A stretch of 64,000 nt of DNA. Source: Arcticibacter svalbardensis MN12-7. Its GTDB lineage: Bacteria; Bacteroidota; Bacteroidia; Sphingobacteriales; Sphingobacteriaceae. The stretch is from contig NZ_AQPN01000090.1 in the NCBI RefSeq assembly GCF_000403135.1, positions 1 through 64,000 on the forward strand. Reading direction: 5' to 3'. The notes under the pieces were generated by a model. It ran no database searches. It was not told the DNA's origin and saw nothing but the letters and a program-made list of their open reading frames with translations. A program made the position numbers and the translations under genes. This document shows, one piece after another, positions 1 through 64,000 of this stretch. Each line of letters starts with the position of its first letter. Position 1 is the stretch's first letter.

Positions 1-80
1 ATTGTAAATATAAAAGGTAAGATTTAAAGAGAATATCGCACCTGCACTATGGACTAGGCCTTTAAGCTTGTTTGAGACAC

Positions 81-1181
81 CTATTTTACACCATTCAAAA
101 TCCCTTGGTAGGCTGGTTTTTTCTGATAATTTCCATCAAAGGGTAGTGGCCAATCGGGCCGGTTATAGTAATTCAGTACCCAGCTATCATTATCTGTTAC
201 ATTCCATAAGGTAATACCGAATTGTTGTTTTTTAGGCAGCGCATTATAACTTCTCACGATATACTCATACTTAGCTGCCTGCTGACGCTCAAGCAATGAA
301 CTCAACAATAAGGATTTGATACTTCCCGGATTTAAGGAAATCTCCATTTCCGAGATATGTACTTTTAAACCGGTTGCGGCAATCTCATTCAAGGCTCTCG
401 AAAACTTAGCATCTTCCAAATTTACTCGGGAATGAAACTGAGTAGCAATTCCGCCAATCGGAATACCTCGCTGTATCATGCCTTCAACATACTTAACAAG
501 TCCGCGACGCTTATTATTACCATACTCCATTCCATAATCATTAATAAAAAGAATTGCCGATGGATCAGCACGATGTGCAAATATGAAGGCCATGTCAATA
601 TAATTTGGGCCTAACTTTTGACGCCATATGGTATTCTTTAAATCACCATTATCGGCAAAAGCTTCATTGATCACATCCCAAGCAACCACCTTACCTTTGA
701 AATGTTTAACTACCTCAGTAATGTGCGCTTTAAACATTTCTTTCCATTCCGGGTAGCCTCCTTTAAAATTCTTTACCCAATCTGGAAGGGAATTTCCCCA
801 GATTAAAGCATGTCCATAAACGCGTTTGTTGTTTTCTTCAGCAAATTTAACCAGGTTATCTGCTTCCGACCAGCTGTAGGTTGTTGCAGAGGGACGCAAG
901 CTTTTCATTTTCATGGCTGTTTCGGCTGAAATGCTATTATATTCCTTTACTACAATAGCACGGTACTTACTATCCCTTTTAAGGATCCCCATGTTAATTC
1001 CGACTCCAATCGGGAAGGGCATTGTGTTTTGAAAAGTGATATTATCACTCAACTTCAGTGCAGTTACATTGGATGCAGATATTGTTTTATCTGCAGTAAC
1101 TTGATTTGGTTCGCTATCATTCTTAGCGCAGCTTGTACATCCGACCACAAGGGATGCAAGGAGGATTTTAAAATTGTTCAT
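81..1181 (-). CDS. GH10 endo-1,4-beta-xylanase-like lipoprotein
   Basis: Glycoside hydrolase family 10 enzyme that would cleave internal beta-1,4-xylosidic bonds. The sequence shows the GH10 acid/base motif WDVINEA (Glu at about residue 173) and a nucleophile motif HISEMEI (Glu at about 278) on a full-length barrel of 366 residues. The start is placed at MNNFKILLAS because a lipoprotein signal with lipobox VVGC (Cys15) follows at once. The reading frame stays open 34 codons further upstream, but that part is encoded by a perfect hairpin and looks untranslated. The gene is last in the exopolysaccharide locus, 233 bp after ugd. Inference: it may trim or release the locus's own polysaccharide rather than digest plant xylan. 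The family call is firm; the substrate is not. Confidence 0.88.
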   Translation of the reverse strand: MNNFKILLASLVVGCTSCAKNDSEPNQVTADKTISASNVTALKLSDNITFQNTMPFPIGVGINMGILKRDSKYRAIVVKEYNSISAETAMKMKSLRPSATTYSWSEADNLVKFAEENNKRVYGHALIWGNSLPDWVKNFKGGYPEWKEMFKAHITEVVKHFKGKVVAWDVINEAFADNGDLKNTIWRQKLGPNYIDMAFIFAHRADPSAILFINDYGMEYGNNKRRGLVKYVEGMIQRGIPIGGIATQFHSRVNLEDAKFSRALNEIAATGLKVHISEMEISLNPGSIKSLLLSSLLERQQAAKYEYIVRSYNALPKKQQFGITLWNVTDNDSWVLNYYNRPDWPLPFDGNYQKKPAYQGILNGVK

Positions 1182-1262
1182 ACTTCGATTTTTATATAGT
1201 TTTTGGGTGCAATTAAACAGACAAAAATTTCTAAAAATTGAGGATGATTGAAGTACTTGAAT

Positions 1263-1304
1263 ATCACCAGGAGTTTCCGACAAATGCCGAAAACTCCTGG
1301 TGAT
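1263..1304. repeat. Perfect 14-bp-arm hairpin in the ugd-xylanase gap
   Basis: The arms ATCACCAGGAGTTT (1263-1276) and AAACTCCTGGTGAT (1291-1304) are perfect reverse complements around a 14-nt loop. No T-run follows on either strand, so it is not a canonical intrinsic terminator. It sits just downstream of a -7 promoter match on the minus strand, so it could form at the 5' end of the xylanase mRNA. A REP-like element is another possibility. Confidence 0.8.
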
Positions 1305-1312
1305 AGATTAGC

Positions 1313-1320
1313 CAAATATA
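1313..1320 (-). promoter_or_regulatory. Candidate Bacteroidetes -7 promoter element for the xylanase gene
   Basis: On the minus strand this reads TATATTTG, an exact match to the Bacteroidetes -7 consensus TAnnTTTG. No clear -33 TTTG was found. If used, transcription would start near 1306, just ahead of the 1304-1263 hairpin. Confidence 0.35.
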
Positions 1321-1414
1321 TTGGCAGATGTAGAGTCAGAACCTGATTCAACAGGCCACTGATAAGCTTTATTCAGGAAGTGTGAGAGCCATCCTGTAAA
1401 AGCATAAATACTAA

Positions 1415-2812
1415 TTAGGCAGTACCAATAGATTTCACCTGAAAACCAATGGCTTTCAGTTTTTCTACGTCTAATAGGTTACGTCCATCAAATACGTTGG
1501 CTGGCTTTAACATATTATCATAAATACGTTGCCAGTCATATGTTTTAAATTCGTCCCATTCAGTCAGAATTGCTATTGCGTGCGCGTCTTTGCAGGCTTC
1601 ATAAGGATCTGAAGTTACCTTCACTCCAAAACGGTTTTCCTGAGGATCGCGTGAACGCAGGTAATCTAAATCACCATATACCTGAGATTCCTGCACTTTA
1701 GGATCATAAACCGTGATCTTAGCCTGCTCAAACAAGAGATGATCGGCTACATAAATCGCTGCAGATTCCCTGGTATCGTTGGTATCCTTTTTAAAGGCCC
1801 AGCCTAAAAAAGCTATTTTCTTTCCGTTCACCGTGTTATAAGAGGTGCGGATAATTTCATTAGCAAACCTTTTTTTCTGATGGTCGTTAATAATGATCAC
1901 CTGTTCCCAATAATCAGCTACCTCTTGCAAACCGTATGAACGTGCAATATAAACCAGGTTTAAAATATCTTTTTGGAAACAAGATCCACCAAAACCAACA
2001 GATGCTTTCAGGAACTTTGGTCCGATACGACTATCTGTACCTATAGCACGCGAAACTTCAGAAATATCTGCTTCTGTTTTTTCGCATAACTCTGAAAGCG
2101 AGTTAATAGAAGAAACCCGCTGAGCAAGGAATGCATTGGCAGTCAGCTTCGATAACTCAGAAGACCAAATATTCGTGGTTAAAATCCGCTCTCTAGGTAC
2201 CCAGTTTGCATAAATATCAACCAATGCCTGCATGGCTTCTTTCCCTTCTTCTGTACTGTCTCCACCAATCAGCACCCGATCAGGAGCATTCAAATCTTCT
2301 ATAGCAGTACCTTCTGCAAGAAATTCAGGATTAGAAAGAATCTGAAATTTACAACCGCTTCCGGTATGTGTCAGGATATCTTTAATTGCACTAGCTGTAC
2401 GAACTGGAAGTGTAGATTTTTCTACAACGATCTTATCTGTTTTAGATACCCGGGCAATCTGACGGGCACACAATTCAATCCATTTGAGATCTGCAGCTTG
2501 TCCAATACCTGCACCGTATGTTTTAGTAGGTGTATTCACAGAAATGAAAACCATATCTGCTTCATCTATTGCCTCATCTACTGCTGTAGAGAAAAATAAA
2601 TTCCGGCCTCTTGCTTCAGCAACTACTTCACTTAAGCCTGGTTCAAAAACAGGAATATTATTCGTATCCGGATCATTCCAGGCTGCTATTCGCTCTTCAT
2701 TCAGGTCCACTACTGTTACTTTAATATGGGGACATTTTTTAGCGATAACTGTCATCGTTGGACCACCTACGTAGCCAGCTCCAATGCAGCAAATCTTAGT
2801 AATTTTCGTCAT
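1415..2812 (-). CDS. ugd: UDP-glucose 6-dehydrogenase
   Basis: Oxidises UDP-glucose to UDP-glucuronate in two NAD+-dependent steps, supplying acidic sugar for the polysaccharide made by the upstream genes. The 465-residue protein has an N-terminal Rossmann motif GAGYVG (residues 11-16), a central dimerisation helix region, the catalytic cysteine motif [10 protein letters not shown] (Cys278), and a C-terminal UDP-binding domain with [14 protein letters not shown]. Length and the cysteine position resemble the animal-type UGDH branch, which is also found in Bacteroidetes. It lies 14 bp after the ABC exporter gene, so it is probably in the same transcript. Confidence 0.95.
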
Positions 2813-2826
2813 ATGTTCAAATGAAA

Positions 2827-4632
2827 TTAAATTTGTTGTAAAGATACCATTCGTTTAAATCGCTCCGACTTCTCCACCATTTCTTTAAACTTGCCACTGT
2901 AAGTTACCTCACCGCGGTCTAGCATATATATCCTATCAGCATTTTTTATTGTAGAAAGCCGATGTGCAATAATAATCATCGTATAGCTTCCCTGCAACTT
3001 TTCTATATTTTGTTGGATAACTAATTCCGTTTCCGAATCCAGCGCAGATGTCGCTTCATCTAAAATCAGAATATCTGCGTTTTTATATAACTCGCGTGCA
3101 ATGGAAATTCGTTGCTTTTGTCCTCCGGAAATCAGCATTCCTTTATCACCCAGACTGGTAAGCTCCTTTTCTGGAAGTGATTCAACAAAGTCAGTTAATG
3201 ATGACATCTCACAAACTTTCCAGAAATGTTTCTTATTCTCTTCAGTTGGTTCGGCCCAAAATGTGACATTATTAAATACATCATCTTTAAATATCACCGC
3301 TTCCTGTGAGATGTAGCCTATGCGACTGCGGAAGCTGTCCAGATTATACTCCGTAACCGGAACTCCATCAACAAACATGTTTCCACTTTCCATAGGCAGA
3401 AGTCCCGTAACGATATTTATCAGGGTAGTTTTGCCCGAACCACTCTCCCCTACCAAAGCAATCGTCTTGTTTTTTGGAATCTGTATATTCACATTTTTCA
3501 GCACAGTAGTTTGACCATATTTAAAAATCAGGTCCTTAATCTCAATACTATGCTGAAATCCAGTAAAAGGTTTTGCTACCTGTATTTCTTTCTGTGCTTT
3601 CATTTCATCAATCAGCTTCGAAACAGAATCTATAGCACCCACATTCTGAATAAAGTTTTGCCACGAATTCTGGAAGTTCATCAGGAATGATAATGCGCGA
3701 TAAAAAAGCAACAAACTTAAAATGATGGAACCTAAGTTTCCACCCAAAAACTTAATTTGTACTATGATCACCACAATAACAATCAGCATCACCATCGGCT
3801 CCTTGATACTCGTGGTTACGGCCTGGTAATAACCTACCTTGGTATTCAATGCCTCACTTTCTCTAATCACTTTTCTAATCTTACCAGAGAAACCCTTGAA
3901 TTGATTAGTTGCCTTTAGATATTTAAAGTAATGCACGGCTTCGATCAGGTGAGAGTTAAACACGTTACCTCGGGAGGAAATCTTCATTGAAGTTTTCTTC
4001 ACAGTTTTCACGGCTCTACTGAAAACCAGATTGGAGAGCAATGAACCTATAGCGACCAGAATTGCAAACTGCCAGTTGGCCAAAAAAGCCATGATCACAT
4101 AAGTTAGCAACATGGCTACTCCACTCACAGAGTTCAAATAGTGTGTGATCGCCAATTGGAGTTTTTGTACTTCCGAAGTCAGGATATTTTGAATCTTTCC
4201 TGCATCCAGCTTCAGAAAACCATTATAACTCAGGGACTGCATATCAGATGTCAGTCCAAAGCGCAATTTTTTAATAAATGTTTGTTTCAGACGTACCTGA
4301 GAGCTCAACTGAAAGAATTTGAGTCCCCCTTTTGTAGCAAACAAAATGCCCATAAGACCCAATACACTATAAATGTTAACCGGAACATGTACCGCATTAA
4401 ACATATCAGTTAGAAAATGAAGGTTACCCATTTCCTTTCCAGTACGCATATTGCCGTCATTATCCATTAATTTCAGTAAAGGAATAAACATAGCCAGACC
4501 GATACCGTCCAGACAGCTTACCATTACATTGAGCACCATGTCGAACAAAAAGCGAATACCAAGCTTCTCGTAGAAGAAGTTGAAATATTCACCTAAGAAC
4601 TTATAATTTACCTTTCTTTTTTCTTTTTTCAT
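2827..4632 (-). CDS. ABC exporter (fused permease-ATPase), putative glycan flippase
   Basis: A half-transporter of 601 residues: an N-terminal six-helix ABC type I exporter domain (about 1-330) and a C-terminal ATPase. The ATPase has Walker [10 protein letters not shown], signature SGGQKQR, Walker [13 protein letters not shown] and the H-loop IIIAHRLS. MsbA- and PglK-like proteins of this architecture move lipid-linked oligosaccharides or lipids across the inner membrane. The start codon overlaps the stop of the Wzy-like gene by 4 bp (ATGA), showing translational coupling. No Wzx-type MATE flippase is visible in the locus, so this transporter is the likely flippase (inference). Confidence 0.85.
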
Positions 4633-5789
4633 AAATTTTGATCGTGTTTTTCAACGCGTGCAGGCACCTGTAAAAATTTCATATTGGTGGTCATTAGAAA
4701 GACCATACTGATAGCAAAGAATAAATTATTAAACGAAGAGACAGAGAGGCCATTAATAAGAACGATTGCTAAAAACACAAGAATTACGTTCCGGCTAATT
4801 CCACTCTTATTCATCAATAGCCAGGTAGCATAAATGATCAAGACCAGGCCCAATAGTCCATGATCAAGAATCACCCTAAAAAGGAAGGAGTGCAGGATCA
4901 CTGAATAACAGGTTCCATCACCCGAGTAACTGAATAAATTAGTAAAATAACTCATATTATCGCAGGCGTAATAACTCAAAGGAGTGATGCGTTCATTGCC
5001 TACAAGCCAGTGCCAAAGGTTCCAGTGTTTTACCTCGCCCCAGAAAATGGTCATAAACTTAAAACGATCAATATCTTCGAGACTGCCGGAGCGTTCAGAA
5101 AATATGAAGTAAATCACTGCTCCCATTACAACAAGAGCTACGGGTATAACATAAACCCAGGTTCTAGGGAAAGAAGTGTAAAACACATAGAATACCAACA
5201 CACTATACATCAGCAAAGATGATCGGGAGAGTGATAAGATAGTAATTACACCAACTAGACCTAATACAAAAAAGGCTTTTTTACGTGTTATAGAAAACCG
5301 AACCAAATACAAGGAATAGAGCAACATCAGCTCAAAATTATTTTCCTCATAAACAACAGGCCTGTCGTCTGTATGCAGTACCAGTGCCAGTAGATATTTA
5401 ATAAAAAAAGCACCCAACAGGAAGGTGTAAAAGTTCAGAACGCCTTTAGCTGTCATGAGTCTTTTATCCGCCAGAAAGGTCAGAAAAAATAAATATATGT
5501 ATGATTTATAAATCAGCAGAAAGTCCAGCGTATTTGCATGCTTATACATAATAACATAAGCAAAGGACAGTGCAACATACAAACCAATTCCCGTTCGCAC
5601 AATCACCACACTGTCTATCCGTTGCGACTTTGCCCATAAAAAGGCAGCACCACAATATAAAATCAACAGGCCTTCGAGTCCCGACACCATAGGCGCAGTT
5701 TCCTTCCTAACCAGAAGGAAAGCCAATGACACTAATGCCATCGCAACCATGGTAACAATAAAAATTCTCTTAAAGAAGAAGGCCTTCAT
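4629..5789 (-). CDS. Wzy-like O-antigen/exopolysaccharide polymerase
   Basis: A polytopic inner-membrane protein of 386 residues with about ten hydrophobic segments and a long extracytoplasmic loop around residues 230-300 (after FIFSERSGSLEDIDRFK). This is the usual layout of O-antigen ligase/polymerase family proteins. These enzymes are poorly conserved in sequence, so the call rests on topology, size and position between a flippase-like ABC exporter and glycosyltransferases. It would join lipid-linked repeat units in the periplasm. An O-antigen ligase is the alternative. Confidence 0.7.
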   Translation of the reverse strand: MKAFFFKRIFIVTMVAMALVSLAFLLVRKETAPMVSGLEGLLILYCGAAFLWAKSQRIDSVVIVRTGIGLYVALSFAYVIMYKHANTLDFLLIYKSYIYLFFLTFLADKRLMTAKGVLNFYTFLLGAFFIKYLLALVLHTDDRPVVYEENNFELMLLYSLYLVRFSITRKKAFFVLGLVGVITILSLSRSSLLMYSVLVFYVFYTSFPRTWVYVIPVALVVMGAVIYFIFSERSGSLEDIDRFKFMTIFWGEVKHWNLWHWLVGNERITPLSYYACDNMSYFTNLFSYSGDGTCYSVILHSFLFRVILDHGLLGLVLIIYATWLLMNKSGISRNVILVFLAIVLINGLSVSSFNNLFFAISMVFLMTTNMKFLQVPARVEKHDQNL

Positions 5790-5810
5790 GTGTATATTTT
5801 CTTAGTCTTA

Positions 5811-6299
5811 TCATTTATCTTTCAAAATAAAATCCTGCAATGATTGTATTAAACTAACTGACGCAAAATCACCCATTGCAGGCAACACATAGTGGTCGGC
5901 ATCATCTCTTAAACTGATCACTTTATCTTTCAGATCGTACATGTCATACACCACCGGCATATAACCTAATTCTTCAATTTTTTTAGCAGTGGCATACTGA
6001 TGCTCATTCCGATGTTCTCCCAGTGCAGCAACGCGAGGTACAATTAAAATTGGTTTTTTATCTTTCAAAGCAGAAATAATAGTGCCCATTCCGGCATGAC
6101 TGATTACCATCTTTGATTCTTTAAAAATCCGTTTGTACTCCGTTGGGTTAAGAAACTCAACAATTTTCAAGTTCTTTACAGGGAAATCAACTCCTGATGC
6201 CTGTGCTATTACTTCTTCACCTAGTTCAGCAGCAATTTCGTCCATTGCCAGGATCAGACGGTTAAATGGCGCCTGGGTTCCAGTAGTAACAAATATCAT
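5811..6299 (-). CDS. PssE/Alg13-like glycosyltransferase subunit (GT28 C-terminal type)
   Basis: A 162-residue protein beginning MIFVTTGTQAPFNRLI with the nucleotide-sugar-binding half of a GT-B fold; the motif SHAGMGTIISAL (about 95-106) is typical of the Alg13/EpsF/PssE family. These proteins provide the catalytic, UDP-sugar-binding half and need a membrane-anchoring partner of the Alg14/PssD type, which is the next gene upstream. The two overlap by 4 bp, which supports a two-subunit enzyme that adds an early sugar to the lipid-linked intermediate. Confidence 0.85.
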   Translation of the reverse strand: MIFVTTGTQAPFNRLILAMDEIAAELGEEVIAQASGVDFPVKNLKIVEFLNPTEYKRIFKESKMVISHAGMGTIISALKDKKPILIVPRVAALGEHRNEHQYATAKKIEELGYMPVVYDMYDLKDKVISLRDDADHYVLPAMGDFASVSLIQSLQDFILKDK

Positions 6300-6739
6300 A
6301 TCAATACATTCCCTGCGTATGTAACTTTGGATGATGCAAGATCAGGCCATTGAGTATAAACCCGGTCAGCAAACCATAATGCGATCCGCCCACTCAAGGA
6401 GATCTTTTCTACGTTAGCAATACTATCGATCCAGATTGTTTTAGCGCCAAGGATCTTTCCTGCAAATAACCCCATTAGCCCTGGGGCAGCACCCGTAGTT
6501 ACAATAACATCCGGTTTCTCTTTCATTACAATGTTGTACGCATTCCAGAAAGATCTCAGGAGTTTAAATTTATTCCAACTGCTCCCATCTGCAATATGAT
6601 AAAACTTTTTCCCCGGAACGGTAACAGCGAAATCAGGACTCGTCGATATAAAAATCAACTCTTCCTTTTTGAAAGCCATTACTACTCGTAATAACTGTAC
6701 CCAATGTCCCCCGACTGATGCAATTCCAATGATTTTCAT
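6296..6739 (-). CDS. PssD/Alg14-like glycosyltransferase membrane subunit
   Basis: A 147-residue protein starting MKIIGIASVGGHWVQLLR; SVGGHWVQL is the hallmark glycine-rich N-terminus of Alg14/PssD/CpsF proteins. The family forms the acceptor-binding, membrane-tethering half of a split GT-B glycosyltransferase. It overlaps both its partner PssE-like gene and the preceding GT2 gene by 4 bp, so the three are tightly coupled. Confidence 0.85.
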   Translation of the reverse strand: MKIIGIASVGGHWVQLLRVVMAFKKEELIFISTSPDFAVTVPGKKFYHIADGSSWNKFKLLRSFWNAYNIVMKEKPDVIVTTGAAPGLMGLFAGKILGAKTIWIDSIANVEKISLSGRIALWFADRVYTQWPDLASSKVTYAGNVLI

Positions 6740-7626
6740 AATGTAGATGTGTTTGTGTAAATAAACTTGTTCTCGATCCGCTTGGCCATAAACCTCTTCA
6801 CGATTCTGGATTCTTCTTTAGAGACCAGTGGCTGATTTTGAAGAGTAGCCTTTACTCCATAATAAAAAAACAATGAGCCTTCCTGTATACCCCGCTCTTT
6901 CACCAATTTCATTGCTTTAAATAAGTACATATAAAAAGGATATCCCATATTACGATATCCGTAAGCTTCCCTGGAAAGGCCCTTTTGGAAGCCCCCCTCT
7001 GCCTGACGTGTTTGCGTTGGGTATAAATGCAGAATATCCTGCTCAAAAAACTTTTCAGTGATATACCCCTTATCACGGGCCAGTATATCATCAATTCCAT
7101 CCCAGCCTTTAAAAGGTCTTAATCCGCCAATCGCTTGGAGACATTCTTTTCTATAAAACTTATTTGGCCCCTGTGTATGCCATTTATGTTTTGATTCAAT
7201 GATTCTTGTGTTATCATCCCCTAATATGAAAGTGACTCCGCTGGCTATTCCCAATGAAGGATATTTCTCGAACTTGCTCAGCATAAATTCGATATAATCA
7301 TTTCGCTGAATAACAAGATCGGCATCCAATTTAGAAACAATATCCCAGTCTATTTTCATAGTATCTGCAACTTGTAAACCCAGATTAAATAATTCGACTA
7401 CATTATTTCCGGTTGCTCGTGTTGAAGATGTTTTTTCTCTTCGATGATAATGAATAAAGGGATATTTCTTAGCATAATCTTTAACAATCTCCGGAGAGGA
7501 ATCATTCGACCCATCATCCATTAAAAGCCAGGCAGCAGGATAAATACCCTGTTTAACAATTGAAGCAATTGTACCACCTATTGAATCTTCTTCGTTTTTA
7601 AATGGGGTGATTATTAACAATTTCAT
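6736..7626 (-). CDS. Family 2 glycosyltransferase
   Basis: A GT-A fold glycosyltransferase of 296 residues. It opens with MKLLIITPFKNEEDSIGGTIASI and has a DDGSNDSS loop and a DAD motif (KLDADLVIQ) for the metal-nucleotide sugar. The start is placed at ATG 7626; two upstream codons including a TTG are also open but less likely. The enzyme would add one sugar of the repeat unit, of unknown donor and acceptor. A 127-bp gap separates it from the next upstream gene. Confidence 0.85.
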   Translation of the reverse strand: MKLLIITPFKNEEDSIGGTIASIVKQGIYPAAWLLMDDGSNDSSPEIVKDYAKKYPFIHYHRREKTSSTRATGNNVVELFNLGLQVADTMKIDWDIVSKLDADLVIQRNDYIEFMLSKFEKYPSLGIASGVTFILGDDNTRIIESKHKWHTQGPNKFYRKECLQAIGGLRPFKGWDGIDDILARDKGYITEKFFEQDILHLYPTQTRQAEGGFQKGLSREAYGYRNMGYPFYMYLFKAMKLVKERGIQEGSLFFYYGVKATLQNQPLVSKEESRIVKRFMAKRIENKFIYTNTSTL

Positions 7627-7753
7627 AAACAATTTAAAAGAACATTAAAAATATTGCAAATCACTTGATAAGCTTCACATACAAAGAGAGCAGTTTTTGC
7701 CCTTAAATGTTTGATACATTTTGACCTTAACGGTACACAAAAAGTGAGAAAAA

Positions 7754-8851
7754 CTATGAAATTAGAGTAGAAAACAAAGATTGATAGTGCTGCATAATCT
7801 GATTTACACTAAATTCTCTGGCTCTGCTAATCAGTAAATCACGATCGATAGGATGATCCAAAGCGTAATTTATCTGCTCTGAAAGGGCATTTACCTGCCC
7901 GATTGGAACAAGAAAACCATAGCGATCTTCTAATATTTCAGCAGGTCCATAATCGCAATCTGTTGACACAATTGTGAGTCCCGCTGCAAGGGCCTCCACA
8001 AGCACATTACCGAACCCTTCATAATCAGAAGAAAGCACAAATAAGTTGGCTTTACTCATCCAGGATACAGGATTTAGTTTAAAACCTTCCAGGCTTATAC
8101 AATCCTGTAAATTCAGACTGTTAATCTGACTCTGCAACTTTTCACGCAACGGTCCCTCTCCAATGATAATCAGTCTGACCTCACGTTTTTTTGATAATAA
8201 GGCTATGGCATCAATCAACAGCGCATGATTTTTAGCATCAACTAAACGTCCTACAGTAATCAGGACAGGAACAGTATCATCATTCAGCCATTCGTGCTGA
8301 ACAGGTAATCCTGCCTGCTTTTCCAGTTCAGGAGACCAGGCCGGATTATAGATCACATGGATCTTATTTGCCGGAATCAGGGCAACCTTTTGCAGGCTCT
8401 GACCTAAGCCCTTAGACACCGCTACTATGGCATCAGCGAAACGATATAAAAGCGGTATGGATAAAAAAGTAAGCTTAGAGAGAGTGAGTGCACTATTTTT
8501 AAAAAAGACTACCGTATTATTCCGTTCAGAGATAACAATTTTTGTTTTTACACGAGCCATTAAACGGCCAATAACCGTGAATGTATTTAAAGAAGGGGTT
8601 GCAGTGAAGAGCACATCAAACTTTTCCCTTTTTAAAATATCAGAAAAAGAGAAAAACAGGCGACTTTTTTTTAACGAACGGAAGTAAATCAGTTTGATGC
8701 GAGGGTCAAGTAAACTAACATACTCCCCTCCAGGGATCATTAGCACCACAGAAACGTCGTTCCCCTGTTCCACGAAGTAATTCGCGGCATTTACAATCAT
8801 CTTCTGAATGCCCCCCTGATTCAGATTTCTATAAAAATAAGCTAGCTTCAT
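7754..8851 (-). CDS. Family 4 glycosyltransferase
   Basis: A GT-B glycosyltransferase of 365 residues. The C-terminal group-1 domain has VLITVGRLVDAKNH, the donor-site motif SDYEGFGNVLVEALAAG (EX7E type), and an N-terminal acceptor domain starting YFYRNLNQGGIQK. Such retaining enzymes transfer sugars to lipid-linked glycans on the cytoplasmic face. It lies 6 bp downstream of another glycosyltransferase. The donor sugar cannot be read from sequence. Confidence 0.88.
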   Translation of the reverse strand: MKLAYFYRNLNQGGIQKMIVNAANYFVEQGNDVSVVLMIPGGEYVSLLDPRIKLIYFRSLKKSRLFFSFSDILKREKFDVLFTATPSLNTFTVIGRLMARVKTKIVISERNNTVVFFKNSALTLSKLTFLSIPLLYRFADAIVAVSKGLGQSLQKVALIPANKIHVIYNPAWSPELEKQAGLPVQHEWLNDDTVPVLITVGRLVDAKNHALLIDAIALLSKKREVRLIIIGEGPLREKLQSQINSLNLQDCISLEGFKLNPVSWMSKANLFVLSSDYEGFGNVLVEALAAGLTIVSTDCDYGPAEILEDRYGFLVPIGQVNALSEQINYALDHPIDRDLLISRAREFSVNQIMQHYQSLFSTLIS

Positions 8852-8857
8852 ACCCCA

Positions 8858-9766
8858 TTACACTTTAATCATTTTTTTAAGCATAAGCTTAGACACCAGG
8901 ATGATACTATCCGGGGTGAGATTCATTTTCCGGAGCAACTGGTAGTCCAGCGGTTGTTTATCTACGATCTGCCCCCTGAGAATACTATAAATCCGTTTAT
9001 TTTGAAAATCTTTTATGGCCTGTTCCAGTTCGGTATTCTTATTTTCCCTTAATATGTTAAGCAAAAAAGGAGAAAATATATAAAGTGATTCCCTTTTTAT
9101 GGACTTCGTGACCATGTTAACCGCATCCAGATAATAATAAGAAAGCGGTTTGTTGATCCACAAATTACCTTTGCTTTGCCACAAACATCTGATCCAGGTA
9201 TCCACATCCCCCCCTCTCTTATAGCCGCTTTCAGGAAACTTGCCCGCGCGCACAAGCAGGTCCTTTTTAAAAGAAACCGCTCCAGTCCATAACGTATGTT
9301 TTTGCCTAAACAAATCAATCAGCGCAAAAGACTTTTGTTGTACATCAGCATTGATCACTGAGGTTTTATCCAGTTTTTTTTGCGTCCCTAAAGTATTGTA
9401 ATATCCCCAGGTCACACATTCGATATCCGGATTTTTAACAATTGCGCTTTTAATGGTATCAAGCAGATCCAGGCTCCATTCATCATCCGCATCCAGGAAA
9501 CAGATCCAGGGGTAACGAGCATGATCAATACCAACGTTTCTGGCCTTGTAACCACCCGGACCAGGTTCAGTACGGGTGTAAAGGGAAATCTTTGGATCGG
9601 TAAATTCAGTTACCTTCTCTGAAGAACCGTCCGTTGATGCATCATCAATAATAATGAGTTCAAAGTTCTGATAAGTCTGCTTCAATACTGAAAATACAGA
9701 TCGCTCCAGGTGAGGCAACTTATTATGAACCGGAATGATCACTGAAAAATAAGGTTCATTGTTCAT
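8858..9766 (-). CDS. Family 2 glycosyltransferase
   Basis: A 302-residue GT-A enzyme: PYFSVIIPVHNKLPHLERSVFSVL at the N-terminus, IIDDASTDGSSEKV, and FLDADDEW as the DXD metal site. The C-terminal part (after about 210) is variable and has no recognised domain. It lies 13 bp after the Wzc-like gene and 6 bp before the GT4 gene, so it is in the same polysaccharide transcript. Confidence 0.88.
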   Translation of the reverse strand: MNNEPYFSVIIPVHNKLPHLERSVFSVLKQTYQNFELIIIDDASTDGSSEKVTEFTDPKISLYTRTEPGPGGYKARNVGIDHARYPWICFLDADDEWSLDLLDTIKSAIVKNPDIECVTWGYYNTLGTQKKLDKTSVINADVQQKSFALIDLFRQKHTLWTGAVSFKKDLLVRAGKFPESGYKRGGDVDTWIRCLWQSKGNLWINKPLSYYYLDAVNMVTKSIKRESLYIFSPFLLNILRENKNTELEQAIKDFQNKRIYSILRGQIVDKQPLDYQLLRKMNLTPDSIILVSKLMLKKMIKV

Positions 9767-9779
9767 CAGATTGTAAAGC

Positions 9780-12125
9780 TTAATTTTTACTGAAAATCCC
9801 TTTAATTTTTGACCTTAAACCAGTGCGCTCATCACCATAATTATAATTACCGTAAGCATAATCACTGCCCGTACCCATCCTGATGTCATTCAGCACGATA
9901 GCCAGACGTTTCATTTCATTTTCTTTAAACATATCTTCTACGATAGACAGCTGTGATTTTGATGTAATATGCTGTCTCACTATATAAAGACATAAGTCAG
10001 CATATCCAGCCAGTAACTGCGCATCAATCACTACCCCTACCGGAGGAGCATCAATAATAATATAATCGAAACGTTCTTTCAGGTCTTTAAATAACAATCC
10101 AATACGATTATGCATGAGTAATTCGGCAGGATTGGGTTGTGTTTCTCCGGAACTGATGACAAACAGATTATCGAGTGCACCCGATGGTCTAATGATCTGT
10201 TCAGGGATCATTTTATCATCCATGATATAATTCGTAAAACCTACGCTATTATCCACTCCTAGTTTGGAAGACAAGCCTGATTTGCGCAGGTCAAGTTCCA
10301 TCAACAACACTTTTTTACCCGATATTGCCAGAACACTGCCTAGATTAATCGATGTAAATGACTTTCCTTCATTAGCCATACTCGAAGTCAGCAAGATCAC
10401 TTTTTCATCCGCATCCTTCAAATAGAAGAATAACCGGGTTCGCAAAGCTCTAAACTGCTCTGCTATGGCGGATCGTGGGTTATGAGCGACAATTAAATTG
10501 TCGGATCCTGAATTATGACCGATCTCACCAATTACCGGAACCTGTGTTCCATTTATGATATCGTCTTTTCTTTCGATCAGACTATTGAGCAAAAATCGGG
10601 TATAAATCACGGTAGCTGGCAAAATCAAAGCCAGAAGTACTGCTATAGCATAAAAAACAGGGACCTTGGGACTTACTTTCTCCTGTGTTTTAGGAGGATC
10701 TATCTTTTTAGAATTCGGCGTATTATAAGTCTTACCAATAGCTGCTTCTTCACTTTTCTGCATTAGAAAAATATACAGCTGTTGTTTGATCTGCTGTTGA
10801 CGTGCCAAATCCAGATAGTTTCGTTCTATTTCAGGAACGTTTTGAATTTTTCCGGCTACAGTCTGCACTTGTTTCTGCAGGGAATTAAGTGTAATCTTCA
10901 AGAAGTCTTTGCTGTTGGTTAAACTGCTCAGCATATCTGCACGAAGGTTAGCAATCCGATCGTTCAGATTTGTGATTACCGGATTTTCTGCCGTTACGCC
11001 TACCATTCTCCGGTCACGCTCTAAAAGCAGGGTATTGTATTTATCAACCAAACTACTAAACGTAGGGTCTGACACTACGAGTGAACTAGGCACAACCCTG
11101 TCGTTTCCTGCATTCTTCTGCAGGTAATCCTGAATGCTGTTCAATACGCTGATCTGAGTTTGCACCTTGGCCACTTCATCGTTGAACTGACTGGTATTCT
11201 GAACCATCACTCTGGATTGTTCACTCATTTCGGCGATCTGATTGCGTTGCTTGAAGTTTTGAATATTTCCTTCCAAATCACCCAGCTCTCCTCCAAGATA
11301 ACTCAACCTGTTCCGGATAAACTTAACACTACTGTCTGCCAATGTATTACGATCTTCCAAATTGGATTGCACATAAATATCCAACAGTTTATTCAGGATA
11401 TCTTCCCCTTTCTTAGGTAAGGGATAAACAAAGTCAAGTTGTATGATACCCATCTGCTTGGCCAGCAATGCTACTGTCAGATTACTGCTCAATTTATTTA
11501 CAGTCTGATCGACAGATGAAAGTGTAAAGGCGTAATGATTCGATTTTAATCCAGGCAATGGATTAACCAGTTTAATTCTACCAATGTTAGCCAAACTCAA
11601 TGACTGATTAAAATCGACAATGGTATCAAGCGTTTCAGTCTGCAGATGAACTTTATGTCCTGCCAGAACCTCTGCATTAAACTTCGTGAAATGAATAGTA
11701 TCTACAGGTTCAGATATTTGAACCGTAAAAGGAGGGGTATAAAGTTCTTCATCTCTGATCGGACCTTTACTGAAGTAAGTGATGTTTAACTTCATATCAT
11801 TCACAACCCGTTCCATCAGGTATTTGGTTTGTAAAACCACTGCTTCCTCATCTACTATAGAGGCCGTTGGAACTCCAAATTCGGTTGAAAGGGAATTATC
11901 AGTCGACGTTGAAGGTGCTCCACGGTTGGAATTATTAATTTTAATCAGCGCATGTATGTTATACATAGGCGTGGTATACATCACATAAAAGAAGACTGCA
12001 GTAAAAAAAACGATGAACGCGAGTAAGAACCATGGCCATGCGGCTTTCATCTTTTTCCAAAGCTGACTGTAATTCGTCTCTTCACTTTCGTCGAATGACA
12101 TTCCTGTATTATTTATTCTGCTCAT
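9780..12125 (-). CDS. Wzc-like polysaccharide co-polymerase with BY-kinase domain
   Basis: An inner-membrane protein of 781 residues that would control chain length and couple synthesis to export. It has a Wzz domain with a first membrane helix at about 33-54, a long periplasmic coiled-coil region (about 260-460), a second helix at about 510-530, and a cytoplasmic tyrosine autokinase. The kinase has Walker A SSMANEGKSFTS, Walker A' LLMELDLRKSG and Walker B YIIIDAPPVGV. The tail is tyrosine-rich (SDYAYGNYNYGDE), the usual autophosphorylation cluster. It follows the Wza-like gene by 17 bp. Dephosphorylation would need a phosphatase that is not in the window. Confidence 0.92.
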   Translation of the reverse strand: MSRINNTGMSFDESEETNYSQLWKKMKAAWPWFLLAFIVFFTAVFFYVMYTTPMYNIHALIKINNSNRGAPSTSTDNSLSTEFGVPTASIVDEEAVVLQTKYLMERVVNDMKLNITYFSKGPIRDEELYTPPFTVQISEPVDTIHFTKFNAEVLAGHKVHLQTETLDTIVDFNQSLSLANIGRIKLVNPLPGLKSNHYAFTLSSVDQTVNKLSSNLTVALLAKQMGIIQLDFVYPLPKKGEDILNKLLDIYVQSNLEDRNTLADSSVKFIRNRLSYLGGELGDLEGNIQNFKQRNQIAEMSEQSRVMVQNTSQFNDEVAKVQTQISVLNSIQDYLQKNAGNDRVVPSSLVVSDPTFSSLVDKYNTLLLERDRRMVGVTAENPVITNLNDRIANLRADMLSSLTNSKDFLKITLNSLQKQVQTVAGKIQNVPEIERNYLDLARQQQIKQQLYIFLMQKSEEAAIGKTYNTPNSKKIDPPKTQEKVSPKVPVFYAIAVLLALILPATVIYTRFLLNSLIERKDDIINGTQVPVIGEIGHNSGSDNLIVAHNPRSAIAEQFRALRTRLFFYLKDADEKVILLTSSMANEGKSFTSINLGSVLAISGKKVLLMELDLRKSGLSSKLGVDNSVGFTNYIMDDKMIPEQIIRPSGALDNLFVISSGETQPNPAELLMHNRIGLLFKDLKERFDYIIIDAPPVGVVIDAQLLAGYADLCLYIVRQHITSKSQLSIVEDMFKENEMKRLAIVLNDIRMGTGSDYAYGNYNYGDERTGLRSKIKGIFSKN

Positions 12126-12142
12126 AAAAAGAGGTTAAAGCC

Positions 12143-12943
12143 CTAGTAAATACGTGTTATAATGAGTACAATCGTTGAAAGTGCGGATAAAGCAATCACA
12201 GCAGTAGAACGCGCAGTGTTGTTTAAGCTAAAGACCTTCGATTTGTTTGGTTCTACATAAACCACATCATTTTGCTTTAGAAAGTAATATGGGCTGTTAA
12301 AAATATTGGATGAGTTAATACTTACTGTTCCATATTCTTTCCTTCCGTTTACATCGCGAATGATCATGATGTTTTCTCTTTTGCCATAAAGGGTCAAATC
12401 GCCTGATAAACTAAGAGCATCGAGGATCGTCACTTTTTCGTTTGGTAAAGTATATGAACCGGGACGGTTAACCTCGCCCAGAATAGAGATCTTAAAGTTG
12501 GCAAAACGAACACTTACGTTCGGTTTCTGGAAATACCTAGCTGCTTTTGTACGGATCAAATCGCGGGCTTGAAAAGTAGTCAATCCGCCTACCTTCACAT
12601 TGCCGATAATAGCAAGCTCAATCTCACCATTCTTATCAACAGAAAATCCTTCGATCTCACGTGAACTTGGATTCCTTGGCGTTCCCATTGTTTCCAGGGG
12701 ATTGGATTGATTGATTACCGCTGCGGTCTGTGGATCAACTGTAATGATAGATACTGATAAAATATCATCTGGCTGAATGATCGGTTCTGTAAAATTCGTA
12801 ACAGAATCTAACCGCTTCCGGTCTGTTTGATTTAAATTCTGAAAATACGGAATATTTTTAGTGCTTACACAAGAAGAAATAAGGGTCAGACCAGAAATAA
12901 ACATAAAGTTTAAGGCGAAAATTTTCCAAAATTTGTGTGTCAT
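12143..12943 (-). CDS. Wza-like polysaccharide export lipoprotein
   Basis: A 266-residue outer-membrane export protein: lipoprotein signal with LTLISSC (Cys near residue 25), a Poly_export domain (YRLGPGD-like stretch IQPDDILSVSII), an SLBB domain (ISILGEVNRPGSYTLP), and a hydrophobic C-terminal segment (STAVIALSALSTIVLII) that may span the outer membrane. It is the first gene of the exopolysaccharide operon, with a -7 promoter match 36 bp before its start. Confidence 0.9.
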   Translation of the reverse strand: MTHKFWKIFALNFMFISGLTLISSCVSTKNIPYFQNLNQTDRKRLDSVTNFTEPIIQPDDILSVSIITVDPQTAAVINQSNPLETMGTPRNPSSREIEGFSVDKNGEIELAIIGNVKVGGLTTFQARDLIRTKAARYFQKPNVSVRFANFKISILGEVNRPGSYTLPNEKVTILDALSLSGDLTLYGKRENIMIIRDVNGRKEYGTVSINSSNIFNSPYYFLKQNDVVYVEPNKSKVFSLNNTARSTAVIALSALSTIVLIITRIY

Positions 12944-12978
12944 AGATTAAGAATATGCATAAAGTAAATAAACGTAAA

Positions 12979-12986
12979 CAAAAGTA
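12979..12986 (-). promoter_or_regulatory. Candidate -7 promoter element of the exopolysaccharide operon
   Basis: Minus-strand TACTTTTG matches the Bacteroidetes TAnnTTTG consensus exactly, about 36 bp before the wza-like start. No convincing -33 TTTG lies about 20 bp upstream, so this is a partial promoter call. Confidence 0.35.
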
Positions 12987-13031
12987 TCACTTATGATCCC
13001 GCTCGTGGTACACATCTAATACACAAAAGCC

Positions 13032-13048
13032 TTCCCATAATTTGGGAA
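13032..13048 (-). terminator. Small hairpin downstream of the OmpA-like gene
   Basis: TTCCCA-TAATT-TGGGAA forms a 6-bp stem with a 5-nt loop. On the minus strand it is followed by GGCTTTTG, a weak T-run. It could end transcription from the OmpA-like gene, although it lies about 140 bp beyond that gene's stop. Confidence 0.3.
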
Positions 13049-13190
13049 AAAATGTTCAAAAGCAACAATTTTTTATTATTTGAATGCTTTGTGCTATTAA
13101 ACGCGATGGCATTTTTAGCGGGTTAAAAAGTTTGTAGTTTTTATACGGACCTATCGTAAATTTTATGATCGACAAGGATATACGCTATTA

Positions 13191-13637
13191 TTATTTACCC
13201 ATTTTTTTAAGCTCAACCTCCACTCTTCTATTTTTTTGGCGACCGGCTTTAGTTTTATTACTAGCAATCGGTACAGTACTTCCGAAAGGGGTTGTAATAA
13301 TACGTTCGCTTTTTACTCCTTTAGAAACCAAGTACTCTTTTACGTTTCCTGCCCTCTTATCAGATAGCACCCAATTGTACTTGTAAGCACCAATACTATC
13401 TGCATGCCCCCTTAAAGAAACAACATAATTATCATGGATAACTGCACTTGCCAGTTGATCTAATTTTTTGTAATAAGAAACACGAACAGAAGGCTTGTCA
13501 AAGTCGTATTCCAGATTTTTAGTTAGATCAGCCAAAACTATAGCATTTGTTTTTTTCAGCGTATTAACGTCTTTTCCAGCTCTTACAAAAACAAATAAGA
13601 AAAATGCGGCCATAATACTCAGCAGTGTAGTTTTCAT
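13191..13637 (-). CDS. OmpA-domain periplasmic/outer-membrane protein
   Basis: A short 148-residue protein with an N-terminal signal sequence (MKTTLLSIMAAFFLFVFVRAG) and one OmpA C-terminal domain. The peptidoglycan-binding signature is visible as SLRGHADSIGAYKYNWVLSD, KRAGNVKEYLVSKG and NRRVEV. There is no beta-barrel and no obvious lipobox, so it is probably a soluble periplasmic peptidoglycan binder. It is transcribed alone, about 250 bp ahead of the exopolysaccharide operon. Confidence 0.85.
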   Translation of the reverse strand: MKTTLLSIMAAFFLFVFVRAGKDVNTLKKTNAIVLADLTKNLEYDFDKPSVRVSYYKKLDQLASAVIHDNYVVSLRGHADSIGAYKYNWVLSDKRAGNVKEYLVSKGVKSERIITTPFGSTVPIASNKTKAGRQKNRRVEVELKKMGK

Positions 13638-13985
13638 AACGATGAAAATTTAAATATGTATACTATTTTTAAAGCTAACACCAACTCTTTTACAAAGTTC
13701 TGTGCAGACACCGGAATGTTCGGACTCTTCAGAGTTATGTATATTTAATGTATAAATGAGAGAAAAGTTGTATATCAGTTATTCTCCAGAATGAATCAAT
13801 ATGCCATCACGTTTTTATGCGATTAAACAAAGAGATGGAAATGAATAAAAATGCGCATACTAATAAAAATCAGCTTATTACAGGTAATTATCGTAGATTA
13901 TACTCCTTTTTCTGTTCGTAACATCGTTGATTATTACGGCACTTTAGGATAATTTCGTTATTATTGATAACGATTATACGATGAT
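13638..13985. other. Intergenic region between divergent OmpA-like and MFS genes
   Basis: This 348-bp AT-rich region separates two divergent genes and must hold both promoters. No clear TAnnTTTG element was found for either. The only obvious structure is the inverted repeat at 13955-13973, listed separately. A small open frame on the minus strand here overlaps the MFS gene and is not considered real. Confidence 0.6.
13955..13973. promoter_or_regulatory. Inverted repeat, possible operator of the MFS gene
   Basis: TCGTTAT-TATTG-ATAACGA has perfect 7-bp arms with a 5-nt spacer and ends 12 bp before the MFS start codon. The position suits a repressor site or a leader hairpin; the cognate regulator is unknown. 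Confidence 0.35.
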
Positions 13986-15251
13986 ATGAATACTGATGAT
14001 TCGGAGTCTGTAAAACCAGACCCTTATGCCGCCTTACGCTTTCCTGAATTCCGTGCATACTTACTAATGCGTTTCTTTTTAACATTTGGATATCAGATTC
14101 AAGCTGTTGTAATTGGATGGTACATTTATCATCTTACTAAAGATCCATTGTCACTGGGACTGATTGGTTTATGTGAGGCCATTCCTGCTGTTAGCATTTC
14201 CCTCTACGGCGGTTATGTAGCAGATAAATCAGAGAAAACTAAACTACTAAAGATTATCATTGGAGGCATGATTGCCTGTTCTACAGTACTTTATCTCATC
14301 ACGCTGCCAACATTATCTTCCAGACTCAGTACTGCCCATCTTGTAGGGATTATCTATATGATGATCTTTTGCATCGGCATCTGTCGGGGTTTCATGGGCC
14401 CTACTACTTTTTCGCTCATGTCTTTAATCGTTCCAAGGGCGCTTTATCCCAATTCCTCTACCTGGAATAGTACTGGTTTTCAGATTGCCGCTATTGGTGG
14501 TCCTGCTGCCGGGGGATTGATTTATGCCTTTGCCGGAATCTCCTTTACCTTTTTGCTGATCCTGATATTTTTGTCAATTGCTTTATGCTGTATCTTTTTA
14601 ATCAAAAAAAGAGAACCTGTATTTATGCCTAAAGAAAGTATTTTTGAAAGTCTTTCCGTAGGAATCAAATTTGTATTTGGAAACAGGATGATGCTGGGAG
14701 CCATGAGTCTGGATATGTTCTCCGTATTTTTTGGTGGTGCTGTAGCTCTAATTCCTGTAATTGCCAGTGAAGTGCTTCATGTTGGCGCAGAAGGGTTTGG
14801 CATAATGAGGGCGACACCCGCAATAGGAGCTGTATTAACCATGCTTTTCATGGCTCGTCACTCTCCTATGAATAAACCATGGAGGAATCTGCTCATTGCA
14901 GTAACAGGGTTTGGGGTCTCAATCATCTGTTATGGATTGTCTACAAATTTTTACCTGACCCTTTTCTTTCTCTTTTTTGAAGGCGTTTTTGATAGTGTAA
15001 GTGTCGTTATACGTTCTACCATCATGCAGCTGCTTACTCCTGATAACATGCGTGGGCGCGTATCTGCAGTCAACTCGATGTTCATCGGATCTTCCAATGA
15101 AATAGGTGCATTTGAATCCGGGTTAACGGCCCGACTCATGGGAACAGTCCCAGCCGTCGTATTCGGAGGTACAATGACCCTGATCATTGTCAGTGTTACC
15201 TATTTCAAAACTAAAGTACTGGTTCCTCTTGGATTAAAAGAAATAGAATAA
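13986..15251 (+). CDS. MFS transporter, EntS-like
   Basis: A 421-residue major facilitator superfamily protein with about twelve membrane helices and the characteristic inter-helix motif GGYVADKSEKTKLL (about 77-90) after the second helix. The DNMRGRVSAVNSMFIGSSNEIGAFESG stretch (about 350-375) is typical of the EntS/MFS_3 branch of small-molecule and siderophore exporters. The substrate cannot be inferred; no siderophore biosynthesis genes are in the window. It stands alone on the plus strand, 82 bp before an SRPBCC gene. Confidence 0.85.
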   Translation: MNTDDSESVKPDPYAALRFPEFRAYLLMRFFLTFGYQIQAVVIGWYIYHLTKDPLSLGLIGLCEAIPAVSISLYGGYVADKSEKTKLLKIIIGGMIACSTVLYLITLPTLSSRLSTAHLVGIIYMMIFCIGICRGFMGPTTFSLMSLIVPRALYPNSSTWNSTGFQIAAIGGPAAGGLIYAFAGISFTFLLILIFLSIALCCIFLIKKREPVFMPKESIFESLSVGIKFVFGNRMMLGAMSLDMFSVFFGGAVALIPVIASEVLHVGAEGFGIMRATPAIGAVLTMLFMARHSPMNKPWRNLLIAVTGFGVSIICYGLSTNFYLTLFFLFFEGVFDSVSVVIRSTIMQLLTPDNMRGRVSAVNSMFIGSSNEIGAFESGLTARLMGTVPAVVFGGTMTLIIVSVTYFKTKVLVPLGLKEIE

Positions 15252-15332
15252 AGGGACAAGGATCAGGATTTTGCTTTGTTTATGGCATAATTATAGATAA
15301 ATAAGAGTATTAAAAAACTATCTATCTACATT

Positions 15333-15911
15333 ATGGAAGCATCACAAGTTAACAACATTGAAATTAAAAAGGAATTTCCGGTATCAAAAGAAGCGCTTTA
15401 TCAGGCATGGACGAATGCTGATGATTTAAAAAAATGGTGGAAGCCATTGAAAGCGACGTTGACTGAAGTGGACAATACTGTCGAAAAAGCAGGTAAAATA
15501 AAGTACACTTTTGAAAATAACGGAATCAAGGATTTTCTGATTATTACCGGCGAATATTTGAAAGTAGAAGAAAATGCAAAGTTAGTGTACACCTGGGACT
15601 GGGTTACACAGGAGGGTCCTTTAGGAAATGCAAGTTATAAACTAACTGTAAATTTTACGGATGCCGATCAAGGCAGTCAAATTGCAATTCTTCAGGAGAG
15701 CAATTCGACGGAGGAAGCCGTAATGCCGCATCAGGAAGGTTGGGAAAAATCACTTGAAGATTTAAGGACCTATTTAACTGAAGGACAAAATTCAACGGAT
15801 GATCAGGAGGAGGAAGAACCTACCACAGAGAATAGAAGCAATCAGGACTCTGGCTCGGAAGATGTTGCTGGTTACAGAGAAGCACCCGACCAGCAAAAAG
15901 TTGGGGAATAA
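15333..15911 (+). CDS. SRPBCC / AHSA1-like domain protein with acidic tail
   Basis: A 192-residue protein. Residues about 8-150 form an AHSA1/START-like fold (IKKEFPVSKEALYQAWTNADDLKKWW at the start and a closing helix GWEKSLEDLRTYL), a family that binds hydrophobic ligands or acts with Hsp90 in eukaryotes. The last 45 residues are low-complexity and acidic (QEEEEPTTENRSNQDSGSED) and probably disordered. No catalytic residues are recognisable, and the specific role is unknown. Confidence 0.8.
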   Translation: MEASQVNNIEIKKEFPVSKEALYQAWTNADDLKKWWKPLKATLTEVDNTVEKAGKIKYTFENNGIKDFLIITGEYLKVEENAKLVYTWDWVTQEGPLGNASYKLTVNFTDADQGSQIAILQESNSTEEAVMPHQEGWEKSLEDLRTYLTEGQNSTDDQEEEEPTTENRSNQDSGSEDVAGYREAPDQQKVGE

Positions 15912-15975
15912 GTAGAGTTAAGTATTCCTTTTATTTTATAACAGAAAGCAGGTTCTTTAATGCTTTAAGATTCAA

Positions 15976-16032
15976 AATCTCCTTATTTTAATCTAACACA
16001 GGTAAACTGTGACAGATTAATCTAAGGAGATT
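15976..16032. terminator. Long bidirectional terminator hairpin between convergent genes
   Basis: An interrupted stem: AATCTCCTTA pairs with TAAGGAGATT (10 bp), TTAATCT with AGATTAA (7 bp) and CACAG with CTGTG (5 bp), around a 5-nt loop, with two 2-nt internal loops. A T-rich stretch follows on the plus strand (TATTTATT) and T's follow on the minus strand. It lies between the convergent SRPBCC and acyl-CoA dehydrogenase genes. Confidence 0.75.
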
Positions 16033-16057
16033 ATTTATTACCAGTAGAATTTATTAA

Positions 16058-17557
16058 TTAAGCAAAATTAAGCCATGAACTATCATCTGCATAGTCGTCA
16101 ACAACCTGAACAGTATTATCAAATTTAAATGAGCACATCAGGGAGGAGATTTCCTGTTGTACCATAGTAATACAATTTTCAATCAAGTCTTTCCTGAAAC
16201 CTTTAGCCTCCAGATCCAATACGTATCCCACGGAAACAATTCTTCCCAGAATCTTACCTAGATCAACAAGCTTGCGCTGAGAGATGGTGCTGCTGATAGA
16301 GAAGCTTAAGTCTTTTTTAAAATGCAAACAAGCTTCAGCTGTTACTTTAAAATCTTTTAGAAAATCAAACAGATTCAGTTGTTTTTGTTTTTTCATAAGA
16401 CGGGTAATCATTTCGGCTATCTGCGCATACAGCATTTCATTAGAACCTTCAAAAATCTGAAAAGGTCTGCTATCCATGATACCACGACCACCAATATGGC
16501 TGATGCGGTATCCGTTTGCACCAGAAACCTGTACCAATAACTGGGCAGATTCCTGCATTAGATCTGTAACAACGGCTTTCATGCTATTTGCTTCCAGGCC
16601 TTCGGTTGCCAGGTTATGGTCAATTCCACTGATCTGGCTACTCCTGGCACACATAGCTGAACAAATGGTAAAAGCAGATTGAATCCTGGCAATCTGATGT
16701 TGCACCTGATCCATGGATAATAAATTACCTGCACCAACCATTCTATTCTTGCAGTGGTTAATGGCTTCGTCCATCATGCGTTTGATAAAGCCCATACCCA
16801 TACCTGGGAATTGCATTCTGCTTCGATGTAAAATATCAAGCATCATTTTAATCCCTGTAGTCTCCGGTTCTAATTTAAATTTAGCGGGAACCTCCAGGTC
16901 AAGGGTATTTAATCCGTAAGGAATCATGTAAAGTCCTAAACTATCATAAAGTTCCTCTACTACAACTTGTTGTTTCTTTTGAGCAGTATCGCAGATAAAA
17001 AAGTCAATATCCCTGCTTAGTTCTCCATTGTCTATTGACTTCCGGCAAGCGATGAGCCAATAATCGGCTAAACCGGTCAGGCCTTGCCAATGTTTGGTAC
17101 CTTTAATTGCATATCCATCATTAAAAGGCGTGTGGCATGTTTTCATGTTTAAGGCATCACTACCAAAGTCTGGCTCAGTAATCATGAGTCCACCCATATT
17201 CTGATTCATCAGAAAGCGGTCAAAAATTTCTTTTTTTACGCCTTCGTTTGCATATTTAGAAATAGGCTCTAAAAAGAGGGCGATGTTGATTCCGAATGTT
17301 AAGGAAAGGGGAAGTGATTCGTAGGATGCTGCAGCTAATAAGCCTAAGCATTCTTTTACTTTGCTTCCACGGCCTCCGTATTGTTCAGGAATAGCAACGG
17401 CTAAAGGAACTTTAGACATAATTCCACTCATAATTGAAGGGGGAAGACCTCTTTCAAGGCTGAGTTTATTTATATCTTCTTTCTCGTGAAATAAATGTCT
17501 TAGAGTTTCTTCGAACTCTTTAATGAATTCTGAAAAACTAGTTGTAGTCAATGTCAT
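16058..17557 (-). CDS. Acyl-CoA dehydrogenase family protein
   Basis: A flavoprotein of 499 residues: N-terminal helical domain, central beta domain (MITEPDFGSDALNMKT, KHWQGLTGLADYW), and a C-terminal helical domain (MQFPGMGMGFIKRMMDEAINHC, RIQSAFTICSAMCARSS, GGRGIMDSRPFQIFEGSNEML). It would oxidise an acyl-CoA at the alpha-beta bond with FAD. It is about 100 residues longer than typical short-chain enzymes, with an extra C-terminal region after about residue 385. The start is the ATG at 17557; two upstream codons (TTG CAT) are in frame but unlikely. It is a monocistronic gene of unknown substrate range. Confidence 0.85.
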   Translation of the reverse strand: MTLTTTSFSEFIKEFEETLRHLFHEKEDINKLSLERGLPPSIMSGIMSKVPLAVAIPEQYGGRGSKVKECLGLLAAASYESLPLSLTFGINIALFLEPISKYANEGVKKEIFDRFLMNQNMGGLMITEPDFGSDALNMKTCHTPFNDGYAIKGTKHWQGLTGLADYWLIACRKSIDNGELSRDIDFFICDTAQKKQQVVVEELYDSLGLYMIPYGLNTLDLEVPAKFKLEPETTGIKMMLDILHRSRMQFPGMGMGFIKRMMDEAINHCKNRMVGAGNLLSMDQVQHQIARIQSAFTICSAMCARSSQISGIDHNLATEGLEANSMKAVVTDLMQESAQLLVQVSGANGYRISHIGGRGIMDSRPFQIFEGSNEMLYAQIAEMITRLMKKQKQLNLFDFLKDFKVTAEACLHFKKDLSFSISSTISQRKLVDLGKILGRIVSVGYVLDLEAKGFRKDLIENCITMVQQEISSLMCSFKFDNTVQVVDDYADDSSWLNFA

Positions 17558-17820
17558 ATGCAAAGGTAATTATCTTAGTAGTAGGTTATAGGAGTGTAAA
17601 CAAATTATTAACGATTTAGTTGTGTGATCAGCTAAAATCTTTCATTATAATGTCATTTTCTTAAATCAATGACTACTCATGCATTTTAAAGTTCATGATT
17701 TAATGGTATAATTTTAATGTATATGATTAAGCGATACACTTATATTAGCAACAAATAACTGATACCTAGCAAAGGCTGGTATGCAGGTAATTATAAGGCA
17801 ATCAATTAACAATAAATGAC

Positions 17821-18738
17821 ATGGTGATCAAAAAAAATATTCTTATTAAGATTCAATACCTAATTCTGGTTACCTTGTTGATGTGTATATCTTATTTTAC
17901 TATGGCACAAGGAAAAATTGACATTCAAGGACATCGGGGATGCAGGGGACTAATGCCTGAAAACACCATACCGGCTATGAAAAAAGCAATGGATCTTGGT
18001 GTTACTACCCTGGAGATGGATATTGCTATTAGTAAGGATATGCATGCGGTTGTGTCACATGATCCTTTTATGTCTTCGGATTTCGTAACGAAACCAGATG
18101 GACAAGCCGTTACGTCAGCAGAGTCAAAAAGCTTAAAAATATACGCGCTAAACTACGAAGAGATCCGGAAGTTTGATGTGGGAAGCAGAGGAAATGATAA
18201 GTTTCCGAAGCAGGAAAAGATGGTGGCCTACAAACCTTTACTGAGCGATTTGATTGATTCAACCGAGGCCTATGCAAAGCATGCTCATTTACCGGATCCC
18301 TATTATAATATTGAAACAAAGGTAACAGCAGAAGGGGATGACATTTATCATCCGAAACCAGAAGCTTTTATGAAAGTGCTGATGCCTGTCATATTGAGTA
18401 AGGGTATAGAAAAAAGAGTGATCATTCAATCTTTTGATCCCCGAACACTGGAAATTGTACACCGTGATTATCCGGAAATTAAAACAGCACTTTTGGTCGA
18501 GAATAAGGAAAGCTTTAAGCTTAACCTGAAAAGGCTGAGCTTTAAACCAACCATATACAGCCCTTACTATCTACTTGTTAACGACAAAACAATCAAGGAT
18601 TGCCATAAACAGGATATTAAAATTATTCCATGGACAGTTAATACCCAGGCGGCTATTGAAGGTTTGATCAACAAGGGAGTGGATGGCATTATTACTGACT
18701 ACCCGGATTTGTTGATCCACAAAAACAAATCACGTTGA
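17821..18738 (+). CDS. Glycerophosphodiester phosphodiesterase, secreted
   Basis: Hydrolyses deacylated phospholipid head groups to glycerol-3-phosphate and an alcohol. The 305-residue protein has a signal peptide ending near FTMAQG, then the GDPD core: GHRGCRGLMPENT (catalytic His/Arg), EMDIAISKD (metal-binding Glu/Asp), VVSHDP, and a C-terminal WTVNTQ...GVDGIITDYPD. It should act in the periplasm. It overlaps the next gene by 4 bp. Confidence 0.92.
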   Translation: MVIKKNILIKIQYLILVTLLMCISYFTMAQGKIDIQGHRGCRGLMPENTIPAMKKAMDLGVTTLEMDIAISKDMHAVVSHDPFMSSDFVTKPDGQAVTSAESKSLKIYALNYEEIRKFDVGSRGNDKFPKQEKMVAYKPLLSDLIDSTEAYAKHAHLPDPYYNIETKVTAEGDDIYHPKPEAFMKVLMPVILSKGIEKRVIIQSFDPRTLEIVHRDYPEIKTALLVENKESFKLNLKRLSFKPTIYSPYYLLVNDKTIKDCHKQDIKIIPWTVNTQAAIEGLINKGVDGIITDYPDLLIHKNKSR

Positions 18739-19724
18739 GAACAGGATTAAAAGTACTTGTTTCGGTTATCCTTTTACTGATCGTTGTTTATTTCTGCGGG
18801 CCTAATCCCAAGACTCCTGTTTATACCAGTCAGCTGCCTGCTGTTCCGGAGTTGAAGAATCTGCATGCATACATTACTGGGAAAGAAGGGAAATTAGCTA
18901 TTAAACCAGGAAACGAAGCAGAAATTATTTGGGCAGACTCTGCGGCTAAAACCCAAACGGAGTATGCGGTAGTCTATCTACATGGATTTGGCTCCAGTCA
19001 TGAGGAAGGTAATCCTGTACATCGTGCATTTGCAAAAAAGTTTCACTGTAACCTGTACCTATCAAGACTGGCAGATCATGGATTAATCACCAAAGAGCCA
19101 ATGATTGATTTCAGCGCAGAAAGACTTTGGCAATCTGCCTTGGAAGCTTATGCGATTGGTAGAAAGCTTGGTAAAAAAGTAATTTTGATGAGCACCTCTA
19201 CAGGGGGCACACTGTCATTAAAACTAGCTGCAGATTATCCTGAGATCAACAGTCTGATCCTGTTATCACCAAATATTGAGATCAACAATGACAATTCCTG
19301 GTTGCTGAATAATCCATGGGGATTACAGATTGCAAGACAAATTGCAGGAGGCAACTATTTAAGGTCCCGTACAAAAACAAAAGAATACAGCAGGTACTGG
19401 TATCCTTATTACAGACTTGAGGCTGCTGTTCAGCTTCAGGAACTTATTGAAACGACGATGTTACCTTCCACTTTTAAAAAGGTGCGGCAACCGGTTCTTC
19501 TTCTTTATTATTATAAAGATCCTGCCCATCAGGATAATGTAGTAAAGATTGATGCCATGCTTAATATGTTTAATGAACTTGGCTCGCCAGTACGTTTAAA
19601 ACGGAAGGCAGCCATTCCAAACGCCGGAAACCATGTAATCGGATCATGGATCAAATCGAAAGATATTAAGACGGTTGAAAGGGAAACAGCACGTTTTGGT
19701 GTTGAAGTATTGAAGCTTAATTGA
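18735..19724 (+). CDS. Alpha/beta hydrolase, membrane-anchored
   Basis: A 329-residue alpha/beta-hydrolase fold protein: one N-terminal membrane helix (LKVLVSVILLLIVVYFCG), oxyanion region YLHGFGSSHEEG, nucleophile elbow STSTGG, and a late histidine in NAGNHVIGSW. The start is a TTG overlapping the GDPD stop (TTGA); no ATG lies near the start of the fold, so the rare start and translational coupling are well supported. Esterase or lipase activity is likely; working together with the GDPD on lipid turnover is inference. Confidence 0.8.
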   Translation: MRTGLKVLVSVILLLIVVYFCGPNPKTPVYTSQLPAVPELKNLHAYITGKEGKLAIKPGNEAEIIWADSAAKTQTEYAVVYLHGFGSSHEEGNPVHRAFAKKFHCNLYLSRLADHGLITKEPMIDFSAERLWQSALEAYAIGRKLGKKVILMSTSTGGTLSLKLAADYPEINSLILLSPNIEINNDNSWLLNNPWGLQIARQIAGGNYLRSRTKTKEYSRYWYPYYRLEAAVQLQELIETTMLPSTFKKVRQPVLLLYYYKDPAHQDNVVKIDAMLNMFNELGSPVRLKRKAAIPNAGNHVIGSWIKSKDIKTVERETARFGVEVLKLN

Positions 19725-19860
19725 TTCTTTTAATTTATTTACACCTTTAAAAAAACTTGGACGCATTTATTGATACAGGGAAAGGCATGGACTGAAAACT
19801 TAATTCTCTCTTCATTCTATAGTAACAAGAAGATGGTAGCTTTCCATCCAAAGTTTAATT

Positions 19861-21030
19861 ATGAAAAGGATTAAGGTGGCATTTTTTGCTGAGATTTTAA
19901 TAGAAGATTTTGATGGTGCATCACGTACCATGTTTCAACTAATAAAAAGAATCAATCCAGAGAATTTTGAATTTCTTTTTATTTGTGGAGTAGGGCCTGA
20001 TCAGCTTTACGGATTTGAGTGCATGCGGATTCCTACTATTACACTGCCAGTTAATCATACTTATAAAATGGCTTTACCTGTTTTTGCGCAGAGCAGACTT
20101 AAGGAAAAGCTATTAAATTTCAATCCTGATGTAGTACACATTGCTACACCTTCCCTATTGGGTCACTTTGCAATGAAATATGCGCGTCGGCGATTCATTC
20201 CAATCATATCCATTTATCATACCCACTTTATCTCTTATATTGATTATTATTTCAAGCATGCCCCATTTCTAATAGGTGCCATTAAACCGCTGATTGCTGA
20301 TAGTCAACGGAAATTCTACAATCAAAGTTACTTAACCTATGTACCTTCAGAAAGCATATCAGCTGAGTTAGGTGAGATGGGAATTGAGGAGAGTCGTTTA
20401 AAAATATGGAAAAGGGGGTTTGATACCTCTATTTTCTCAGCGGTAAAAAAAGACTTACCTCTTATCAGGAAGATTACAGGAAATAAATTTCCAACTATAC
20501 TATTTGCAAGCAGGTTAGTCTGGGAAAAGAACCTGGAGACCCTATTTGGTGTTTATGATATATTGATTAAAAAGAAACTAGAGATTAACCTTTTAATTGC
20601 AGGAGATGGTATAGCGGAAGATGCCTGCAGAGCAAGAATGCCTAAAGCTTTTTTTGTTGGTAAAAAGAGTCATGAAGACCTGGCTGTTTTATATGCATCA
20701 TCTGATATTTTTCTTTTCCCTTCCATTTCGGAAACCTTTGGAAATGTGGTGTTAGAGGCTATGGCATCGGGATTACCTTGCGTAATTGCAGACGGGGGTG
20801 GTTCAAAAGACTTCATTGAAGACGGAGTAAATGGCTTTAAATGCGAGGCTGAAAACGCTGCGGATTACATAGATAAAATACAGCTTTTACTGCATGACAA
20901 AACACTTTGGAAGCAGTTTTCACAGGCGGGATTGACTTACAGCAAAGGGTGTAACTGGGAACAACTGGCACAAACGTATTTTGAAGATGTACAATTTCTT
21001 TCTGCGGAATCGCTGCAGGTTGCTGTTTAA
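19861..21030 (+). CDS. Family 4 glycosyltransferase
   Basis: A GT-B glycosyltransferase of 389 residues similar in layout to glycolipid mannosyl/glucosyltransferases. The N-terminal acceptor domain starts IKVAFFAEILIEDFDGASRTMFQL and contains YHTHFISYIDYYF; the donor domain has ILFASRLVWEKNLETL, FPSISETFGNVVLEAMASGLPCV and a closing helix. It is the first of three closely spaced genes with a flippase-like membrane protein and another GT4. Confidence 0.88.
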   Translation: MKRIKVAFFAEILIEDFDGASRTMFQLIKRINPENFEFLFICGVGPDQLYGFECMRIPTITLPVNHTYKMALPVFAQSRLKEKLLNFNPDVVHIATPSLLGHFAMKYARRRFIPIISIYHTHFISYIDYYFKHAPFLIGAIKPLIADSQRKFYNQSYLTYVPSESISAELGEMGIEESRLKIWKRGFDTSIFSAVKKDLPLIRKITGNKFPTILFASRLVWEKNLETLFGVYDILIKKKLEINLLIAGDGIAEDACRARMPKAFFVGKKSHEDLAVLYASSDIFLFPSISETFGNVVLEAMASGLPCVIADGGGSKDFIEDGVNGFKCEAENAADYIDKIQLLLHDKTLWKQFSQAGLTYSKGCNWEQLAQTYFEDVQFLSAESLQVAV

Positions 21031-21039
21031 GATTCTTCG

Positions 21040-22053
21040 ATGAAGTATATAAAGGTTTTAATACTGATTTGCGTTATTGTTTCTTTGGTCATCTTTGTCT
21101 ATGCTATTGATTATGGATACGTCATCTCTTCAATACAAAAAATTGGGTTTAAATTTATCTATCTGATTGCCATTACAGGTATTGCGTATGTTTTGGGTAC
21201 CTTAAGTTGGAAGTACTGTATGGCTGATCAGGCTGTTGATATTTCGCTAGTCAAATTATTTTTGATTCGCCATGTGGGTGAAACGGCAAGTTTACTCAAC
21301 CCGGCAGGCATATTGGTTGGCGAAACGGTGAAGGCTCATCTTTTACAAGAGCATGGAATTGAAAAAAAAGCGATCCTTTCTTCCATATTGGTTTCCAGAG
21401 TTATTATGATTGGAACACAGCTCATTTTATTTTCCTTTGCTCTCAGCGTTCTGCTGTATACCAACTCAACGATTATAAGCTCGCCTATTCGCCTGGAATT
21501 TGCAGTAGTAACTGGTATTCTTCTTTGCTTAATTGCGGTTACTTCATTTGTTTTTAGAAGAAAGTTTACGATTATATTGCTCAGAACCAGGTTGGGTATT
21601 GTCGTATTTGAGAGAACAATAAAACTAAGATTGAAATTTTCAGAGCTTAAGCAAGATATTTCAAATCTTTTTGAAGATCATAAAAATGCCCTATTTCTGG
21701 CAGTAATTTTTGCGCTGTTGCACTGGATTGCTGGATGTATTGAATTTTATCTTATACTGCAATTTTTAGGGGTAAACATCCATATTGTGCAAGCCTTGTT
21801 ATTGGATATGGGGGTTATATTTTTCAAAGCCGCTGGGATCTTTATTCCCGGACAAGTTGGGATTGAAGAATTCGGCAACAAGATCATGCTCGCTGTAATA
21901 GGAATAACGGGGGTTGAAATTTGGACTATGGCTTCCATATTAAGGCGTTCAAGACAACTTACCTGGATAGTTATAGGCTTTATCATCTATTGGTTTATGT
22001 ACCGAATAAGGCTTTCAAACTTAAAAACACTGAATGGAAATTCTGTTTATTAG
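21040..22053 (+). CDS. UPF0104 / lysylphosphatidylglycerol synthase TM-domain family protein
   Basis: A polytopic membrane protein of 337 residues with about eight helices, matching the LPG_synthase_TM / UPF0104 family; family signatures include HVGETASLLNPAGILVGETVKAHLL and GIFIPGQVGIEEFGN. MprF's homologous domain flips aminoacylated lipids; stand-alone members often sit beside glycosyltransferases and are suspected lipid flippases. Here it lies between two GT4 genes, 9 bp after one and overlapping the next by 20 bp. Confidence 0.82.
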   Translation: MKYIKVLILICVIVSLVIFVYAIDYGYVISSIQKIGFKFIYLIAITGIAYVLGTLSWKYCMADQAVDISLVKLFLIRHVGETASLLNPAGILVGETVKAHLLQEHGIEKKAILSSILVSRVIMIGTQLILFSFALSVLLYTNSTIISSPIRLEFAVVTGILLCLIAVTSFVFRRKFTIILLRTRLGIVVFERTIKLRLKFSELKQDISNLFEDHKNALFLAVIFALLHWIAGCIEFYLILQFLGVNIHIVQALLLDMGVIFFKAAGIFIPGQVGIEEFGNKIMLAVIGITGVEIWTMASILRRSRQLTWIVIGFIIYWFMYRIRLSNLKTLNGNSVY

Positions 22054-23227
22054 TCACAAATACCCACCCGCTTTAGGAGGTATGGAGAAACAGAGCTTTG
22101 AACTAATTAATGGATTAAAGCCCTATTTAAAAGTGCACAGTATCGTGTATGAAGGAAAGGAAAGCAGGCTGAGCTTCTTTTTAAAGCTTAACCAGAGGAT
22201 TATTCTGCTTTGTAAAGAAAACCAAGGGATCTCAATTATTCATTTTAATGATGCTTTAGTAGCTGCCTGGAGTTTAACGCATAAGGGGTATTCCCATCTT
22301 AAACGAACAATGACCGTGCATGGTCTGGATATCGTTTTCCCTTCCCGAATATATCAGCATTTTGTACTTCCGAAGTTTAACCGCTTTGATTTAATTTTCG
22401 CAGTAAGCAGGGCTACTGCTGAGGCTTGTATTTTAAGAGGTATTTCTCCAGGGAAAGTAGTGGTTGTTAATAACGGAGTTGATACTAGCATAAAGCCATC
22501 TCTTTTAAGAGCCGATATTGCTATAATGATGAAAGAGAAATATCACCTGGATTGTACAGATAAAAGAATATTGGTAGCAATGGGAAGACCTGTTAAACGG
22601 AAAGGGTTTTCCTGGTTTATACAAAATGTGCTACCAAAGTTGCATGAGGACTTTATTCTATTACTTATTGGACCTTCTGTTGAGGAAAAGACTGACTTCA
22701 AAAATTACTTATTTAAAAATATACCTTCATTTATTCGAAAGCCAATGGAGCTTTTCCTGGGATATCCGTCAGACAGACAAACGGTTATTACACTAATAAA
22801 AAATCCTCTTATTTCAGGTAGAGTTAAAAATTTAGGGAAATTACCTTTTACCGACATCATTAATATTCTTGGCATTGCAGAAGCTTTGATTATGCCTAAT
22901 ATCTATATTAAAGGGGATATGGAAGGATTCGGTCTTGTTGGCCTGGAAGCTTCAATGTGTGGCACCAAAGTAATCGCTTCTGGAATAGAGGGAATAACAG
23001 ATGCTGTACACCCAGGAAAAAATGGTATTCTTTTGCCTACTCAAGATGCAAATGCATGGATTGATGCTTTAAATCAACTCATAAATGAACCTAAAAAAAT
23101 GAACCGTGCTGATATAATTAATTATACAAAACAGCAATTTAACTGGAAAAAAATGACAGATCACTACCTGTCATTTTTCAAAAAGCTAATAACAGAGCAA
23201 AGACAGTATACGGATACTACATTATGA
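22034..23227 (+). CDS. Family 4 glycosyltransferase
   Basis: A 397-residue GT-B enzyme. MEILFISHKYPPALGGMEKQSFEL opens the acceptor domain; the donor domain has LVAMGRPVKRKGFSWF and GDMEGFGLVGLEASMCGTKVIAS. It overlaps the preceding membrane protein gene by 20 bp, so the pair are co-expressed. The acceptor is probably a lipid, inferred from the neighbour. It is convergent with the modC gene, with only about 23 bp between the stops. Confidence 0.88.
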   Translation: MEILFISHKYPPALGGMEKQSFELINGLKPYLKVHSIVYEGKESRLSFFLKLNQRIILLCKENQGISIIHFNDALVAAWSLTHKGYSHLKRTMTVHGLDIVFPSRIYQHFVLPKFNRFDLIFAVSRATAEACILRGISPGKVVVVNNGVDTSIKPSLLRADIAIMMKEKYHLDCTDKRILVAMGRPVKRKGFSWFIQNVLPKLHEDFILLLIGPSVEEKTDFKNYLFKNIPSFIRKPMELFLGYPSDRQTVITLIKNPLISGRVKNLGKLPFTDIINILGIAEALIMPNIYIKGDMEGFGLVGLEASMCGTKVIASGIEGITDAVHPGKNGILLPTQDANAWIDALNQLINEPKKMNRADIINYTKQQFNWKKMTDHYLSFFKKLITEQRQYTDTTL

Positions 23228-23250
23228 TCGACTTGTTTTTTACCTATTAA

Positions 23251-23955
23251 TTACTCAAAAGTAATTATTTCATAATCGGCAAAAACTTCTTTAGGAGTGC
23301 CTGTCCGTACAATCGCCCCATCTTCAATACAGATGATCCGTTCTGCCAAACGTAAGATCTCCGCAGGGTCGTGACTTACAATGATCATGGTCGTCTGCTT
23401 AAACTGGTATGCCTTTTTAATCTCCTTTTGTATAGAAAGACGCATTTTGTAATCAAGGGAAGAAAAGGGCTCATCAAGCAATAATATATCAGGTTTTCGG
23501 GCAAGGGCACGGGCAAGAGCAACGCGCTGTTTTTGTCCCCCTGATAATTTATCAGGCTTCTGCTTTCGGAAACCGGTTAAACCAAAGAGCTCCAGAAGCT
23601 GATCAACCATTTCTTCATCCGGAATAGTCTGCGCAAAGCGAATATTTCCCTCTATGGTCATGTTTGGGAACAAGGCATAATCCTGGAACATGAAACCTAT
23701 ATTCCGATTTTGAGCAGCGACATGGATCCCTTTATCAGAATCAAACCAGACCTTCTCGCCATATTTAATAATCCCCTTATCAGGTTTAGTGAGTCCTGCC
23801 AACATTCGCAGTAAAGTAGTTTTGCCTTCGCCTGATGCGCCAAACAAAGCAAGAAGTTCTCCACTAGCAATCTCTGACTTGAATATCAGGTTCATTTTAC
23901 CACTGGGAGTGATTAGCTCTTTTTCGATATCAATATATATTACAGGATTTTCCAT
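23251..23955 (-). CDS. modC: Molybdate ABC transporter ATP-binding protein
   Basis: A 234-residue ATPase with Walker A GASGEGKTT, Q-loop FMFQDYALFPNMT, signature LSGGQKQR, Walker B ILLLDEPFSSLD and switch histidine SHD. It is shorter than E. coli ModC because the C-terminal TOBE/Mop domain is missing; a separate Mop gene lies at the head of this operon. It overlaps modB by 16 bp. It powers molybdate import, here most likely to feed FeMo-cofactor synthesis. Confidence 0.92.
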   Translation of the reverse strand: MENPVIYIDIEKELITPSGKMNLIFKSEIASGELLALFGASGEGKTTLLRMLAGLTKPDKGIIKYGEKVWFDSDKGIHVAAQNRNIGFMFQDYALFPNMTIEGNIRFAQTIPDEEMVDQLLELFGLTGFRKQKPDKLSGGQKQRVALARALARKPDILLLDEPFSSLDYKMRLSIQKEIKKAYQFKQTTMIIVSHDPAEILRLAERIICIEDGAIVRTGTPKEVFADYEIITFE

Positions 23956-24620
23956 TGATCATTTTTTCTATTGACACTATAAATTACAGCAAGGAGCACG
24001 AAAGAGATCCCAAATAGGATAATAGCATATTGATCGGCAAGGGCAAAGTTTAAGGCTTGAACTTCATCGTAGATAGCTATGGAGGCTACCCGTGTTTCGC
24101 CTGGAATGTTTCCTCCAACCATCAGCACGATACCAAACTCACCAATACAATGTGCAAAAGTTAGGGCAATTGCGGTTATAAAGGATGACTTGACATTAGG
24201 CAGTAGAACGCGGAAGAATGTGGTGGTTTTCGACTTACCAAGCGTATAGGAAGCTTCAGACAAACTATCGGGCAATGAACGCAACCCACTCAGGAGCGGC
24301 TGCACCATAAAAGGCAGGCTGAACAGAACAGAGGCTATAAGGATCCCTGGAAAAGAAAAGGCAAGTCTGATATCCATAGTCTGGGCAAGCCATGCACCAA
24401 AGGCATTGCGGGGACTGTACACCAGAAGCATATAATAGCCCACTACGGAAGGGGGCAAAACCATTGGCATACTAATCAGCGCTTCTACGAGTGGTTTAGC
24501 CTTAAACTTGGTGTAGGCTAAACCATAGGCAACAGGTATCCCCAGCAGAACAAGAATCAAAGTGGTCAGCAAGGCTAATTTTAAAGTGATCCAAAGTGTG
24601 ATTAGAAAATCGATATCCAT
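23940..24620 (-). CDS. modB: Molybdate ABC transporter permease
   Basis: A 226-residue inner-membrane permease with five or six helices and the family signatures GIPVAYGLAYTKF, MPMVLPPSVVGYYMLL and the EAA loop EASYTLGKSKTTTFFRVLLPN. It forms the channel for molybdate with ModA and ModC. It lies 38 bp after modA and overlaps modC by 16 bp. Confidence 0.93.
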   Translation of the reverse strand: MDIDFLITLWITLKLALLTTLILVLLGIPVAYGLAYTKFKAKPLVEALISMPMVLPPSVVGYYMLLVYSPRNAFGAWLAQTMDIRLAFSFPGILIASVLFSLPFMVQPLLSGLRSLPDSLSEASYTLGKSKTTTFFRVLLPNVKSSFITAIALTFAHCIGEFGIVLMVGGNIPGETRVASIAIYDEVQALNFALADQYAIILFGISFVLLAVIYSVNRKNDQWKIL

Positions 24621-24658
24621 TAGAACGTTTTGAATAAGTAGCTTTTAATTTTTGCAGA

Positions 24659-25390
24659 TTAAGGTACAATATATCCATATTTTTCAAATATAGGTTTGCA
24701 GGCTGCACTCATAACAAACTTCATAAATTTTGCTGCCCCGGGATTGTATTGAAAACCTTTAACCAATACCATAGCCTGTTCAACAGGTTTGTAACTTTTA
24801 GGATCAGGTATGATGTAACTACCCTTCATTTCAGGGGTTTTTACCAAAGAAAGTGCAAGGATACCAACCTCTGCATTTCCGGTTTGTGCAAACTGAGCAG
24901 CCTGTGAGATATTATCAGCGAATACTAATTTATCTTTTACCCGGTCATATAAATGATAGTATTTAAGACATTGAATTGCCCTTTCTCCATAGGGAGCTAA
25001 GTCTGGTTTTGCTACTGCAATGTGTTTTACGGATTCAGATAGGAGTTTATTCATGCTTTTAACGTCAACTGAATTGCTCCATATTGCCAATTTACCATAG
25101 GCATAAGTTTTAACCTCACCAATAACGGCACCCTGTGCTTTAAGTTTTTCAGGAAATATTTTATCAGCGGCCATGAAAACATCATAAGATGCCCCGTTTA
25201 TAATTTGCTGATATAAAGTACCCGATGACCCAATAGTTAATACCAGATGCGTTTTCGGATTCAACTTTTGATAGTTGGTCTTGATCTCCTCAAGGATATA
25301 GCGAAGATTAGCGGCGGCGGCCACTTTAATGGTTTGAGCTGTTGTGTGTAAAGAAAACAAAACAAGCAGGCCTAAAAATATTTTTTTCAT
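24659..25390 (-). CDS. modA: Molybdate-binding periplasmic protein
   Basis: A 243-residue periplasmic binding protein with a signal peptide ending near HTTAQT and the ModA core: VAAAANLRYILEEI, GSSGTLYQQIINGASYDVFMAAD, KPDLAPYGERA, and GYIVP at the end. It captures molybdate (or tungstate) for ModBC. No lipobox is seen, so it is soluble in the periplasm. Confidence 0.92.
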   Translation of the reverse strand: MKKIFLGLLVLFSLHTTAQTIKVAAAANLRYILEEIKTNYQKLNPKTHLVLTIGSSGTLYQQIINGASYDVFMAADKIFPEKLKAQGAVIGEVKTYAYGKLAIWSNSVDVKSMNKLLSESVKHIAVAKPDLAPYGERAIQCLKYYHLYDRVKDKLVFADNISQAAQFAQTGNAEVGILALSLVKTPEMKGSYIIPDPKSYKPVEQAMVLVKGFQYNPGAAKFMKFVMSAACKPIFEKYGYIVP

Positions 25391-25422
25391 TTTTGATTTT
25401 TATAAAGGTGTTGAGGCATTAA

Positions 25423-26694
25423 TTATTTGACTTCAGGTGTTTCGAAAAACTGTGGTTTAATGGTGAACATCAGGTAAGCATATTGAGGCGAGTGACTATC
25501 CTGACTGGCCTTTTTTAGGGTTCTGGTTCCATCCGTAGTAAAATAGGAACAATAACCTAACTGAATGGCTGCTTCTTTAGTTAATTTATAGTTGAATACC
25601 AGATCCAGTTCGGAACCAATATTACGTTTCACTTGCAGTTTGTCCACGATCATTTGTTTAGCCAGTAAGAAATGATGCAAGGTTAGATCAGCAGATAATT
25701 TACTTTTACCGGGATAGGATACTATAGCCAGATAATCGATCAAGCCTCCTTTAGGTAAGGTAGCCCAATATTCCATAAACCCGTTAAATAAGTGGTTTAC
25801 TCCGTATAATTTATTGAAGGTATGATTTTCAGTACTGGCTGTTTCAGGTGATGTACCGGAGTAATAATCTGTACCTAGTGATAACCCGAAGGAACTGCTG
25901 AACTTATTATTGACTCTAAAAGCCAAAAGGTAGGCATCCAGATTTGTGGAAACACTGCTTTTCCCCGATTGAGTATAGGCCGTCAATAAAAAACTAAGTG
26001 GTATGGAGTCATTTTTTAATTCTAACGTACCGCCTATTGTGTTCCGATGGTATAGATTTTTCAGCAGTGCTGCAGTGGTTCCCTCCTGAAATCCCTCTTG
26101 CGTGCCTAGCAGGGAAAGATTTAAGCCGTTCAAGATTGTTTTTTTCATCCATAAAATGGAGATGTCTTTATACATGCCACTTACATCATACACAGACTCA
26201 CTTAAAATATCATTTTTATTGCCATAGCCAAAAGCAAGATTTGCTTGAAAGCTGCTGTTGTTATATTTTAACATAGCCAGATCGTGCGCATTGCCTGTAT
26301 TGCTCCATGGTGCAGTACTAAACAGCCGGCCATCTTCGTATTGAAGACCCTGCCTTCCAACCTTCACTGAAAGGCCCTGCATTAATAATAACTCCGCATA
26401 GGCTTCATAAATCCCTAAGCTTGCCGTCTGTTTAAGATCCGTTGCCCCATAAATCCGGCTATCTTGCATAGTGAATTGAGCAATGATCGCGTTGCTTTTA
26501 TAATTAGCACCCAGACGGGTACGCTGAAGTCCAATGCCTACCGGTTTTAATGAATCGGCTAATGGTGACTTGAAGCCATTTCTGTATTCAAATCTGGGTC
26601 TGAATTCTCCATCAATAAGAATATCCTGCCCTTTTGAAGGGACCGAAAAAAAAAGCATAAAAAGAGTGCAAAAGAAAGTAAAGTGTAACTTCAT
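25423..26694 (-). CDS. Outer-membrane beta-barrel (alginate-export/porin-like) inside the mod operon
   Basis: A 423-residue protein with a signal peptide (LFMLFFSVPSKGQ) and alternating beta-strand sequence throughout; the start DILIDGEFRPRFEYRNGF and the ARLGANYKSN-like strand resemble the alginate_exp / OprD-type porin group of Bacteroidetes. It sits between modE and modA on the same strand, 32 bp before modA. Inference: it is the outer-membrane channel that lets molybdate reach ModA. The barrel class is well supported; the substrate is inferred from position only. Confidence 0.75.
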   Translation of the reverse strand: MKLHFTFFCTLFMLFFSVPSKGQDILIDGEFRPRFEYRNGFKSPLADSLKPVGIGLQRTRLGANYKSNAIIAQFTMQDSRIYGATDLKQTASLGIYEAYAELLLMQGLSVKVGRQGLQYEDGRLFSTAPWSNTGNAHDLAMLKYNNSSFQANLAFGYGNKNDILSESVYDVSGMYKDISILWMKKTILNGLNLSLLGTQEGFQEGTTAALLKNLYHRNTIGGTLELKNDSIPLSFLLTAYTQSGKSSVSTNLDAYLLAFRVNNKFSSSFGLSLGTDYYSGTSPETASTENHTFNKLYGVNHLFNGFMEYWATLPKGGLIDYLAIVSYPGKSKLSADLTLHHFLLAKQMIVDKLQVKRNIGSELDLVFNYKLTKEAAIQLGYCSYFTTDGTRTLKKASQDSHSPQYAYLMFTIKPQFFETPEVK

Positions 26695-26759
26695 TCGTGA
26701 TAGGATTTAAAATATATAATTCGATATAAACTTAAAGAGATAACGATAGGTAAAAAAAA

Positions 26760-27092
26760 TCACATATTTATTTCAGCATTAATTTGCTTCACAAATACGT
26801 TTACTTGTTTTTCGATCTGTTGATATTCATTCAAAACTCTAAGGCCAGAGGAAGTAAGCGTTGCTCCTCCTCCACTTGTTCCACCCCGTTGTTTAATGAT
26901 TAGTGGTTCGACGGCGACAGTATTCATATCGTTAATCAAATTCCATGCATGCTGATACGAGATTCCCATGATTTTTGCTGCTGATCGAAGACTTCCATTT
27001 TGTTGAATATGCAGTAACAGGTTGATCTTAGTTTGATCAAGGTAAATCTGTTTGTCTTTTTTAATAAAAATACGGCATTCTACTTCAATCAT
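26760..27092 (-). CDS. modE: ModE-type winged-helix molybdenum-responsive regulator (DNA-binding domain only)
   Basis: A 110-residue LysR-like winged helix matching the N-terminal half of ModE: INLLLHIQQNGSLRSAAKIMGISYQHAWNLINDMN is the helix-turn-helix, followed by the wing with KQRGGTSGGGATLTSSGLRVL. E. coli ModE carries two molybdate-binding Mop repeats after this domain; here they are absent and a single Mop protein is encoded 4 bp upstream. It probably regulates the mod operon and perhaps the nif genes in response to Mo. Confidence 0.82.
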   Translation of the reverse strand: MIEVECRIFIKKDKQIYLDQTKINLLLHIQQNGSLRSAAKIMGISYQHAWNLINDMNTVAVEPLIIKQRGGTSGGGATLTSSGLRVLNEYQQIEKQVNVFVKQINAEINM

Positions 27093-27096
27093 ATAT

Positions 27097-27309
27097 CTAT
27101 TCGTCTATAGCGATAATGACCTCTGTAGATTTGATAATTGCATATGCCATGTCATCTGCCTTAAGGTTAAGATCGGCGATTGCATCCTTGGAAATGATAG
27201 CAGTGATAACATTTCCGTTTCCTAAGTCAAGTGTAATTTTCGCTGTTATTAATCCTTCTTCAACTTTAAGGACCTTTCCTTTTAATTGATTTCTTGCACT
27301 TAACTTCAT
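27097..27309 (-). CDS. mop: Mop/TOBE-domain molybdate-binding protein (molbindin)
   Basis: A 70-residue single Mop domain: MKLSARNQLKGKVLKVEEGLI, KITLDLGNGNVITAIISKDAIADLNLKADD, and VIKSTEVIIAID at the end. Molbindins assemble into hexamers that hold several molybdate ions. It is the first gene of the mop-modE-porin-modABC operon and overlaps none of its neighbours. It may store Mo for FeMo-co and may serve as the sensory partner of the truncated ModE. Confidence 0.9.
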   Translation of the reverse strand: MKLSARNQLKGKVLKVEEGLITAKITLDLGNGNVITAIISKDAIADLNLKADDMAYAIIKSTEVIIAIDE

Positions 27310-27339
27310 ATATATGATACGTTTTGTTTTAACTATAAG

Positions 27340-27354
27340 ACAAACCTTATGCCA
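27340..27354 (-). promoter_or_regulatory. Degenerate sigma-54-type promoter upstream of mop
   Basis: Minus-strand TGGCATAAGGTTTGT compares with consensus TGGCAC-N5-TTGC, with two mismatches, one of them in the -12 GC (here GT). It ends 31 bp before the mop start. Support comes from the identical 12-bp palindrome upstream that it shares with the nifH region. Confidence 0.35.
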
Positions 27355-27439
27355 TAAACGTAAACGCCTACTTATCAGTTCCTTATTAACTTATTGCTAA
27401 TTATAAAAGATACCTCCAGGTAGGAAATAGATTACTTAA

Positions 27440-27451
27440 TACATTTATGTA
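27440..27451. promoter_or_regulatory. Palindromic element shared with the nifH upstream region
   Basis: TACATTTATGTA is identical, and on the same strand, to 45671-45682 upstream of nifH. It lies 131 bp before the mop start, in the 155-bp gap after the siroheme reductase gene. A looser partner (TTACCATTTGTAA, 27469-27481) starts 30 bp away, overlapping the end of the reductase gene. It is a candidate activator-binding site. Confidence 0.5.
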
Positions 27452-27464
27452 GCTAATTTGTTTA

Positions 27465-29561
27465 TTAATTACCATTTGTAATAAGGTCATGATTTTGAAC
27501 GAAAGAGATCGCATCTTCCAGGTATCTTTCCGCAAACCCTTCTTCGGGTTCATTTTGATTGATCTGCTGAACCAGGTCTTTAAAGGTTTCGTAGTTAGAG
27601 AAGTCTTCATTAAGAGCAAAATGCGTATCAAAATCTGAGATCATATTATGCTGACTACTACTTGAAATACCCTTAGTCAGTAATAAAGCTTTTGCTGTAT
27701 TAATCAGGGAGGTATAGGCATGATGAATAGAATCAGCATATAGACCTGCATCAAAAGTATTTTTTGCTTTATCAATTTTATCGTAAGCCTGCTGCAACAG
27801 TATATAGGTGAGGTCTACTGTCTCACCGGCACACTCTCCCGTGCCAATAGCTGTTTTATATGTTTCCTTATATCCCCAGTCAATAAAATCCAGATGTGTT
27901 AAGTTTGACAGATCAGACAGCGGCTTTAATAGCGTATAATAAACTCCTTTGTTATACCGGTCATAATAGTCAAAGAAAGATTCATTTAAACCAACATTTT
28001 CTCTATAATGATTTAAGATAAGTCGTAAGGCATCTGGTGCACGGCGTACAGGGATCTTTATAATTTTATCGGCAAAACGTCCCTCGCCATTTCCTAATAT
28101 ACCCCCACCAATAAGAATCTGTACAGCTGGAAGAACTTTATTATCTGCCCTTAATGAACTTCCATGCAATCCAATAGAAGCAATCGCATGATGTCCACAG
28201 GAGTTCATGCAACCACTGATCTTAACTTTGATATCGGTATGGTGCATTAAATCTTTATACTCTATTATAAATAAGTCTTCCAGTACCTGAGCCAATCCAA
28301 GACTATTTGAAATAGCTAGATTACATGTTTTGCTTCCTCGGCAAGACATCAGATCTAAAAGACTACCGGCACCTGACTCAGCTAAACCTAGCTCATTTAA
28401 TTTGGCAAAAAGAGTAGTCAGATCTTCCTTCTTTACGAATCTTAATACCAGGTTCTGATTCCCGGTTACTCGGATATCATCAGCAACTCTGTTTTTAACA
28501 TAAGAAACTAATTTCCTCAGTTTGTCTGATTTAATATCACCACCAGGCTGAAGCTTTATATAAATTCCATAGCAACCACCCTGCTTTTGCTCGAACACAT
28601 TTGTCTTGAACCAAGAATTATACTTTGTATCCGGAATAAATTTTGTTTTCTCATTCAGGTGCTGGTGTAAGCCGGACAAGGGAATACAATTCCGATCAAC
28701 GCAAAGTGATTTTACAGGGAGAGCCATTATTTGCTGTTCAATAAGAACCAACATCTCTTTTAATCCTATTTCACGAACGAAATACTTCAGTCTGGAACGA
28801 TTTTTATTCTTTCGCTCGCCGTATGAGTTAAACACACGTAACACGGATTCAATAAAAGGAATCAATTGATCTTCAGGAAGAAAGTCCTTTATTTCCTGTG
28901 CCAATAGAGGTTGGGCTCCAAGTCCCCCTCCAATAAGCACCTTAAATCCTCTTTGCTCTACACCATCCAATTGCCTTAAGCGAGGCAGGAATCCCAGATC
29001 ATGAATGAAAGATAAACCGGTATCCTCTTCACTGGAAGAAAAGGAGATTTTAATTTTCCTCCCCATTTCCTGACAAACCGGGTTATGTAGAAAGTATTTA
29101 AAAACGATGTATGCGTATGGCGAAACATCAAATGGCTCTTTAGGATCTATCCCTGCTAAAGCGGTTGCGGTAACATTTCTGACAGAGTTTCCACCTGAAC
29201 CCCTTAATGTAATATCTACCGTTTCAAGTTTGTTCCATAGTTCAGGAATTCGTTCCAAGCTAACATTATAGATCTGAATGTCCTGTCGCGTAGTAAAATG
29301 AATTAAGCCATCCGAATACGTTTCAGATATATCAGCAAGTAAAAGCATTTGACGAAAAGTTACTCTTCCAAACGGAAGCTTTATTCGTACCATTTGTCCA
29401 CCCGCTTGCCTTTGACTGTATACACCTTTAAGAGTACGCATACTCCGAAACTGATCTTCTGATAAATCGCCCTTTTTAAAGGCGGATATCGCTTCTTTTA
29501 ACTCGTCAATATCCTCTTGAGACTTTATAGATTCTACTGTATTAGGGTGACTTTCATTCAT
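27465..29561 (-). CDS. Siroheme nitrite/sulfite reductase fused to a C-terminal HEPN domain
   Basis: A 698-residue fusion. Residues 1 to about 570 are a ferredoxin-type nitrite/sulfite reductase: two ferredoxin-like half domains, siroheme-pocket motif LRGSGGNSVRNV, and 4Fe-4S/siroheme cysteines in CRGSKTC and CMNSC. These enzymes carry out six-electron reduction of sulfite to sulfide or nitrite to ammonium. Residues about 590-690 are a helical HEPN-like domain (QQAYDKIDKAKNTFDAGLYADSI then SSQHNMISDF). It lies 10 bp after nifJ, so reduced ferredoxin from NifJ could feed it. Whether nitrite or sulfite is the substrate is not clear from sequence. Confidence 0.85.
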   Translation of the reverse strand: MNESHPNTVESIKSQEDIDELKEAISAFKKGDLSEDQFRSMRTLKGVYSQRQAGGQMVRIKLPFGRVTFRQMLLLADISETYSDGLIHFTTRQDIQIYNVSLERIPELWNKLETVDITLRGSGGNSVRNVTATALAGIDPKEPFDVSPYAYIVFKYFLHNPVCQEMGRKIKISFSSSEEDTGLSFIHDLGFLPRLRQLDGVEQRGFKVLIGGGLGAQPLLAQEIKDFLPEDQLIPFIESVLRVFNSYGERKNKNRSRLKYFVREIGLKEMLVLIEQQIMALPVKSLCVDRNCIPLSGLHQHLNEKTKFIPDTKYNSWFKTNVFEQKQGGCYGIYIKLQPGGDIKSDKLRKLVSYVKNRVADDIRVTGNQNLVLRFVKKEDLTTLFAKLNELGLAESGAGSLLDLMSCRGSKTCNLAISNSLGLAQVLEDLFIIEYKDLMHHTDIKVKISGCMNSCGHHAIASIGLHGSSLRADNKVLPAVQILIGGGILGNGEGRFADKIIKIPVRRAPDALRLILNHYRENVGLNESFFDYYDRYNKGVYYTLLKPLSDLSNLTHLDFIDWGYKETYKTAIGTGECAGETVDLTYILLQQAYDKIDKAKNTFDAGLYADSIHHAYTSLINTAKALLLTKGISSSSQHNMISDFDTHFALNEDFSNYETFKDLVQQINQNEPEEGFAERYLEDAISFVQNHDLITNGN

Positions 29562-29570
29562 GATTATAAA

Positions 29571-32500
29571 CTATAGTAACTTCAGGGCTTCAATACGCTC
29601 CCATCTTTGTTGCAAACCTTCTTTCGCCAAAGCTAGAAATTCATCTGCCTTTTCAGGGAAATTATTTTTTATCGTAGCGAATCTATTTTCTTTATATAAA
29701 AAGTCTTCTAAAGGAACGCTAGGTTCACGACAATCAAGCATAAAACGCTCCCCTTTTTCATTTAAAGGATTATATCTGAACAGTGGCCAATAACCAGTTT
29801 TAACTGCCTGGGACTGTTGCACAAGCGCCTTTTGAATATCATATCCATGGGAAATACAGTGACTATAAGCAATGATTAATGATGGTCCAGGATATGCTTC
29901 TGCCTCAATAATTGTTTTTAGTGCATGTGCATCATTTGCACCAATTGCAATTTCTGCAACATAAGCCGTTCCATGGGCAATAGCCTGCATAGCAAGATCT
30001 TTTTTACCGGTTGTCTTTCCTTTTGTGGCAAATTTAGCACTGGCACCAATAGGAGTGGATTTAGACTTCTGACCACCTGTATTGGAATACACTTCCGTAT
30101 CCATTACCATGATATTCACATTCTGTCCGGTTGATAAAACATGATCTATTCCACCAAAATCAATATCATACGCCCAACCGTCACCACCAATGATCCAGAT
30201 GGATTTATTTTCAAGAAAGTCGGTTAGCGGAAGTAACAATTTTGCAGACTTACTATCGTTACCAGCTAACAGTTCCTTGAGCTTCCCGACATATTTTTGT
30301 TGATTAACAAAATCTGATTCCGTTTCCTGTGGGTTTAAAAGAATACTTTCGGATAGTTCGGAACCAACCTCTTTTTCTAATAATTTCAATAAAGAAAATG
30401 CGTAATCCTGCTTTTTATCCGTGGCCAGTTTAATCCCCAAACCAAACTCTGCATTATCTTCAAAGAGTGAATTTGCCCAAGCAGGTCCATGACCACTGCA
30501 ATTCTTTGTCCATGGCGTTGTAGGAAGATTACCTCCGTAAATAGATGAACAACCTGTTGCATTTGCCACGATCATTCTGCTTCCAAATAACTGGGTTAAT
30601 AATTTAAGATAAGGCGTTTCACCACAACCACTGCATGCACCGGAAAACTCAAATAAAGGTTGCAATAATTGAGAGGTGCGCACTGTACTGTGACTAATCC
30701 GGGTACGGTCAATTTCGGGAATAGAAAGAAAGAATTTCCAGTTTACTTTTTCAACTTCCTTGATAGGCAGTACCTCTTCCATTTTTAAAGCCTTGGAACC
30801 CGGATATAATTTATCAGTTACCGGACAGACCTCCACGCAAAGATTACATCCTGTACAATCCTCTACAGCAACCTGAATCGAATACACCTCATTATCTTTT
30901 GAAAACTCCCTGCCCATAGGACTGGTATATTTAAAAGATTCCGGTGCATTCTCCAGTAAGGCCTTGTCGTACACTTTTGGACGAATAGCGGCATGCGGAC
31001 AAATTATAAAACATTTACCACATTGGGTACATGAAGGCGTATTCCATACAGGCACCTTTTCCGTAACATTTCGCTTCTCATAGCAGGTTGTACCCGTTGG
31101 AAAAGTACCATCGGCAGGTAAAGCACTCACAGGAATTTCTTCCCCATCACCTGATATAATTTTCGACAATACCTGTTGAACAAAGTCTGAAGCCCCGGTA
31201 AAGTCAGGGGTATCAAAGCCTTTATTACCGGCTATATATCCGGAGTAATCCACCTGGAACAAATTTTCAAGCGTTTTATCTACCGCATTATAATTTTTCT
31301 CTAAAATGGCCTCTCCCTTTCTACCATACGTTTTCTTAATCGATGCCTTGATATGTCCAATCGCTTCTTCCTGAGGAATGACGCCTGAAATAGCAAAAAA
31401 GCAAGTCTGAAGGATCCCATTTATGCGTGAGCCCATTCCAGTTTCCCTGGCAACTTTAGAAGCATTTACAACATAAAACTTAAGTTGTTTGTTAATAATG
31501 TCGTCCTGAATGATCTTCGGCAACGTGTCCCACACCTCCTCCTTTGAATAAGGAGCATTTAATAGAAATGTGGCTCCTTTTTCTGCAGTCTGTAAGAGAT
31601 CATATTTATGAACATGCGTAAACTGATGACAGGCAATGAAGTTTGCAGAATTAATCAGGTAGGACGAGCGAATTTGTTCAGCACTAAACCTAAGATGGGA
31701 TACGGTTAAAGAACCTGATTTCTTTGAATCATAAACAAAGTATCCCTGAACGGCATGATCGGTCACTTCTCCAATAATCTTAATGGTATTTTTATTTGCA
31801 CTCACTGTTCCATCGGCACCCAATCCGTAAAACAAGCCTCTGAATAAATGTTTTTCAAGCGAAAACTCTTTGTCGTACGCTAAACTAAGATGTGTAATAT
31901 CATCCAGAATGCCTATCGTAAAACTTTTCTGTGGAACCTCTTTTTTCAATTCTTCAAAAATGGCTTTTACCATTCCAGGATTGAATTCTTTAGAACCTAA
32001 GCCATACCGGCCTCTTATTACTGTAGGCATTTTACCGCTCCAACCTTCATGCAAAGCAGAAATAACATCCATATAAAGTGGTTCTCCAATAGATCCGGGC
32101 TCTTTACAACGGTCCAGCACAGCAATAGATTTTACACTAACAGGCAGTGACTGAACGAAATGAGCAATCGAGAAAGGACGGTAAAGATGGATCTGCAGAC
32201 ATCCTGTTTTTTCACCTGTTTGGTTCAGGTAATCAACCGTTTCGTATACTGCACCAGCACCGGAACCCATAATAATGATCACTTGTTCAGCTTCAGGATC
32301 ACCATAAAAATCGAACAATTTATACGCTCTCCCTGTCGATTCCGAAAGCTTTACCATGGCAGCCTCAACCTTAGAGGGAACCTCCAAATAATAGGAATTA
32401 CACGCTTCCCTACTCTGAAAATAGACATCCGGATTTTGTGTAGTTCCCCTGATGACAGGAGCTGCCGGGTTTAGTCCTTTATTCCGGTGACGGGCCACAT

Positions 32501-33092
32501 CCTCATCAGAGATCATTTCCATGATCGTTTCATCGGGTATAATTTCAACAGAATTCAATTCATGAGAAGTACGAAAACCATCGAAGATATTCATAAAAGG
32601 AACCGAAGAACTCAGCGAAGCAGAAGTAGCAATCATGGCCATATCATGTGCTTCCTGTGGATTGCTGCCAAACAGCATCGCAAAACCAGTAGAACGCACA
32701 GCCATAACATCACTATGATCACCAAAAATAGAAAGCGCATGAGTCGCCAATGCCCTTGCAGCAATATGAAAAACAGTAGGCGACAATTCACCTGCTATCT
32801 TATACATATTCGGGATCATCAATAACAGTCCTTGAGAACAAGTAAAGGTAGAAGACAAAACACCCGCTTGCAGTGCACCATGAACAGCTCCCGCAGCACC
32901 TCCCTCACTTTGCATCACGGTTACAGAGGGAACCTCCCCATAAATATTTAACTTATCATCACTGCTCCATTCTTCCGCCCATTCCCCCATTGCCGAAGAA
33001 GGTGTTATTGGATAAATAGCACAAACTTCACTTGTTTTATATGCTATGTGGGCGGCAGCCTGGTTACCGTCAATGATCTTTGTTTTACTCAT
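29571..33092 (-). CDS. nifJ: Pyruvate:ferredoxin (flavodoxin) oxidoreductase
   Basis: A single-chain PFOR of 1173 residues that oxidises pyruvate to acetyl-CoA and CO2 and reduces ferredoxin or flavodoxin. Domains in order: pyrimidine-binding domain I ([16 protein letters not shown]), transketolase C-terminal-like domains, a 2[4Fe-4S] ferredoxin domain ([12 protein letters not shown] and [12 protein letters not shown]), the CSGCGETPY proximal-cluster motif, and the TPP domain [13 protein letters not shown]. Its start overlaps the nifA stop by 8 bp. Reading with the nif genes, it is the likely electron source for nitrogenase. Confidence 0.95.
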
Positions 33093-34671
33093 TTTCGTTG
33101 TTTTTCTGATTTCTCAAACCTTTATATATTCTTGTACTGATGCTATATTTCTTTATCCTTAAACCTATTATCCGTTCCGTAATCCCCATAATTTCAGCCG
33201 CTTTAACAATGTTGCCACGGGTACTGGTCAGGGTATCAATAATCATTTGTTTTTCTACACCATCCAAGACATTCAGCAATGGCCCCTTTCGTTCTGTATG
33301 TGAGGATTCCGCTGTTTGAAGTGTTGGTGGTAAGTTTTCTGAGTTAATTACGCCGCTTACACTCAATATGCAGGCGCGTTCAATACAATTCTCCAGCTCA
33401 CGGATATTACCCGGCCAGCTATAAATCATCAATAAATCAATGGCATCACTGGAGATCCGTTTTACAGACGCATTATTCATATTATTGAATTTCTCTATAA
33501 AGTGATCTGCCAGGGTAGTGATATCCGTCTTCCGCTCCCTCAAAGAAGGAATATGCATCGGAAACACATTAATGCGATAATATAAATCTTCGCGAAACAG
33601 GTTCTGTTTGATCAACTCCTCCAGATTCCTATTCGTAGCCGCAATAATGCGTACATCTGTTTTAATCGTTTTTGTACCCCCTACTCTATCAAATTCCCTT
33701 TGTTGAATCACTCTCAACAGTTTTACCTGTATAATGGTAGGCAAATCGCCAATTTCATCCAGAAAGATCGTTCCGTGATCAGCTAGTTCAAACCGTCCTT
33801 TCCGCTGACTGGCAGCCCCTGTAAAAGAGCCTTTTTCATGTCCAAAGAGTTCACTTTCTATCAAATTCTCCGGCAAAGCAGAACAGTTTACTTTGATAAA
33901 AGGCATATTAGCACGGTTGCTCGCATAATGGATCGCCTCTGCAATAAGTTCTTTCCCGACTCCACTCTCGCCTCTGATCAAAACGGTCGCGTTTGTAGGA
34001 GCCACTGTACTCACAAGCTGATAAACCTCCTGCATTCTTCTTGAACTTCCAATGATATTTGCAGGTCGTTTAAAGCCTTTTAATTCGATACTTAACTTCT
34101 GATTTTCACTCTTCAGCCTGACCAATTCTTCCAGTTGATCCTGCCTTACCTTTACCGCCTGGGCAATAAGAGAGCCCACTATACTTAAAGTTTCCACATC
34201 CTGAACAACCGAAAAATGATCATTCTTTAAACGAAAAATACTGATCGTACCCACCGATTGTTCATCTACTTTAATGGGCACACAGATAAAAGAAACACCA
34301 CGATTTTTCATCAGGTCGTAACCTGTTTTATTTAAAAAGCGACTTTCTTTTGATATATCAGGAATAGTAATGGAGCAACCCGTTTTCACCACCAACCCTG
34401 TAATGCCTTCTCCAATCCGATATACCCCTTTTGCTTTGGCTGCTGCAGTAATCCCATATCCATCTTCTATGTAAATAGTGGACTGGTCACGATTCAAAAT
34501 GGTAATCATACTACGTTTCGCGCTGATATACTTGTTCATTAGCTCTAAAATGGGATAAAGAACATCTTTAATATCTACACTTCCATTTAATAGGGTACTA
34601 ATGCCAAAAAGCAAAGGAAGTTCAGATTGTCCGTAACAATCTCGGCCATTTCTCACACAACATGATAACAT
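33085..34671 (-). CDS. nifA: NifA-type sigma-54-dependent transcriptional activator
   Basis: A 528-residue enhancer-binding protein: N-terminal GAF domain (about 25-175), AAA+ domain with Walker A GESGVGKE (234-241), sigma-54 loop GSFTGA (281-286, a variant of GAFTGA) and Walker B IFLDEIGD, then a C-terminal Fis-type helix-turn-helix ([23 protein letters not shown]). It should activate the sigma-54 promoter found before nifH. The N-terminus carries Cys4, Cys5 and Cys12. The linker after the AAA+ domain lacks the CX4C motif of oxygen-sensitive rhizobial NifA. It overlaps nifJ by 8 bp, so activator and NifJ are made together. No obvious promoter was seen in the 215-bp gap upstream. Confidence 0.88.
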
Positions 34672-34886
34672 ATAGGGGTATTTTAAACTATTTAAACTTT
34701 AAGCTCGAATAAACTCGACAAAAACAGACAATTCGATCTTATACTTTAAATTTAATTCATTATCTGCCCATAAAAAATGACTTCCATCAATAAAAACTAG
34801 ATTTTTATAAGTTTTTAATAGTAAAATTTAATAATTATTGCATTTTTTATAATTTAAACCTACAATAGCAGACACTATCACAATAT

Positions 34887-35285
34887 TTAATTCTTTTGAT
34901 CTAAATTAGACAGAATCATGCCTTTTATTTTATGCAAAACATCAATCATATTAGAAATATCATCATCCGCAATCATATTCTTATTATAGGTCGCCAAAGA
35001 ACAGATTTGTTGCATATTATCAAAATACCTGATTTGACTCACCAGGTTATCTTCCACAGGCATATACCGCTTCAATTCACTAATCATACCATTTAAAGTA
35101 TGACATTGCAGCATCTCCTTTCTGGAAACAAAGAAGCCCATAATGTATTTTTCTATCGACAGCGAAATAGTGTTATACAGAATTTCATTTGTAAAAATAT
35201 TCCTTCTGTTTAATCCACCTACCGAAACTTTATAGTAGTCATTTGCTTCCTTTAAAAAGCTGTTAGTTACTGTTTCACCACTCAT
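34887..35285 (-). CDS. Stand-alone HEPN-like protein at the end of the nif operon
   Basis: A 132-residue all-helical protein resembling HEPN domains: a helix pair FLKEANDYYKVSVGGLNRRNI and NEILYNTISLSIEKYIMGFFV, then HTLNGMISELKRYM, which lines up with SSQHNMISDFDTHF in the reductase fusion encoded 5 kb away. An R-x6-H spacing (Arg55, His62) occurs where HEPN ribonucleases carry Rx4-6H, but catalytic function is not established. It lies 11 bp after nifV and is the last gene of the nifH operon. Its role is unknown; a chaperone, RNA-binding or toxin-derived function are all possible. Confidence 0.65.
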   Translation of the reverse strand: MSGETVTNSFLKEANDYYKVSVGGLNRRNIFTNEILYNTISLSIEKYIMGFFVSRKEMLQCHTLNGMISELKRYMPVEDNLVSQIRYFDNMQQICSLATYNKNMIADDDISNMIDVLHKIKGMILSNLDQKN

Positions 35286-35296
35286 AATTATATATT

Positions 35297-36448
35297 TTAG
35301 CTGTTAATTACATATTCTTTATTCAGATACAGGTTCTGAACTTCCAGTTGAGAGAGCGATCGCTTCAACCGACAGGACATCTCTTTGATGACATGTAGTA
35401 AGGAAACTGATTCTGCCTTATTAATGGCTATTGCCTTACTATTTAAAAAAGATATTAATGCCGCAGTTCCAGAGTGTTTTCCAAAAACAAACTCACCCTG
35501 TGGTCTGCCTATCTTTTCAGGATCAATAATCTGATACGTTTCCCGATTGGCCAGCAAACAACTCGTATGAATTCCAGACTCATGGCTCAACACCTTACTT
35601 CCAGTAATCGCCTTATGATCATGTATTGGAATTCCCGAAGCTTTACTCACTTCCATACATAGTTCATTTAGAACCTCGGTATGAATGCCATGCTCCATTT
35701 TACCCCCTAAATCCAAAGCCATAACAAGCTCTTCCAAAGCAGCATTTCCTGCCCTTTCGCCTAAACCATTTACGGTCAGACTTGCTGCATCTGCACCAGT
35801 TTGCAGTGCCGTTAAGGTATTAGCTGTAGCCATTCCCAGGTCATTATGCCCATGAAATTCCAATGATACATCAGGCAGGATCTTGCGTACTTTAGTAAAA
35901 AGCTCCATGGTTGATAGCGGAGTAAGCAAACCTACCGTATCCGCAATACGTAACCTGCTCGCACCAACTCGATTTGCTTCAGCAAGAAAATAGGACAAGA
36001 ATGAGAACTCAGCCCTTGAAGCATCCTGAGCACCTATTGCAATATATTCGAAATGATCTGATGCATAACGAACCAGATCACGCAAGTTCTCAATCACCCA
36101 ATGGTAGTTTTTCCCTAATGCTTTTAAGAGAATCGGAGAAACAGGAAAGGAAATATTAACACTATTGACCCCTGTTTTCAAAGCGGCGTCCAGATCTAAC
36201 CTGTTTGCCCTGCACCATGCAGTAGACCTGAAGTTCAATCCCAACTCCACAATAGTTTTGATGTCATTCACTTCACGGCTTCCCATCACAGGCGTCCCTA
36301 ATTCCACTTCTTTGATCCCCGCTTGCTCCAGCAAACAGGCAATCCGAATCTTATCATTCAAATCGAACACTACTCCTGGTGCCTGCTCCCCGTCACGTAA
36401 GGTCGTATCGATTAAAAGCGTATTAAAAATCCCTCTATCATTCCCCAT
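35297..36448 (-). CDS. nifV: Homocitrate synthase
   Basis: Condenses acetyl-CoA with 2-oxoglutarate to give homocitrate, the organic ligand of FeMo-co. The 383-residue protein has the HMGL-like TIM barrel: DTTLRDGEQAPGV (metal/substrate motif), FHGHNDLGMATANTL (metal-binding histidines), and NGLGERAGNAALEE. The length fits NifV without the regulatory domain of leucine-type isopropylmalate synthases. It is placed between a 2Fe-2S ferredoxin and an HEPN gene, with gaps of 10-11 bp. Confidence 0.93.
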   Translation of the reverse strand: MGNDRGIFNTLLIDTTLRDGEQAPGVVFDLNDKIRIACLLEQAGIKEVELGTPVMGSREVNDIKTIVELGLNFRSTAWCRANRLDLDAALKTGVNSVNISFPVSPILLKALGKNYHWVIENLRDLVRYASDHFEYIAIGAQDASRAEFSFLSYFLAEANRVGASRLRIADTVGLLTPLSTMELFTKVRKILPDVSLEFHGHNDLGMATANTLTALQTGADAASLTVNGLGERAGNAALEELVMALDLGGKMEHGIHTEVLNELCMEVSKASGIPIHDHKAITGSKVLSHESGIHTSCLLANRETYQIIDPEKIGRPQGEFVFGKHSGTAALISFLNSKAIAINKAESVSLLHVIKEMSCRLKRSLSQLEVQNLYLNKEYVINS

Positions 36449-36458
36449 TGCAACCAGT

Positions 36459-36764
36459 TTAATCAGATATTAAATATTTCGCTACTGACTTACCCTCTTC
36501 CAGCGCATCCAGAATCTCATCTACTGCATTTTCATCCACCGCACCATACCAGTAATTACAGGGATGAATCACCATTACCGGCCCCTGGGCACAAACATTC
36601 AGACAACCCGTAGTCGATACCGTCACATCCATTCCCCTGTCCGAAGCCTCCGAAATCATATACTGAATAATAGCTGGCGCATTTTTCTTGTTACAAACTC
36701 CTTTAGCATCACCGGCTAGACGGTATGAATTGCATAAAAGAATATGGAATTCTGGCTTTTTCAT
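36459..36764 (-). CDS. Thioredoxin-like [2Fe-2S] ferredoxin (Shethna type)
   Basis: A 101-residue protein with the cysteine pattern of thioredoxin-fold 2Fe-2S ferredoxins: Cys11, Cys24 (CX12C), Cys54 and Cys58 (TTGCLNVCAQGP). Azotobacter's Shethna FeS protein of this family protects nitrogenase from oxygen and related proteins sit in nif clusters. Here it lies 28 bp after nifB and 10 bp before nifV. It may act in electron transfer to nitrogenase assembly or in oxygen protection; sequence does not decide. Confidence 0.85.
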   Translation of the reverse strand: MKKPEFHILLCNSYRLAGDAKGVCNKKNAPAIIQYMISEASDRGMDVTVSTTGCLNVCAQGPVMVIHPCNYWYGAVDENAVDEILDALEEGKSVAKYLISD

Positions 36765-36792
36765 CTTATGATAGTTTAATTTATATTTCTAC

Positions 36793-38061
36793 TTAAGCAC
36801 ATCCCTGTGCATCTCCCCTGCAGCTATCGCCACACTTAAATGCATCAGGCATTTTAACTGCCTTTACCTCTTTATTATAATACACCCCTTCAAGTCCTTC
36901 ATCTATAATGCCGGACATTTGAATTACTCTGATCCCTGCATGCTGAAGAATTTTCAAAGGTTTAGCACCTACTCCCTCCACCAGAATAGCTCTGCAGTCA
37001 GCAAGTGAATCAGCCAGATCCTTCCAGCGACTATCTCCACACCCTGCAGGAGGGGTAACCCGCTCCTCAATAAACTGGAACCCACTAGGCGTTTGTTTAA
37101 AAATATAAAGCGACTCCGCTTCCCCCAGATGCATATTCACTAATGCACCTTCCCTGGTTCCAACTGCTGCATAAGGCCTGTCGTCTGTAGACTTCAAGGG
37201 CCGCATAGCGTATTCACGCAACATACCGTAGGCTTCAGTAAAATCGTGACCCAATAAACCAGCAGCATCAGCACGACACCGGGAACAATGAGTCATCAAC
37301 CCAAGATGCTTCTTAGCTACCTTCCTTACTTCCTTCATCAATGGACCCGAAGGTTTATCAATATCTTCAAAAGCAGTGTCCTTTGTTGGCAACACAGGAA
37401 TACAATTCATCACATCAGCACCCAGCGAAGCAACCATTTTAGCTACTTCTTCAATATGATGGTCATTCACTCCCGGAAGAATAACAGAATTTATTTTTAC
37501 CGTAATACCTTTCGCTTTAAGCAGGGGAATGCATTCCAGTTGATTTTTTATAATAATTTCTGCAGCTGCTCTTCCTCTGTAAATCTTTTTCTCATGTCTG
37601 ATCCAGGCATAAATACTACTGCCAATATCAGGGTCAACCGCATTAATAGTGATGGTTACATGCGTTACATTTAGGAGAGCCAATTCATCTATATAAGGCT
37701 TTAGATTCAGCCCATTGGTAGAAAGACAGAAGATCTTATCCGGAAACTGAGCCTTTGCCAACCGCATGGTTTCCAATGTTTCCTCCGGATTTGCAAAAGG
37801 ATCACCAGGACCGGCTATCCCAATTACGGAAAGCTTTTCAATATGCGTATCAAGTTCCTTCAGATATTCAACCGCCTGATAAGGAGAAAGCAAAGCAGAA
37901 CAAACTCCCGGCCTGCTTTCATTTACACAATCATATTTTCTATTGCAGTAATTGCAACTGATATTACACTTTGGTGCTACCGGTAAATGTACACGGGCAT
38001 GTGTATGCCGAGCTTTTACATCAAAACATGGATGCGCCGCAGCTGTCGGTTTTTCTACCAT
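36793..38061 (-). CDS. nifB: Nitrogenase cofactor biosynthesis protein NifB with NifX-like C-terminus
   Basis: A radical-SAM enzyme of 422 residues that inserts carbide and fuses two 4Fe-4S units into the NifB-co precursor of FeMo-co. The SAM cluster motif is CNISCNYC (Cys32, Cys36, Cys39), preceded by HPCF (Cys12) and followed by YDC (Cys45), and later HCSRCRADAAGLL. Residues from about 295 match the NifX/NafY-like domain (YAAVGTREGALVNMHLGEAESLYIF). The tail is cysteine-rich (CGDSCRGDAQGC). No separate nifX exists in the window, so this domain may take over that role. Confidence 0.95.
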   Translation of the reverse strand: MVEKPTAAAHPCFDVKARHTHARVHLPVAPKCNISCNYCNRKYDCVNESRPGVCSALLSPYQAVEYLKELDTHIEKLSVIGIAGPGDPFANPEETLETMRLAKAQFPDKIFCLSTNGLNLKPYIDELALLNVTHVTITINAVDPDIGSSIYAWIRHEKKIYRGRAAAEIIIKNQLECIPLLKAKGITVKINSVILPGVNDHHIEEVAKMVASLGADVMNCIPVLPTKDTAFEDIDKPSGPLMKEVRKVAKKHLGLMTHCSRCRADAAGLLGHDFTEAYGMLREYAMRPLKSTDDRPYAAVGTREGALVNMHLGEAESLYIFKQTPSGFQFIEERVTPPAGCGDSRWKDLADSLADCRAILVEGVGAKPLKILQHAGIRVIQMSGIIDEGLEGVYYNKEVKAVKMPDAFKCGDSCRGDAQGCA

Positions 38062-38085
38062 AAGTTTTTTATCTAAATTTTAACA

Positions 38086-39489
38086 CTACATATATTTATA
38101 TCCAACTGCCGAATCTTCCTGTTTATGCTCAATCAAAGCATTTACTATCCGATCAAAAAGTTGCTGGGTTCCCTTGTATCCAACATGTTGTAACCGTTGG
38201 GCCCCAAAACGATCATGCACCGGAAAACCTGTCCGAACTATAGGAATCCCCAACCTCCTGGCAACGTAATACCCCTTGCTGCTACCTATTAAAATATCAG
38301 GCTTTAGGGCATCTGATTTCTCGTTTATAGACTCGAAATCCATATTGTTCATCACCGGTATATCTTTTGTTTTCCCTTCAGTAAGGCGATCCAGAATAGG
38401 CTTAAGGCTCTCACCTACACCACCTGATGCAATCAGTACGGGTTCTATTCCAATCTCTAATAAGAACAACACCGTACCGATCACCAGATCTTCGTCTCCA
38501 TAAACAATTGCTCTTTTACCAAAGAGATACTTATGTCCATCCACATAGGAGTCAATCAACCGCCCTCGTTCCATGGTATATTTCCGGTCTGTTTCTTTTC
38601 CTGAAAGCTTTTTAAGCAATTCAAAAAAGCGATCCGTCTCCCTGATCCCAATGGGTAAGCCAAGGCGGTTTGCGGAAACATTTCTATTTTTCTCTAACCA
38701 TTTAGCGGCAGTAAATGACTGCTTATTTTTTTTTATGCGGCTATTTGTAGTTCCTTCATTCAGAACATATCCGAATTCTATAGAAGCAGAAGCCGATCCT
38801 GTACGTCTTAAATCAGCAACAGGCGTTCCTCCCGGAGGAATAAGATGGTATTCACTCCAATTTGGGTTATCTAATGAATCTGAATAATCGGGAAACAGCA
38901 CATAGTCAAATCCGAAACTATCCAGAATATCTTTCAAGTGTCTGATATCTTCGGGAGAAACAAATCCGGGAAAGATATTAATATGCGTACCACTCTGGTT
39001 TTCTTCAGCAAGAACAGCTACTGATGCGGTAACCGTATCATGAAATCCGTCTATATGCGTTCCCTGATAACCAGGTGTGGATGCATGAATCAATACAGGC
39101 AAATCAGTATCCTTATTAGATGCCTCGTATTCTTTAATCAACATATTAATATCTTCCCCGATTGTTTCACTGAGACAAGCTGAGGAAATCCCAATAACCC
39201 CAGGATGATATTGTTTAATGATATTATCTAATCCGTTATTGAAGTTTTTATGTCCCCCAAAAATGGTCGTTTCTTCACTGAAATTAGAGGAAGCAATATC
39301 CACAGGTTCTTTGTAATGGCTGATCAGATAACGCCTGATGTAAGTAGCACATCCCTGAGAACCATGAATCATTGGAATACACCCCTCTATGCCCTTAAAA
39401 ACCACACTTGCCCCTAATGGCGAACAAAGTTTACAGGCATTTCGTAGAGAAGAAAAACTTTCCGGACCTTCTTTTACTGCTATATCCAT
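38086..39489 (-). CDS. nifN: Nitrogenase FeMo-co scaffold protein NifN
   Basis: A 467-residue relative of NifK, paired with NifE as the scaffold that matures NifB-co into FeMo-co. It has NACKLCSPLGASVVFKGIEGCIPMIHGSQGCATYIRRY at the N-terminus, SACLSETIGEDI, and the conserved P-loop-like fold of the nitrogenase beta family. It lies 10 bp after nifE and 24 bp before nifB. The assignment as NifN rather than a second NifK rests on position after nifE and on divergence from the nearby true NifK. Confidence 0.93.
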   Translation of the reverse strand: MDIAVKEGPESFSSLRNACKLCSPLGASVVFKGIEGCIPMIHGSQGCATYIRRYLISHYKEPVDIASSNFSEETTIFGGHKNFNNGLDNIIKQYHPGVIGISSACLSETIGEDINMLIKEYEASNKDTDLPVLIHASTPGYQGTHIDGFHDTVTASVAVLAEENQSGTHINIFPGFVSPEDIRHLKDILDSFGFDYVLFPDYSDSLDNPNWSEYHLIPPGGTPVADLRRTGSASASIEFGYVLNEGTTNSRIKKNKQSFTAAKWLEKNRNVSANRLGLPIGIRETDRFFELLKKLSGKETDRKYTMERGRLIDSYVDGHKYLFGKRAIVYGDEDLVIGTVLFLLEIGIEPVLIASGGVGESLKPILDRLTEGKTKDIPVMNNMDFESINEKSDALKPDILIGSSKGYYVARRLGIPIVRTGFPVHDRFGAQRLQHVGYKGTQQLFDRIVNALIEHKQEDSAVGYKYM

Positions 39490-39499
39490 ATTAACTCGT

Positions 39500-40828
39500 T
39501 TATCTGGTAAATTGCCATACCGGGCTCATGGCTGTTGCATAAATCTCTTTAGCAAAATTGAGCATCCCCTCATAACCTGCCAGCGCCTCTTTACGTTCAT
39601 GGTTATGATCACAAAAACCCAAACCCAGCTTATAAGCTATAGGTCGCTCTTTTACCCCGCCAATAAAAATATCAGCCTTTTTTTCTTTCACAAATGTGGA
39701 AAGCTCAATCGGATTCGAATCATCTACAATGATGGTTCCCTCGTCACACAACTGCTGAATTAACTCATAGTCCTCACTTGTACCGGTCTGCGATCCAACC
39801 ACAACGGTCTGCACACCAATCAGTCGAAGTGCTTTAATCAAAGAAATAGCCTTAAAGGATCCACCCACATAAATAGCAGCCTTTTTCCCCTGCAGCTTCT
39901 CTTTATATTCCTTGATGACAGGCATAATCCGTAAGAATTCTTCCTTCACAATCTCGCTTGCTTTAATCATCAAGTCCTTATCCTTAAAGAATTTAGCCAC
40001 TCCATATAAAGCTTCCGACATATCTTCTAAACCGAAATAAGAGACCCTCATAAATGGAACGCCATACTTTTCCTGCATCAATTTAGCCAGATACATCATG
40101 GAACCCGAACATTGCACGACGTTCAATGATGCCTTATGTGCATTTCTGATTGCATCTACTCTCCCATCACCGGTAATAGTTGCATTCACATGAATGCCCA
40201 TCCGGCGATAGTAATCCAGCAGCAGCCATAATTCACCTGCAATGTTGAAGTCACCCAGAATATTGATACTGAACTTAGGGATTTCTCTATCAGAGGTACC
40301 TACAAGTGTGGCCAAAGCTTCACATGCGACCTTATAACCATCCTTTTTAGTCCCGTTAAATCCCGGTGCCTGTACCGGAATCACTGGAATAGATTTCTCT
40401 AAGCCCACCTTTTTGCAAACAGCCTCCAGGTCATCTCCTATCACACCAACCAGACAGGTTGAATAAACAAAAGCAGCTTTTGGCTTATACCGGTCAATCA
40501 GCTCAATCAGCGAAGCATATAACTTTTTCTCTCCACCAAACACCACATCCTTCTCCTGTAAATCAGTTGAAAAACTATTACGGTGAAGTTCTGGTCCCGA
40601 TGACAAAGCACCCCTTATGTCCCAGGTATAAACTGCACAACCTATCGGTCCATGAATCAGATGCAGCGCATCTGAAATAGGGTATAATACCACTCTGGAA
40701 CCACAAAACACACAAGCCCGCTGACTCACAGAGCCGGCAAGACTTGGTTTAGCACAGAGTATAGCTTCACTGGTAGTTCCACTACGAACTATTTGCTTTT
40801 CGCGACCTGTAAGAAATTCACTCATCAT
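39500..40828 (-). CDS. nifE: Nitrogenase FeMo-co scaffold protein NifE
   Basis: A 442-residue NifD paralogue and partner of NifN. It shows SQRACVFCGSRVVLYPISDALHLIHGPIGCAVYTWDIRG (cluster cysteines), STCLVGVIGDDLEAVCKKVG, and NVVQCSGSMMYLAKLMQEKYGVPFM. It starts with two ATG codons (MMSEF). It is encoded 31 bp downstream of nifK, the largest gap in the operon. Confidence 0.94.
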   Translation of the reverse strand: MMSEFLTGREKQIVRSGTTSEAILCAKPSLAGSVSQRACVFCGSRVVLYPISDALHLIHGPIGCAVYTWDIRGALSSGPELHRNSFSTDLQEKDVVFGGEKKLYASLIELIDRYKPKAAFVYSTCLVGVIGDDLEAVCKKVGLEKSIPVIPVQAPGFNGTKKDGYKVACEALATLVGTSDREIPKFSINILGDFNIAGELWLLLDYYRRMGIHVNATITGDGRVDAIRNAHKASLNVVQCSGSMMYLAKLMQEKYGVPFMRVSYFGLEDMSEALYGVAKFFKDKDLMIKASEIVKEEFLRIMPVIKEYKEKLQGKKAAIYVGGSFKAISLIKALRLIGVQTVVVGSQTGTSEDYELIQQLCDEGTIIVDDSNPIELSTFVKEKKADIFIGGVKERPIAYKLGLGFCDHNHERKEALAGYEGMLNFAKEIYATAMSPVWQFTR

Positions 40829-40859
40829 GCTTCGTTTTATTAGGCGGTATCGCCGTTTA

Positions 40860-42242
40860 TTACATCGTTAATTCAACCTTTTCTTCAGCACATTCCCGAT
40901 CTTCTTTATCCAGGATCGCATTTAAGATCTTTATAATAAGACCCATACCACCTTGATAACCAACAATTGGGAAATGACTGTGACCTATACGATCAAGAAT
41001 TGGGAAACCAACACGTACCAATGGTATATTCTCATCCCTGGCAATGTATTTTCCATAGCTGTTTCCAATCAATAGATCGACAGGCTCCTGTTTAATCCAC
41101 TGATGCAATAAAAACATATCAGCACGCTGACCATTTTTAAACTTTGCTTCCGGTACTTTTTTCAAAAGCAGGTTAGTCATAGCCGTCTCAAACTTTTTAC
41201 CCGGAGTACCACTTACGATATAAACCGGTTTCATATCCATCGATAACAGAAATTCCGTTAGCGGAACAAGTGTATCAGGATCTCCAAAAAGCGCTACCCT
41301 TTTATTATACAGGTATTGATGCATATCAGCGATCATATCAACCAAACGGCCACGATCAGCTGTAATTGAATCAGGAACAGGCATTTTTGACGCACGACTT
41401 AATGCCATCACATACTTGTCTGTTGCCTGCAATCCAATTGGAAGGTCCAAAACACTGAACTTAACCTTACACTTGGTTTCAAGCAGTGTTGCAGCATCTT
41501 CAGAGCTATAAGAGCCTAGTGCAAGCGTAAACTTACTGTCACCAGTACTCACCAATTCAGGAATAGTAACACCACCAGAAGGGTAGAATTCATGTTTACC
41601 TGTCAATGGAGTATCCAAAACATCCGAAGTATCAGGAAACATAACCGTTTTAATACCCATTTGAGTAGAAATCCGTTTCATTTCCCGCATGTCACTTGGC
41701 TCGCACCATCCAGCAACCAAATTGATCTGATTTTTGGGTGTAGTACTTACTGTAGCAAAATGCTTAACCATGGAGGTAACCATATTGGCATAACCAGTTA
41801 CATGCGATCCTACATAACTAGGTGTATTGCAATGGATCACAAACTTGCCTTCAGGAACATACCCTTCTGTCCTTGCTTTTTGACAGATTTGATTTACATC
41901 ATCTCCAATAGTTTCGGATAGACAGGTAGTATGAACAGCAATCACATCCGGGTTATAAACCGTGAAGATTGTTTCAATGGCCTGAAGTAAGTTAGCCTGA
42001 CCTCCAAATACGGAAGTACCCTCTGTAAACGAACTTGTAGCAGCCATTACGGGCTCCTTGTAATGCCTTGTTAAAGCACTTCTATGGTATGAACAGCACC
42101 CTTGAGAACCATGGCTATGGGGAAGACAACCATGAATTCCCAATGCCGCATACATGGCTCCTACCGGCTGACATGTTTTTGCCGGATTAATTGTAAGGGC
42201 CTCTCTCTCGATTATTTTATCTGTTGTATGACGTAATAACAT
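40860..42242 (-). CDS. nifK: Mo-nitrogenase MoFe protein beta chain
   Basis: Beta subunit of dinitrogenase, 460 residues, which shares the P-cluster with NifD. P-cluster cysteines are seen at Cys24 (NPAKTCQPVG), Cys49 (GSQGCCSY) and Cys107 (HTTCLSETIGDD), with spacings of 25 and 58 residues, the same as in Azotobacter NifK (70, 95, 153). The protein thus lacks roughly the first 46 residues of the Azotobacter chain, as in clostridial Group III NifK. The start ATG is well defined, 21 bp after nifD. Confidence 0.96.
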   Translation of the reverse strand: MLLRHTTDKIIEREALTINPAKTCQPVGAMYAALGIHGCLPHSHGSQGCCSYHRSALTRHYKEPVMAATSSFTEGTSVFGGQANLLQAIETIFTVYNPDVIAVHTTCLSETIGDDVNQICQKARTEGYVPEGKFVIHCNTPSYVGSHVTGYANMVTSMVKHFATVSTTPKNQINLVAGWCEPSDMREMKRISTQMGIKTVMFPDTSDVLDTPLTGKHEFYPSGGVTIPELVSTGDSKFTLALGSYSSEDAATLLETKCKVKFSVLDLPIGLQATDKYVMALSRASKMPVPDSITADRGRLVDMIADMHQYLYNKRVALFGDPDTLVPLTEFLLSMDMKPVYIVSGTPGKKFETAMTNLLLKKVPEAKFKNGQRADMFLLHQWIKQEPVDLLIGNSYGKYIARDENIPLVRVGFPILDRIGHSHFPIVGYQGGMGLIIKILNAILDKEDRECAEEKVELTM

Positions 42243-42263
42243 ATCTGATTCTTATTTCAAAAA

Positions 42264-43877
42264 TTAAACTCCGTATTCTGCTTCAATCACAGGCTCTACC
42301 TGCCATGGTGCTTTGATCATTTTCCAGATACTGGTATTAATCATCATGTCAATATCGTTGTAGAAATTAACAGCACCTTCAAAACCTGCATACGGACCAC
42401 CGTAATCATAACTATGCAACTGTTTAAGCGGAATACCCATCTTTTGAACACAATATTTTTCTTTAATACCTGCACAGAAAATGTCAGGATGATAGATCTC
42501 AATCAGTTTTTCCATTTCGTAATGGCTGATATCATCAATAATCAGGGCACCCTTAGCCATATCGGCCATCATCCCATCATACTCACCAAATCCACATCCT
42601 TTCGCATTCAAAGCTGCTATTTCTTCATCCGTTTTACGGGGACGGTAACGTGTTTCATCAGCCTCAATAGTTAAGACCTCGATGTTACGACTATCAGCAT
42701 CTACCTGAATAGTAGGAATTACCCTTCTGCCTTCATAATCATCACGGTGTCCAAATTCATAACCCGCAGATAATGTACTCATGCCCAATTCAGAAAATAA
42801 TTCCTGATAATGATGCGCTCTGGAACCACCTACAAATAGCATGGCTACTTTACCAGTTGTACGAGGATATACTGTTTCAATCGCTTCTTTTACGATAGCC
42901 ATTTCTTCCGCGATCACTTCTTCTACACGTGCCATCAATTCAGCATCTTCAAAGTACTCCGCAATCCGGCGTAAAGACTTTGCAGAAGCATCTGCACCAA
43001 TGAAGTTGACTTTAAACCAAGGAATTCCGAACTTAGTCTCCATCATTTCAGCGACATAGTTGATCGACCTATGGCACATGATCACATTTAAATCTGCTGT
43101 ATGCGCGCGTTCAAACTGTTCAATAGTTGAGTTTCCACTAAAAGAAGAAACTAAAGTAAGTCCGCATTTTTCAAAGATCCGTTCGAGTTCAAAAGCATCA
43201 CCGCCTATGTTGTACTCGCCCAGCATATTAATTTTATATTTTCCTTCAGGTGCGGTATCATTACGCCCGATTACATGTTTCATCAGCGTATTATTCGCAA
43301 TATGATGACCTGCACTCTGACTTACCCCTTTATAACCCTCACAACTAAAACCAAAGATGTTGATGCCAAGCTCTTCTTTCATCTCACGAGCTACCGCATG
43401 CACGTCATCTCCAATAAGTCCTACCGGACAGGTTGAAAAGATCCCAATGCTCTTCGGTTTAAATATTTCAAAAACTTCTCTTACCGCTTGTTTCAATTTA
43501 AGCTCACCACCAAACACGATATTCGAATCCTGCATATCTGTAGAAAAGCAGTAGTTCATAAAGTTTTCAGATTCAGGAGTTGGAGGTAAAGTTTGATTAC
43601 GTCTGGTTAACCAGGCATAAAAGCTACAACCTATAGGACCATGAACCAAATTGATGATATCTCGTGTAGGACCAAGTACAACACCTTTACATCCTGCATA
43701 GGTACATCCACGTGCAGTAATGATTCCGGGAATACTCCTCACATTGGCCATGATTTGTTTAGGCATCTCCCCATCATGTACTAAAATCCCCTTATCACGT
43801 TTTTTAGCCACTTTCTTTGGGTATTTTTTCAATACCTCTTCTTTCCATCTTAGTGGATCTATTTCGATTTTACCCAT
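42264..43877 (-). CDS. nifD: Mo-nitrogenase MoFe protein alpha chain
   Basis: Alpha subunit of dinitrogenase, 537 residues, carrying FeMo-co. P-cluster cysteines: Cys58 (RGCTYAGCKG), Cys84 (HGPIGCSFY) and Cys150 (FSTCPVGLIGDD). FeMo-co ligands: Cys268 (NVIMCHRS) and His488 (QLHSYDYGGPY). Other active-site residues match the Mo enzyme: Val66, Gln187 and His191 in GVSQSAGHHIAN. The stretch of about 50 extra residues between about 385 and 440 resembles the insertion of Clostridium pasteurianum NifD. Together this argues for a Group III Mo-nitrogenase, not Vnf or Anf. Confidence 0.97.
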   Translation of the reverse strand: MGKIEIDPLRWKEEVLKKYPKKVAKKRDKGILVHDGEMPKQIMANVRSIPGIITARGCTYAGCKGVVLGPTRDIINLVHGPIGCSFYAWLTRRNQTLPPTPESENFMNYCFSTDMQDSNIVFGGELKLKQAVREVFEIFKPKSIGIFSTCPVGLIGDDVHAVAREMKEELGINIFGFSCEGYKGVSQSAGHHIANNTLMKHVIGRNDTAPEGKYKINMLGEYNIGGDAFELERIFEKCGLTLVSSFSGNSTIEQFERAHTADLNVIMCHRSINYVAEMMETKFGIPWFKVNFIGADASAKSLRRIAEYFEDAELMARVEEVIAEEMAIVKEAIETVYPRTTGKVAMLFVGGSRAHHYQELFSELGMSTLSAGYEFGHRDDYEGRRVIPTIQVDADSRNIEVLTIEADETRYRPRKTDEEIAALNAKGCGFGEYDGMMADMAKGALIIDDISHYEMEKLIEIYHPDIFCAGIKEKYCVQKMGIPLKQLHSYDYGGPYAGFEGAVNFYNDIDMMINTSIWKMIKAPWQVEPVIEAEYGV

Positions 43878-43888
43878 GGTTATATATG

Positions 43889-44269
43889 TTAATCTAATGT
43901 GAGGACACCCTTTTCTCCAGTACGGACACTAATCGAATCGAGGGCTTCAAGCACAAAGATTCTTCCGTCTCCACTGTTATTTGTTCGGTTGGTTTTAATA
44001 ATTGTTTCGATAGCAAGGTCCTTTTTATCGTCGGAAACAACCAGTGTAATCATGCGTTTCGCTTTTAAACGGTGGTTTGCTTCCGCTTCCTGCATGATCA
44101 TTTTAATTTCAGGATCATTAACAACCTCCTGATAGCTCTGTCCGAATCCCCTTTGACTCCCCCGACCCAAAACGCCCATCGCAGTAAAGGATGGTAAGTT
44201 TGCTTCAGAGAGGGCCTTCTTGGTATCGTTCATTTTCCTGATGCGTATAATTGCCAGAATTAATTTCAT
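43889..44269 (-). CDS. nifI2: PII-like nitrogenase regulator NifI2
   Basis: A 126-residue PII-family protein with the NifI2 features: MKLILAIIRIRKMNDTKKALSEANLPSFTAMGVLGRGSQRGF, then a long T-loop region with PEIKMIMQEAEANHRLKAKRMITLVVSD and C-terminal NNSGDGRIFVLEALDSISVRTGEKG. In methanogens and clostridia NifI1/NifI2 bind NifDK and shut off activity when fixed nitrogen is plentiful, relieved by 2-oxoglutarate. Placement between nifH and nifD is diagnostic. Confidence 0.93.
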   Translation of the reverse strand: MKLILAIIRIRKMNDTKKALSEANLPSFTAMGVLGRGSQRGFGQSYQEVVNDPEIKMIMQEAEANHRLKAKRMITLVVSDDKKDLAIETIIKTNRTNNSGDGRIFVLEALDSISVRTGEKGVLTLD

Positions 44270-44293
44270 AAATGGATGATCTTAATAATAAAT

Positions 44294-44656
44294 TTAACCG
44301 ATAGCTACAGATGCCTCTACTTGACCTGCCGCCAGTTCTTTAATCCCACTTGAAATTGTATAACTTTCAATTACAGGAGTAATGAAAATCTTACCATCTC
44401 CCATGGCTCCTTTATCCCCTGTTCTTGCAGCTTCGATGATTGTGTTGACTACATAATCTTTATCCGCTTCTTTGATCACAATGATCAACAGCTCTTTAGG
44501 AAGCTCATCATAGGTAATGTCGCCTACCTTTAATCCCCTTTGTTTACCGCGTCCAAACACAGGCATTTTAGTTACACCCGGAAACCCAACATCGATAAGG
44601 GCTTTCAACACGGCACTAGATTTTTCAGGTCTTACAATTGCTCTTATTAATAACAT
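44294..44656 (-). CDS. nifI1: PII-like nitrogenase regulator NifI1
   Basis: A 120-residue PII-family protein with the NifI1 pattern: MLLIRAIVRPEKSSAVLKALIDVGFPGVTKMPVFGRGKQRGL, a shortened T-loop, and ARTGDKGAMGDGKIFITPVIESYTISSG. It lies 27 bp after nifH and 24 bp before nifI2. It acts with NifI2 as a hetero-complex on nitrogenase. Confidence 0.93.
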   Translation of the reverse strand: MLLIRAIVRPEKSSAVLKALIDVGFPGVTKMPVFGRGKQRGLKVGDITYDELPKELLIIVIKEADKDYVVNTIIEAARTGDKGAMGDGKIFITPVIESYTISSGIKELAAGQVEASVAIG

Positions 44657-44683
44657 ATTCTCGTTTTATATTTTGGTTAATTA

Positions 44684-45571
<888 letters not shown>

Positions 45572-45668
45572 CTATTGCGAATACGGCAACAGAAACCTTA
45601 ACAAGTTGAAAATCACGCAAAATACAATGCTATTTATAATCATTATTAACCAAATAAATAGCTTATTT

Positions 45669-45684
45669 CTTACATTTATGTAAG
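45669..45684. promoter_or_regulatory. Palindrome CTTACAT-TT-ATGTAAG upstream of nifH
   Basis: Perfect 7-bp arms with a 2-bp centre. Relative to the predicted nifH start of transcription it lies about 137-152 bp upstream, where sigma-54 activators usually bind. Its core TACATTTATGTA is identical to the element upstream of mop (27440-27451). It is not the classical NifA site TGT-N10-ACA, which was not found in this region. Confidence 0.6.
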
Positions 45685-45699
45685 GTTTTTGAGCAAATA

Positions 45700-45713
45700 T
45701 TACATAAATGAAA
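45700..45713. promoter_or_regulatory. Second, imperfect copy of the nifH upstream palindrome
   Basis: TTACATAAATGAAA resembles TTACATTTATGTAA and begins exactly 30 bp from it (three helical turns). The left half-site is fully kept and the right one is degenerate. Two in-phase copies suggest cooperative binding. Confidence 0.4.
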
Positions 45714-45754
45714 GATTTAACAATTTGATTATCAATTAATTATATAAATTAAGA

Positions 45755-45787
45755 TTTGTTTTTATCGTAAACAATTAATTACATTTG
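45755..45787 (+). promoter_or_regulatory. Bacteroidetes-type promoter of the divergent ferredoxin gene
   Basis: TTTG at 45755-45758 and TACATTTG at 45780-45787, separated by 21 bp, match the -33 TTTG and -7 TAnnTTTG elements of the Bacteroidetes primary sigma factor. Transcription would start about 25 bp before the ferredoxin start codon. Confidence 0.6.
45756..45774. promoter_or_regulatory. Inverted repeat overlapping the ferredoxin promoter
   Basis: TTGTTT and AAACAA flank a 7-bp spacer (TTATCGT), containing TGT-N11-ACA, one base longer than the classical NifA site. It covers the -33 element of the ferredoxin promoter, a position suiting repression. Confidence 0.35.
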
Positions 45788-45816
45788 CTTTTTACTATTT
45801 CTTTAAAATTAATAAT

Positions 45817-46170
45817 ATGGCTTTTCAAATATTAGAAAAATGCGTAAGCTGTGGGTCTTGCGAAATAGAGTGCCCTAATCATGCTATATATGAAGGTGGA
45901 ACAAAATGGACTATGGCAAAAGGCACGAAGACCAAAGGGTCCGTAACCCTTATGGATGGAACAGTAGTTGATGCTGATCAACGCAATCCATCTCAATCAT
46001 TCGACACCTTTTATATTGTATCAAGCAAATGCACGGAATGTGTCGGATTCCATGATAAACCTCAATGTGTTGATGCCTGCCAGGTAGGTGCTTGTGTCAT
46101 CTCTCCGCTGTATCCTGAAACAATGGAACAGCTACTTGCTAAAAAAGGAAACCTGCATGGTCAGGCTTAA
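45817..46170 (+). CDS. 2[4Fe-4S] ferredoxin, FdxN-like
   Basis: A 117-residue bacterial ferredoxin with cluster I CVSCGSCEIECP (Cys9, 12, 15, 19) and cluster II CTECVGFHDKPQCVDAC (Cys72, 75, 84, 88, an eight-residue gap in CX2CX8CX3C), plus Cys93. The stretched second cluster is typical of nif-linked FdxN/Alvin-type ferredoxins. The 50 residues between the clusters hold an insertion (GTKTKGSVTLMDGTVVDAD). Divergent to nifH, it is a likely electron carrier between NifJ and NifH. Confidence 0.92.
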   Translation: MAFQILEKCVSCGSCEIECPNHAIYEGGTKWTMAKGTKTKGSVTLMDGTVVDADQRNPSQSFDTFYIVSSKCTECVGFHDKPQCVDACQVGACVISPLYPETMEQLLAKKGNLHGQA

Positions 46171-46195
46171 TAAAAAAATATCTAAAATTAAAATA

Positions 46196-46669
46196 ATGGA
46201 AACTGAAACTCTTGAATTGGATAAGACCGAAATCAAATTGGTTACTACACTACTCAACGAATACCTGGCTAATTACCATGTACACTACCAGAAACTAAGA
46301 GCTTGCCACTGGAATGTTACCGGCACCAACTTCTTTCCACTGCATGTTAAGTTTGAAGAACTATACGACCATGCATTACAGGTGATAGATGATACCGCAG
46401 AACGAATTTTAGCATTGGATACTACGCCAATAAGTACTTTATCAGCATACATGGATATCGCTAAGATTAAAGAAATTGAAACAAAAGGAGTATCAGACAG
46501 ACCATTGGTACAAACCATCCTTGATGACTTTAAAATTCTGATCCAGTTGGAACGTCAGATTCTTGTTCAGTCTGCTGAAGCAAATGACGACGGAACGAAT
46601 GACATGATTAATGGCTTCATGCAATTCAAAGAAAAAAACAGCTGGATGTTAAAAGCCTATTTAAAATAA
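46196..46669 (+). CDS. dps: Dps-family ferritin-like protein
   Basis: A 157-residue Dps that stores iron and detoxifies peroxide. The four-helix fold is seen with the ferroxidase-site residues LRACHWNVTGTNFFPLHVKFEELYDHALQVIDDTAERI. The start is the ATG at 46196; the frame is open further upstream but overlaps the ferredoxin gene. It lies 25 bp after the ferredoxin gene, so it is probably co-transcribed with it. A role protecting nitrogenase from oxidants is inference. Confidence 0.88.
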   Translation: METETLELDKTEIKLVTTLLNEYLANYHVHYQKLRACHWNVTGTNFFPLHVKFEELYDHALQVIDDTAERILALDTTPISTLSAYMDIAKIKEIETKGVSDRPLVQTILDDFKILIQLERQILVQSAEANDDGTNDMINGFMQFKEKNSWMLKAYLK

Positions 46670-46683
46670 CCGGAAGCAATAAT

Positions 46684-47574
46684 ATGGAAGCTTTAAAAGA
46701 CCACTGCAACGGAATGTATAAAGAGATGGAATCTAAACTGTTTTCTATCCGATCTGAGTATCCTGAAGCGTGGGACTGGTCAAAGGCTTCTATTGAAGTT
46801 ACCTCTGCATATATGGTCAGGTTAAAGGATTACATACAGCAACATCCCTTTAAATGGCGCTCAGAAGAAGTCTTTTTCTTTAGGAATATCAAACCATTGT
46901 TTTTAAAGAAGGCGATCTTCTTTTCAGAAGTATGGAACATGGAGATGGATAAACCATTGCCCCCTAATGGCAAAGAAGATCTGTTAAACTTCATCTGTAA
47001 CCAGCAAAACAAATTAGAGGAGTTCTTTGTCTCGAACTCCTTTCTATATGATTATTACCGCGATCATCAGGACTACATGGATTTCAAACTCTTTGTACGC
47101 CAACCTTCCAATCGTTTTAGATTCTGCAACATTCCTCTAAAGGTGCTCCCCATGCTTTATTATGGCGATGCAGGTTTTTCTACCGGCTACGATTACCTCT
47201 TTGCACAGTTTAAGGCGTTTGAAAAATTTAAAATGCATCTCCAGGCGGAGTATGACAAAGCGCTATTGTTAACTGATAAAAAACCTACTTTAGGAAGTTT
47301 CTCAAGCAATGCCTCCAATTTTGATGAATTGACGCATTTATTTAAGAAGGTAACCGGACCTCATTACCTGGATACTGGTCAGGTAATGAGCCTGCAGGAT
47401 ATCTCTATCATTATTCATAAGTTCCGTTCATATCCACAACAGCCGGCAAAAGAATGTGCGCTTCATCAGCTGATTTCCGAAACGGCACACCTTCCCGACA
47501 GACTCAAAGAAGTAGTGCTGTCAATTTGTAAGGAATGGGAAAATGAAACAAAAGACATCCCCTATCAAAACTAA
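46684..47574 (+). CDS. RteC-family protein
   Basis: A 296-residue protein resembling RteC, the regulator that promotes excision of Bacteroides conjugative transposons such as CTnDOT; the EEVFFFRNIKPLFLKKAIFFSEVW and KLEEFFVSNSFLYDYYRDHQDYMDFKLFVRQ stretches fit the family, and the C-terminal part is helical. It lies 14 bp after dps. No integrase, mobilisation gene or attachment site was seen nearby, so its role here may be unrelated to mobility. It ends 1 bp before the stop of a convergent gene. Confidence 0.68.
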   Translation: MEALKDHCNGMYKEMESKLFSIRSEYPEAWDWSKASIEVTSAYMVRLKDYIQQHPFKWRSEEVFFFRNIKPLFLKKAIFFSEVWNMEMDKPLPPNGKEDLLNFICNQQNKLEEFFVSNSFLYDYYRDHQDYMDFKLFVRQPSNRFRFCNIPLKVLPMLYYGDAGFSTGYDYLFAQFKAFEKFKMHLQAEYDKALLLTDKKPTLGSFSSNASNFDELTHLFKKVTGPHYLDTGQVMSLQDISIIIHKFRSYPQQPAKECALHQLISETAHLPDRLKEVVLSICKEWENETKDIPYQN

Positions 47575-47575
47575 C

Positions 47576-49243
47576 TTACTTCACTTCAGCCAGGTATTTA
47601 TGTACAAAACTGATCGCCATAGATCCCTCACCTACTGCTGAGGCTACTCTGTTCATGGCTCCGGCACGTACATCACCGGCTGCAAAAATACCCGGACAGC
47701 TGGTTTCTAACAGATAAGGATCACGATTTTGTTTCCAGACTTTATTGAAGTTAGCATAAGAGGTCAGCTCGCGACCCGTTTCAATAAACCCTTTCCCATC
47801 TTTAATAATATCAAGTTGGATCCAGTCCGTAAATGGTTTCGCCCCAATAAAAATGTATAAGGCATCCGCATTTTTAGTTTCAACTTCATTGGAATCCAGA
47901 CAAATAATATCCAGTTGTTCCAGGTTACCCGAACCCCTGGCTTCTACAATTTCCGTTTTCGATATGATATGGATATTTTCAGTCGCATTGATCTGATCAA
48001 TCAGATAAGCCGACATGGTACTACTGAGATCTTCTTTTCGAATCAGGATATACACATTTAAAGCAAATTTAGAAAGGTTCATAGCAGATTGTCCGGCTGA
48101 ATTGCCCCCACCTACGATGTACACTTCTTTACCTTTACAAGCAGTAGCCTCTGTCATAGCCGCTCCGTAATAGATCCCCGCACCAGTAAAGTCAGAAACA
48201 CCCTTAGTTTCCAATTTGCGGTAATCCACTCCTGTAGTAATCACCACACTTCGAGTCACGATCTCTTCATCATTATCAAGAATAATCCGCTTGTAACCAT
48301 CTATTTGAACGATTGATTTAACCGATTGAGGCGACAAAAATTCAGTGCCTAAACGAGTTGCCTGAGTAATAGCCCTTCTGGTCAGTTCAGCTCCACTTAA
48401 ACCTGTAGGGAAACCCAGATAATTCTCAATCCTGGAGCTCGTTCCAGCCTGACCACCAGGAGCACGCCGTTCAATCAATAGCGTTTTCAATCCCTCCGAT
48501 GCGCCATATACACCAGCAGCCAATCCTGCCGGCCCTGCGCCAATGATGACCACATCATACACATCCTGCTTTTTCAGCTGAGGATTAAGACCAATACTAT
48601 GGGCAATTTCAACAATACCAGGATTGATCAGATAAGAACCATCCTCCAAAAATATAACCGGTAAATCTTTATTACTAAGCGAATTCAGCTTAAGTAGCTC
48701 TTCCGCTTCATCCGCAATTTGAATATCAAGCCATTGGTAAGGCACTAAATTACCCGCCAGGAAGTCTTTAATCTCATGTGAATTTTGAGAATACTGATAC
48801 CCAATTACCTTAATTCCTTTGAAGTCCGGATGATACGTTTCCTGCCAATCCTCCAACAAATCATCAATAACAGGATACAACCGCTCTTCAGGTGGATCCC
48901 ATGGTTTTACCAGGTAATAATCCAATTGCACATTATTTATCGCCCGTATGGCTGCATCTGTATCCGAATAAGCCGTTAGTAAAACACGCTTGGCTTCGGG
49001 ATAGAATTTCATGGCCTGTTCAAGAAACTCAACACCCTCTAATTGAGGCATCCGCTGGTCAGATATAAAAACGGCTACCGTTTCACCCATATTTTTCAAT
49101 GCTAACAGACTATCCAGTCCTTCTTGCACAAGAGTGGTACTAACCACCTTATACCGGTCACGATATCTCGATTTTAAGTCACGGCTTAAAGCACGTAAAA
49201 CTTGTGCATCATCATCTATACAAAACAGTATCGGCAGATTCAT
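47576..49243 (-). CDS. Response regulator fused to glutaredoxin-like and thioredoxin-reductase-like domains
   Basis: A 555-residue fusion. Residues 1-125 are a receiver domain (phospho-acceptor Asp62 in FISDQRMP, Lys113). Residues about 140-220 have a thioredoxin/glutaredoxin-like layout, but the CxxC position reads SQNS. From about 230 on it is a flavoprotein resembling thioredoxin reductase (GAGPAGLAAGVYGA, GGQAGTSSRIENYLGFP, GGGNSAGQSAMNL, AGDVRAGAMNRVASAVGEG), yet the CxxC expected before the NADPH domain is replaced (GIYYGAAM). The redox cysteines are thus gone, while FAD and NADPH binding look intact. It lies 59 bp after a kinase gene on the same strand and probably forms a two-component pair with it. 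Confidence 0.88.
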   Translation of the reverse strand: MNLPILFCIDDDAQVLRALSRDLKSRYRDRYKVVSTTLVQEGLDSLLALKNMGETVAVFISDQRMPQLEGVEFLEQAMKFYPEAKRVLLTAYSDTDAAIRAINNVQLDYYLVKPWDPPEERLYPVIDDLLEDWQETYHPDFKGIKVIGYQYSQNSHEIKDFLAGNLVPYQWLDIQIADEAEELLKLNSLSNKDLPVIFLEDGSYLINPGIVEIAHSIGLNPQLKKQDVYDVVIIGAGPAGLAAGVYGASEGLKTLLIERRAPGGQAGTSSRIENYLGFPTGLSGAELTRRAITQATRLGTEFLSPQSVKSIVQIDGYKRIILDNDEEIVTRSVVITTGVDYRKLETKGVSDFTGAGIYYGAAMTEATACKGKEVYIVGGGNSAGQSAMNLSKFALNVYILIRKEDLSSTMSAYLIDQINATENIHIISKTEIVEARGSGNLEQLDIICLDSNEVETKNADALYIFIGAKPFTDWIQLDIIKDGKGFIETGRELTSYANFNKVWKQNRDPYLLETSCPGIFAAGDVRAGAMNRVASAVGEGSMAISFVHKYLAEVK

Positions 49244-49302
49244 TGCTGTATTTTGATTTAATAAACTAATAACTACATTTAAATATACTCAATCGGGATT
49301 AT

Positions 49303-50703
49303 TTAATTGTCAATAGGAAAGCAAACAACAAATTCGGTACGGTTGACAACCGAATTCACATTCACTGATCCACGATGAGATTTCACAATCCGGTTCACAA
49401 CATCCAGACCCAGTCCAGTACCCTTTCCAACATCCTTAGTGGTATAAAAAGGATCGAAGATCTTGTATATAGCTTCTTTAGAAATGCCGGAACCATTATC
49501 AATCACGGAAACTTTTACATCGTTCTTATCCTGCCGCGTTTTAATCTCCAAAACACCCTTTCCATTCATTTCCATGGCGTCGAGCGCATTGTCAATCAGG
49601 TTCGTCCATACCTGGTTCAGCTCTCCAATCATCGCTTTAACAGGCGGAATAGTAGTATCAAAATTCTGAATCACTTCCACGTTCCCCTTCCTGATCTTAT
49701 GCTCCAACATGGTCAGCGTATTGCGGATCCCGTTATGAATATCGGCGTATTGTTTGTCGCGCCCCTGATCCATGTGAGTGAAATTTTTAACTGAGCCCAC
49801 CAATTTGGAAATCCGTTGTGATGCCTCCACGATATCAGTTACCATTTTTTCAGTAATCAACTGATTGTTCATCCATTTAAAACCTGCATTTAAAGATTCC
49901 TGAGCAATATGCGCTTTAAAATAATCCAGATCATCAAGTGTAAAACCAAAATCAACAAACGTTTCAGCTATTTCAGGACAGTTACGTACTTGATTAGCTT
50001 CTAGCCAGTCGCTAAACTCATCCTCCAGATTGGATCGTTGCATTAAAGTAAGTGCAGGTTTCTCTTCCCGGTTTAACAGTTCGAATAATTTTACATTGAC
50101 GATGTCAATTTCTTCCTCACTCATTTTCAATGACATGATCAGCTTGAAAGTTTCAGGAATCAGATGCAGATGTTTTTTAAGTGAGATGGAGCCCCTAACC
50201 ACCGCCACTGCAGGGTTATTCAATTCATGAGCTAACCCAGCCGAGAGCTTGCCCAAAGCCATCATCTTTTCATTTTGCTGTTCTAAAGCAGTGAAATCGC
50301 GTACCCGGCTAGTCATAATATGCACCAGCGCCTGTGTAAGTTCAAACTGGTTATGAATCATCTCTTCCGTTTTCTTCATTGGGAGGAAAAGAAGCTCGGT
50401 AGGTAATATAGCCTGACCAATTCCGTTAGAAAACTTCCCCCTTGAAAATGGCAAATGCCCCGTGATAGACTTCGATTCAAAATTTGTTATTTCCCGTAAT
50501 TCGTTATTTTGCTTGATGGATAACTTAATTATGCCACTAATGACCACAAAAGTTCCTTTAATTGGATCTCCCTGATTAAATAAATAATCCCCTTCCTCCA
50601 GCTTGACAAGTGTGCTATTATCTAATAACCATTGCAGCTGTTCAATGGGAACATCTTTAATCGCCTCAATTGTTTGCAGCCATTCGGTTGTTAATACATT
50701 CAT
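49303..50703 (-). CDS. Sensor histidine kinase with N-terminal cyclic-nucleotide-binding domain
   Basis: A soluble kinase of 466 residues: cNMP-binding-like domain (about 15-130, DYLFNQGDPIKGTFVVISGIIKLSI), a dimerisation/phosphoacceptor helix LSAGLAHELNNPA (His159), and a C-terminal HATPase with N-box NLIDNALDAM, G1 VIDNGSGI and G2 GTGLGL. No membrane segment, so the signal is internal. It pairs with the receiver-flavoprotein fusion encoded next. Whether cAMP, cGMP or another ligand binds the sensor is unknown. Confidence 0.88.
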   Translation of the reverse strand: MNVLTTEWLQTIEAIKDVPIEQLQWLLDNSTLVKLEEGDYLFNQGDPIKGTFVVISGIIKLSIKQNNELREITNFESKSITGHLPFSRGKFSNGIGQAILPTELLFLPMKKTEEMIHNQFELTQALVHIMTSRVRDFTALEQQNEKMMALGKLSAGLAHELNNPAVAVVRGSISLKKHLHLIPETFKLIMSLKMSEEEIDIVNVKLFELLNREEKPALTLMQRSNLEDEFSDWLEANQVRNCPEIAETFVDFGFTLDDLDYFKAHIAQESLNAGFKWMNNQLITEKMVTDIVEASQRISKLVGSVKNFTHMDQGRDKQYADIHNGIRNTLTMLEHKIRKGNVEVIQNFDTTIPPVKAMIGELNQVWTNLIDNALDAMEMNGKGVLEIKTRQDKNDVKVSVIDNGSGISKEAIYKIFDPFYTTKDVGKGTGLGLDVVNRIVKSHRGSVNVNSVVNRTEFVVCFPIDN

Positions 50704-51126
50704 ATAAACAGATTGTTAAAATAAAAATAGGGTTAAAAATGCTTATATGCTAAAGCAGAATAATTTAGTATTCTTACTCTTAATTTTTTCGCACATTATA
50801 CCCACCTGAACCGCAGCTCCTCCGCACCTCCTCCGCTCGGAATGCGAATAAAGTGGGGACAAGGTGAAAGTTATTTCCCTTTCAATTATAAAGAAGGTCA
50901 TACCCATTATACATTTCTTAGTTATTTTTTTCTCCTGAGAGTTTAATTCAACTAATCTACACACCATTAAGGAGACTAAACACATATACATTTTCAGCTT
51001 TTAATTCAGTGCAGCCTGGAATGTATACACCTATCGATATTCGTAATATATTTTTATTATTCCCCACTATTTATCAAAACTTATTTTATAAATTTATATT
51101 AACAACTCTTTTATAACACTTTGTAT
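50704..51126. other. Intergenic region between divergent kinase and patatin genes
   Basis: 423 bp without a convincing gene. A small open frame on the minus strand (50743-50991) has no family resemblance and starts inside a region of mixed composition, so it is left out. A GC-rich patch at about 50811-50840 contains CTCCTCCGC twice (50817-50825 and 50828-50836), unlike the AT-rich surroundings. The promoters of both flanking genes must lie here, but none is clear. Confidence 0.55.
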
Positions 51127-52161
51127 ATGAAAAAGATACTATCGATTGATGGAGGTGGAATCCGCGGAATAATAGCCGGACAAATTCTCGTAGCCCTTGA
51201 GCAGAAACTACAGAAAAAAACAGGAAATGACCAGGCTCGCATAGCCGATTACTTTGATTTTTTTGCCGGTACCAGTACCGGGGGAATCCTCACTTGTATT
51301 TGTTTATGTCCGGATGAAAATAACCCTACCTCTCCCCGGTTCTCGGCACAGGAAGCTGTGAATTTATATGTTAAAAATGGAGCTAAAATATTCGACACGA
51401 ACCTATGGCACCGCATTCATTCCGGAGAGGGAATGCTGGACGAAAAGTTTGATGCAAAACCACTAGAAGACTGTCTGAAGGAATATTTTGGAGATTTAAA
51501 ACTGAGTCAGTTGGTTAAACCCTGTATAATCACCTCCTATGATATTGAAGGTAGGAATACTCATTTTTTTGCTCAGCAAGACCATTTATCAAAGGGTGAA
51601 GGTGGCGACTTTCTGGTAAGAGAAGTTTGTCGGGCTACCTCTGCTGCACCCACCTATTTTGAAACCGCTTTAGTTAAGTCGCTCAGCGGTGTATCTTATG
51701 CTTTGATTGATGGTGGCGTATTTGCCAATAATCCAGCTTTATGTGCCTATTCCGAAGTCCGCACGTCAAATGGAGAACCAACAGCAAAGGACATGTTTAT
51801 CGTATCAATTGGTACTGGCAGTGAAAATAAACCTTACAAATATGAAGATGCTAAAGATTATGGTGCTATTGGATGGATAAGGCCAATTATAGACATCATG
51901 ATGGCTGGAGCATCGGAAACAACCCATTATCATTTAACGAAAATGTTTGCGGCACAGGGGAATGAAGATAATTATATTCGGATTCAGCCTTCCAGCATTA
52001 GAAGAGCGAAATTTGAAATGGATAACGCTACACAAGATAATATTAACGCTTTGGTTGAAGTAGGAATAGCTACCGCTCAGGATTGTCCTGATTTAGACCG
52101 CATTGTAGAGGTGCTTTTAAAGGACAAGGATAGCGTTCAATTCAAAGAATTAAGCTACTAA
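51127..52161 (+). CDS. Patatin-like phospholipase
   Basis: A 344-residue serine lipase with the Ser-Asp dyad of patatins: oxyanion loop DGGGIRG (8-14), nucleophile elbow GTSTGG (Ser50), and DGGVFANNP with the catalytic Asp. The start is ATG 51127; a TTG two codons upstream is also open. No signal peptide is seen, so it is cytoplasmic or released otherwise. Similar enzymes serve as CBASS anti-phage effectors (CapV), but no nucleotide cyclase gene is adjacent, so a plain lipase role is more likely. Its end overlaps the convergent heme oxygenase gene by 12 bp. Confidence 0.9.
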   Translation: MKKILSIDGGGIRGIIAGQILVALEQKLQKKTGNDQARIADYFDFFAGTSTGGILTCICLCPDENNPTSPRFSAQEAVNLYVKNGAKIFDTNLWHRIHSGEGMLDEKFDAKPLEDCLKEYFGDLKLSQLVKPCIITSYDIEGRNTHFFAQQDHLSKGEGGDFLVREVCRATSAAPTYFETALVKSLSGVSYALIDGGVFANNPALCAYSEVRTSNGEPTAKDMFIVSIGTGSENKPYKYEDAKDYGAIGWIRPIIDIMMAGASETTHYHLTKMFAAQGNEDNYIRIQPSSIRRAKFEMDNATQDNINALVEVGIATAQDCPDLDRIVEVLLKDKDSVQFKELSY

Positions 52162-52728
52162 AAAGGTATTCGTTTTATCGACCCATTGACTAAATTTTGC
52201 GAATGTATCATTAGCAGACTGGATCACCATGTCCTTTTCATCTGCTGTCATTGGCTGATCCATAAACTGTTTAAAAAGCTGCCACATGGTATCGGTATCG
52301 CTTCCATATCCATCGAAAAAAGTTAGTCCGATAACATGAGGAAGATCTATTTGCTGCCGTACCATTTTGCTTATAAACTTGCCACCCAAAGTAGATCCTT
52401 CGATCACATAAAGGGCGCCTAGTGCTTGCAGATGGTTGTTTATTTCTGGCAGATCGTCATTGCTTGCCAGAGATGGAAGTGCTGTTTTCAATAGGATCAA
52501 GTCATTTTCAAGAGCAGCTGTTTTCCGGCGATCTGCATAATCGGGCAAAAAAGCAGTATCAATGTGTTTGTTGATATTAACTTCCAGACCTCCAAAAAAG
52601 CTATAGAAGATTACTAATAACCGCGCTAGACTTTCCTGATTATGAATTGATTTCATTGGGAGAATCAATTTGTTTTCAAGTGACTGATGACTATTTTTGG
52701 TATTGATTTTTATATTTTCGGAAAGCAT
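52150..52728 (-). CDS. Heme oxygenase (biliverdin-forming)
   Basis: A 192-residue heme-oxygenase-like protein of the BphO type: N-terminal SHQSLENKLILP with the proximal His14, ALYVIEGSTLGGKFISKMV, and FFDGYGSDTDTMWQ. It would cleave heme to biliverdin, CO and iron. Bacteriophytochrome genes often adjoin such enzymes; none is seen here, so iron release from heme is the simpler role. It lies 6 bp after the YbaK-like gene. Confidence 0.8.
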   Translation of the reverse strand: MLSENIKINTKNSHQSLENKLILPMKSIHNQESLARLLVIFYSFFGGLEVNINKHIDTAFLPDYADRRKTAALENDLILLKTALPSLASNDDLPEINNHLQALGALYVIEGSTLGGKFISKMVRQQIDLPHVIGLTFFDGYGSDTDTMWQLFKQFMDQPMTADEKDMVIQSANDTFAKFSQWVDKTNTFLVA

Positions 52729-52734
52729 AAAGAG

Positions 52735-53220
52735 TTATGGATTTGTATCAGTTAATGTGCAGATAGTAGCATCTACAACCTGGACCAGATCTGTGGGATT
52801 TAATTTAAGTTGCAATCCACGTTGACCAGCGCTAATATAGATAGAAGTAAAGTCTAAAGCGTGTTTATCGAGATAAACCGGATACTTTTTTTTCATACCT
52901 ATGGGCGAACAGCCCCCTCTGATATACCCGGTTAGCGAAAAAAGCTCTTTCACTGCTACCGTTTCCACTTTTTTATTGCCAGATACACTAGCCGCATTTT
53001 TAAGATTGACTTCCAGAGCACCAGGAATAACACACACGAAAACACCAGATTTATCGCCACGAACCAGTATGGTTTTAAATACCTGCTCAATAGGTTGGCT
53101 TAATTGTTCCGCTACATGAATTGCATTTAGGTGATCCTCATCAACAGCGTAGGTAATCAGATCGTATGGAACAGGTATTTTATCCAATATTCGGGCAGCA
53201 TTCGTTTTATGAGGGTGCAT
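52735..53220 (-). CDS. ybaK: Cys-tRNA(Pro)/Cys-tRNA(Cys) deacylase, YbaK family
   Basis: A 161-residue YbaK/EbsC protein that removes cysteine wrongly attached to tRNA(Pro). The fold is marked by HPHKTNAARILDKIPVPY, AEQLSQPIEQVFKTILVRGD, and YIRGGCSPIGMKKKYPVYLD, which contains the substrate-binding glycine-rich loop. Length fits the stand-alone family. It probably shares a transcript with the heme oxygenase gene. Confidence 0.92.
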   Translation of the reverse strand: MHPHKTNAARILDKIPVPYDLITYAVDEDHLNAIHVAEQLSQPIEQVFKTILVRGDKSGVFVCVIPGALEVNLKNAASVSGNKKVETVAVKELFSLTGYIRGGCSPIGMKKKYPVYLDKHALDFTSIYISAGQRGLQLKLNPTDLVQVVDATICTLTDTNP

Positions 53221-53334
53221 TTGTTGTTTTATAAAGTACTAATCGATCTGTTTATTGAATAAATCAAATAAATGAACCTATTTTTATATCAGCTAAACTA
53301 CACAAACGAATATTCAAATCGAGGAAAAACAAAT

Positions 53335-53880
53335 ATGCTATATTTAGATTTTAAAGAGATTCCAGTGTTAATCACTCCCCGATTAATTTTAAGACCACTT
53401 TGTACTGAAGATGCTTACCGGATCCATTTAATACGATCTGATAAGGACCTCAATAAATACCTGGATCGGCGTATCTCAACCGGCATTGCGGATGCTGAAG
53501 CACATATCCTAATGATTGAAAATTTAGTCAAAAAAAAGCAATCTATGAACTGGGCCATTGTAGAAAAGGAAGAGGATATCTTAATCGGCACAATAGGCTT
53601 TTGGAACTTTGATGTTGAAAATGAAATCGTGGAGATCGGGTATGAACTGCTACCCTCCTATCAAGGCAAAGGATTGATGATTGAAGCAATGAAGCAGGTA
53701 ATTAAATTCGGATTTGAACAAATGAATGCTCAATCAATCACCGCTTTCCCTTCAGTAGAAAACCGTAAATCAATTGCTCTTTTAGAAAGGGCTAAATTTA
53801 GCAATGCGCATACCGGTAGTATAATTCTAAATCCACACGAGAGCTTTATGAATATGGCTACCTATATCTTAAACAGATGA
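53335..53880 (+). CDS. GNAT-family N-acetyltransferase (RimJ/RimL-like)
   Basis: A 181-residue acetyltransferase: ITPRLILRPLCTEDAYRIH, then IGTIGFWNFDVENEIVEIGYELLPSYQGKGLMIEAM with the acetyl-CoA loop QGKG, and SVENRKSIALLERAKF. The start is set at MLYLDFKEI because a purine-rich GAGGA lies about 10 bp before it; the frame is open 21 codons further. The RimJ/RimL-type group acetylates protein N-termini or small amines; the substrate is unknown. Confidence 0.85.
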   Translation: MLYLDFKEIPVLITPRLILRPLCTEDAYRIHLIRSDKDLNKYLDRRISTGIADAEAHILMIENLVKKKQSMNWAIVEKEEDILIGTIGFWNFDVENEIVEIGYELLPSYQGKGLMIEAMKQVIKFGFEQMNAQSITAFPSVENRKSIALLERAKFSNAHTGSIILNPHESFMNMATYILNR

Positions 53881-53940
53881 ACCGGAATATATCCATGATT
53901 TTGCAGCATTTTGCTGTTAAAGCACTAGCTCTAACAAAAG

Positions 53941-54492
53941 TTACACCCTTAAACAGGTGTTCTGCAGAATAATAGTATCCACCCATTGTTTCTGTTTTTC
54001 CGGACTATGATAACGGGCTGGAGTATCCAGTTTACAAAACCGAATCCCTTTTTGCAAACAATGCGTAGAAACAAGCTTCATTTGCGCGCGCATATTTGGA
54101 ATGCCATTAAAAGTTTTCCTGGTGAAATAAACAGCCTTCAATTGGGGCATAGTATCAATGATTCCAATGATGTTATTCCATTGCTGCACATGACTATCAA
54201 TAAATGCATCATCTACATTCTCTTCTTCTCCTTCGGGAATCTCTAAAGCATCAATTACATCAGCAAAGTCTACTTTATACTGCTGCATAAACGCCTTCTT
54301 ATACTTCAGTTCAGCCTCTTTAAGATCCTCTACTCCCCAGCATTCCGGCAATAAGTGCCATAAAAAGTTTCTTGACCTACCGTAATAAAAATCAGGTCCA
54401 TCAATCGTATCCGGATTAAAAGTACCTAGTATTAGTATTTCAGCCAAGGGGCTAGTTTTGTGTTCCTTAAATTTATTGAAAATAATGGGCAT
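53941..54492 (-). CDS. Uracil-DNA-glycosylase-superfamily-like protein
   Basis: A 183-residue protein with the pattern of the mismatch/uracil-DNA glycosylase fold common in Bacteroidetes: ILILGTFNPDTIDGPDFYYGRSRNFLWHLLPECWG near the N-terminus (a motif-A-like glycine/asparagine loop) and TPARYHSPEKQKQW at the end. It would excise uracil or mismatched bases. Catalytic residues are not certain from sequence alone, hence moderate confidence. Confidence 0.6.
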   Translation of the reverse strand: MPIIFNKFKEHKTSPLAEILILGTFNPDTIDGPDFYYGRSRNFLWHLLPECWGVEDLKEAELKYKKAFMQQYKVDFADVIDALEIPEGEEENVDDAFIDSHVQQWNNIIGIIDTMPQLKAVYFTRKTFNGIPNMRAQMKLVSTHCLQKGIRFCKLDTPARYHSPEKQKQWVDTIILQNTCLRV

Positions 54493-54636
54493 AGAAGTAT
54501 GGTGTTTATTTGATCACAAGCCATCCCTTCATTGTTTAGAGAGAGCTAAAATGCATTGAAAAAGCAAAAGTAAGCCTATTCAGTCAATTAGAGTGAGTTT
54601 TCAGCTAAATAGCGCAAAGAAAAAAGACTTACAGAA

Positions 54637-54912
54637 TTATGTCGTCCTTTCTCTTGCATTCAGGTACAGCTCATCCTCTTTAGCATATTCCATGATGGCA
54701 TCATGCAAGGCAGATTCCATTTGCATATATTTATCCGGACATACCGATGGATCTGTAATTTTAAACTGCCTTTCTGCATCAATTTGCATATGAAACCTTA
54801 ACTTTTCATTTTCATGCAATACATATACCTGGAATAACTGCAGCCTTTGTACATTCATCGTATGAAATTCAAATAGCGTCCCGTCTATTTCAGTTTTAAA
54901 ACTATTTTTCAT
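54637..54912 (-). CDS. Small hypothetical protein
   Basis: A 91-residue soluble protein, MKNSFKTEIDGTLFEFHTMNVQRLQLFQVYVL at the start, without membrane segments, cysteine motifs or known domain. Coding is likely from the regular protein-like composition and its place 23 bp ahead of the stop of the TonB receptor gene, on the same strand. Function is not recognised. Confidence 0.55.
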   Translation of the reverse strand: MKNSFKTEIDGTLFEFHTMNVQRLQLFQVYVLHENEKLRFHMQIDAERQFKITDPSVCPDKYMQMESALHDAIMEYAKEDELYLNARERTT

Positions 54913-54935
54913 GTGGCAAAGATAGCAAACCGCCC

Positions 54936-57185
54936 CTAGAACAAGGTATACCTGACTCCTAAAAAACCTCTTATTCCCTGAAGCGGCGCATAGTTGTACT
55001 CGGTATCAAAGGTATAGTGGTTTGGATTGGATACCGGATCATTGGCCGTCTTATCAAATGGATCAAAAGGTCGCATAAAAGGATCCTTAGGTACAAAATT
55101 AAATAGATTCTTAATGCCCCCATAGATTTCCATTCCATTAGTAAACTTCCTGGTTAGCTGAACATTGGCAAGGGTAAACCAGGGTGAGTATGCAGGTCTG
55201 TAATCATTTTTCTGAATAGGCAGACGCATTGGTCCGCTAAAAGTACCCGTAAAATCCAGCGTGTACTTTTTCTTGTAGGTGTAAGAAAACAAATAATTAC
55301 CACTCCATTTGGGTGCATGCAGCTGAACAACCTTTTGCTTCCCATTTCCCCGGTCTGCTTGCTGATAAACATCGAGAAAAGTTACCCCGGCAAGGAGTTG
55401 AAGCGGAAAATTGAAAGACAGATCTGTATTCAGCGAGACACCCCGGGATACCGCATAGCCGTTTAAATTGGAATAGATAATCTTATTGGGGTCCTGATCA
55501 AAATCACCTACAATTTTATTGGTAAAGTAGGAATAAAATCCCGTCAGGTCAAAGCCCAGGTAATAGTGTTCCGAGGGTACTTTTAGCACATAATTCAGAT
55601 TGCTGTTATATGATTTCTCCGGATTGAGTTCTTCATTTACTACGACTTGACGGGCACCTGTCAGCGCAGCATGATCTTCCGTAAATAGATTTACCACACG
55701 AAATCCAGTACCAAAACTTGCCCTTAACACATTATTCTTATCCGGGGACCACTTATACGCCACCCTTGGAGAATGAATAGAGCCATGGTAGCGATCGTAA
55801 TCGTACCGGTAGCCCAACAAGAGGGTTTGTTGATTTGTAAACTTCCATTCATCCTGTATAAAAACTCCCGGCAAGGGTGTTTTTGCAGGAGCATCATGAA
55901 GACCATCGGCGGATAAAGTACCCGGCGTATTATCATCATACCAGGTATAACGCATGGTTCCTCCTAATAAAAAGCTATGCTTTTCCCCGAAGTCCTTATC
56001 CCAGAATAGTTGCGCAAAGCCAACCTGCTGATTGGCCATATAGGGCAAAATACCATAATATGAATTTTGATCGTGCCAGTTATACGATAACTGAAGCATA
56101 ATTTTTTCCTTGAAAGGCAGCTGATACTTGCTGATCATTTCCCATCGCCGGGTGTAAATACTCTCCCCATAAATACTATCCGACCCTCTCCATTCGGTGT
56201 TCCAGTTCATCTGCCCACCCCAGCGATCTTCGTTTACATAACGGAATGCTACGGTAGCTAATCGCTTATCTTTTCTAATAAAGTCCCATTTGTTAAATAG
56301 AGAAATCCTGTTTTGCAAGGTTACATCCGTAAAACCGTCATTATTATTATCTATTGGGTTAGCATAATTGAAATAATTTAAACCAGCCAGACTTGTAAAC
56401 TTCTTTCCTGAGAACTTTATTGCTGCATCTACATTATACTCTTCCCAAGTGGTTCCAAAAACATCAGCTGTTACCAATGGCGCTTTAGAAGGACTTTTTG
56501 TAATTACATTAATAATACCTCCCATCGCTTCCGAACCATATAAGGACGAAGCCGGCCCCTTAACTACCTCAATCCGCTCGACCAGACTGTTCGGAATTCC
56601 GGATAGCCCATACACTGTTGAGAGACTGCTTACGATAGGCATTCCATCAATCAGCACTAAGGTATAAGGTCCTTCCATTCCGTTGATGTGAATATCGCCT
56701 GTATTGCACACATTGCAATTCAATTGAGGGCGTACACCATTGACTAGCCCTATCGCCTCAAACAAATTAGGAGTGGGGTTCTTTTGAAAAAACTTATGCG
56801 TATACACTTCTACAGGAACCGGGCTTTCCAAACGGCTTACCTCTTTCATAGTGCCCGTAACAACTACTTCGCTTAACGAATTTCTGCTTTCCTTCATGTG
56901 GATATGAAGGTCTAAAATAGAATCAGGCAGTACTTGAAGTCTGAGTTTTAATCGTTCATAACCTACTGCCGAAAAAATAACTTCTTGCGACCCTATGGGG
57001 ATCCCTGTCATAAAAAACCTACCTAATGAGTCTGAAGACATTGATAAAGAAGCATTTGAAATAGAAACAGTTGTTTGCAAGGGATTTTTTCCATACAACA
57101 CTCTTCCGCTTATCCCGCCAGTTTGAGAGTAAGAATAGAGCGTCGATAAGGTCAGTACCAATAGTAATAAAATCTTCATACGCAT
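54936..57185 (-). CDS. TonB-dependent outer-membrane receptor
   Basis: A 749-residue receptor: signal peptide, carboxypeptidase-regulatory-like beta domain (about 22-100, GGISGRVLYGKNPLQTTVSI), plug domain (HINGMEGPYTLVLIDGMPIVSSLS, ERIEVVKGPASSLYGSEAMGGIINVITKSP), and a 22-strand barrel ending GIRGFLGVRYTLF. Plug residues NCNVCNTG carry a CxxC pair, unusual outside metal-linked receptors. The start is ATG 57185; ATG 57179 is an alternative. The ligand could be a metal chelate or heme. A strong double palindrome lies directly upstream. Confidence 0.9.
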   Translation of the reverse strand: MRMKILLLLVLTLSTLYSYSQTGGISGRVLYGKNPLQTTVSISNASLSMSSDSLGRFFMTGIPIGSQEVIFSAVGYERLKLRLQVLPDSILDLHIHMKESRNSLSEVVVTGTMKEVSRLESPVPVEVYTHKFFQKNPTPNLFEAIGLVNGVRPQLNCNVCNTGDIHINGMEGPYTLVLIDGMPIVSSLSTVYGLSGIPNSLVERIEVVKGPASSLYGSEAMGGIINVITKSPSKAPLVTADVFGTTWEEYNVDAAIKFSGKKFTSLAGLNYFNYANPIDNNNDGFTDVTLQNRISLFNKWDFIRKDKRLATVAFRYVNEDRWGGQMNWNTEWRGSDSIYGESIYTRRWEMISKYQLPFKEKIMLQLSYNWHDQNSYYGILPYMANQQVGFAQLFWDKDFGEKHSFLLGGTMRYTWYDDNTPGTLSADGLHDAPAKTPLPGVFIQDEWKFTNQQTLLLGYRYDYDRYHGSIHSPRVAYKWSPDKNNVLRASFGTGFRVVNLFTEDHAALTGARQVVVNEELNPEKSYNSNLNYVLKVPSEHYYLGFDLTGFYSYFTNKIVGDFDQDPNKIIYSNLNGYAVSRGVSLNTDLSFNFPLQLLAGVTFLDVYQQADRGNGKQKVVQLHAPKWSGNYLFSYTYKKKYTLDFTGTFSGPMRLPIQKNDYRPAYSPWFTLANVQLTRKFTNGMEIYGGIKNLFNFVPKDPFMRPFDPFDKTANDPVSNPNHYTFDTEYNYAPLQGIRGFLGVRYTLF

Positions 57186-57207
57186 ATTTTTAAGCAAACA
57201 TAAATAA

Positions 57208-57251
57208 ATAATTAGATATATCTAACATACGTGTTAGATATATCTAATTAT
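57208..57251. promoter_or_regulatory. Double palindrome, putative operator of the TonB receptor gene
   Basis: Two 20-bp arms (57208-57227 and 57232-57251) are perfect reverse complements across the spacer TACG. Each arm also contains the complete 14-bp palindrome TTAGATATATCTAA. The structure lies 22 bp before the chosen receptor start. It is a likely site for a dimeric repressor pair; TTAG/CTAA ends are reminiscent of DtxR-family sites, but the regulator is unknown. Confidence 0.65.
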
Positions 57252-57345
57252 AGTACTTAAAACATAACATTCTGATAATCTTTAAACTAATAGGCCTAAT
57301 TAAAGGAGCATCCATCTCTTTTAGAACTTATTAAGCGGGTTTTAC

Positions 57346-57353
57346 TATCTTTG
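57346..57353 (+). promoter_or_regulatory. Bacteroidetes -7 promoter element of the S1 protein gene
   Basis: TATCTTTG matches TAnnTTTG exactly. It rules out translation from the open-frame start at 57351 and supports the ATG at 57405. Confidence 0.45.
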
Positions 57354-57404
57354 CATCCGCTAATGTTCATATACAATAGCGGAAGGATTAAAACCACAAT
57401 AGCA

Positions 57405-58241
57405 ATGATCGAAATCGGAAAGTTCAATTACCTTAGAATCGTACAAAAAACAGATGTTGGCGTTTTGTTAACCGATGGCGACACCGAGGTAATGATGCCT
57501 TATAATCATGCTCCCAATGTGGCTATTCCGGGTGACAACATCAATGTATTTACTTTCATGAATAAGGAAGGTAAACTACTGGCCACCAACCAAACACCTT
57601 ATGCTACTGTCGGTGAATTTGCTTTTCTGGAAGTAGTAGATGTTTCAGATGACGGCGCATACCTGGATCTTGGAATCGATAAAGATCTTTACGCCCCTAA
57701 ACGTGACCAAAAACGTCCAATGCAAAAGGGTGAAAGTTATGTTGTGTATGTCTACCTGGATGAAAGCAATGGCCGTATGTTAGCCTCTTCCCGTGTAGCT
57801 AACTATGTGGAAGAGAAGAACTTTGAATTTGAAGAATTGGATGAAGTAAGTTTGTTGATTTCAGAGGAAACTGATTTAGGCTTCAATGCCATCATCAACA
57901 ATCAATACATTGGCCTTTTATACCATAATGAAGTGTTTGATAATGTTCAACCGGGTGATGTTCGTAAAGGATGGATCAAAAAGATCCGTGTTGAAGGTAA
58001 GATAGACCTTACTTTACAGCCAACCGGCTATGGTCATATCCTTGACACTAAAGATGTGTTGCTTCAGGAACTAAAAAAGAATAACGGTCTGATTAATCTG
58101 GGTGATAAAAGCAGTCCTTTGGAAATTTACGAACGCTTTAAGATTAGCAAAAATGCATTCCGTAAAAGTGTCGGGGGTTTATATAAAGAAAGATTGGTAA
58201 CGGTTTCAGACTATGAGATCCGCCTGGTTGCTGAGGATTAA
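57405..58241 (+). CDS. S1-domain RNA-binding protein, CvfB/YitL family
   Basis: A 278-residue protein of the CvfB type: MIEIGKFNYLRIVQKTDVGVLLTDGDTEVMMP is the usual beginning, several S1-like OB folds follow (EFAFLEVVDVSDDGAYLDLGIDKDLYAP, QPGDVRKGWIKKIRVEGKIDLTL), and it ends with a winged helix (NNGLINLGDKSSPLEIYERFKISKNAFRKSVGGLYKERLV). The family binds RNA and affects virulence gene expression in Staphylococcus. The start fits the promoter position. Confidence 0.9.
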   Translation: MIEIGKFNYLRIVQKTDVGVLLTDGDTEVMMPYNHAPNVAIPGDNINVFTFMNKEGKLLATNQTPYATVGEFAFLEVVDVSDDGAYLDLGIDKDLYAPKRDQKRPMQKGESYVVYVYLDESNGRMLASSRVANYVEEKNFEFEELDEVSLLISEETDLGFNAIINNQYIGLLYHNEVFDNVQPGDVRKGWIKKIRVEGKIDLTLQPTGYGHILDTKDVLLQELKKNNGLINLGDKSSPLEIYERFKISKNAFRKSVGGLYKERLVTVSDYEIRLVAED

Positions 58242-58286
58242 AGATAATTCTATAGCGTTTCAGCTATTCGACTTCTAATACCACCT

Positions 58287-58316
58287 GTTCTTTATTTAGA
58301 TTGCGTGATAAAGAAC
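58287..58316. terminator. Hairpin between convergent S1 and LamG genes
   Basis: GTTCTTTAT pairs with ATAAAGAAC (9 bp) around a 12-nt loop. A second, smaller hairpin TCATCT-AGAA-AGATGA (58352-58367) follows. Neither has a long T-run, so terminator function is plausible but not certain. Confidence 0.4.
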
Positions 58317-58371
58317 GACAAAAACCAGAATGCTGTTTACATATCATACCTTCATCTAGAAAGATGACTCT

Positions 58372-59115
58372 TTAATCTTGATAGATTTCTTGTATTTCAG
58401 CATCAGTTAAAGCCCTGTTAAATACGGCTAAGAAGCCGATTTGACCCACAAAGTTATTTCCCATTTCACCTAAACGGTGTACAGCCCCTACTGTAAAGTC
58501 AGATCCCTCTAATCCACCATCAAAAATTCCTTCTTCATAGGGGTAAGGATTTGTTTCAGCTCTGCTATCCAGCTGACCATTCAAATAAGATCGGATAAGC
58601 TTACTATCATAAGTAAAACCAGCAAATGACCATTGATTGTAAATAACAGGATCATGACCAATAGCAGCATCCATACACCATTTTTGTCCTGGAGTTGGTC
58701 CACCCACCCCTGAAATATGTCCGCCTACCTGGTCAGAGCTATCATGCAAACGTAAATTCAGGAACAGACAGTATTGCCTAAATTTCTCAGTTTCATTCCA
58801 CATACCAGCTATAGCTTCACACTGTTTATAGCTTTTCGGTTGCCTTTTTATCCAGGATATGACAGTAATTTGAGCTTGCGGACCATGTACATTTAAGGCC
58901 GGACAATCCTCCCGTTTAATATAGAGGTATTGTCCCTCTTTCAGATCTACCGCATTCCTAATAGTCACATCGTCCTTAACGAATCCAATAGAACCATTCC
59001 CTTCAACAAGTACATAAGCATTTGGTCCTTTAGAACGTAAAGGTTCATTTCCTTCAAAATCCCAATAGCAAATTAACCCGGAAATGCCGTTAAGGCGCTG
59101 TTTATAATCAGGCAT
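58372..59115 (-). CDS. LamG/concanavalin-A-like lectin-fold protein
   Basis: A 247-residue single LamG-type domain: YWDFEGNEPLRSKGPNAYVLV at the start, TVISWIKRQPKSYKQCEAIAGMWN, NQWSFAGFTYDSKLIRSYLNGQ, and a closing IGFLAVFNRALTDAEIQEIYQD. Such folds bind sugars or proteins. There is no signal peptide, which is odd for a LamG protein, so it is either cytoplasmic or secreted by another route. Function is unknown. Confidence 0.78.
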   Translation of the reverse strand: MPDYKQRLNGISGLICYWDFEGNEPLRSKGPNAYVLVEGNGSIGFVKDDVTIRNAVDLKEGQYLYIKREDCPALNVHGPQAQITVISWIKRQPKSYKQCEAIAGMWNETEKFRQYCLFLNLRLHDSSDQVGGHISGVGGPTPGQKWCMDAAIGHDPVIYNQWSFAGFTYDSKLIRSYLNGQLDSRAETNPYPYEEGIFDGGLEGSDFTVGAVHRLGEMGNNFVGQIGFLAVFNRALTDAEIQEIYQD

Positions 59116-59186
59116 TATCGTTTCATTAAAATGGTGGTCTCTGTTCGTTAAGCATAACCAAGTTAGCTAAAAATTATCTAATTGAA

Positions 59187-59194
59187 CAAATATA
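59187..59194 (-). promoter_or_regulatory. Candidate -7 promoter element of the LamG gene
   Basis: Minus-strand TATATTTG is an exact TAnnTTTG match, giving a leader of about 65 nt before the LamG start. No clear -33 element. Confidence 0.35.
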
Positions 59195-59229
59195 AAAAAG
59201 AGGTAAAGGAATAGATTTAGGGACAAAAA

Positions 59230-59470
59230 TACTCCTTATAGCTAAGAATTCATTGAATGGCTCAAACGGAATTAAATCATAAGACACTGTCATACAACAA
59301 TAAACACAATGAAAGAATTACTCCTTTACTGAAAATTCGTTGATGGATTAAAACCGAATTAAACATAAAACTGAGCTATTGGAATAGGCTGAATGCCGGA
59401 ACTACTCCTTGAACTACAAGTACTATGATTAGCTAAAAAACAGACAGACATCGACTTACTGAAAAACAAC
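59230..59470. repeat. Degenerate tandem repeats in the LamG-LTA synthase gap
   Basis: This is most of a 355-bp non-coding gap (59116-59470). TACTCCTT recurs at 59230, 59319 and 59403, with 89- and 84-bp spacing. The first two units also share AATTC-TTGA-TGG and CGAATTAAA-CATAA stretches; the third is weak. No gene was recognised in it. Confidence 0.5.
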
Positions 59471-61333
59471 TCAATACTCAATAAACTCCTGATAAACCTC
59501 CTGCATACAGGCTTTCCCATCACGCAGCAACTTTTCATTTCCCACCTTAGAACCAGGGTTTCGTTTGTAAATAACAGATTTACCGACCGTTTCATAGGAT
59601 AGTGCCTGATCCGCGTTGATAACGCCCAATCCATAATCCCAATTAAAGAAACTAAAGTCAGGTGACTTTGGATGAAGAAGATCCTTGCTCCATACATAAG
59701 GATTGGAATCCATTCCCAACTGGTTTAGCAGTGTAGCAGCAATATCCGTTTGATTACCCACCTTATTGATCTTAACCCCTCTGAACTCTGGTTTAATTAC
59801 ATCCCCAAAAAACAAAAGAGGAATCCGGTAACGTTGCGGATCAGAAATCTCTAAATCACCTTTCGGAAGGTGATGGCCGTGATCTGCTACCATGATGAAC
59901 AATGTATTGGTATACCAGCTTTTCTTTTTAGCTTCCCGGATAAAAGCACCCAGACAAGAGTCCGCATAGTAAGCCGTGCTCCTGAATTTATTACCCGTAT
60001 CATCACCAGGAAAATGAGAACGCCCAGGAAGATCAAACGGCTCGTGATTAGTTAACGTCAAAAAAGTACTAAAAAACGGAGCTTGCTGATTAGTTAATTC
60101 AGCTAGCATCTTCGTGTAAACAGGTCCATCATAAGCGCCCCATTTGGAGCTCAGATCTAAGTTTGGAAAATCATTCCGATCAATTATTTTCTGGTAGTTA
60201 TGGCTCAGCAAATACGATTTCATGTTAAAGAACCGGCTTTCACCACCATAATAAAAAGAAGTCGAATATCCATTTTGTGCAAAGCTTGCTGGTAAAGCCG
60301 GCAATTTAACCTGTTTGCTATTTTCCTTCATGATACTCCGTTTCCCTTGTGCAGGAAAAGCACTCAGAACCGACACCACACCTTTATCCGTACGGCTCCC
60401 TGAAGAATACACCTCATTAAAGAACAAGCCACCAGCAATCAGTTTCTCCATCTCAGGATCAATTCCCTTCTCTCCTCCCAAACTCTCTACCACATTTCCA
60501 GTAAAACTTTCCATGATGATAACAACTATGTTAGGATTTGTAACTCGTAAAACTTGCGTATTATTCCCTTCAGGTTTATTGTAAAGCGTTTTTACGATAG
60601 CCTTAGCTTCCTCAGGTTTAAAAAAACTATATACATTCTTACTGCTGTACCTTGCATTCATAAAATCATGAATGAGGCTCCACTCTGTATTCACAGAAGC
60701 ATAATTCAACAGCGGGTTCAAAGAAAAGTAAGCCATACTCTCATTCATTGGTGCTAGTTGCCATCCCCCACGGATAGCTAAAAAATTAAGCCCCATAATA
60801 AACAGCCCTACACTTATTTTAAGAAATATATTCCCTTGTTTTTCAACCCCCGGCTTTACCAACAGACGAAAAAGAAGCACTCCTCCAGCAATCAGTAATA
60901 CCAATATTAATAGCGTTAAAAACACAGGAGATGACACGCTGCTGGCAATGGCTTCAGTTGGGGAACTAAATGCAAACTCGAATGCACGGTAATTAATTTT
61001 TGTTCCCCATTCCCGGTATATATTGAAATTGACAACGGTTATAATAGAGAATAATATAATCAGGAAATACGAATAGATCTTTAAGATCCGAAAAGGCAAA
61101 CGGAATCCCCGAATAACCCAGATCTGTACAAACAGTAGCAAGGGAATTACACAGATATAGCCAACCATCGATGCATCCATCCATAAACCATATACAAATA
61201 CCTGTACTATTTCTATAAAAGAGGTAGATTTTAACTTATCTGCATTATATAGAACAAACACGAGTCTTTCAAGAAAGAAAAACAAGATCCAGAAAGTAAA
61301 ATAACGTACTAAAAGAGTAAGGTTCCGAAACAT
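59471..61333 (-). CDS. LTA synthase family sulfatase/phosphoglycerol transferase
   Basis: A 620-residue membrane enzyme: about five N-terminal helices (up to about 210) and an extracytoplasmic sulfatase-fold domain with NIVVIIMESFTGNVVESLGG (metal and nucleophile region), SSGSRTDKGVVSVLSAFPAQ (Thr nucleophile region), SFYYGGESRFFNMKSY and MVADHGHHLP. Relatives transfer phosphoglycerol or phosphoethanolamine to envelope glycans. Bacteroidetes have no lipoteichoic acid, so an LPS or lipid modification is more likely. It is probably transcribed alone. Confidence 0.87.
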   Translation of the reverse strand: MFRNLTLLVRYFTFWILFFFLERLVFVLYNADKLKSTSFIEIVQVFVYGLWMDASMVGYICVIPLLLFVQIWVIRGFRLPFRILKIYSYFLIILFSIITVVNFNIYREWGTKINYRAFEFAFSSPTEAIASSVSSPVFLTLLILVLLIAGGVLLFRLLVKPGVEKQGNIFLKISVGLFIMGLNFLAIRGGWQLAPMNESMAYFSLNPLLNYASVNTEWSLIHDFMNARYSSKNVYSFFKPEEAKAIVKTLYNKPEGNNTQVLRVTNPNIVVIIMESFTGNVVESLGGEKGIDPEMEKLIAGGLFFNEVYSSGSRTDKGVVSVLSAFPAQGKRSIMKENSKQVKLPALPASFAQNGYSTSFYYGGESRFFNMKSYLLSHNYQKIIDRNDFPNLDLSSKWGAYDGPVYTKMLAELTNQQAPFFSTFLTLTNHEPFDLPGRSHFPGDDTGNKFRSTAYYADSCLGAFIREAKKKSWYTNTLFIMVADHGHHLPKGDLEISDPQRYRIPLLFFGDVIKPEFRGVKINKVGNQTDIAATLLNQLGMDSNPYVWSKDLLHPKSPDFSFFNWDYGLGVINADQALSYETVGKSVIYKRNPGSKVGNEKLLRDGKACMQEVYQEFIEY

Positions 61334-61419
61334 ATTATTTGATAGAAAACCGGAAAAATCCTGAATAAATTTAAGAGGATACGGGGTACAAATATAGGTT
61401 AACTTAGTAATTTATTAAC

Positions 61420-62028
61420 TTAAAAATCAACCCGTACCCCAAAGCCCAATTTAAAAATATCAGTAATAGATAACGACCCTACATTCTGATAATAACTGAT
61501 CAGATACAGTTCATTGGTGTTAAATTCAGAATATACACGTAACGCTTTGACCCCTAAGGAGGGCAGTATTTTCTTTGCATCCAGTTTTAGTTCTGTACCA
61601 ATAGAAATATGTGGACGCACTGCTGTGGACCACCAGTAATATCCTTTTTCATAAGTATCCTTGTCCCATTGCGTATCGAATTGAGGTCCAAAATGATAGC
61701 TAATAAAGGCCCCCGGATTGACGGGATAAAGTTTAGCCCATTTGTTTACCTTGATTTCTATAGGACGATAGGCAAATTTTGCAGCAAGGATATGTAAAAC
61801 TCCTCCTTTATTTTTAGGAATGTAGCCATAATTAAAATCAAGACTTCCTCTATCATTTTTAAACAACTCATACCCTGCCCCCACGCTTACAAAACCAATA
61901 CTACCAGCATATTGACTAACCACAGATTTAGGTATCAGGAATTTAGGGAACTGCGCAGATGACCTTGTTGCCAGCATTAAACTAGCAGCAACCATCAGGA
62001 AACTCAATATATACTTAGTATTCAACAT
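61420..62028 (-). CDS. Putative outer-membrane beta-barrel protein
   Basis: A 202-residue protein with a signal peptide (YILSFLMVAASLMLATRSSAQ) and beta-strand-rich sequence ending in a phenylalanine-terminal strand (LGFGVRVDF), as in outer-membrane barrels. No family name is recognised. The start MLNTKYIL (62028) is chosen since the signal peptide follows directly; this still overlaps the metallophosphoesterase gene by 14 bp, so the two are coupled. Confidence 0.65.
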   Translation of the reverse strand: MLNTKYILSFLMVAASLMLATRSSAQFPKFLIPKSVVSQYAGSIGFVSVGAGYELFKNDRGSLDFNYGYIPKNKGGVLHILAAKFAYRPIEIKVNKWAKLYPVNPGAFISYHFGPQFDTQWDKDTYEKGYYWWSTAVRPHISIGTELKLDAKKILPSLGVKALRVYSEFNTNELYLISYYQNVGSLSITDIFKLGFGVRVDF

Positions 62029-62818
62029 TTTTATAGGTAAGTTTTCCCTTAACAATTTCGACTAAAACAAACTCTCGGTTCTCAATAGCATTCGTTACGA
62101 TATAGGGTATATTCTGATCATGGAAATAAGACACCCCAGCAGTATGCGTATGAGCAAAAAGCGCCGCAAGCGTATTGGGTGATCCATTCACTACGTTGAT
62201 ATAATTTTCAACAAGAGCGGGGTCAAAATCCCCTGGATATGGAGGTACATGCGCTACAGCTATATATGCATTTACCCCTTCTTCGGGTGCCATTTCTTGC
62301 TTGAGCCAATTCAAATCTGGAACATATCCGTTGAAAGAAGCCTCCCTGCTATTGGTATTATGGCACACAAATTTGACACCCTGATAAATAAAGCTGTAGT
62401 TCAGATTACCATACATTCGTTGAAAAACATCTTCCCCATTTGCAACCAGGTCATGATTGCCAATCACACCTAAATAAGGCATCTTCAGTTTAGAAAAAAT
62501 AGCATTCACCCATTCCATTTCCTGTAAAAGCCCGAAATCAGATATATCGCCATCCAGAATTACAAAGTCAACCCCAGGAATCTTGTTTATCGTTTCCACC
62601 AACTTTTCAGAATAGATATATTCACGCTGACTGTCGCCTGTAAGTACAAACCGCAAGGTATCGTCACCCGGAGTTTCCGCTAACCATTTCAGGTTTTTTT
62701 TATTAATATCTTTAGGACTTTCAGCATCAAAAGCTTGATTTGGACTGTATTCGATACTATCACAGCTTTGTAAAAGCCATGCTGAAAATATAAGATATAG
62801 AAATATCCTGCTATACAT
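62015..62818 (-). CDS. Metallophosphoesterase lipoprotein
   Basis: A 267-residue calcineurin-like phosphoesterase exported as a lipoprotein (lipobox LLQSC, Cys19). Metal-binding motifs in order: LTGDSQ, ILDGDISD, GVIGNHD, AVAHVPPYP and FAHTHT. The substrate is unknown (nucleotide, lipid or phosphate diester). It overlaps the following outer-membrane protein gene, suggesting a shared envelope task. Confidence 0.85.
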   Translation of the reverse strand: MYSRIFLYLIFSAWLLQSCDSIEYSPNQAFDAESPKDINKKNLKWLAETPGDDTLRFVLTGDSQREYIYSEKLVETINKIPGVDFVILDGDISDFGLLQEMEWVNAIFSKLKMPYLGVIGNHDLVANGEDVFQRMYGNLNYSFIYQGVKFVCHNTNSREASFNGYVPDLNWLKQEMAPEEGVNAYIAVAHVPPYPGDFDPALVENYINVVNGSPNTLAALFAHTHTAGVSYFHDQNIPYIVTNAIENREFVLVEIVKGKLTYKNVEY

Positions 62819-62913
62819 AAGGACAAAAATGCGATTTAAAACTGACTATTAAATCCATTTAGTCAAATTAACAGTTTTTATTACATATCTCTTACACGAG
62901 ATGTAAACTCATA

Positions 62914-64000
62914 CTATACAGGAGGAAAAAATTTATCAACAAAATTAACCAGATAAAGTTCTTGAACAGAACGAGTAACAGCTGTATACATCCATCTTAA
63001 AAACTCTGTATTCATCATTTCATCAGTCAGGTAGCCCTGATCAACAAAAACAGCATCCCATTGGCCGCCTTGTGCTTTATGACAAGTTACAGCATAAGCA
63101 AATTTCACATGAAGTGCATTGTAATAAGGATTCTTCTTCAATTCTTCCATCCTTTTATTTTTATCACGGATATCCGCATAGTCCTTCATCACCTCTTCAA
63201 AGAAACGTTTACCGTCCTCTCTGGATAACCCAGGACCATCTGCATAAATAGTATCCAGTAGGATCTTACAGTTAAGAGGTTCTTCATCCGGATAATCAAT
63301 AAAATCCAGCACCACATCAGCAAAGCGGAAACCATACAATTCCTGAATATTACGCACCTTCCGAACCTTTGCAATATCGCCGTTCGCAATAAAAGCATTG
63401 CTGGATTCCTCCTTTTCCAGCCAGAAATAGTTATTACGCACCACCATTAAATAATCGCCACCAGAGAGTTCTTCCTCACGTCCCAGGATCCTATTCCTGA
63501 TCTGCTGATTATAATTATTAGCATTTTTATTCGACCGGCAAATAACCAGCGTATTGTCCATACCAAACTTACTATAGGCGTAATGCAGACCTTCAGAAAG
63601 CTTCTCACCAGACATACGAAAAACATCGGGGTAACCGGATACTTTAATTTTAGGAAACTCCGCTTTCCCTTGCCGCACTAACTCCCGAAGGTTAGTCGCA
63701 TTATATAGAATCCCCGATTGTTTCTCCTGTCGCACCACATCCGTCATCTCATAATAATGAACCTGAAGTCGAAATAACTCATTCAGCAAAGCAGGATTAA
63801 GAGCAGGACTAGAATCAGATCCCACAGGAGGAAGCTGAGCCGTATCCCCCACCAGCATGAGCTTACAGTTTTTCCCCTGATATACATAGGTGATCAGATC
63901 TTCCAGTAGGCCATTTCTATTAAATCCCCCATCCTCATTCGAAATCATTGACGACTCATCCACTATAAAAACAGTCTCTTCAGCCATATTCTGCGCCAGT
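62914..64000 (-). CDS. RecD/UvrD-like superfamily 1 helicase, C-terminal part
   Basis: The gene runs off the window; 362 codons are visible and the reading frame continues across the edge, so the methionine at 63987 is not the start. Visible motifs: Walker B VFIVDESSMIS, motif III LMLVGDTAQLPPVGSDSSP, and the C-terminal UvrD_C_2-like FAYAVTCHKAQGGQWDAVFVD with RWMYTAVTRSVQELYLV. It would be a DNA helicase of the RecD2/Dda type. The Walker A motif must lie outside. Confidence 0.85.
   Translation of the reverse strand, partial: LAQNMAEETVFIVDESSMISNEDGGFNRNGLLEDLITYVYQGKNCKLMLVGDTAQLPPVGSDSSPALNPALLNELFRLQVHYYEMTDVVRQEKQSGILYNATNLRELVRQGKAEFPKIKVSGYPDVFRMSGEKLSEGLHYAYSKFGMDNTLVICRSNKNANNYNQQIRNRILGREEELSGGDYLMVVRNNYFWLEKEESSNAFIANGDIAKVRKVRNIQELYGFRFADVVLDFIDYPDEEPLNCKILLDTIYADGPGLSREDGKRFFEEVMKDYADIRDKNKRMEELKKNPYYNALHVKFAYAVTCHKAQGGQWDAVFVDQGYLTDEMMNTEFLRWMYTAVTRSVQELYLVNFVDKFFPPV

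Follow-up and report, generated by a model that had tools for sequence, protein, structure and literature searches.

A predicted two-component pair whose regulator carries a thioredoxin-reductase-like domain without CxxC pairs

Related families and the layout of the locus

Response regulators that join a receiver to a thioredoxin-reductase-like module (REC-TrxR) have been described before, and the regulator examined here is a member with the same domain combination; its counterparts on plasmids carry the product name 'FAD-dependent oxidoreductase'. The available excerpts of the descriptions of this family are silent on missing cysteines, a kinase partner, zf-UBP and Kef, and among the matches listed in the open-licence literature no paper on the family covers any of the four. 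What is added here for REC-TrxR proteins is the CxxC loss, the kinase partner and the zf-UBP/Kef company, the domain combination being already known. A second group, named by NCBI 'cyclic nucleotide-binding domain-containing thioredoxin-disulfide reductase', has the same core of a glutaredoxin-like and a CxxC-less TrxR-like domain (approximately 42–45% identity), but with a cNMP domain where our protein has its receiver.

The low-Mr TrxB and AhpF proteins share the FAD and Rossmann motifs of the regulator (best seen with the TrxR 7aaw, E=2e-45), and AhpF also bears an N-terminal Trx-fold part, which carries a redox CxxC; they differ in that the regulator has CxxC at neither site. It falls below the cut-offs of the models for thioredoxin reductase (TIGR01292, 220.8 bits against 343.45) and AhpF (TIGR03140, 138.3 against 502.9), and in sequence it is nearer to TrxR than to the TrxR-like ferredoxin/flavodoxin-NADP reductase 3lzw (E=5e-18). 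A further likeness, by analogy only, is to KefC-KefF of E. coli, where an oxidoreductase subunit is reported to accompany a Kef antiporter in the defence against electrophiles, Kef being activated by glutathione adducts and KefF being a quinone reductase of about 20 kDa (PMC10224563). It differs in that the Kef link of the regulator is seen in some relatives only and was not found in the genome studied here.

The locus lies in a window of 64,000 nucleotides, the whole stretch analysed, from Arcticibacter svalbardensis MN12-7. The original prediction of a kinase beside a receiver fused to redox folds is confirmed at the level of domains, with both open reading frames exactly at the coordinates below:

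47576..49243, minus strand: regulator of 555 aa, response regulator + glutaredoxin-like + thioredoxin-reductase-like domain (ORF with ATG start at 49243; Pfam Response_reg and Pyr_redox_2)
48854..49243, minus strand: receiver (REC) domain, residues ~1-130, with D11/D12, D62, T90 and K113 (Pfam and residue conservation)
48566..48820, minus strand: glutaredoxin-like domain, residues 142-226, SQNS replacing CxxC, cis-proline place P195 kept (family profile against 2lqo)
47579..48568, minus strand: thioredoxin-reductase-like FAD/NAD(P)H domain, residues 226-555 (profile and structure-sequence matches, TrxB alignment)
48155..48178, minus strand: GIYYGAAM, residues 356-363, at the CxxC place of TrxR (alignment with the genome's own TrxB)
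49303..50703, minus strand: cNMP-fold histidine kinase of 466 aa, with cNMP domain 33-118, H-box His159 and HATPase 362-464 (ORF, Pfam and motifs)

Pfam places Response_reg, above its cut-off, at residues 7-119 of the regulator and Pyr_redox_2 at 229-540, and in the kinase it places cNMP_binding at 33-118 and HATPase_c at 362-464; roughly 100 residues follow the H-box before a second conserved helix stretch and then the HATPase. The two AlphaFold predictions, each based on an alignment of two sequences (the window and one related locus), were of low quality, with mean pLDDT values of 51 and 57. A scan of 47400-51200 for sigma-70-type promoters and for terminators gave sites no more numerous than in shuffles.

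A kinase and regulator that occur together

We surveyed 296 genomes of the same phylum and 111 of the same family. The kinase and the full-length regulator are present in an identical set of 41 of the 296, our genome included, and neither is ever found alone; in 35 of the 41 they are less than 350 bp apart. Within the family the kinase occurs in 17 of 111 genomes and the regulator in the same 17. Relatives of the regulator are also found on plasmids, the best ten matches being 46-53% identical to the regulator along 99% of its length, and in all six REC-form plasmid loci that were opened (in Cyanobacteriota, Actinomycetota, Deinococcota and Pseudomonadota) the kinase adjoins the regulator. Because the pair is conserved across phyla it is not a chance association.

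The residues point the same way. D11, D62, T90 and K113 are kept in all 48 REC-bearing sequences aligned and D12 in 47, while all 43 kinases have the H-box HE[LVI]NNP and the N, G and F boxes of the ATP domain are conserved; HATPase_c scores above its Pfam cut-off in the kinase, whereas HisKA scores below (19.7 against 26.9 bits). We regard the receiver and kinase residues as intact, and judging from these residues together with the matching genome sets, the two proteins are a real, dedicated two-component pair, as had been proposed.

The N-terminal domain of the kinase passes the Pfam cut-off for cNMP binding (36.2 against 27.5 bits). The phosphate-binding cassette of such domains is GE..L....R.A, and GHLPFSR stands where it is expected, so that the cassette itself is absent; a G.LP.S[RK] motif occupies this place in 36 of 43 kinases and is missing from five of six plasmid kinases. 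We envisage that the kinase would autophosphorylate on His159 under control of this domain and a putative ligand, and that the phosphate would pass from His159 to Asp62 of the regulator. The output of the regulator would then be a TrxR/AhpF-shaped FAD and NAD(P)H module and not DNA binding, an unusual arrangement in which a response regulator acts through redox or nucleotide chemistry and not through transcription.

Loss of both cysteine pairs and the possible roles of the flavoprotein

As first noticed in the window, both CxxC pairs are gone from the regulator, with SQNS (residues 152-155) and GIYYGAAM (356-363) at the expected sites; the genome's own TrxB aligns CAVC with the latter. The loss of the cysteine pairs is a family-wide trait: CxxC is missing from both sites in every one of the 56 homologues aligned, which come from five phyla, and likewise in five further plasmid homologues. 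At the NADPH-domain site there is no cysteine at positions 360-364 in any of the 56, and at the glutaredoxin-like site the first CxxC position is a serine in 53, an aspartate in two and a leucine in one, and the second is a lone cysteine in three, ours not among them. The description of the redox folds as 'cysteine-less' thus holds for the CxxC pairs and not for cysteine overall, since C8, C369, C448 and C516 are present.

The stretch joining the receiver to the flavin domain is, by its profile, glutaredoxin-like. When 47 such segments from homologues are combined into a profile, it matches the mycobacterial glutaredoxin 2lqo (E=8e-9); 31 of the 47 match Pfam Glutaredoxin at E<=1, and the segment in the window does so at E=0.03 (15.0 bits, below the 22.9 cut-off); the cis-proline place P195 is kept in 56/56. 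The FAD motif, including GGQ, is likewise invariant (G235, G237, G240, G263, G264 and Q265 in all 56), the Rossmann GGGNSAG is retained, and an acidic residue, Glu365, is present in 54 at the position where TrxR has its general acid. The NADPH 2'-phosphate arginines of TrxR, which we presume to be those of HRRxxxR, are VRRDEFR in the genome's own TrxB, but in the 56 homologues an arginine stands at the first place (R402) in 55, at the second in 14 and at the third in one, and the regulator of the window keeps only the first. The claim that FAD and NADPH sites are both kept therefore stands for the FAD and Rossmann motifs and not for NADPH specificity, and with two of the three arginines mostly lost the latter is better worded as an NAD(P)H site.

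Because both CxxC relays are lost, ordinary thioredoxin-type disulfide reduction would be impossible for the regulator, and a non-thiol role involving NAD(P)H and FAD is the natural reading of these residues. Relatives in five phyla are named FAD-dependent oxidoreductases or thioredoxin-disulfide reductases, and those aligned are without the residues for disulfide chemistry; in the name given to the cNMP-fused form, 'disulfide reductase' is not supported by what the alignment contains. Once that name is set aside, the question becomes what a receiver-controlled TrxR fold does without CxxC.

Our tentative answer, to which we give somewhat less than an even chance, is that the regulator is an NAD(P)H flavoprotein which phosphorylation switches and which performs no disulfide chemistry itself, and that it probably serves in thiol, electrophile or protein-damage stress. 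The receiver would probably switch the arrangement of the domains, such that NAD(P)H reduces the flavin and the flavin, or its redox state, reaches a partner. The partner could be a substrate, such as a small electrophile or a quinone-like compound, or else a client protein that docks on the glutaredoxin-like domain. Domains, residues, co-occurrence, the family-wide CxxC loss and the genomic company are read directly from sequence, whereas phosphotransfer, flavin chemistry, the switch and the part played in stress are inferred.

The same features could suit a module that is no working enzyme and instead senses NAD(P)H/NAD(P)+ or the flavin redox state, feeding back on the kinase or a partner through the receiver. 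Both CxxC sites are lost while the FAD motif is invariant, pairing with one kinase is strict, and the swapping of front domains among relatives (REC-fused, cNMP-fused and unfused) is what might be expected of a signalling module; yet the unfused, receiver-free forms of 422-425 aa (in genomes G122 and G138, and as a second copy in G187) suggest a function of their own, and so does the retention of Glu365 at the general-acid place speak against mere sensing. We consider this somewhat unlikely.

Unlikely, in our estimation, is that the protein has remained a thiol oxidoreductase that works through a lone C369 or through the cysteines of a partner. YpdA-type reductases use a single cysteine, C369 stands four residues past Glu365 and is a cysteine in 31/56 homologues, a lone cysteine stands at the second glutaredoxin-site position in three, and DsbA-like and TrxA proteins are neighbours at some loci; but position 369 is a phenylalanine in 17/56 and another residue in 8/56, and the regulator reaches only 54.6 bits against the model for the YpdA bacillithiol-disulfide reductase (TIGR04018, cut-off 339.9).

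Genomic company and the nitrogen fixation genes

The neighbours of the relatives hint at thiol or electrophile stress, in line with the switched flavoprotein that we prefer. A zf-UBP domain is encoded in 31 of the 296 genomes, and 28 of these are among the 45 with the flavoprotein, compared with 2 of 14 control genomes; in 17 of the 45 it is nowhere in the genome. A profile scan of 50 neighbourhoods found zf-UBP in 19 (no match in the other 31), a Kef-type antiporter in 16, a DsbA-like protein in 10, and a ring-cleaving-dioxygenase-like protein and Abhydrolase_2 in nine each. A single family (f23) contributes 12 of the 16 loci with Kef and 9/9 of those with the dioxygenase and hydrolase, so that these are not independent. 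The Kef-type antiporters are sometimes fused to zf-UBP, there is a ClpB-TrxA-zfUBP-cNMP form in Rhodococcus, and the set in Tsukamurella includes S-(hydroxymethyl)mycothiol dehydrogenase. Of nine zf-UBP plasmid loci inspected blind to what lay beside them, five have neither the flavoprotein nor Kef within 6 kb.

At the locus itself, none of the five partner profiles matches within ~8 kb of the pair, and among the window genes compared none is a constant third neighbour within the family. The genome's own zf-UBP gene is on another contig, unlinked to the pair, as is its dioxygenase-like homologue, and a search for such a Kef, run with no positive control, gave no match at E<=1e-10.

A broader proposal is a widespread stress module in which zf-UBP acts together with a switched flavoprotein that has kept the inherited TrxR/AhpF architecture and abandoned thiol chemistry, the flavoprotein gating a Kef-type antiporter in some lineages as KefF does; we judge it unlikely. 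The fold of KefF differs from the TrxR-like fold, and in eukaryotes the zf-UBP fold grips the free tail of ubiquitin. If the proposal were true, a second route, independent of thiols, would link the status of both NAD(P)H and electrophiles to K+/H+ exchange and to the repair of proteins, and zf-UBP would provide the docking. In any case, testable phenotypes follow from the presence of zf-UBP and Kef among the neighbours. We also considered the dioxygenase-like and Abhydrolase_2 neighbours as MhqO and MhqD, which confer quinone resistance, but neither passes any NCBIfam model and both are kept as '-like'; among the best 15 of 343 plasmid relatives of the former, nine are named 'ring-cleaving dioxygenase', two 'VOC family protein' and four are unannotated.

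In the original prediction it was suggested that the pair may sense cellular reductant and control nitrogen fixation, and it does lie ~2 kb from nifH, with ferredoxin and Dps genes in between. Three genes separate the pair from nif, these two and an RteC-like one, all on the opposite (plus) strand, and a separate GAF-sigma54 activator is encoded within the nif island, at 33085-34671. NifD occurs in 67 of the 296 genomes and in one of the 111, and in each set it overlaps with the pair in a single genome, in the phylum the window's own, so that 40 of 41 pair-bearing genomes in the phylum and 16 of 17 in the family have no NifD match; since one family (f17) accounts for 63 of the 67 genomes with NifD, the negative association means little on its own. 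The window's nif, ferredoxin, Dps and RteC genes also had no match at ten same-family pair loci and one unfused-form locus (12-19 kb read at each). With the pair common in relatives that lack nif, the sequence-based one of the two observations named beforehand as telling against the link, co-occurrence and synteny both lead us to reject it: nif regulation as a general role of the pair is contradicted, control of fixation is scarcely credible, and the claim should be dropped. The nif genes look like chance neighbours. No clear shift in base composition marks where the pair gives way to the nif genes, and the island includes two short ORFs at 43889-44656, which we take to be nifI1 and nifI2.

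Gene pair and its conservation

The coordinates of the original prediction correspond to two real minus-strand open reading frames, separated by 59 bp, with the kinase the upstream gene of the pair:

47576-49243, minus strand, regulator (555 aa)
49303-50703, minus strand, kinase (466 aa)

The regulator contains receiver (REC), glutaredoxin-like, and TrxR-like domains, in that order, and the kinase has Pfam cNMP_binding (residues 33–118) and HATPase_c domains, with a weak HisKA match under the Pfam cut-off. The H-box core HE[LVI]NNP is present in all 43 aligned kinases, and conservation extends to the N-, G-, and F-box positions; in the window kinase about 100 residues lie between the H-box stretch and the second conserved helix stretch. 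We doubt that the cNMP domain binds cAMP, because in 36 of the 43 sequences G.LP.S[RK] occupies what we take to be the place of the cNMP-binding cassette. We note that an RteC-like gene (46684-47574) converges on the regulator gene, their ends lying one base apart, and that a heme-oxygenase gene (52150-52728) lies near the kinase; one related genome has a heme-oxygenase gene with 38% identity to it beside the kinase (L041, 4979-5521).

We surveyed 296 Bacteroidota genomes, each at least 90% complete, using cut-offs of E≤1e-60 for the regulator family and E≤1e-50 for the kinase. The regulator family is present in 45 genomes, 41 of them with full-length matches; five matches lack the receiver part, and one genome carries both kinds. 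The kinase is found in 41 genomes (the match in G086 covers only residues 140–466), and this set is identical to that with full-length regulators. Thirty-five of the 41 pairs are less than 350 bp apart, one of these (G014) on opposite strands; five others are wider apart on the same contig, and one is divided between contigs. Within the Sphingobacteriaceae, both genes occur in the same 17 of 111 genomes (one pair about 26 kb apart), and three more genomes have a regulator match without the receiver part. The kinase, with the product name 'ATP-binding protein', is also the next gene on all six named plasmids opened with the REC-fused form. By these distributions, kinase and regulator are a bound pair.

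Missing cysteines and cofactor residues

We aligned 56 regulator sequences from five phyla (the window, 46 relatives, and nine plasmid relatives). As predicted, both CxxC pairs are gone in the window protein, which has SQNS at the first, glutaredoxin-like site and GIYYGAAM at the second, TrxR-like site, where CAVC stands in the genome's own TrxB; CxxC is absent from both sites in all 56 rows. Cysteine never occupies the first position of the first site and occupies its second position in three rows, and one Deinococcus form with a cNMP front domain has a CxxC elsewhere. In five further plasmid relatives neither site has CxxC; one of them carries a lone cysteine in the second place of the first site. 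The second-site replacement is itself conserved (Tyr359 in 56/56, Gly360 in 54/56, Glu365 in 54/56), and because it is, and no row from the five phyla has CxxC at these sites, the loss is taken as old and shared across the family. Glu365 aligns with the general-acid aspartate of TrxR; four residues beyond is a single cysteine, Cys369, which is present in 31 of 56 rows and is replaced by Phe in 17 homologues, 16 of them from family f23.

The FAD and NADPH sites had both been read as kept. This holds for FAD, for which every residue checked is the same, or almost always the same, across the 56 rows, but only in part for the three arginines expected to contact the NADPH 2′-phosphate, which are kept in 55, 14, and one of the rows respectively. 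Since two of the three are mostly not kept, NADH as well as NADPH may be the cofactor.

In a tree of 61 rows the genome's own TrxB falls far outside the family; since it is the only outgroup and its branch is long, its placing is unsure. The Bacteroidota REC forms and those of four other phyla fall together in one starred set, which also includes the unfused forms and two cNMP forms; the four unfused forms make one well-supported group, and cNMP forms fall in at least two places. In three alphaproteobacterial rows the match begins only at residue 143. Most simply read, different front domains have been swapped onto a shared core. The architecture of the window protein is already on record, since REC-TrxR regulators are mentioned in two places in PMC5847659 and the cNMP form already has an NCBI product name. 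Among the open-licence papers listed, our searches gave nothing on family-wide CxxC loss, a fixed kinase partner, or zf-UBP/Kef company. The finding is wide, clean, and testable.

The nif island

Placement beside the nif island had hinted at redox control of nitrogen fixation, and a co-occurrence survey had been proposed as a check, with a pair common in relatives without nif genes counting against the idea. We reject this role: NifD (E≤1e-100) is present in 67 of the 296 genomes, 63 of them from one family, and coincides with the pair only in the window's own genome; one of the 111 Sphingobacteriaceae genomes has NifD. When 18 window genes, beginning with nifD, were compared to 11 loci of the family (ten with the pair, one with the unfused form), there was no match to the nif, ferredoxin, Dps, or RteC genes, and beyond kinase and regulator only heme oxygenase (in one locus) and a partial TonB receptor (in another) were matched. 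Moreover, three opposite-strand genes separate the pair from nifH, and the island contains its own GAF-sigma54-HTH activator (33085-34671), likely a NifA-type regulator. Near the island, 27465-29561 encodes a protein of the nitrite/sulfite-reductase type that carries a HEPN domain at its C terminus (Pfam, residues 588–653).

Neighbors in relatives and on plasmids

A zf-UBP domain (PF02148) is over cut-off in 31 of the 296 genomes, and in two of 14 control genomes. The flavoprotein is also present in 28 of the 31 genomes, and 17 of the 45 flavoprotein genomes lack zf-UBP; because the genomes are related, the Fisher value for this overlap is descriptive only. For the three zf-UBP genomes that lack the flavoprotein, cluster labels place Kef adjoining zf-UBP, one gene off, or in the same ORF.

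Fifty wide neighborhoods (40 of the 46 regulator-family matches, L038, and nine plasmid loci), to which the window was added as a 51st, gave profile matches to zf-UBP (19), Kef-type antiporter (16), DsbA-like (10), ring-cleaving-dioxygenase-like (9), and Abhydrolase_2 (9) proteins; the window neighborhood matches none of the five. Family f23 supplies ten of the zf-UBP and 12 of the Kef loci, usually ordered dioxygenase-like, hydrolase, Kef, DsbA-like, zf-UBP, kinase, regulator (some loci have gaps); the other nine zf-UBP loci are from f10, f8, f41, f29 (two), f4, f1, Streptomyces, and Tsukamurella. Kef and zf-UBP form one ORF in L060 (4267-6315, zf-UBP C-terminal by Pfam) and, by profile, in L061 and L063; Deinococcus ficus plasmid pDFI2 (L114, 4171-6207) likewise has zf-UBP at the C terminus of a Kef-type cation:proton antiporter, and the fusion is present in two phyla. 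At L067 the unfused form is preceded by a long ORF whose start suggests a putative ClpB.

The core was found in 133 plasmid records (E≤1e-40) and zf-UBP in 87; comparison by eye of the 60 matches listed for each places them within 1 kb in at least 21 records, several of these being near-copies. We opened 11 zf-UBP plasmid loci, two known beforehand to adjoin the core; among the other nine, zf-UBP adjoins the core in three and is fused to Kef in one, and in five both core and Kef are missing within 6 kb. Rhodococcus pyridinivorans plasmid pA (L117, 311527-323790) has the order dnaK-grpE-dnaJ-cbpM-clpB-trxA-zfUBP-cNMP form, the last gene again lacking CxxC, and in Tsukamurella an S-(hydroxymethyl)mycothiol dehydrogenase, over its curated cut-off, is two genes past the kinase. 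Such surroundings point to stress on thiols, from electrophiles, or from protein damage, and our guess is that the pair functions in stress of this kind. For the window this is carried over from relatives, since in its genome zf-UBP and a dioxygenase-like homologue are each on another contig and a search at E≤1e-10, without a positive control, gave no Kef of this type. At two cyanobacterial plasmid loci (L091, Nostoc; L092, Gloeothece) the pair comes after glgX and a gene for an AGE-family epimerase, a glycogen-gene setting that gives no stress hint. In Rhizobium and Streptomyces (L108 and L109) the zf-UBP gene adjoins a FUSC-family gene.
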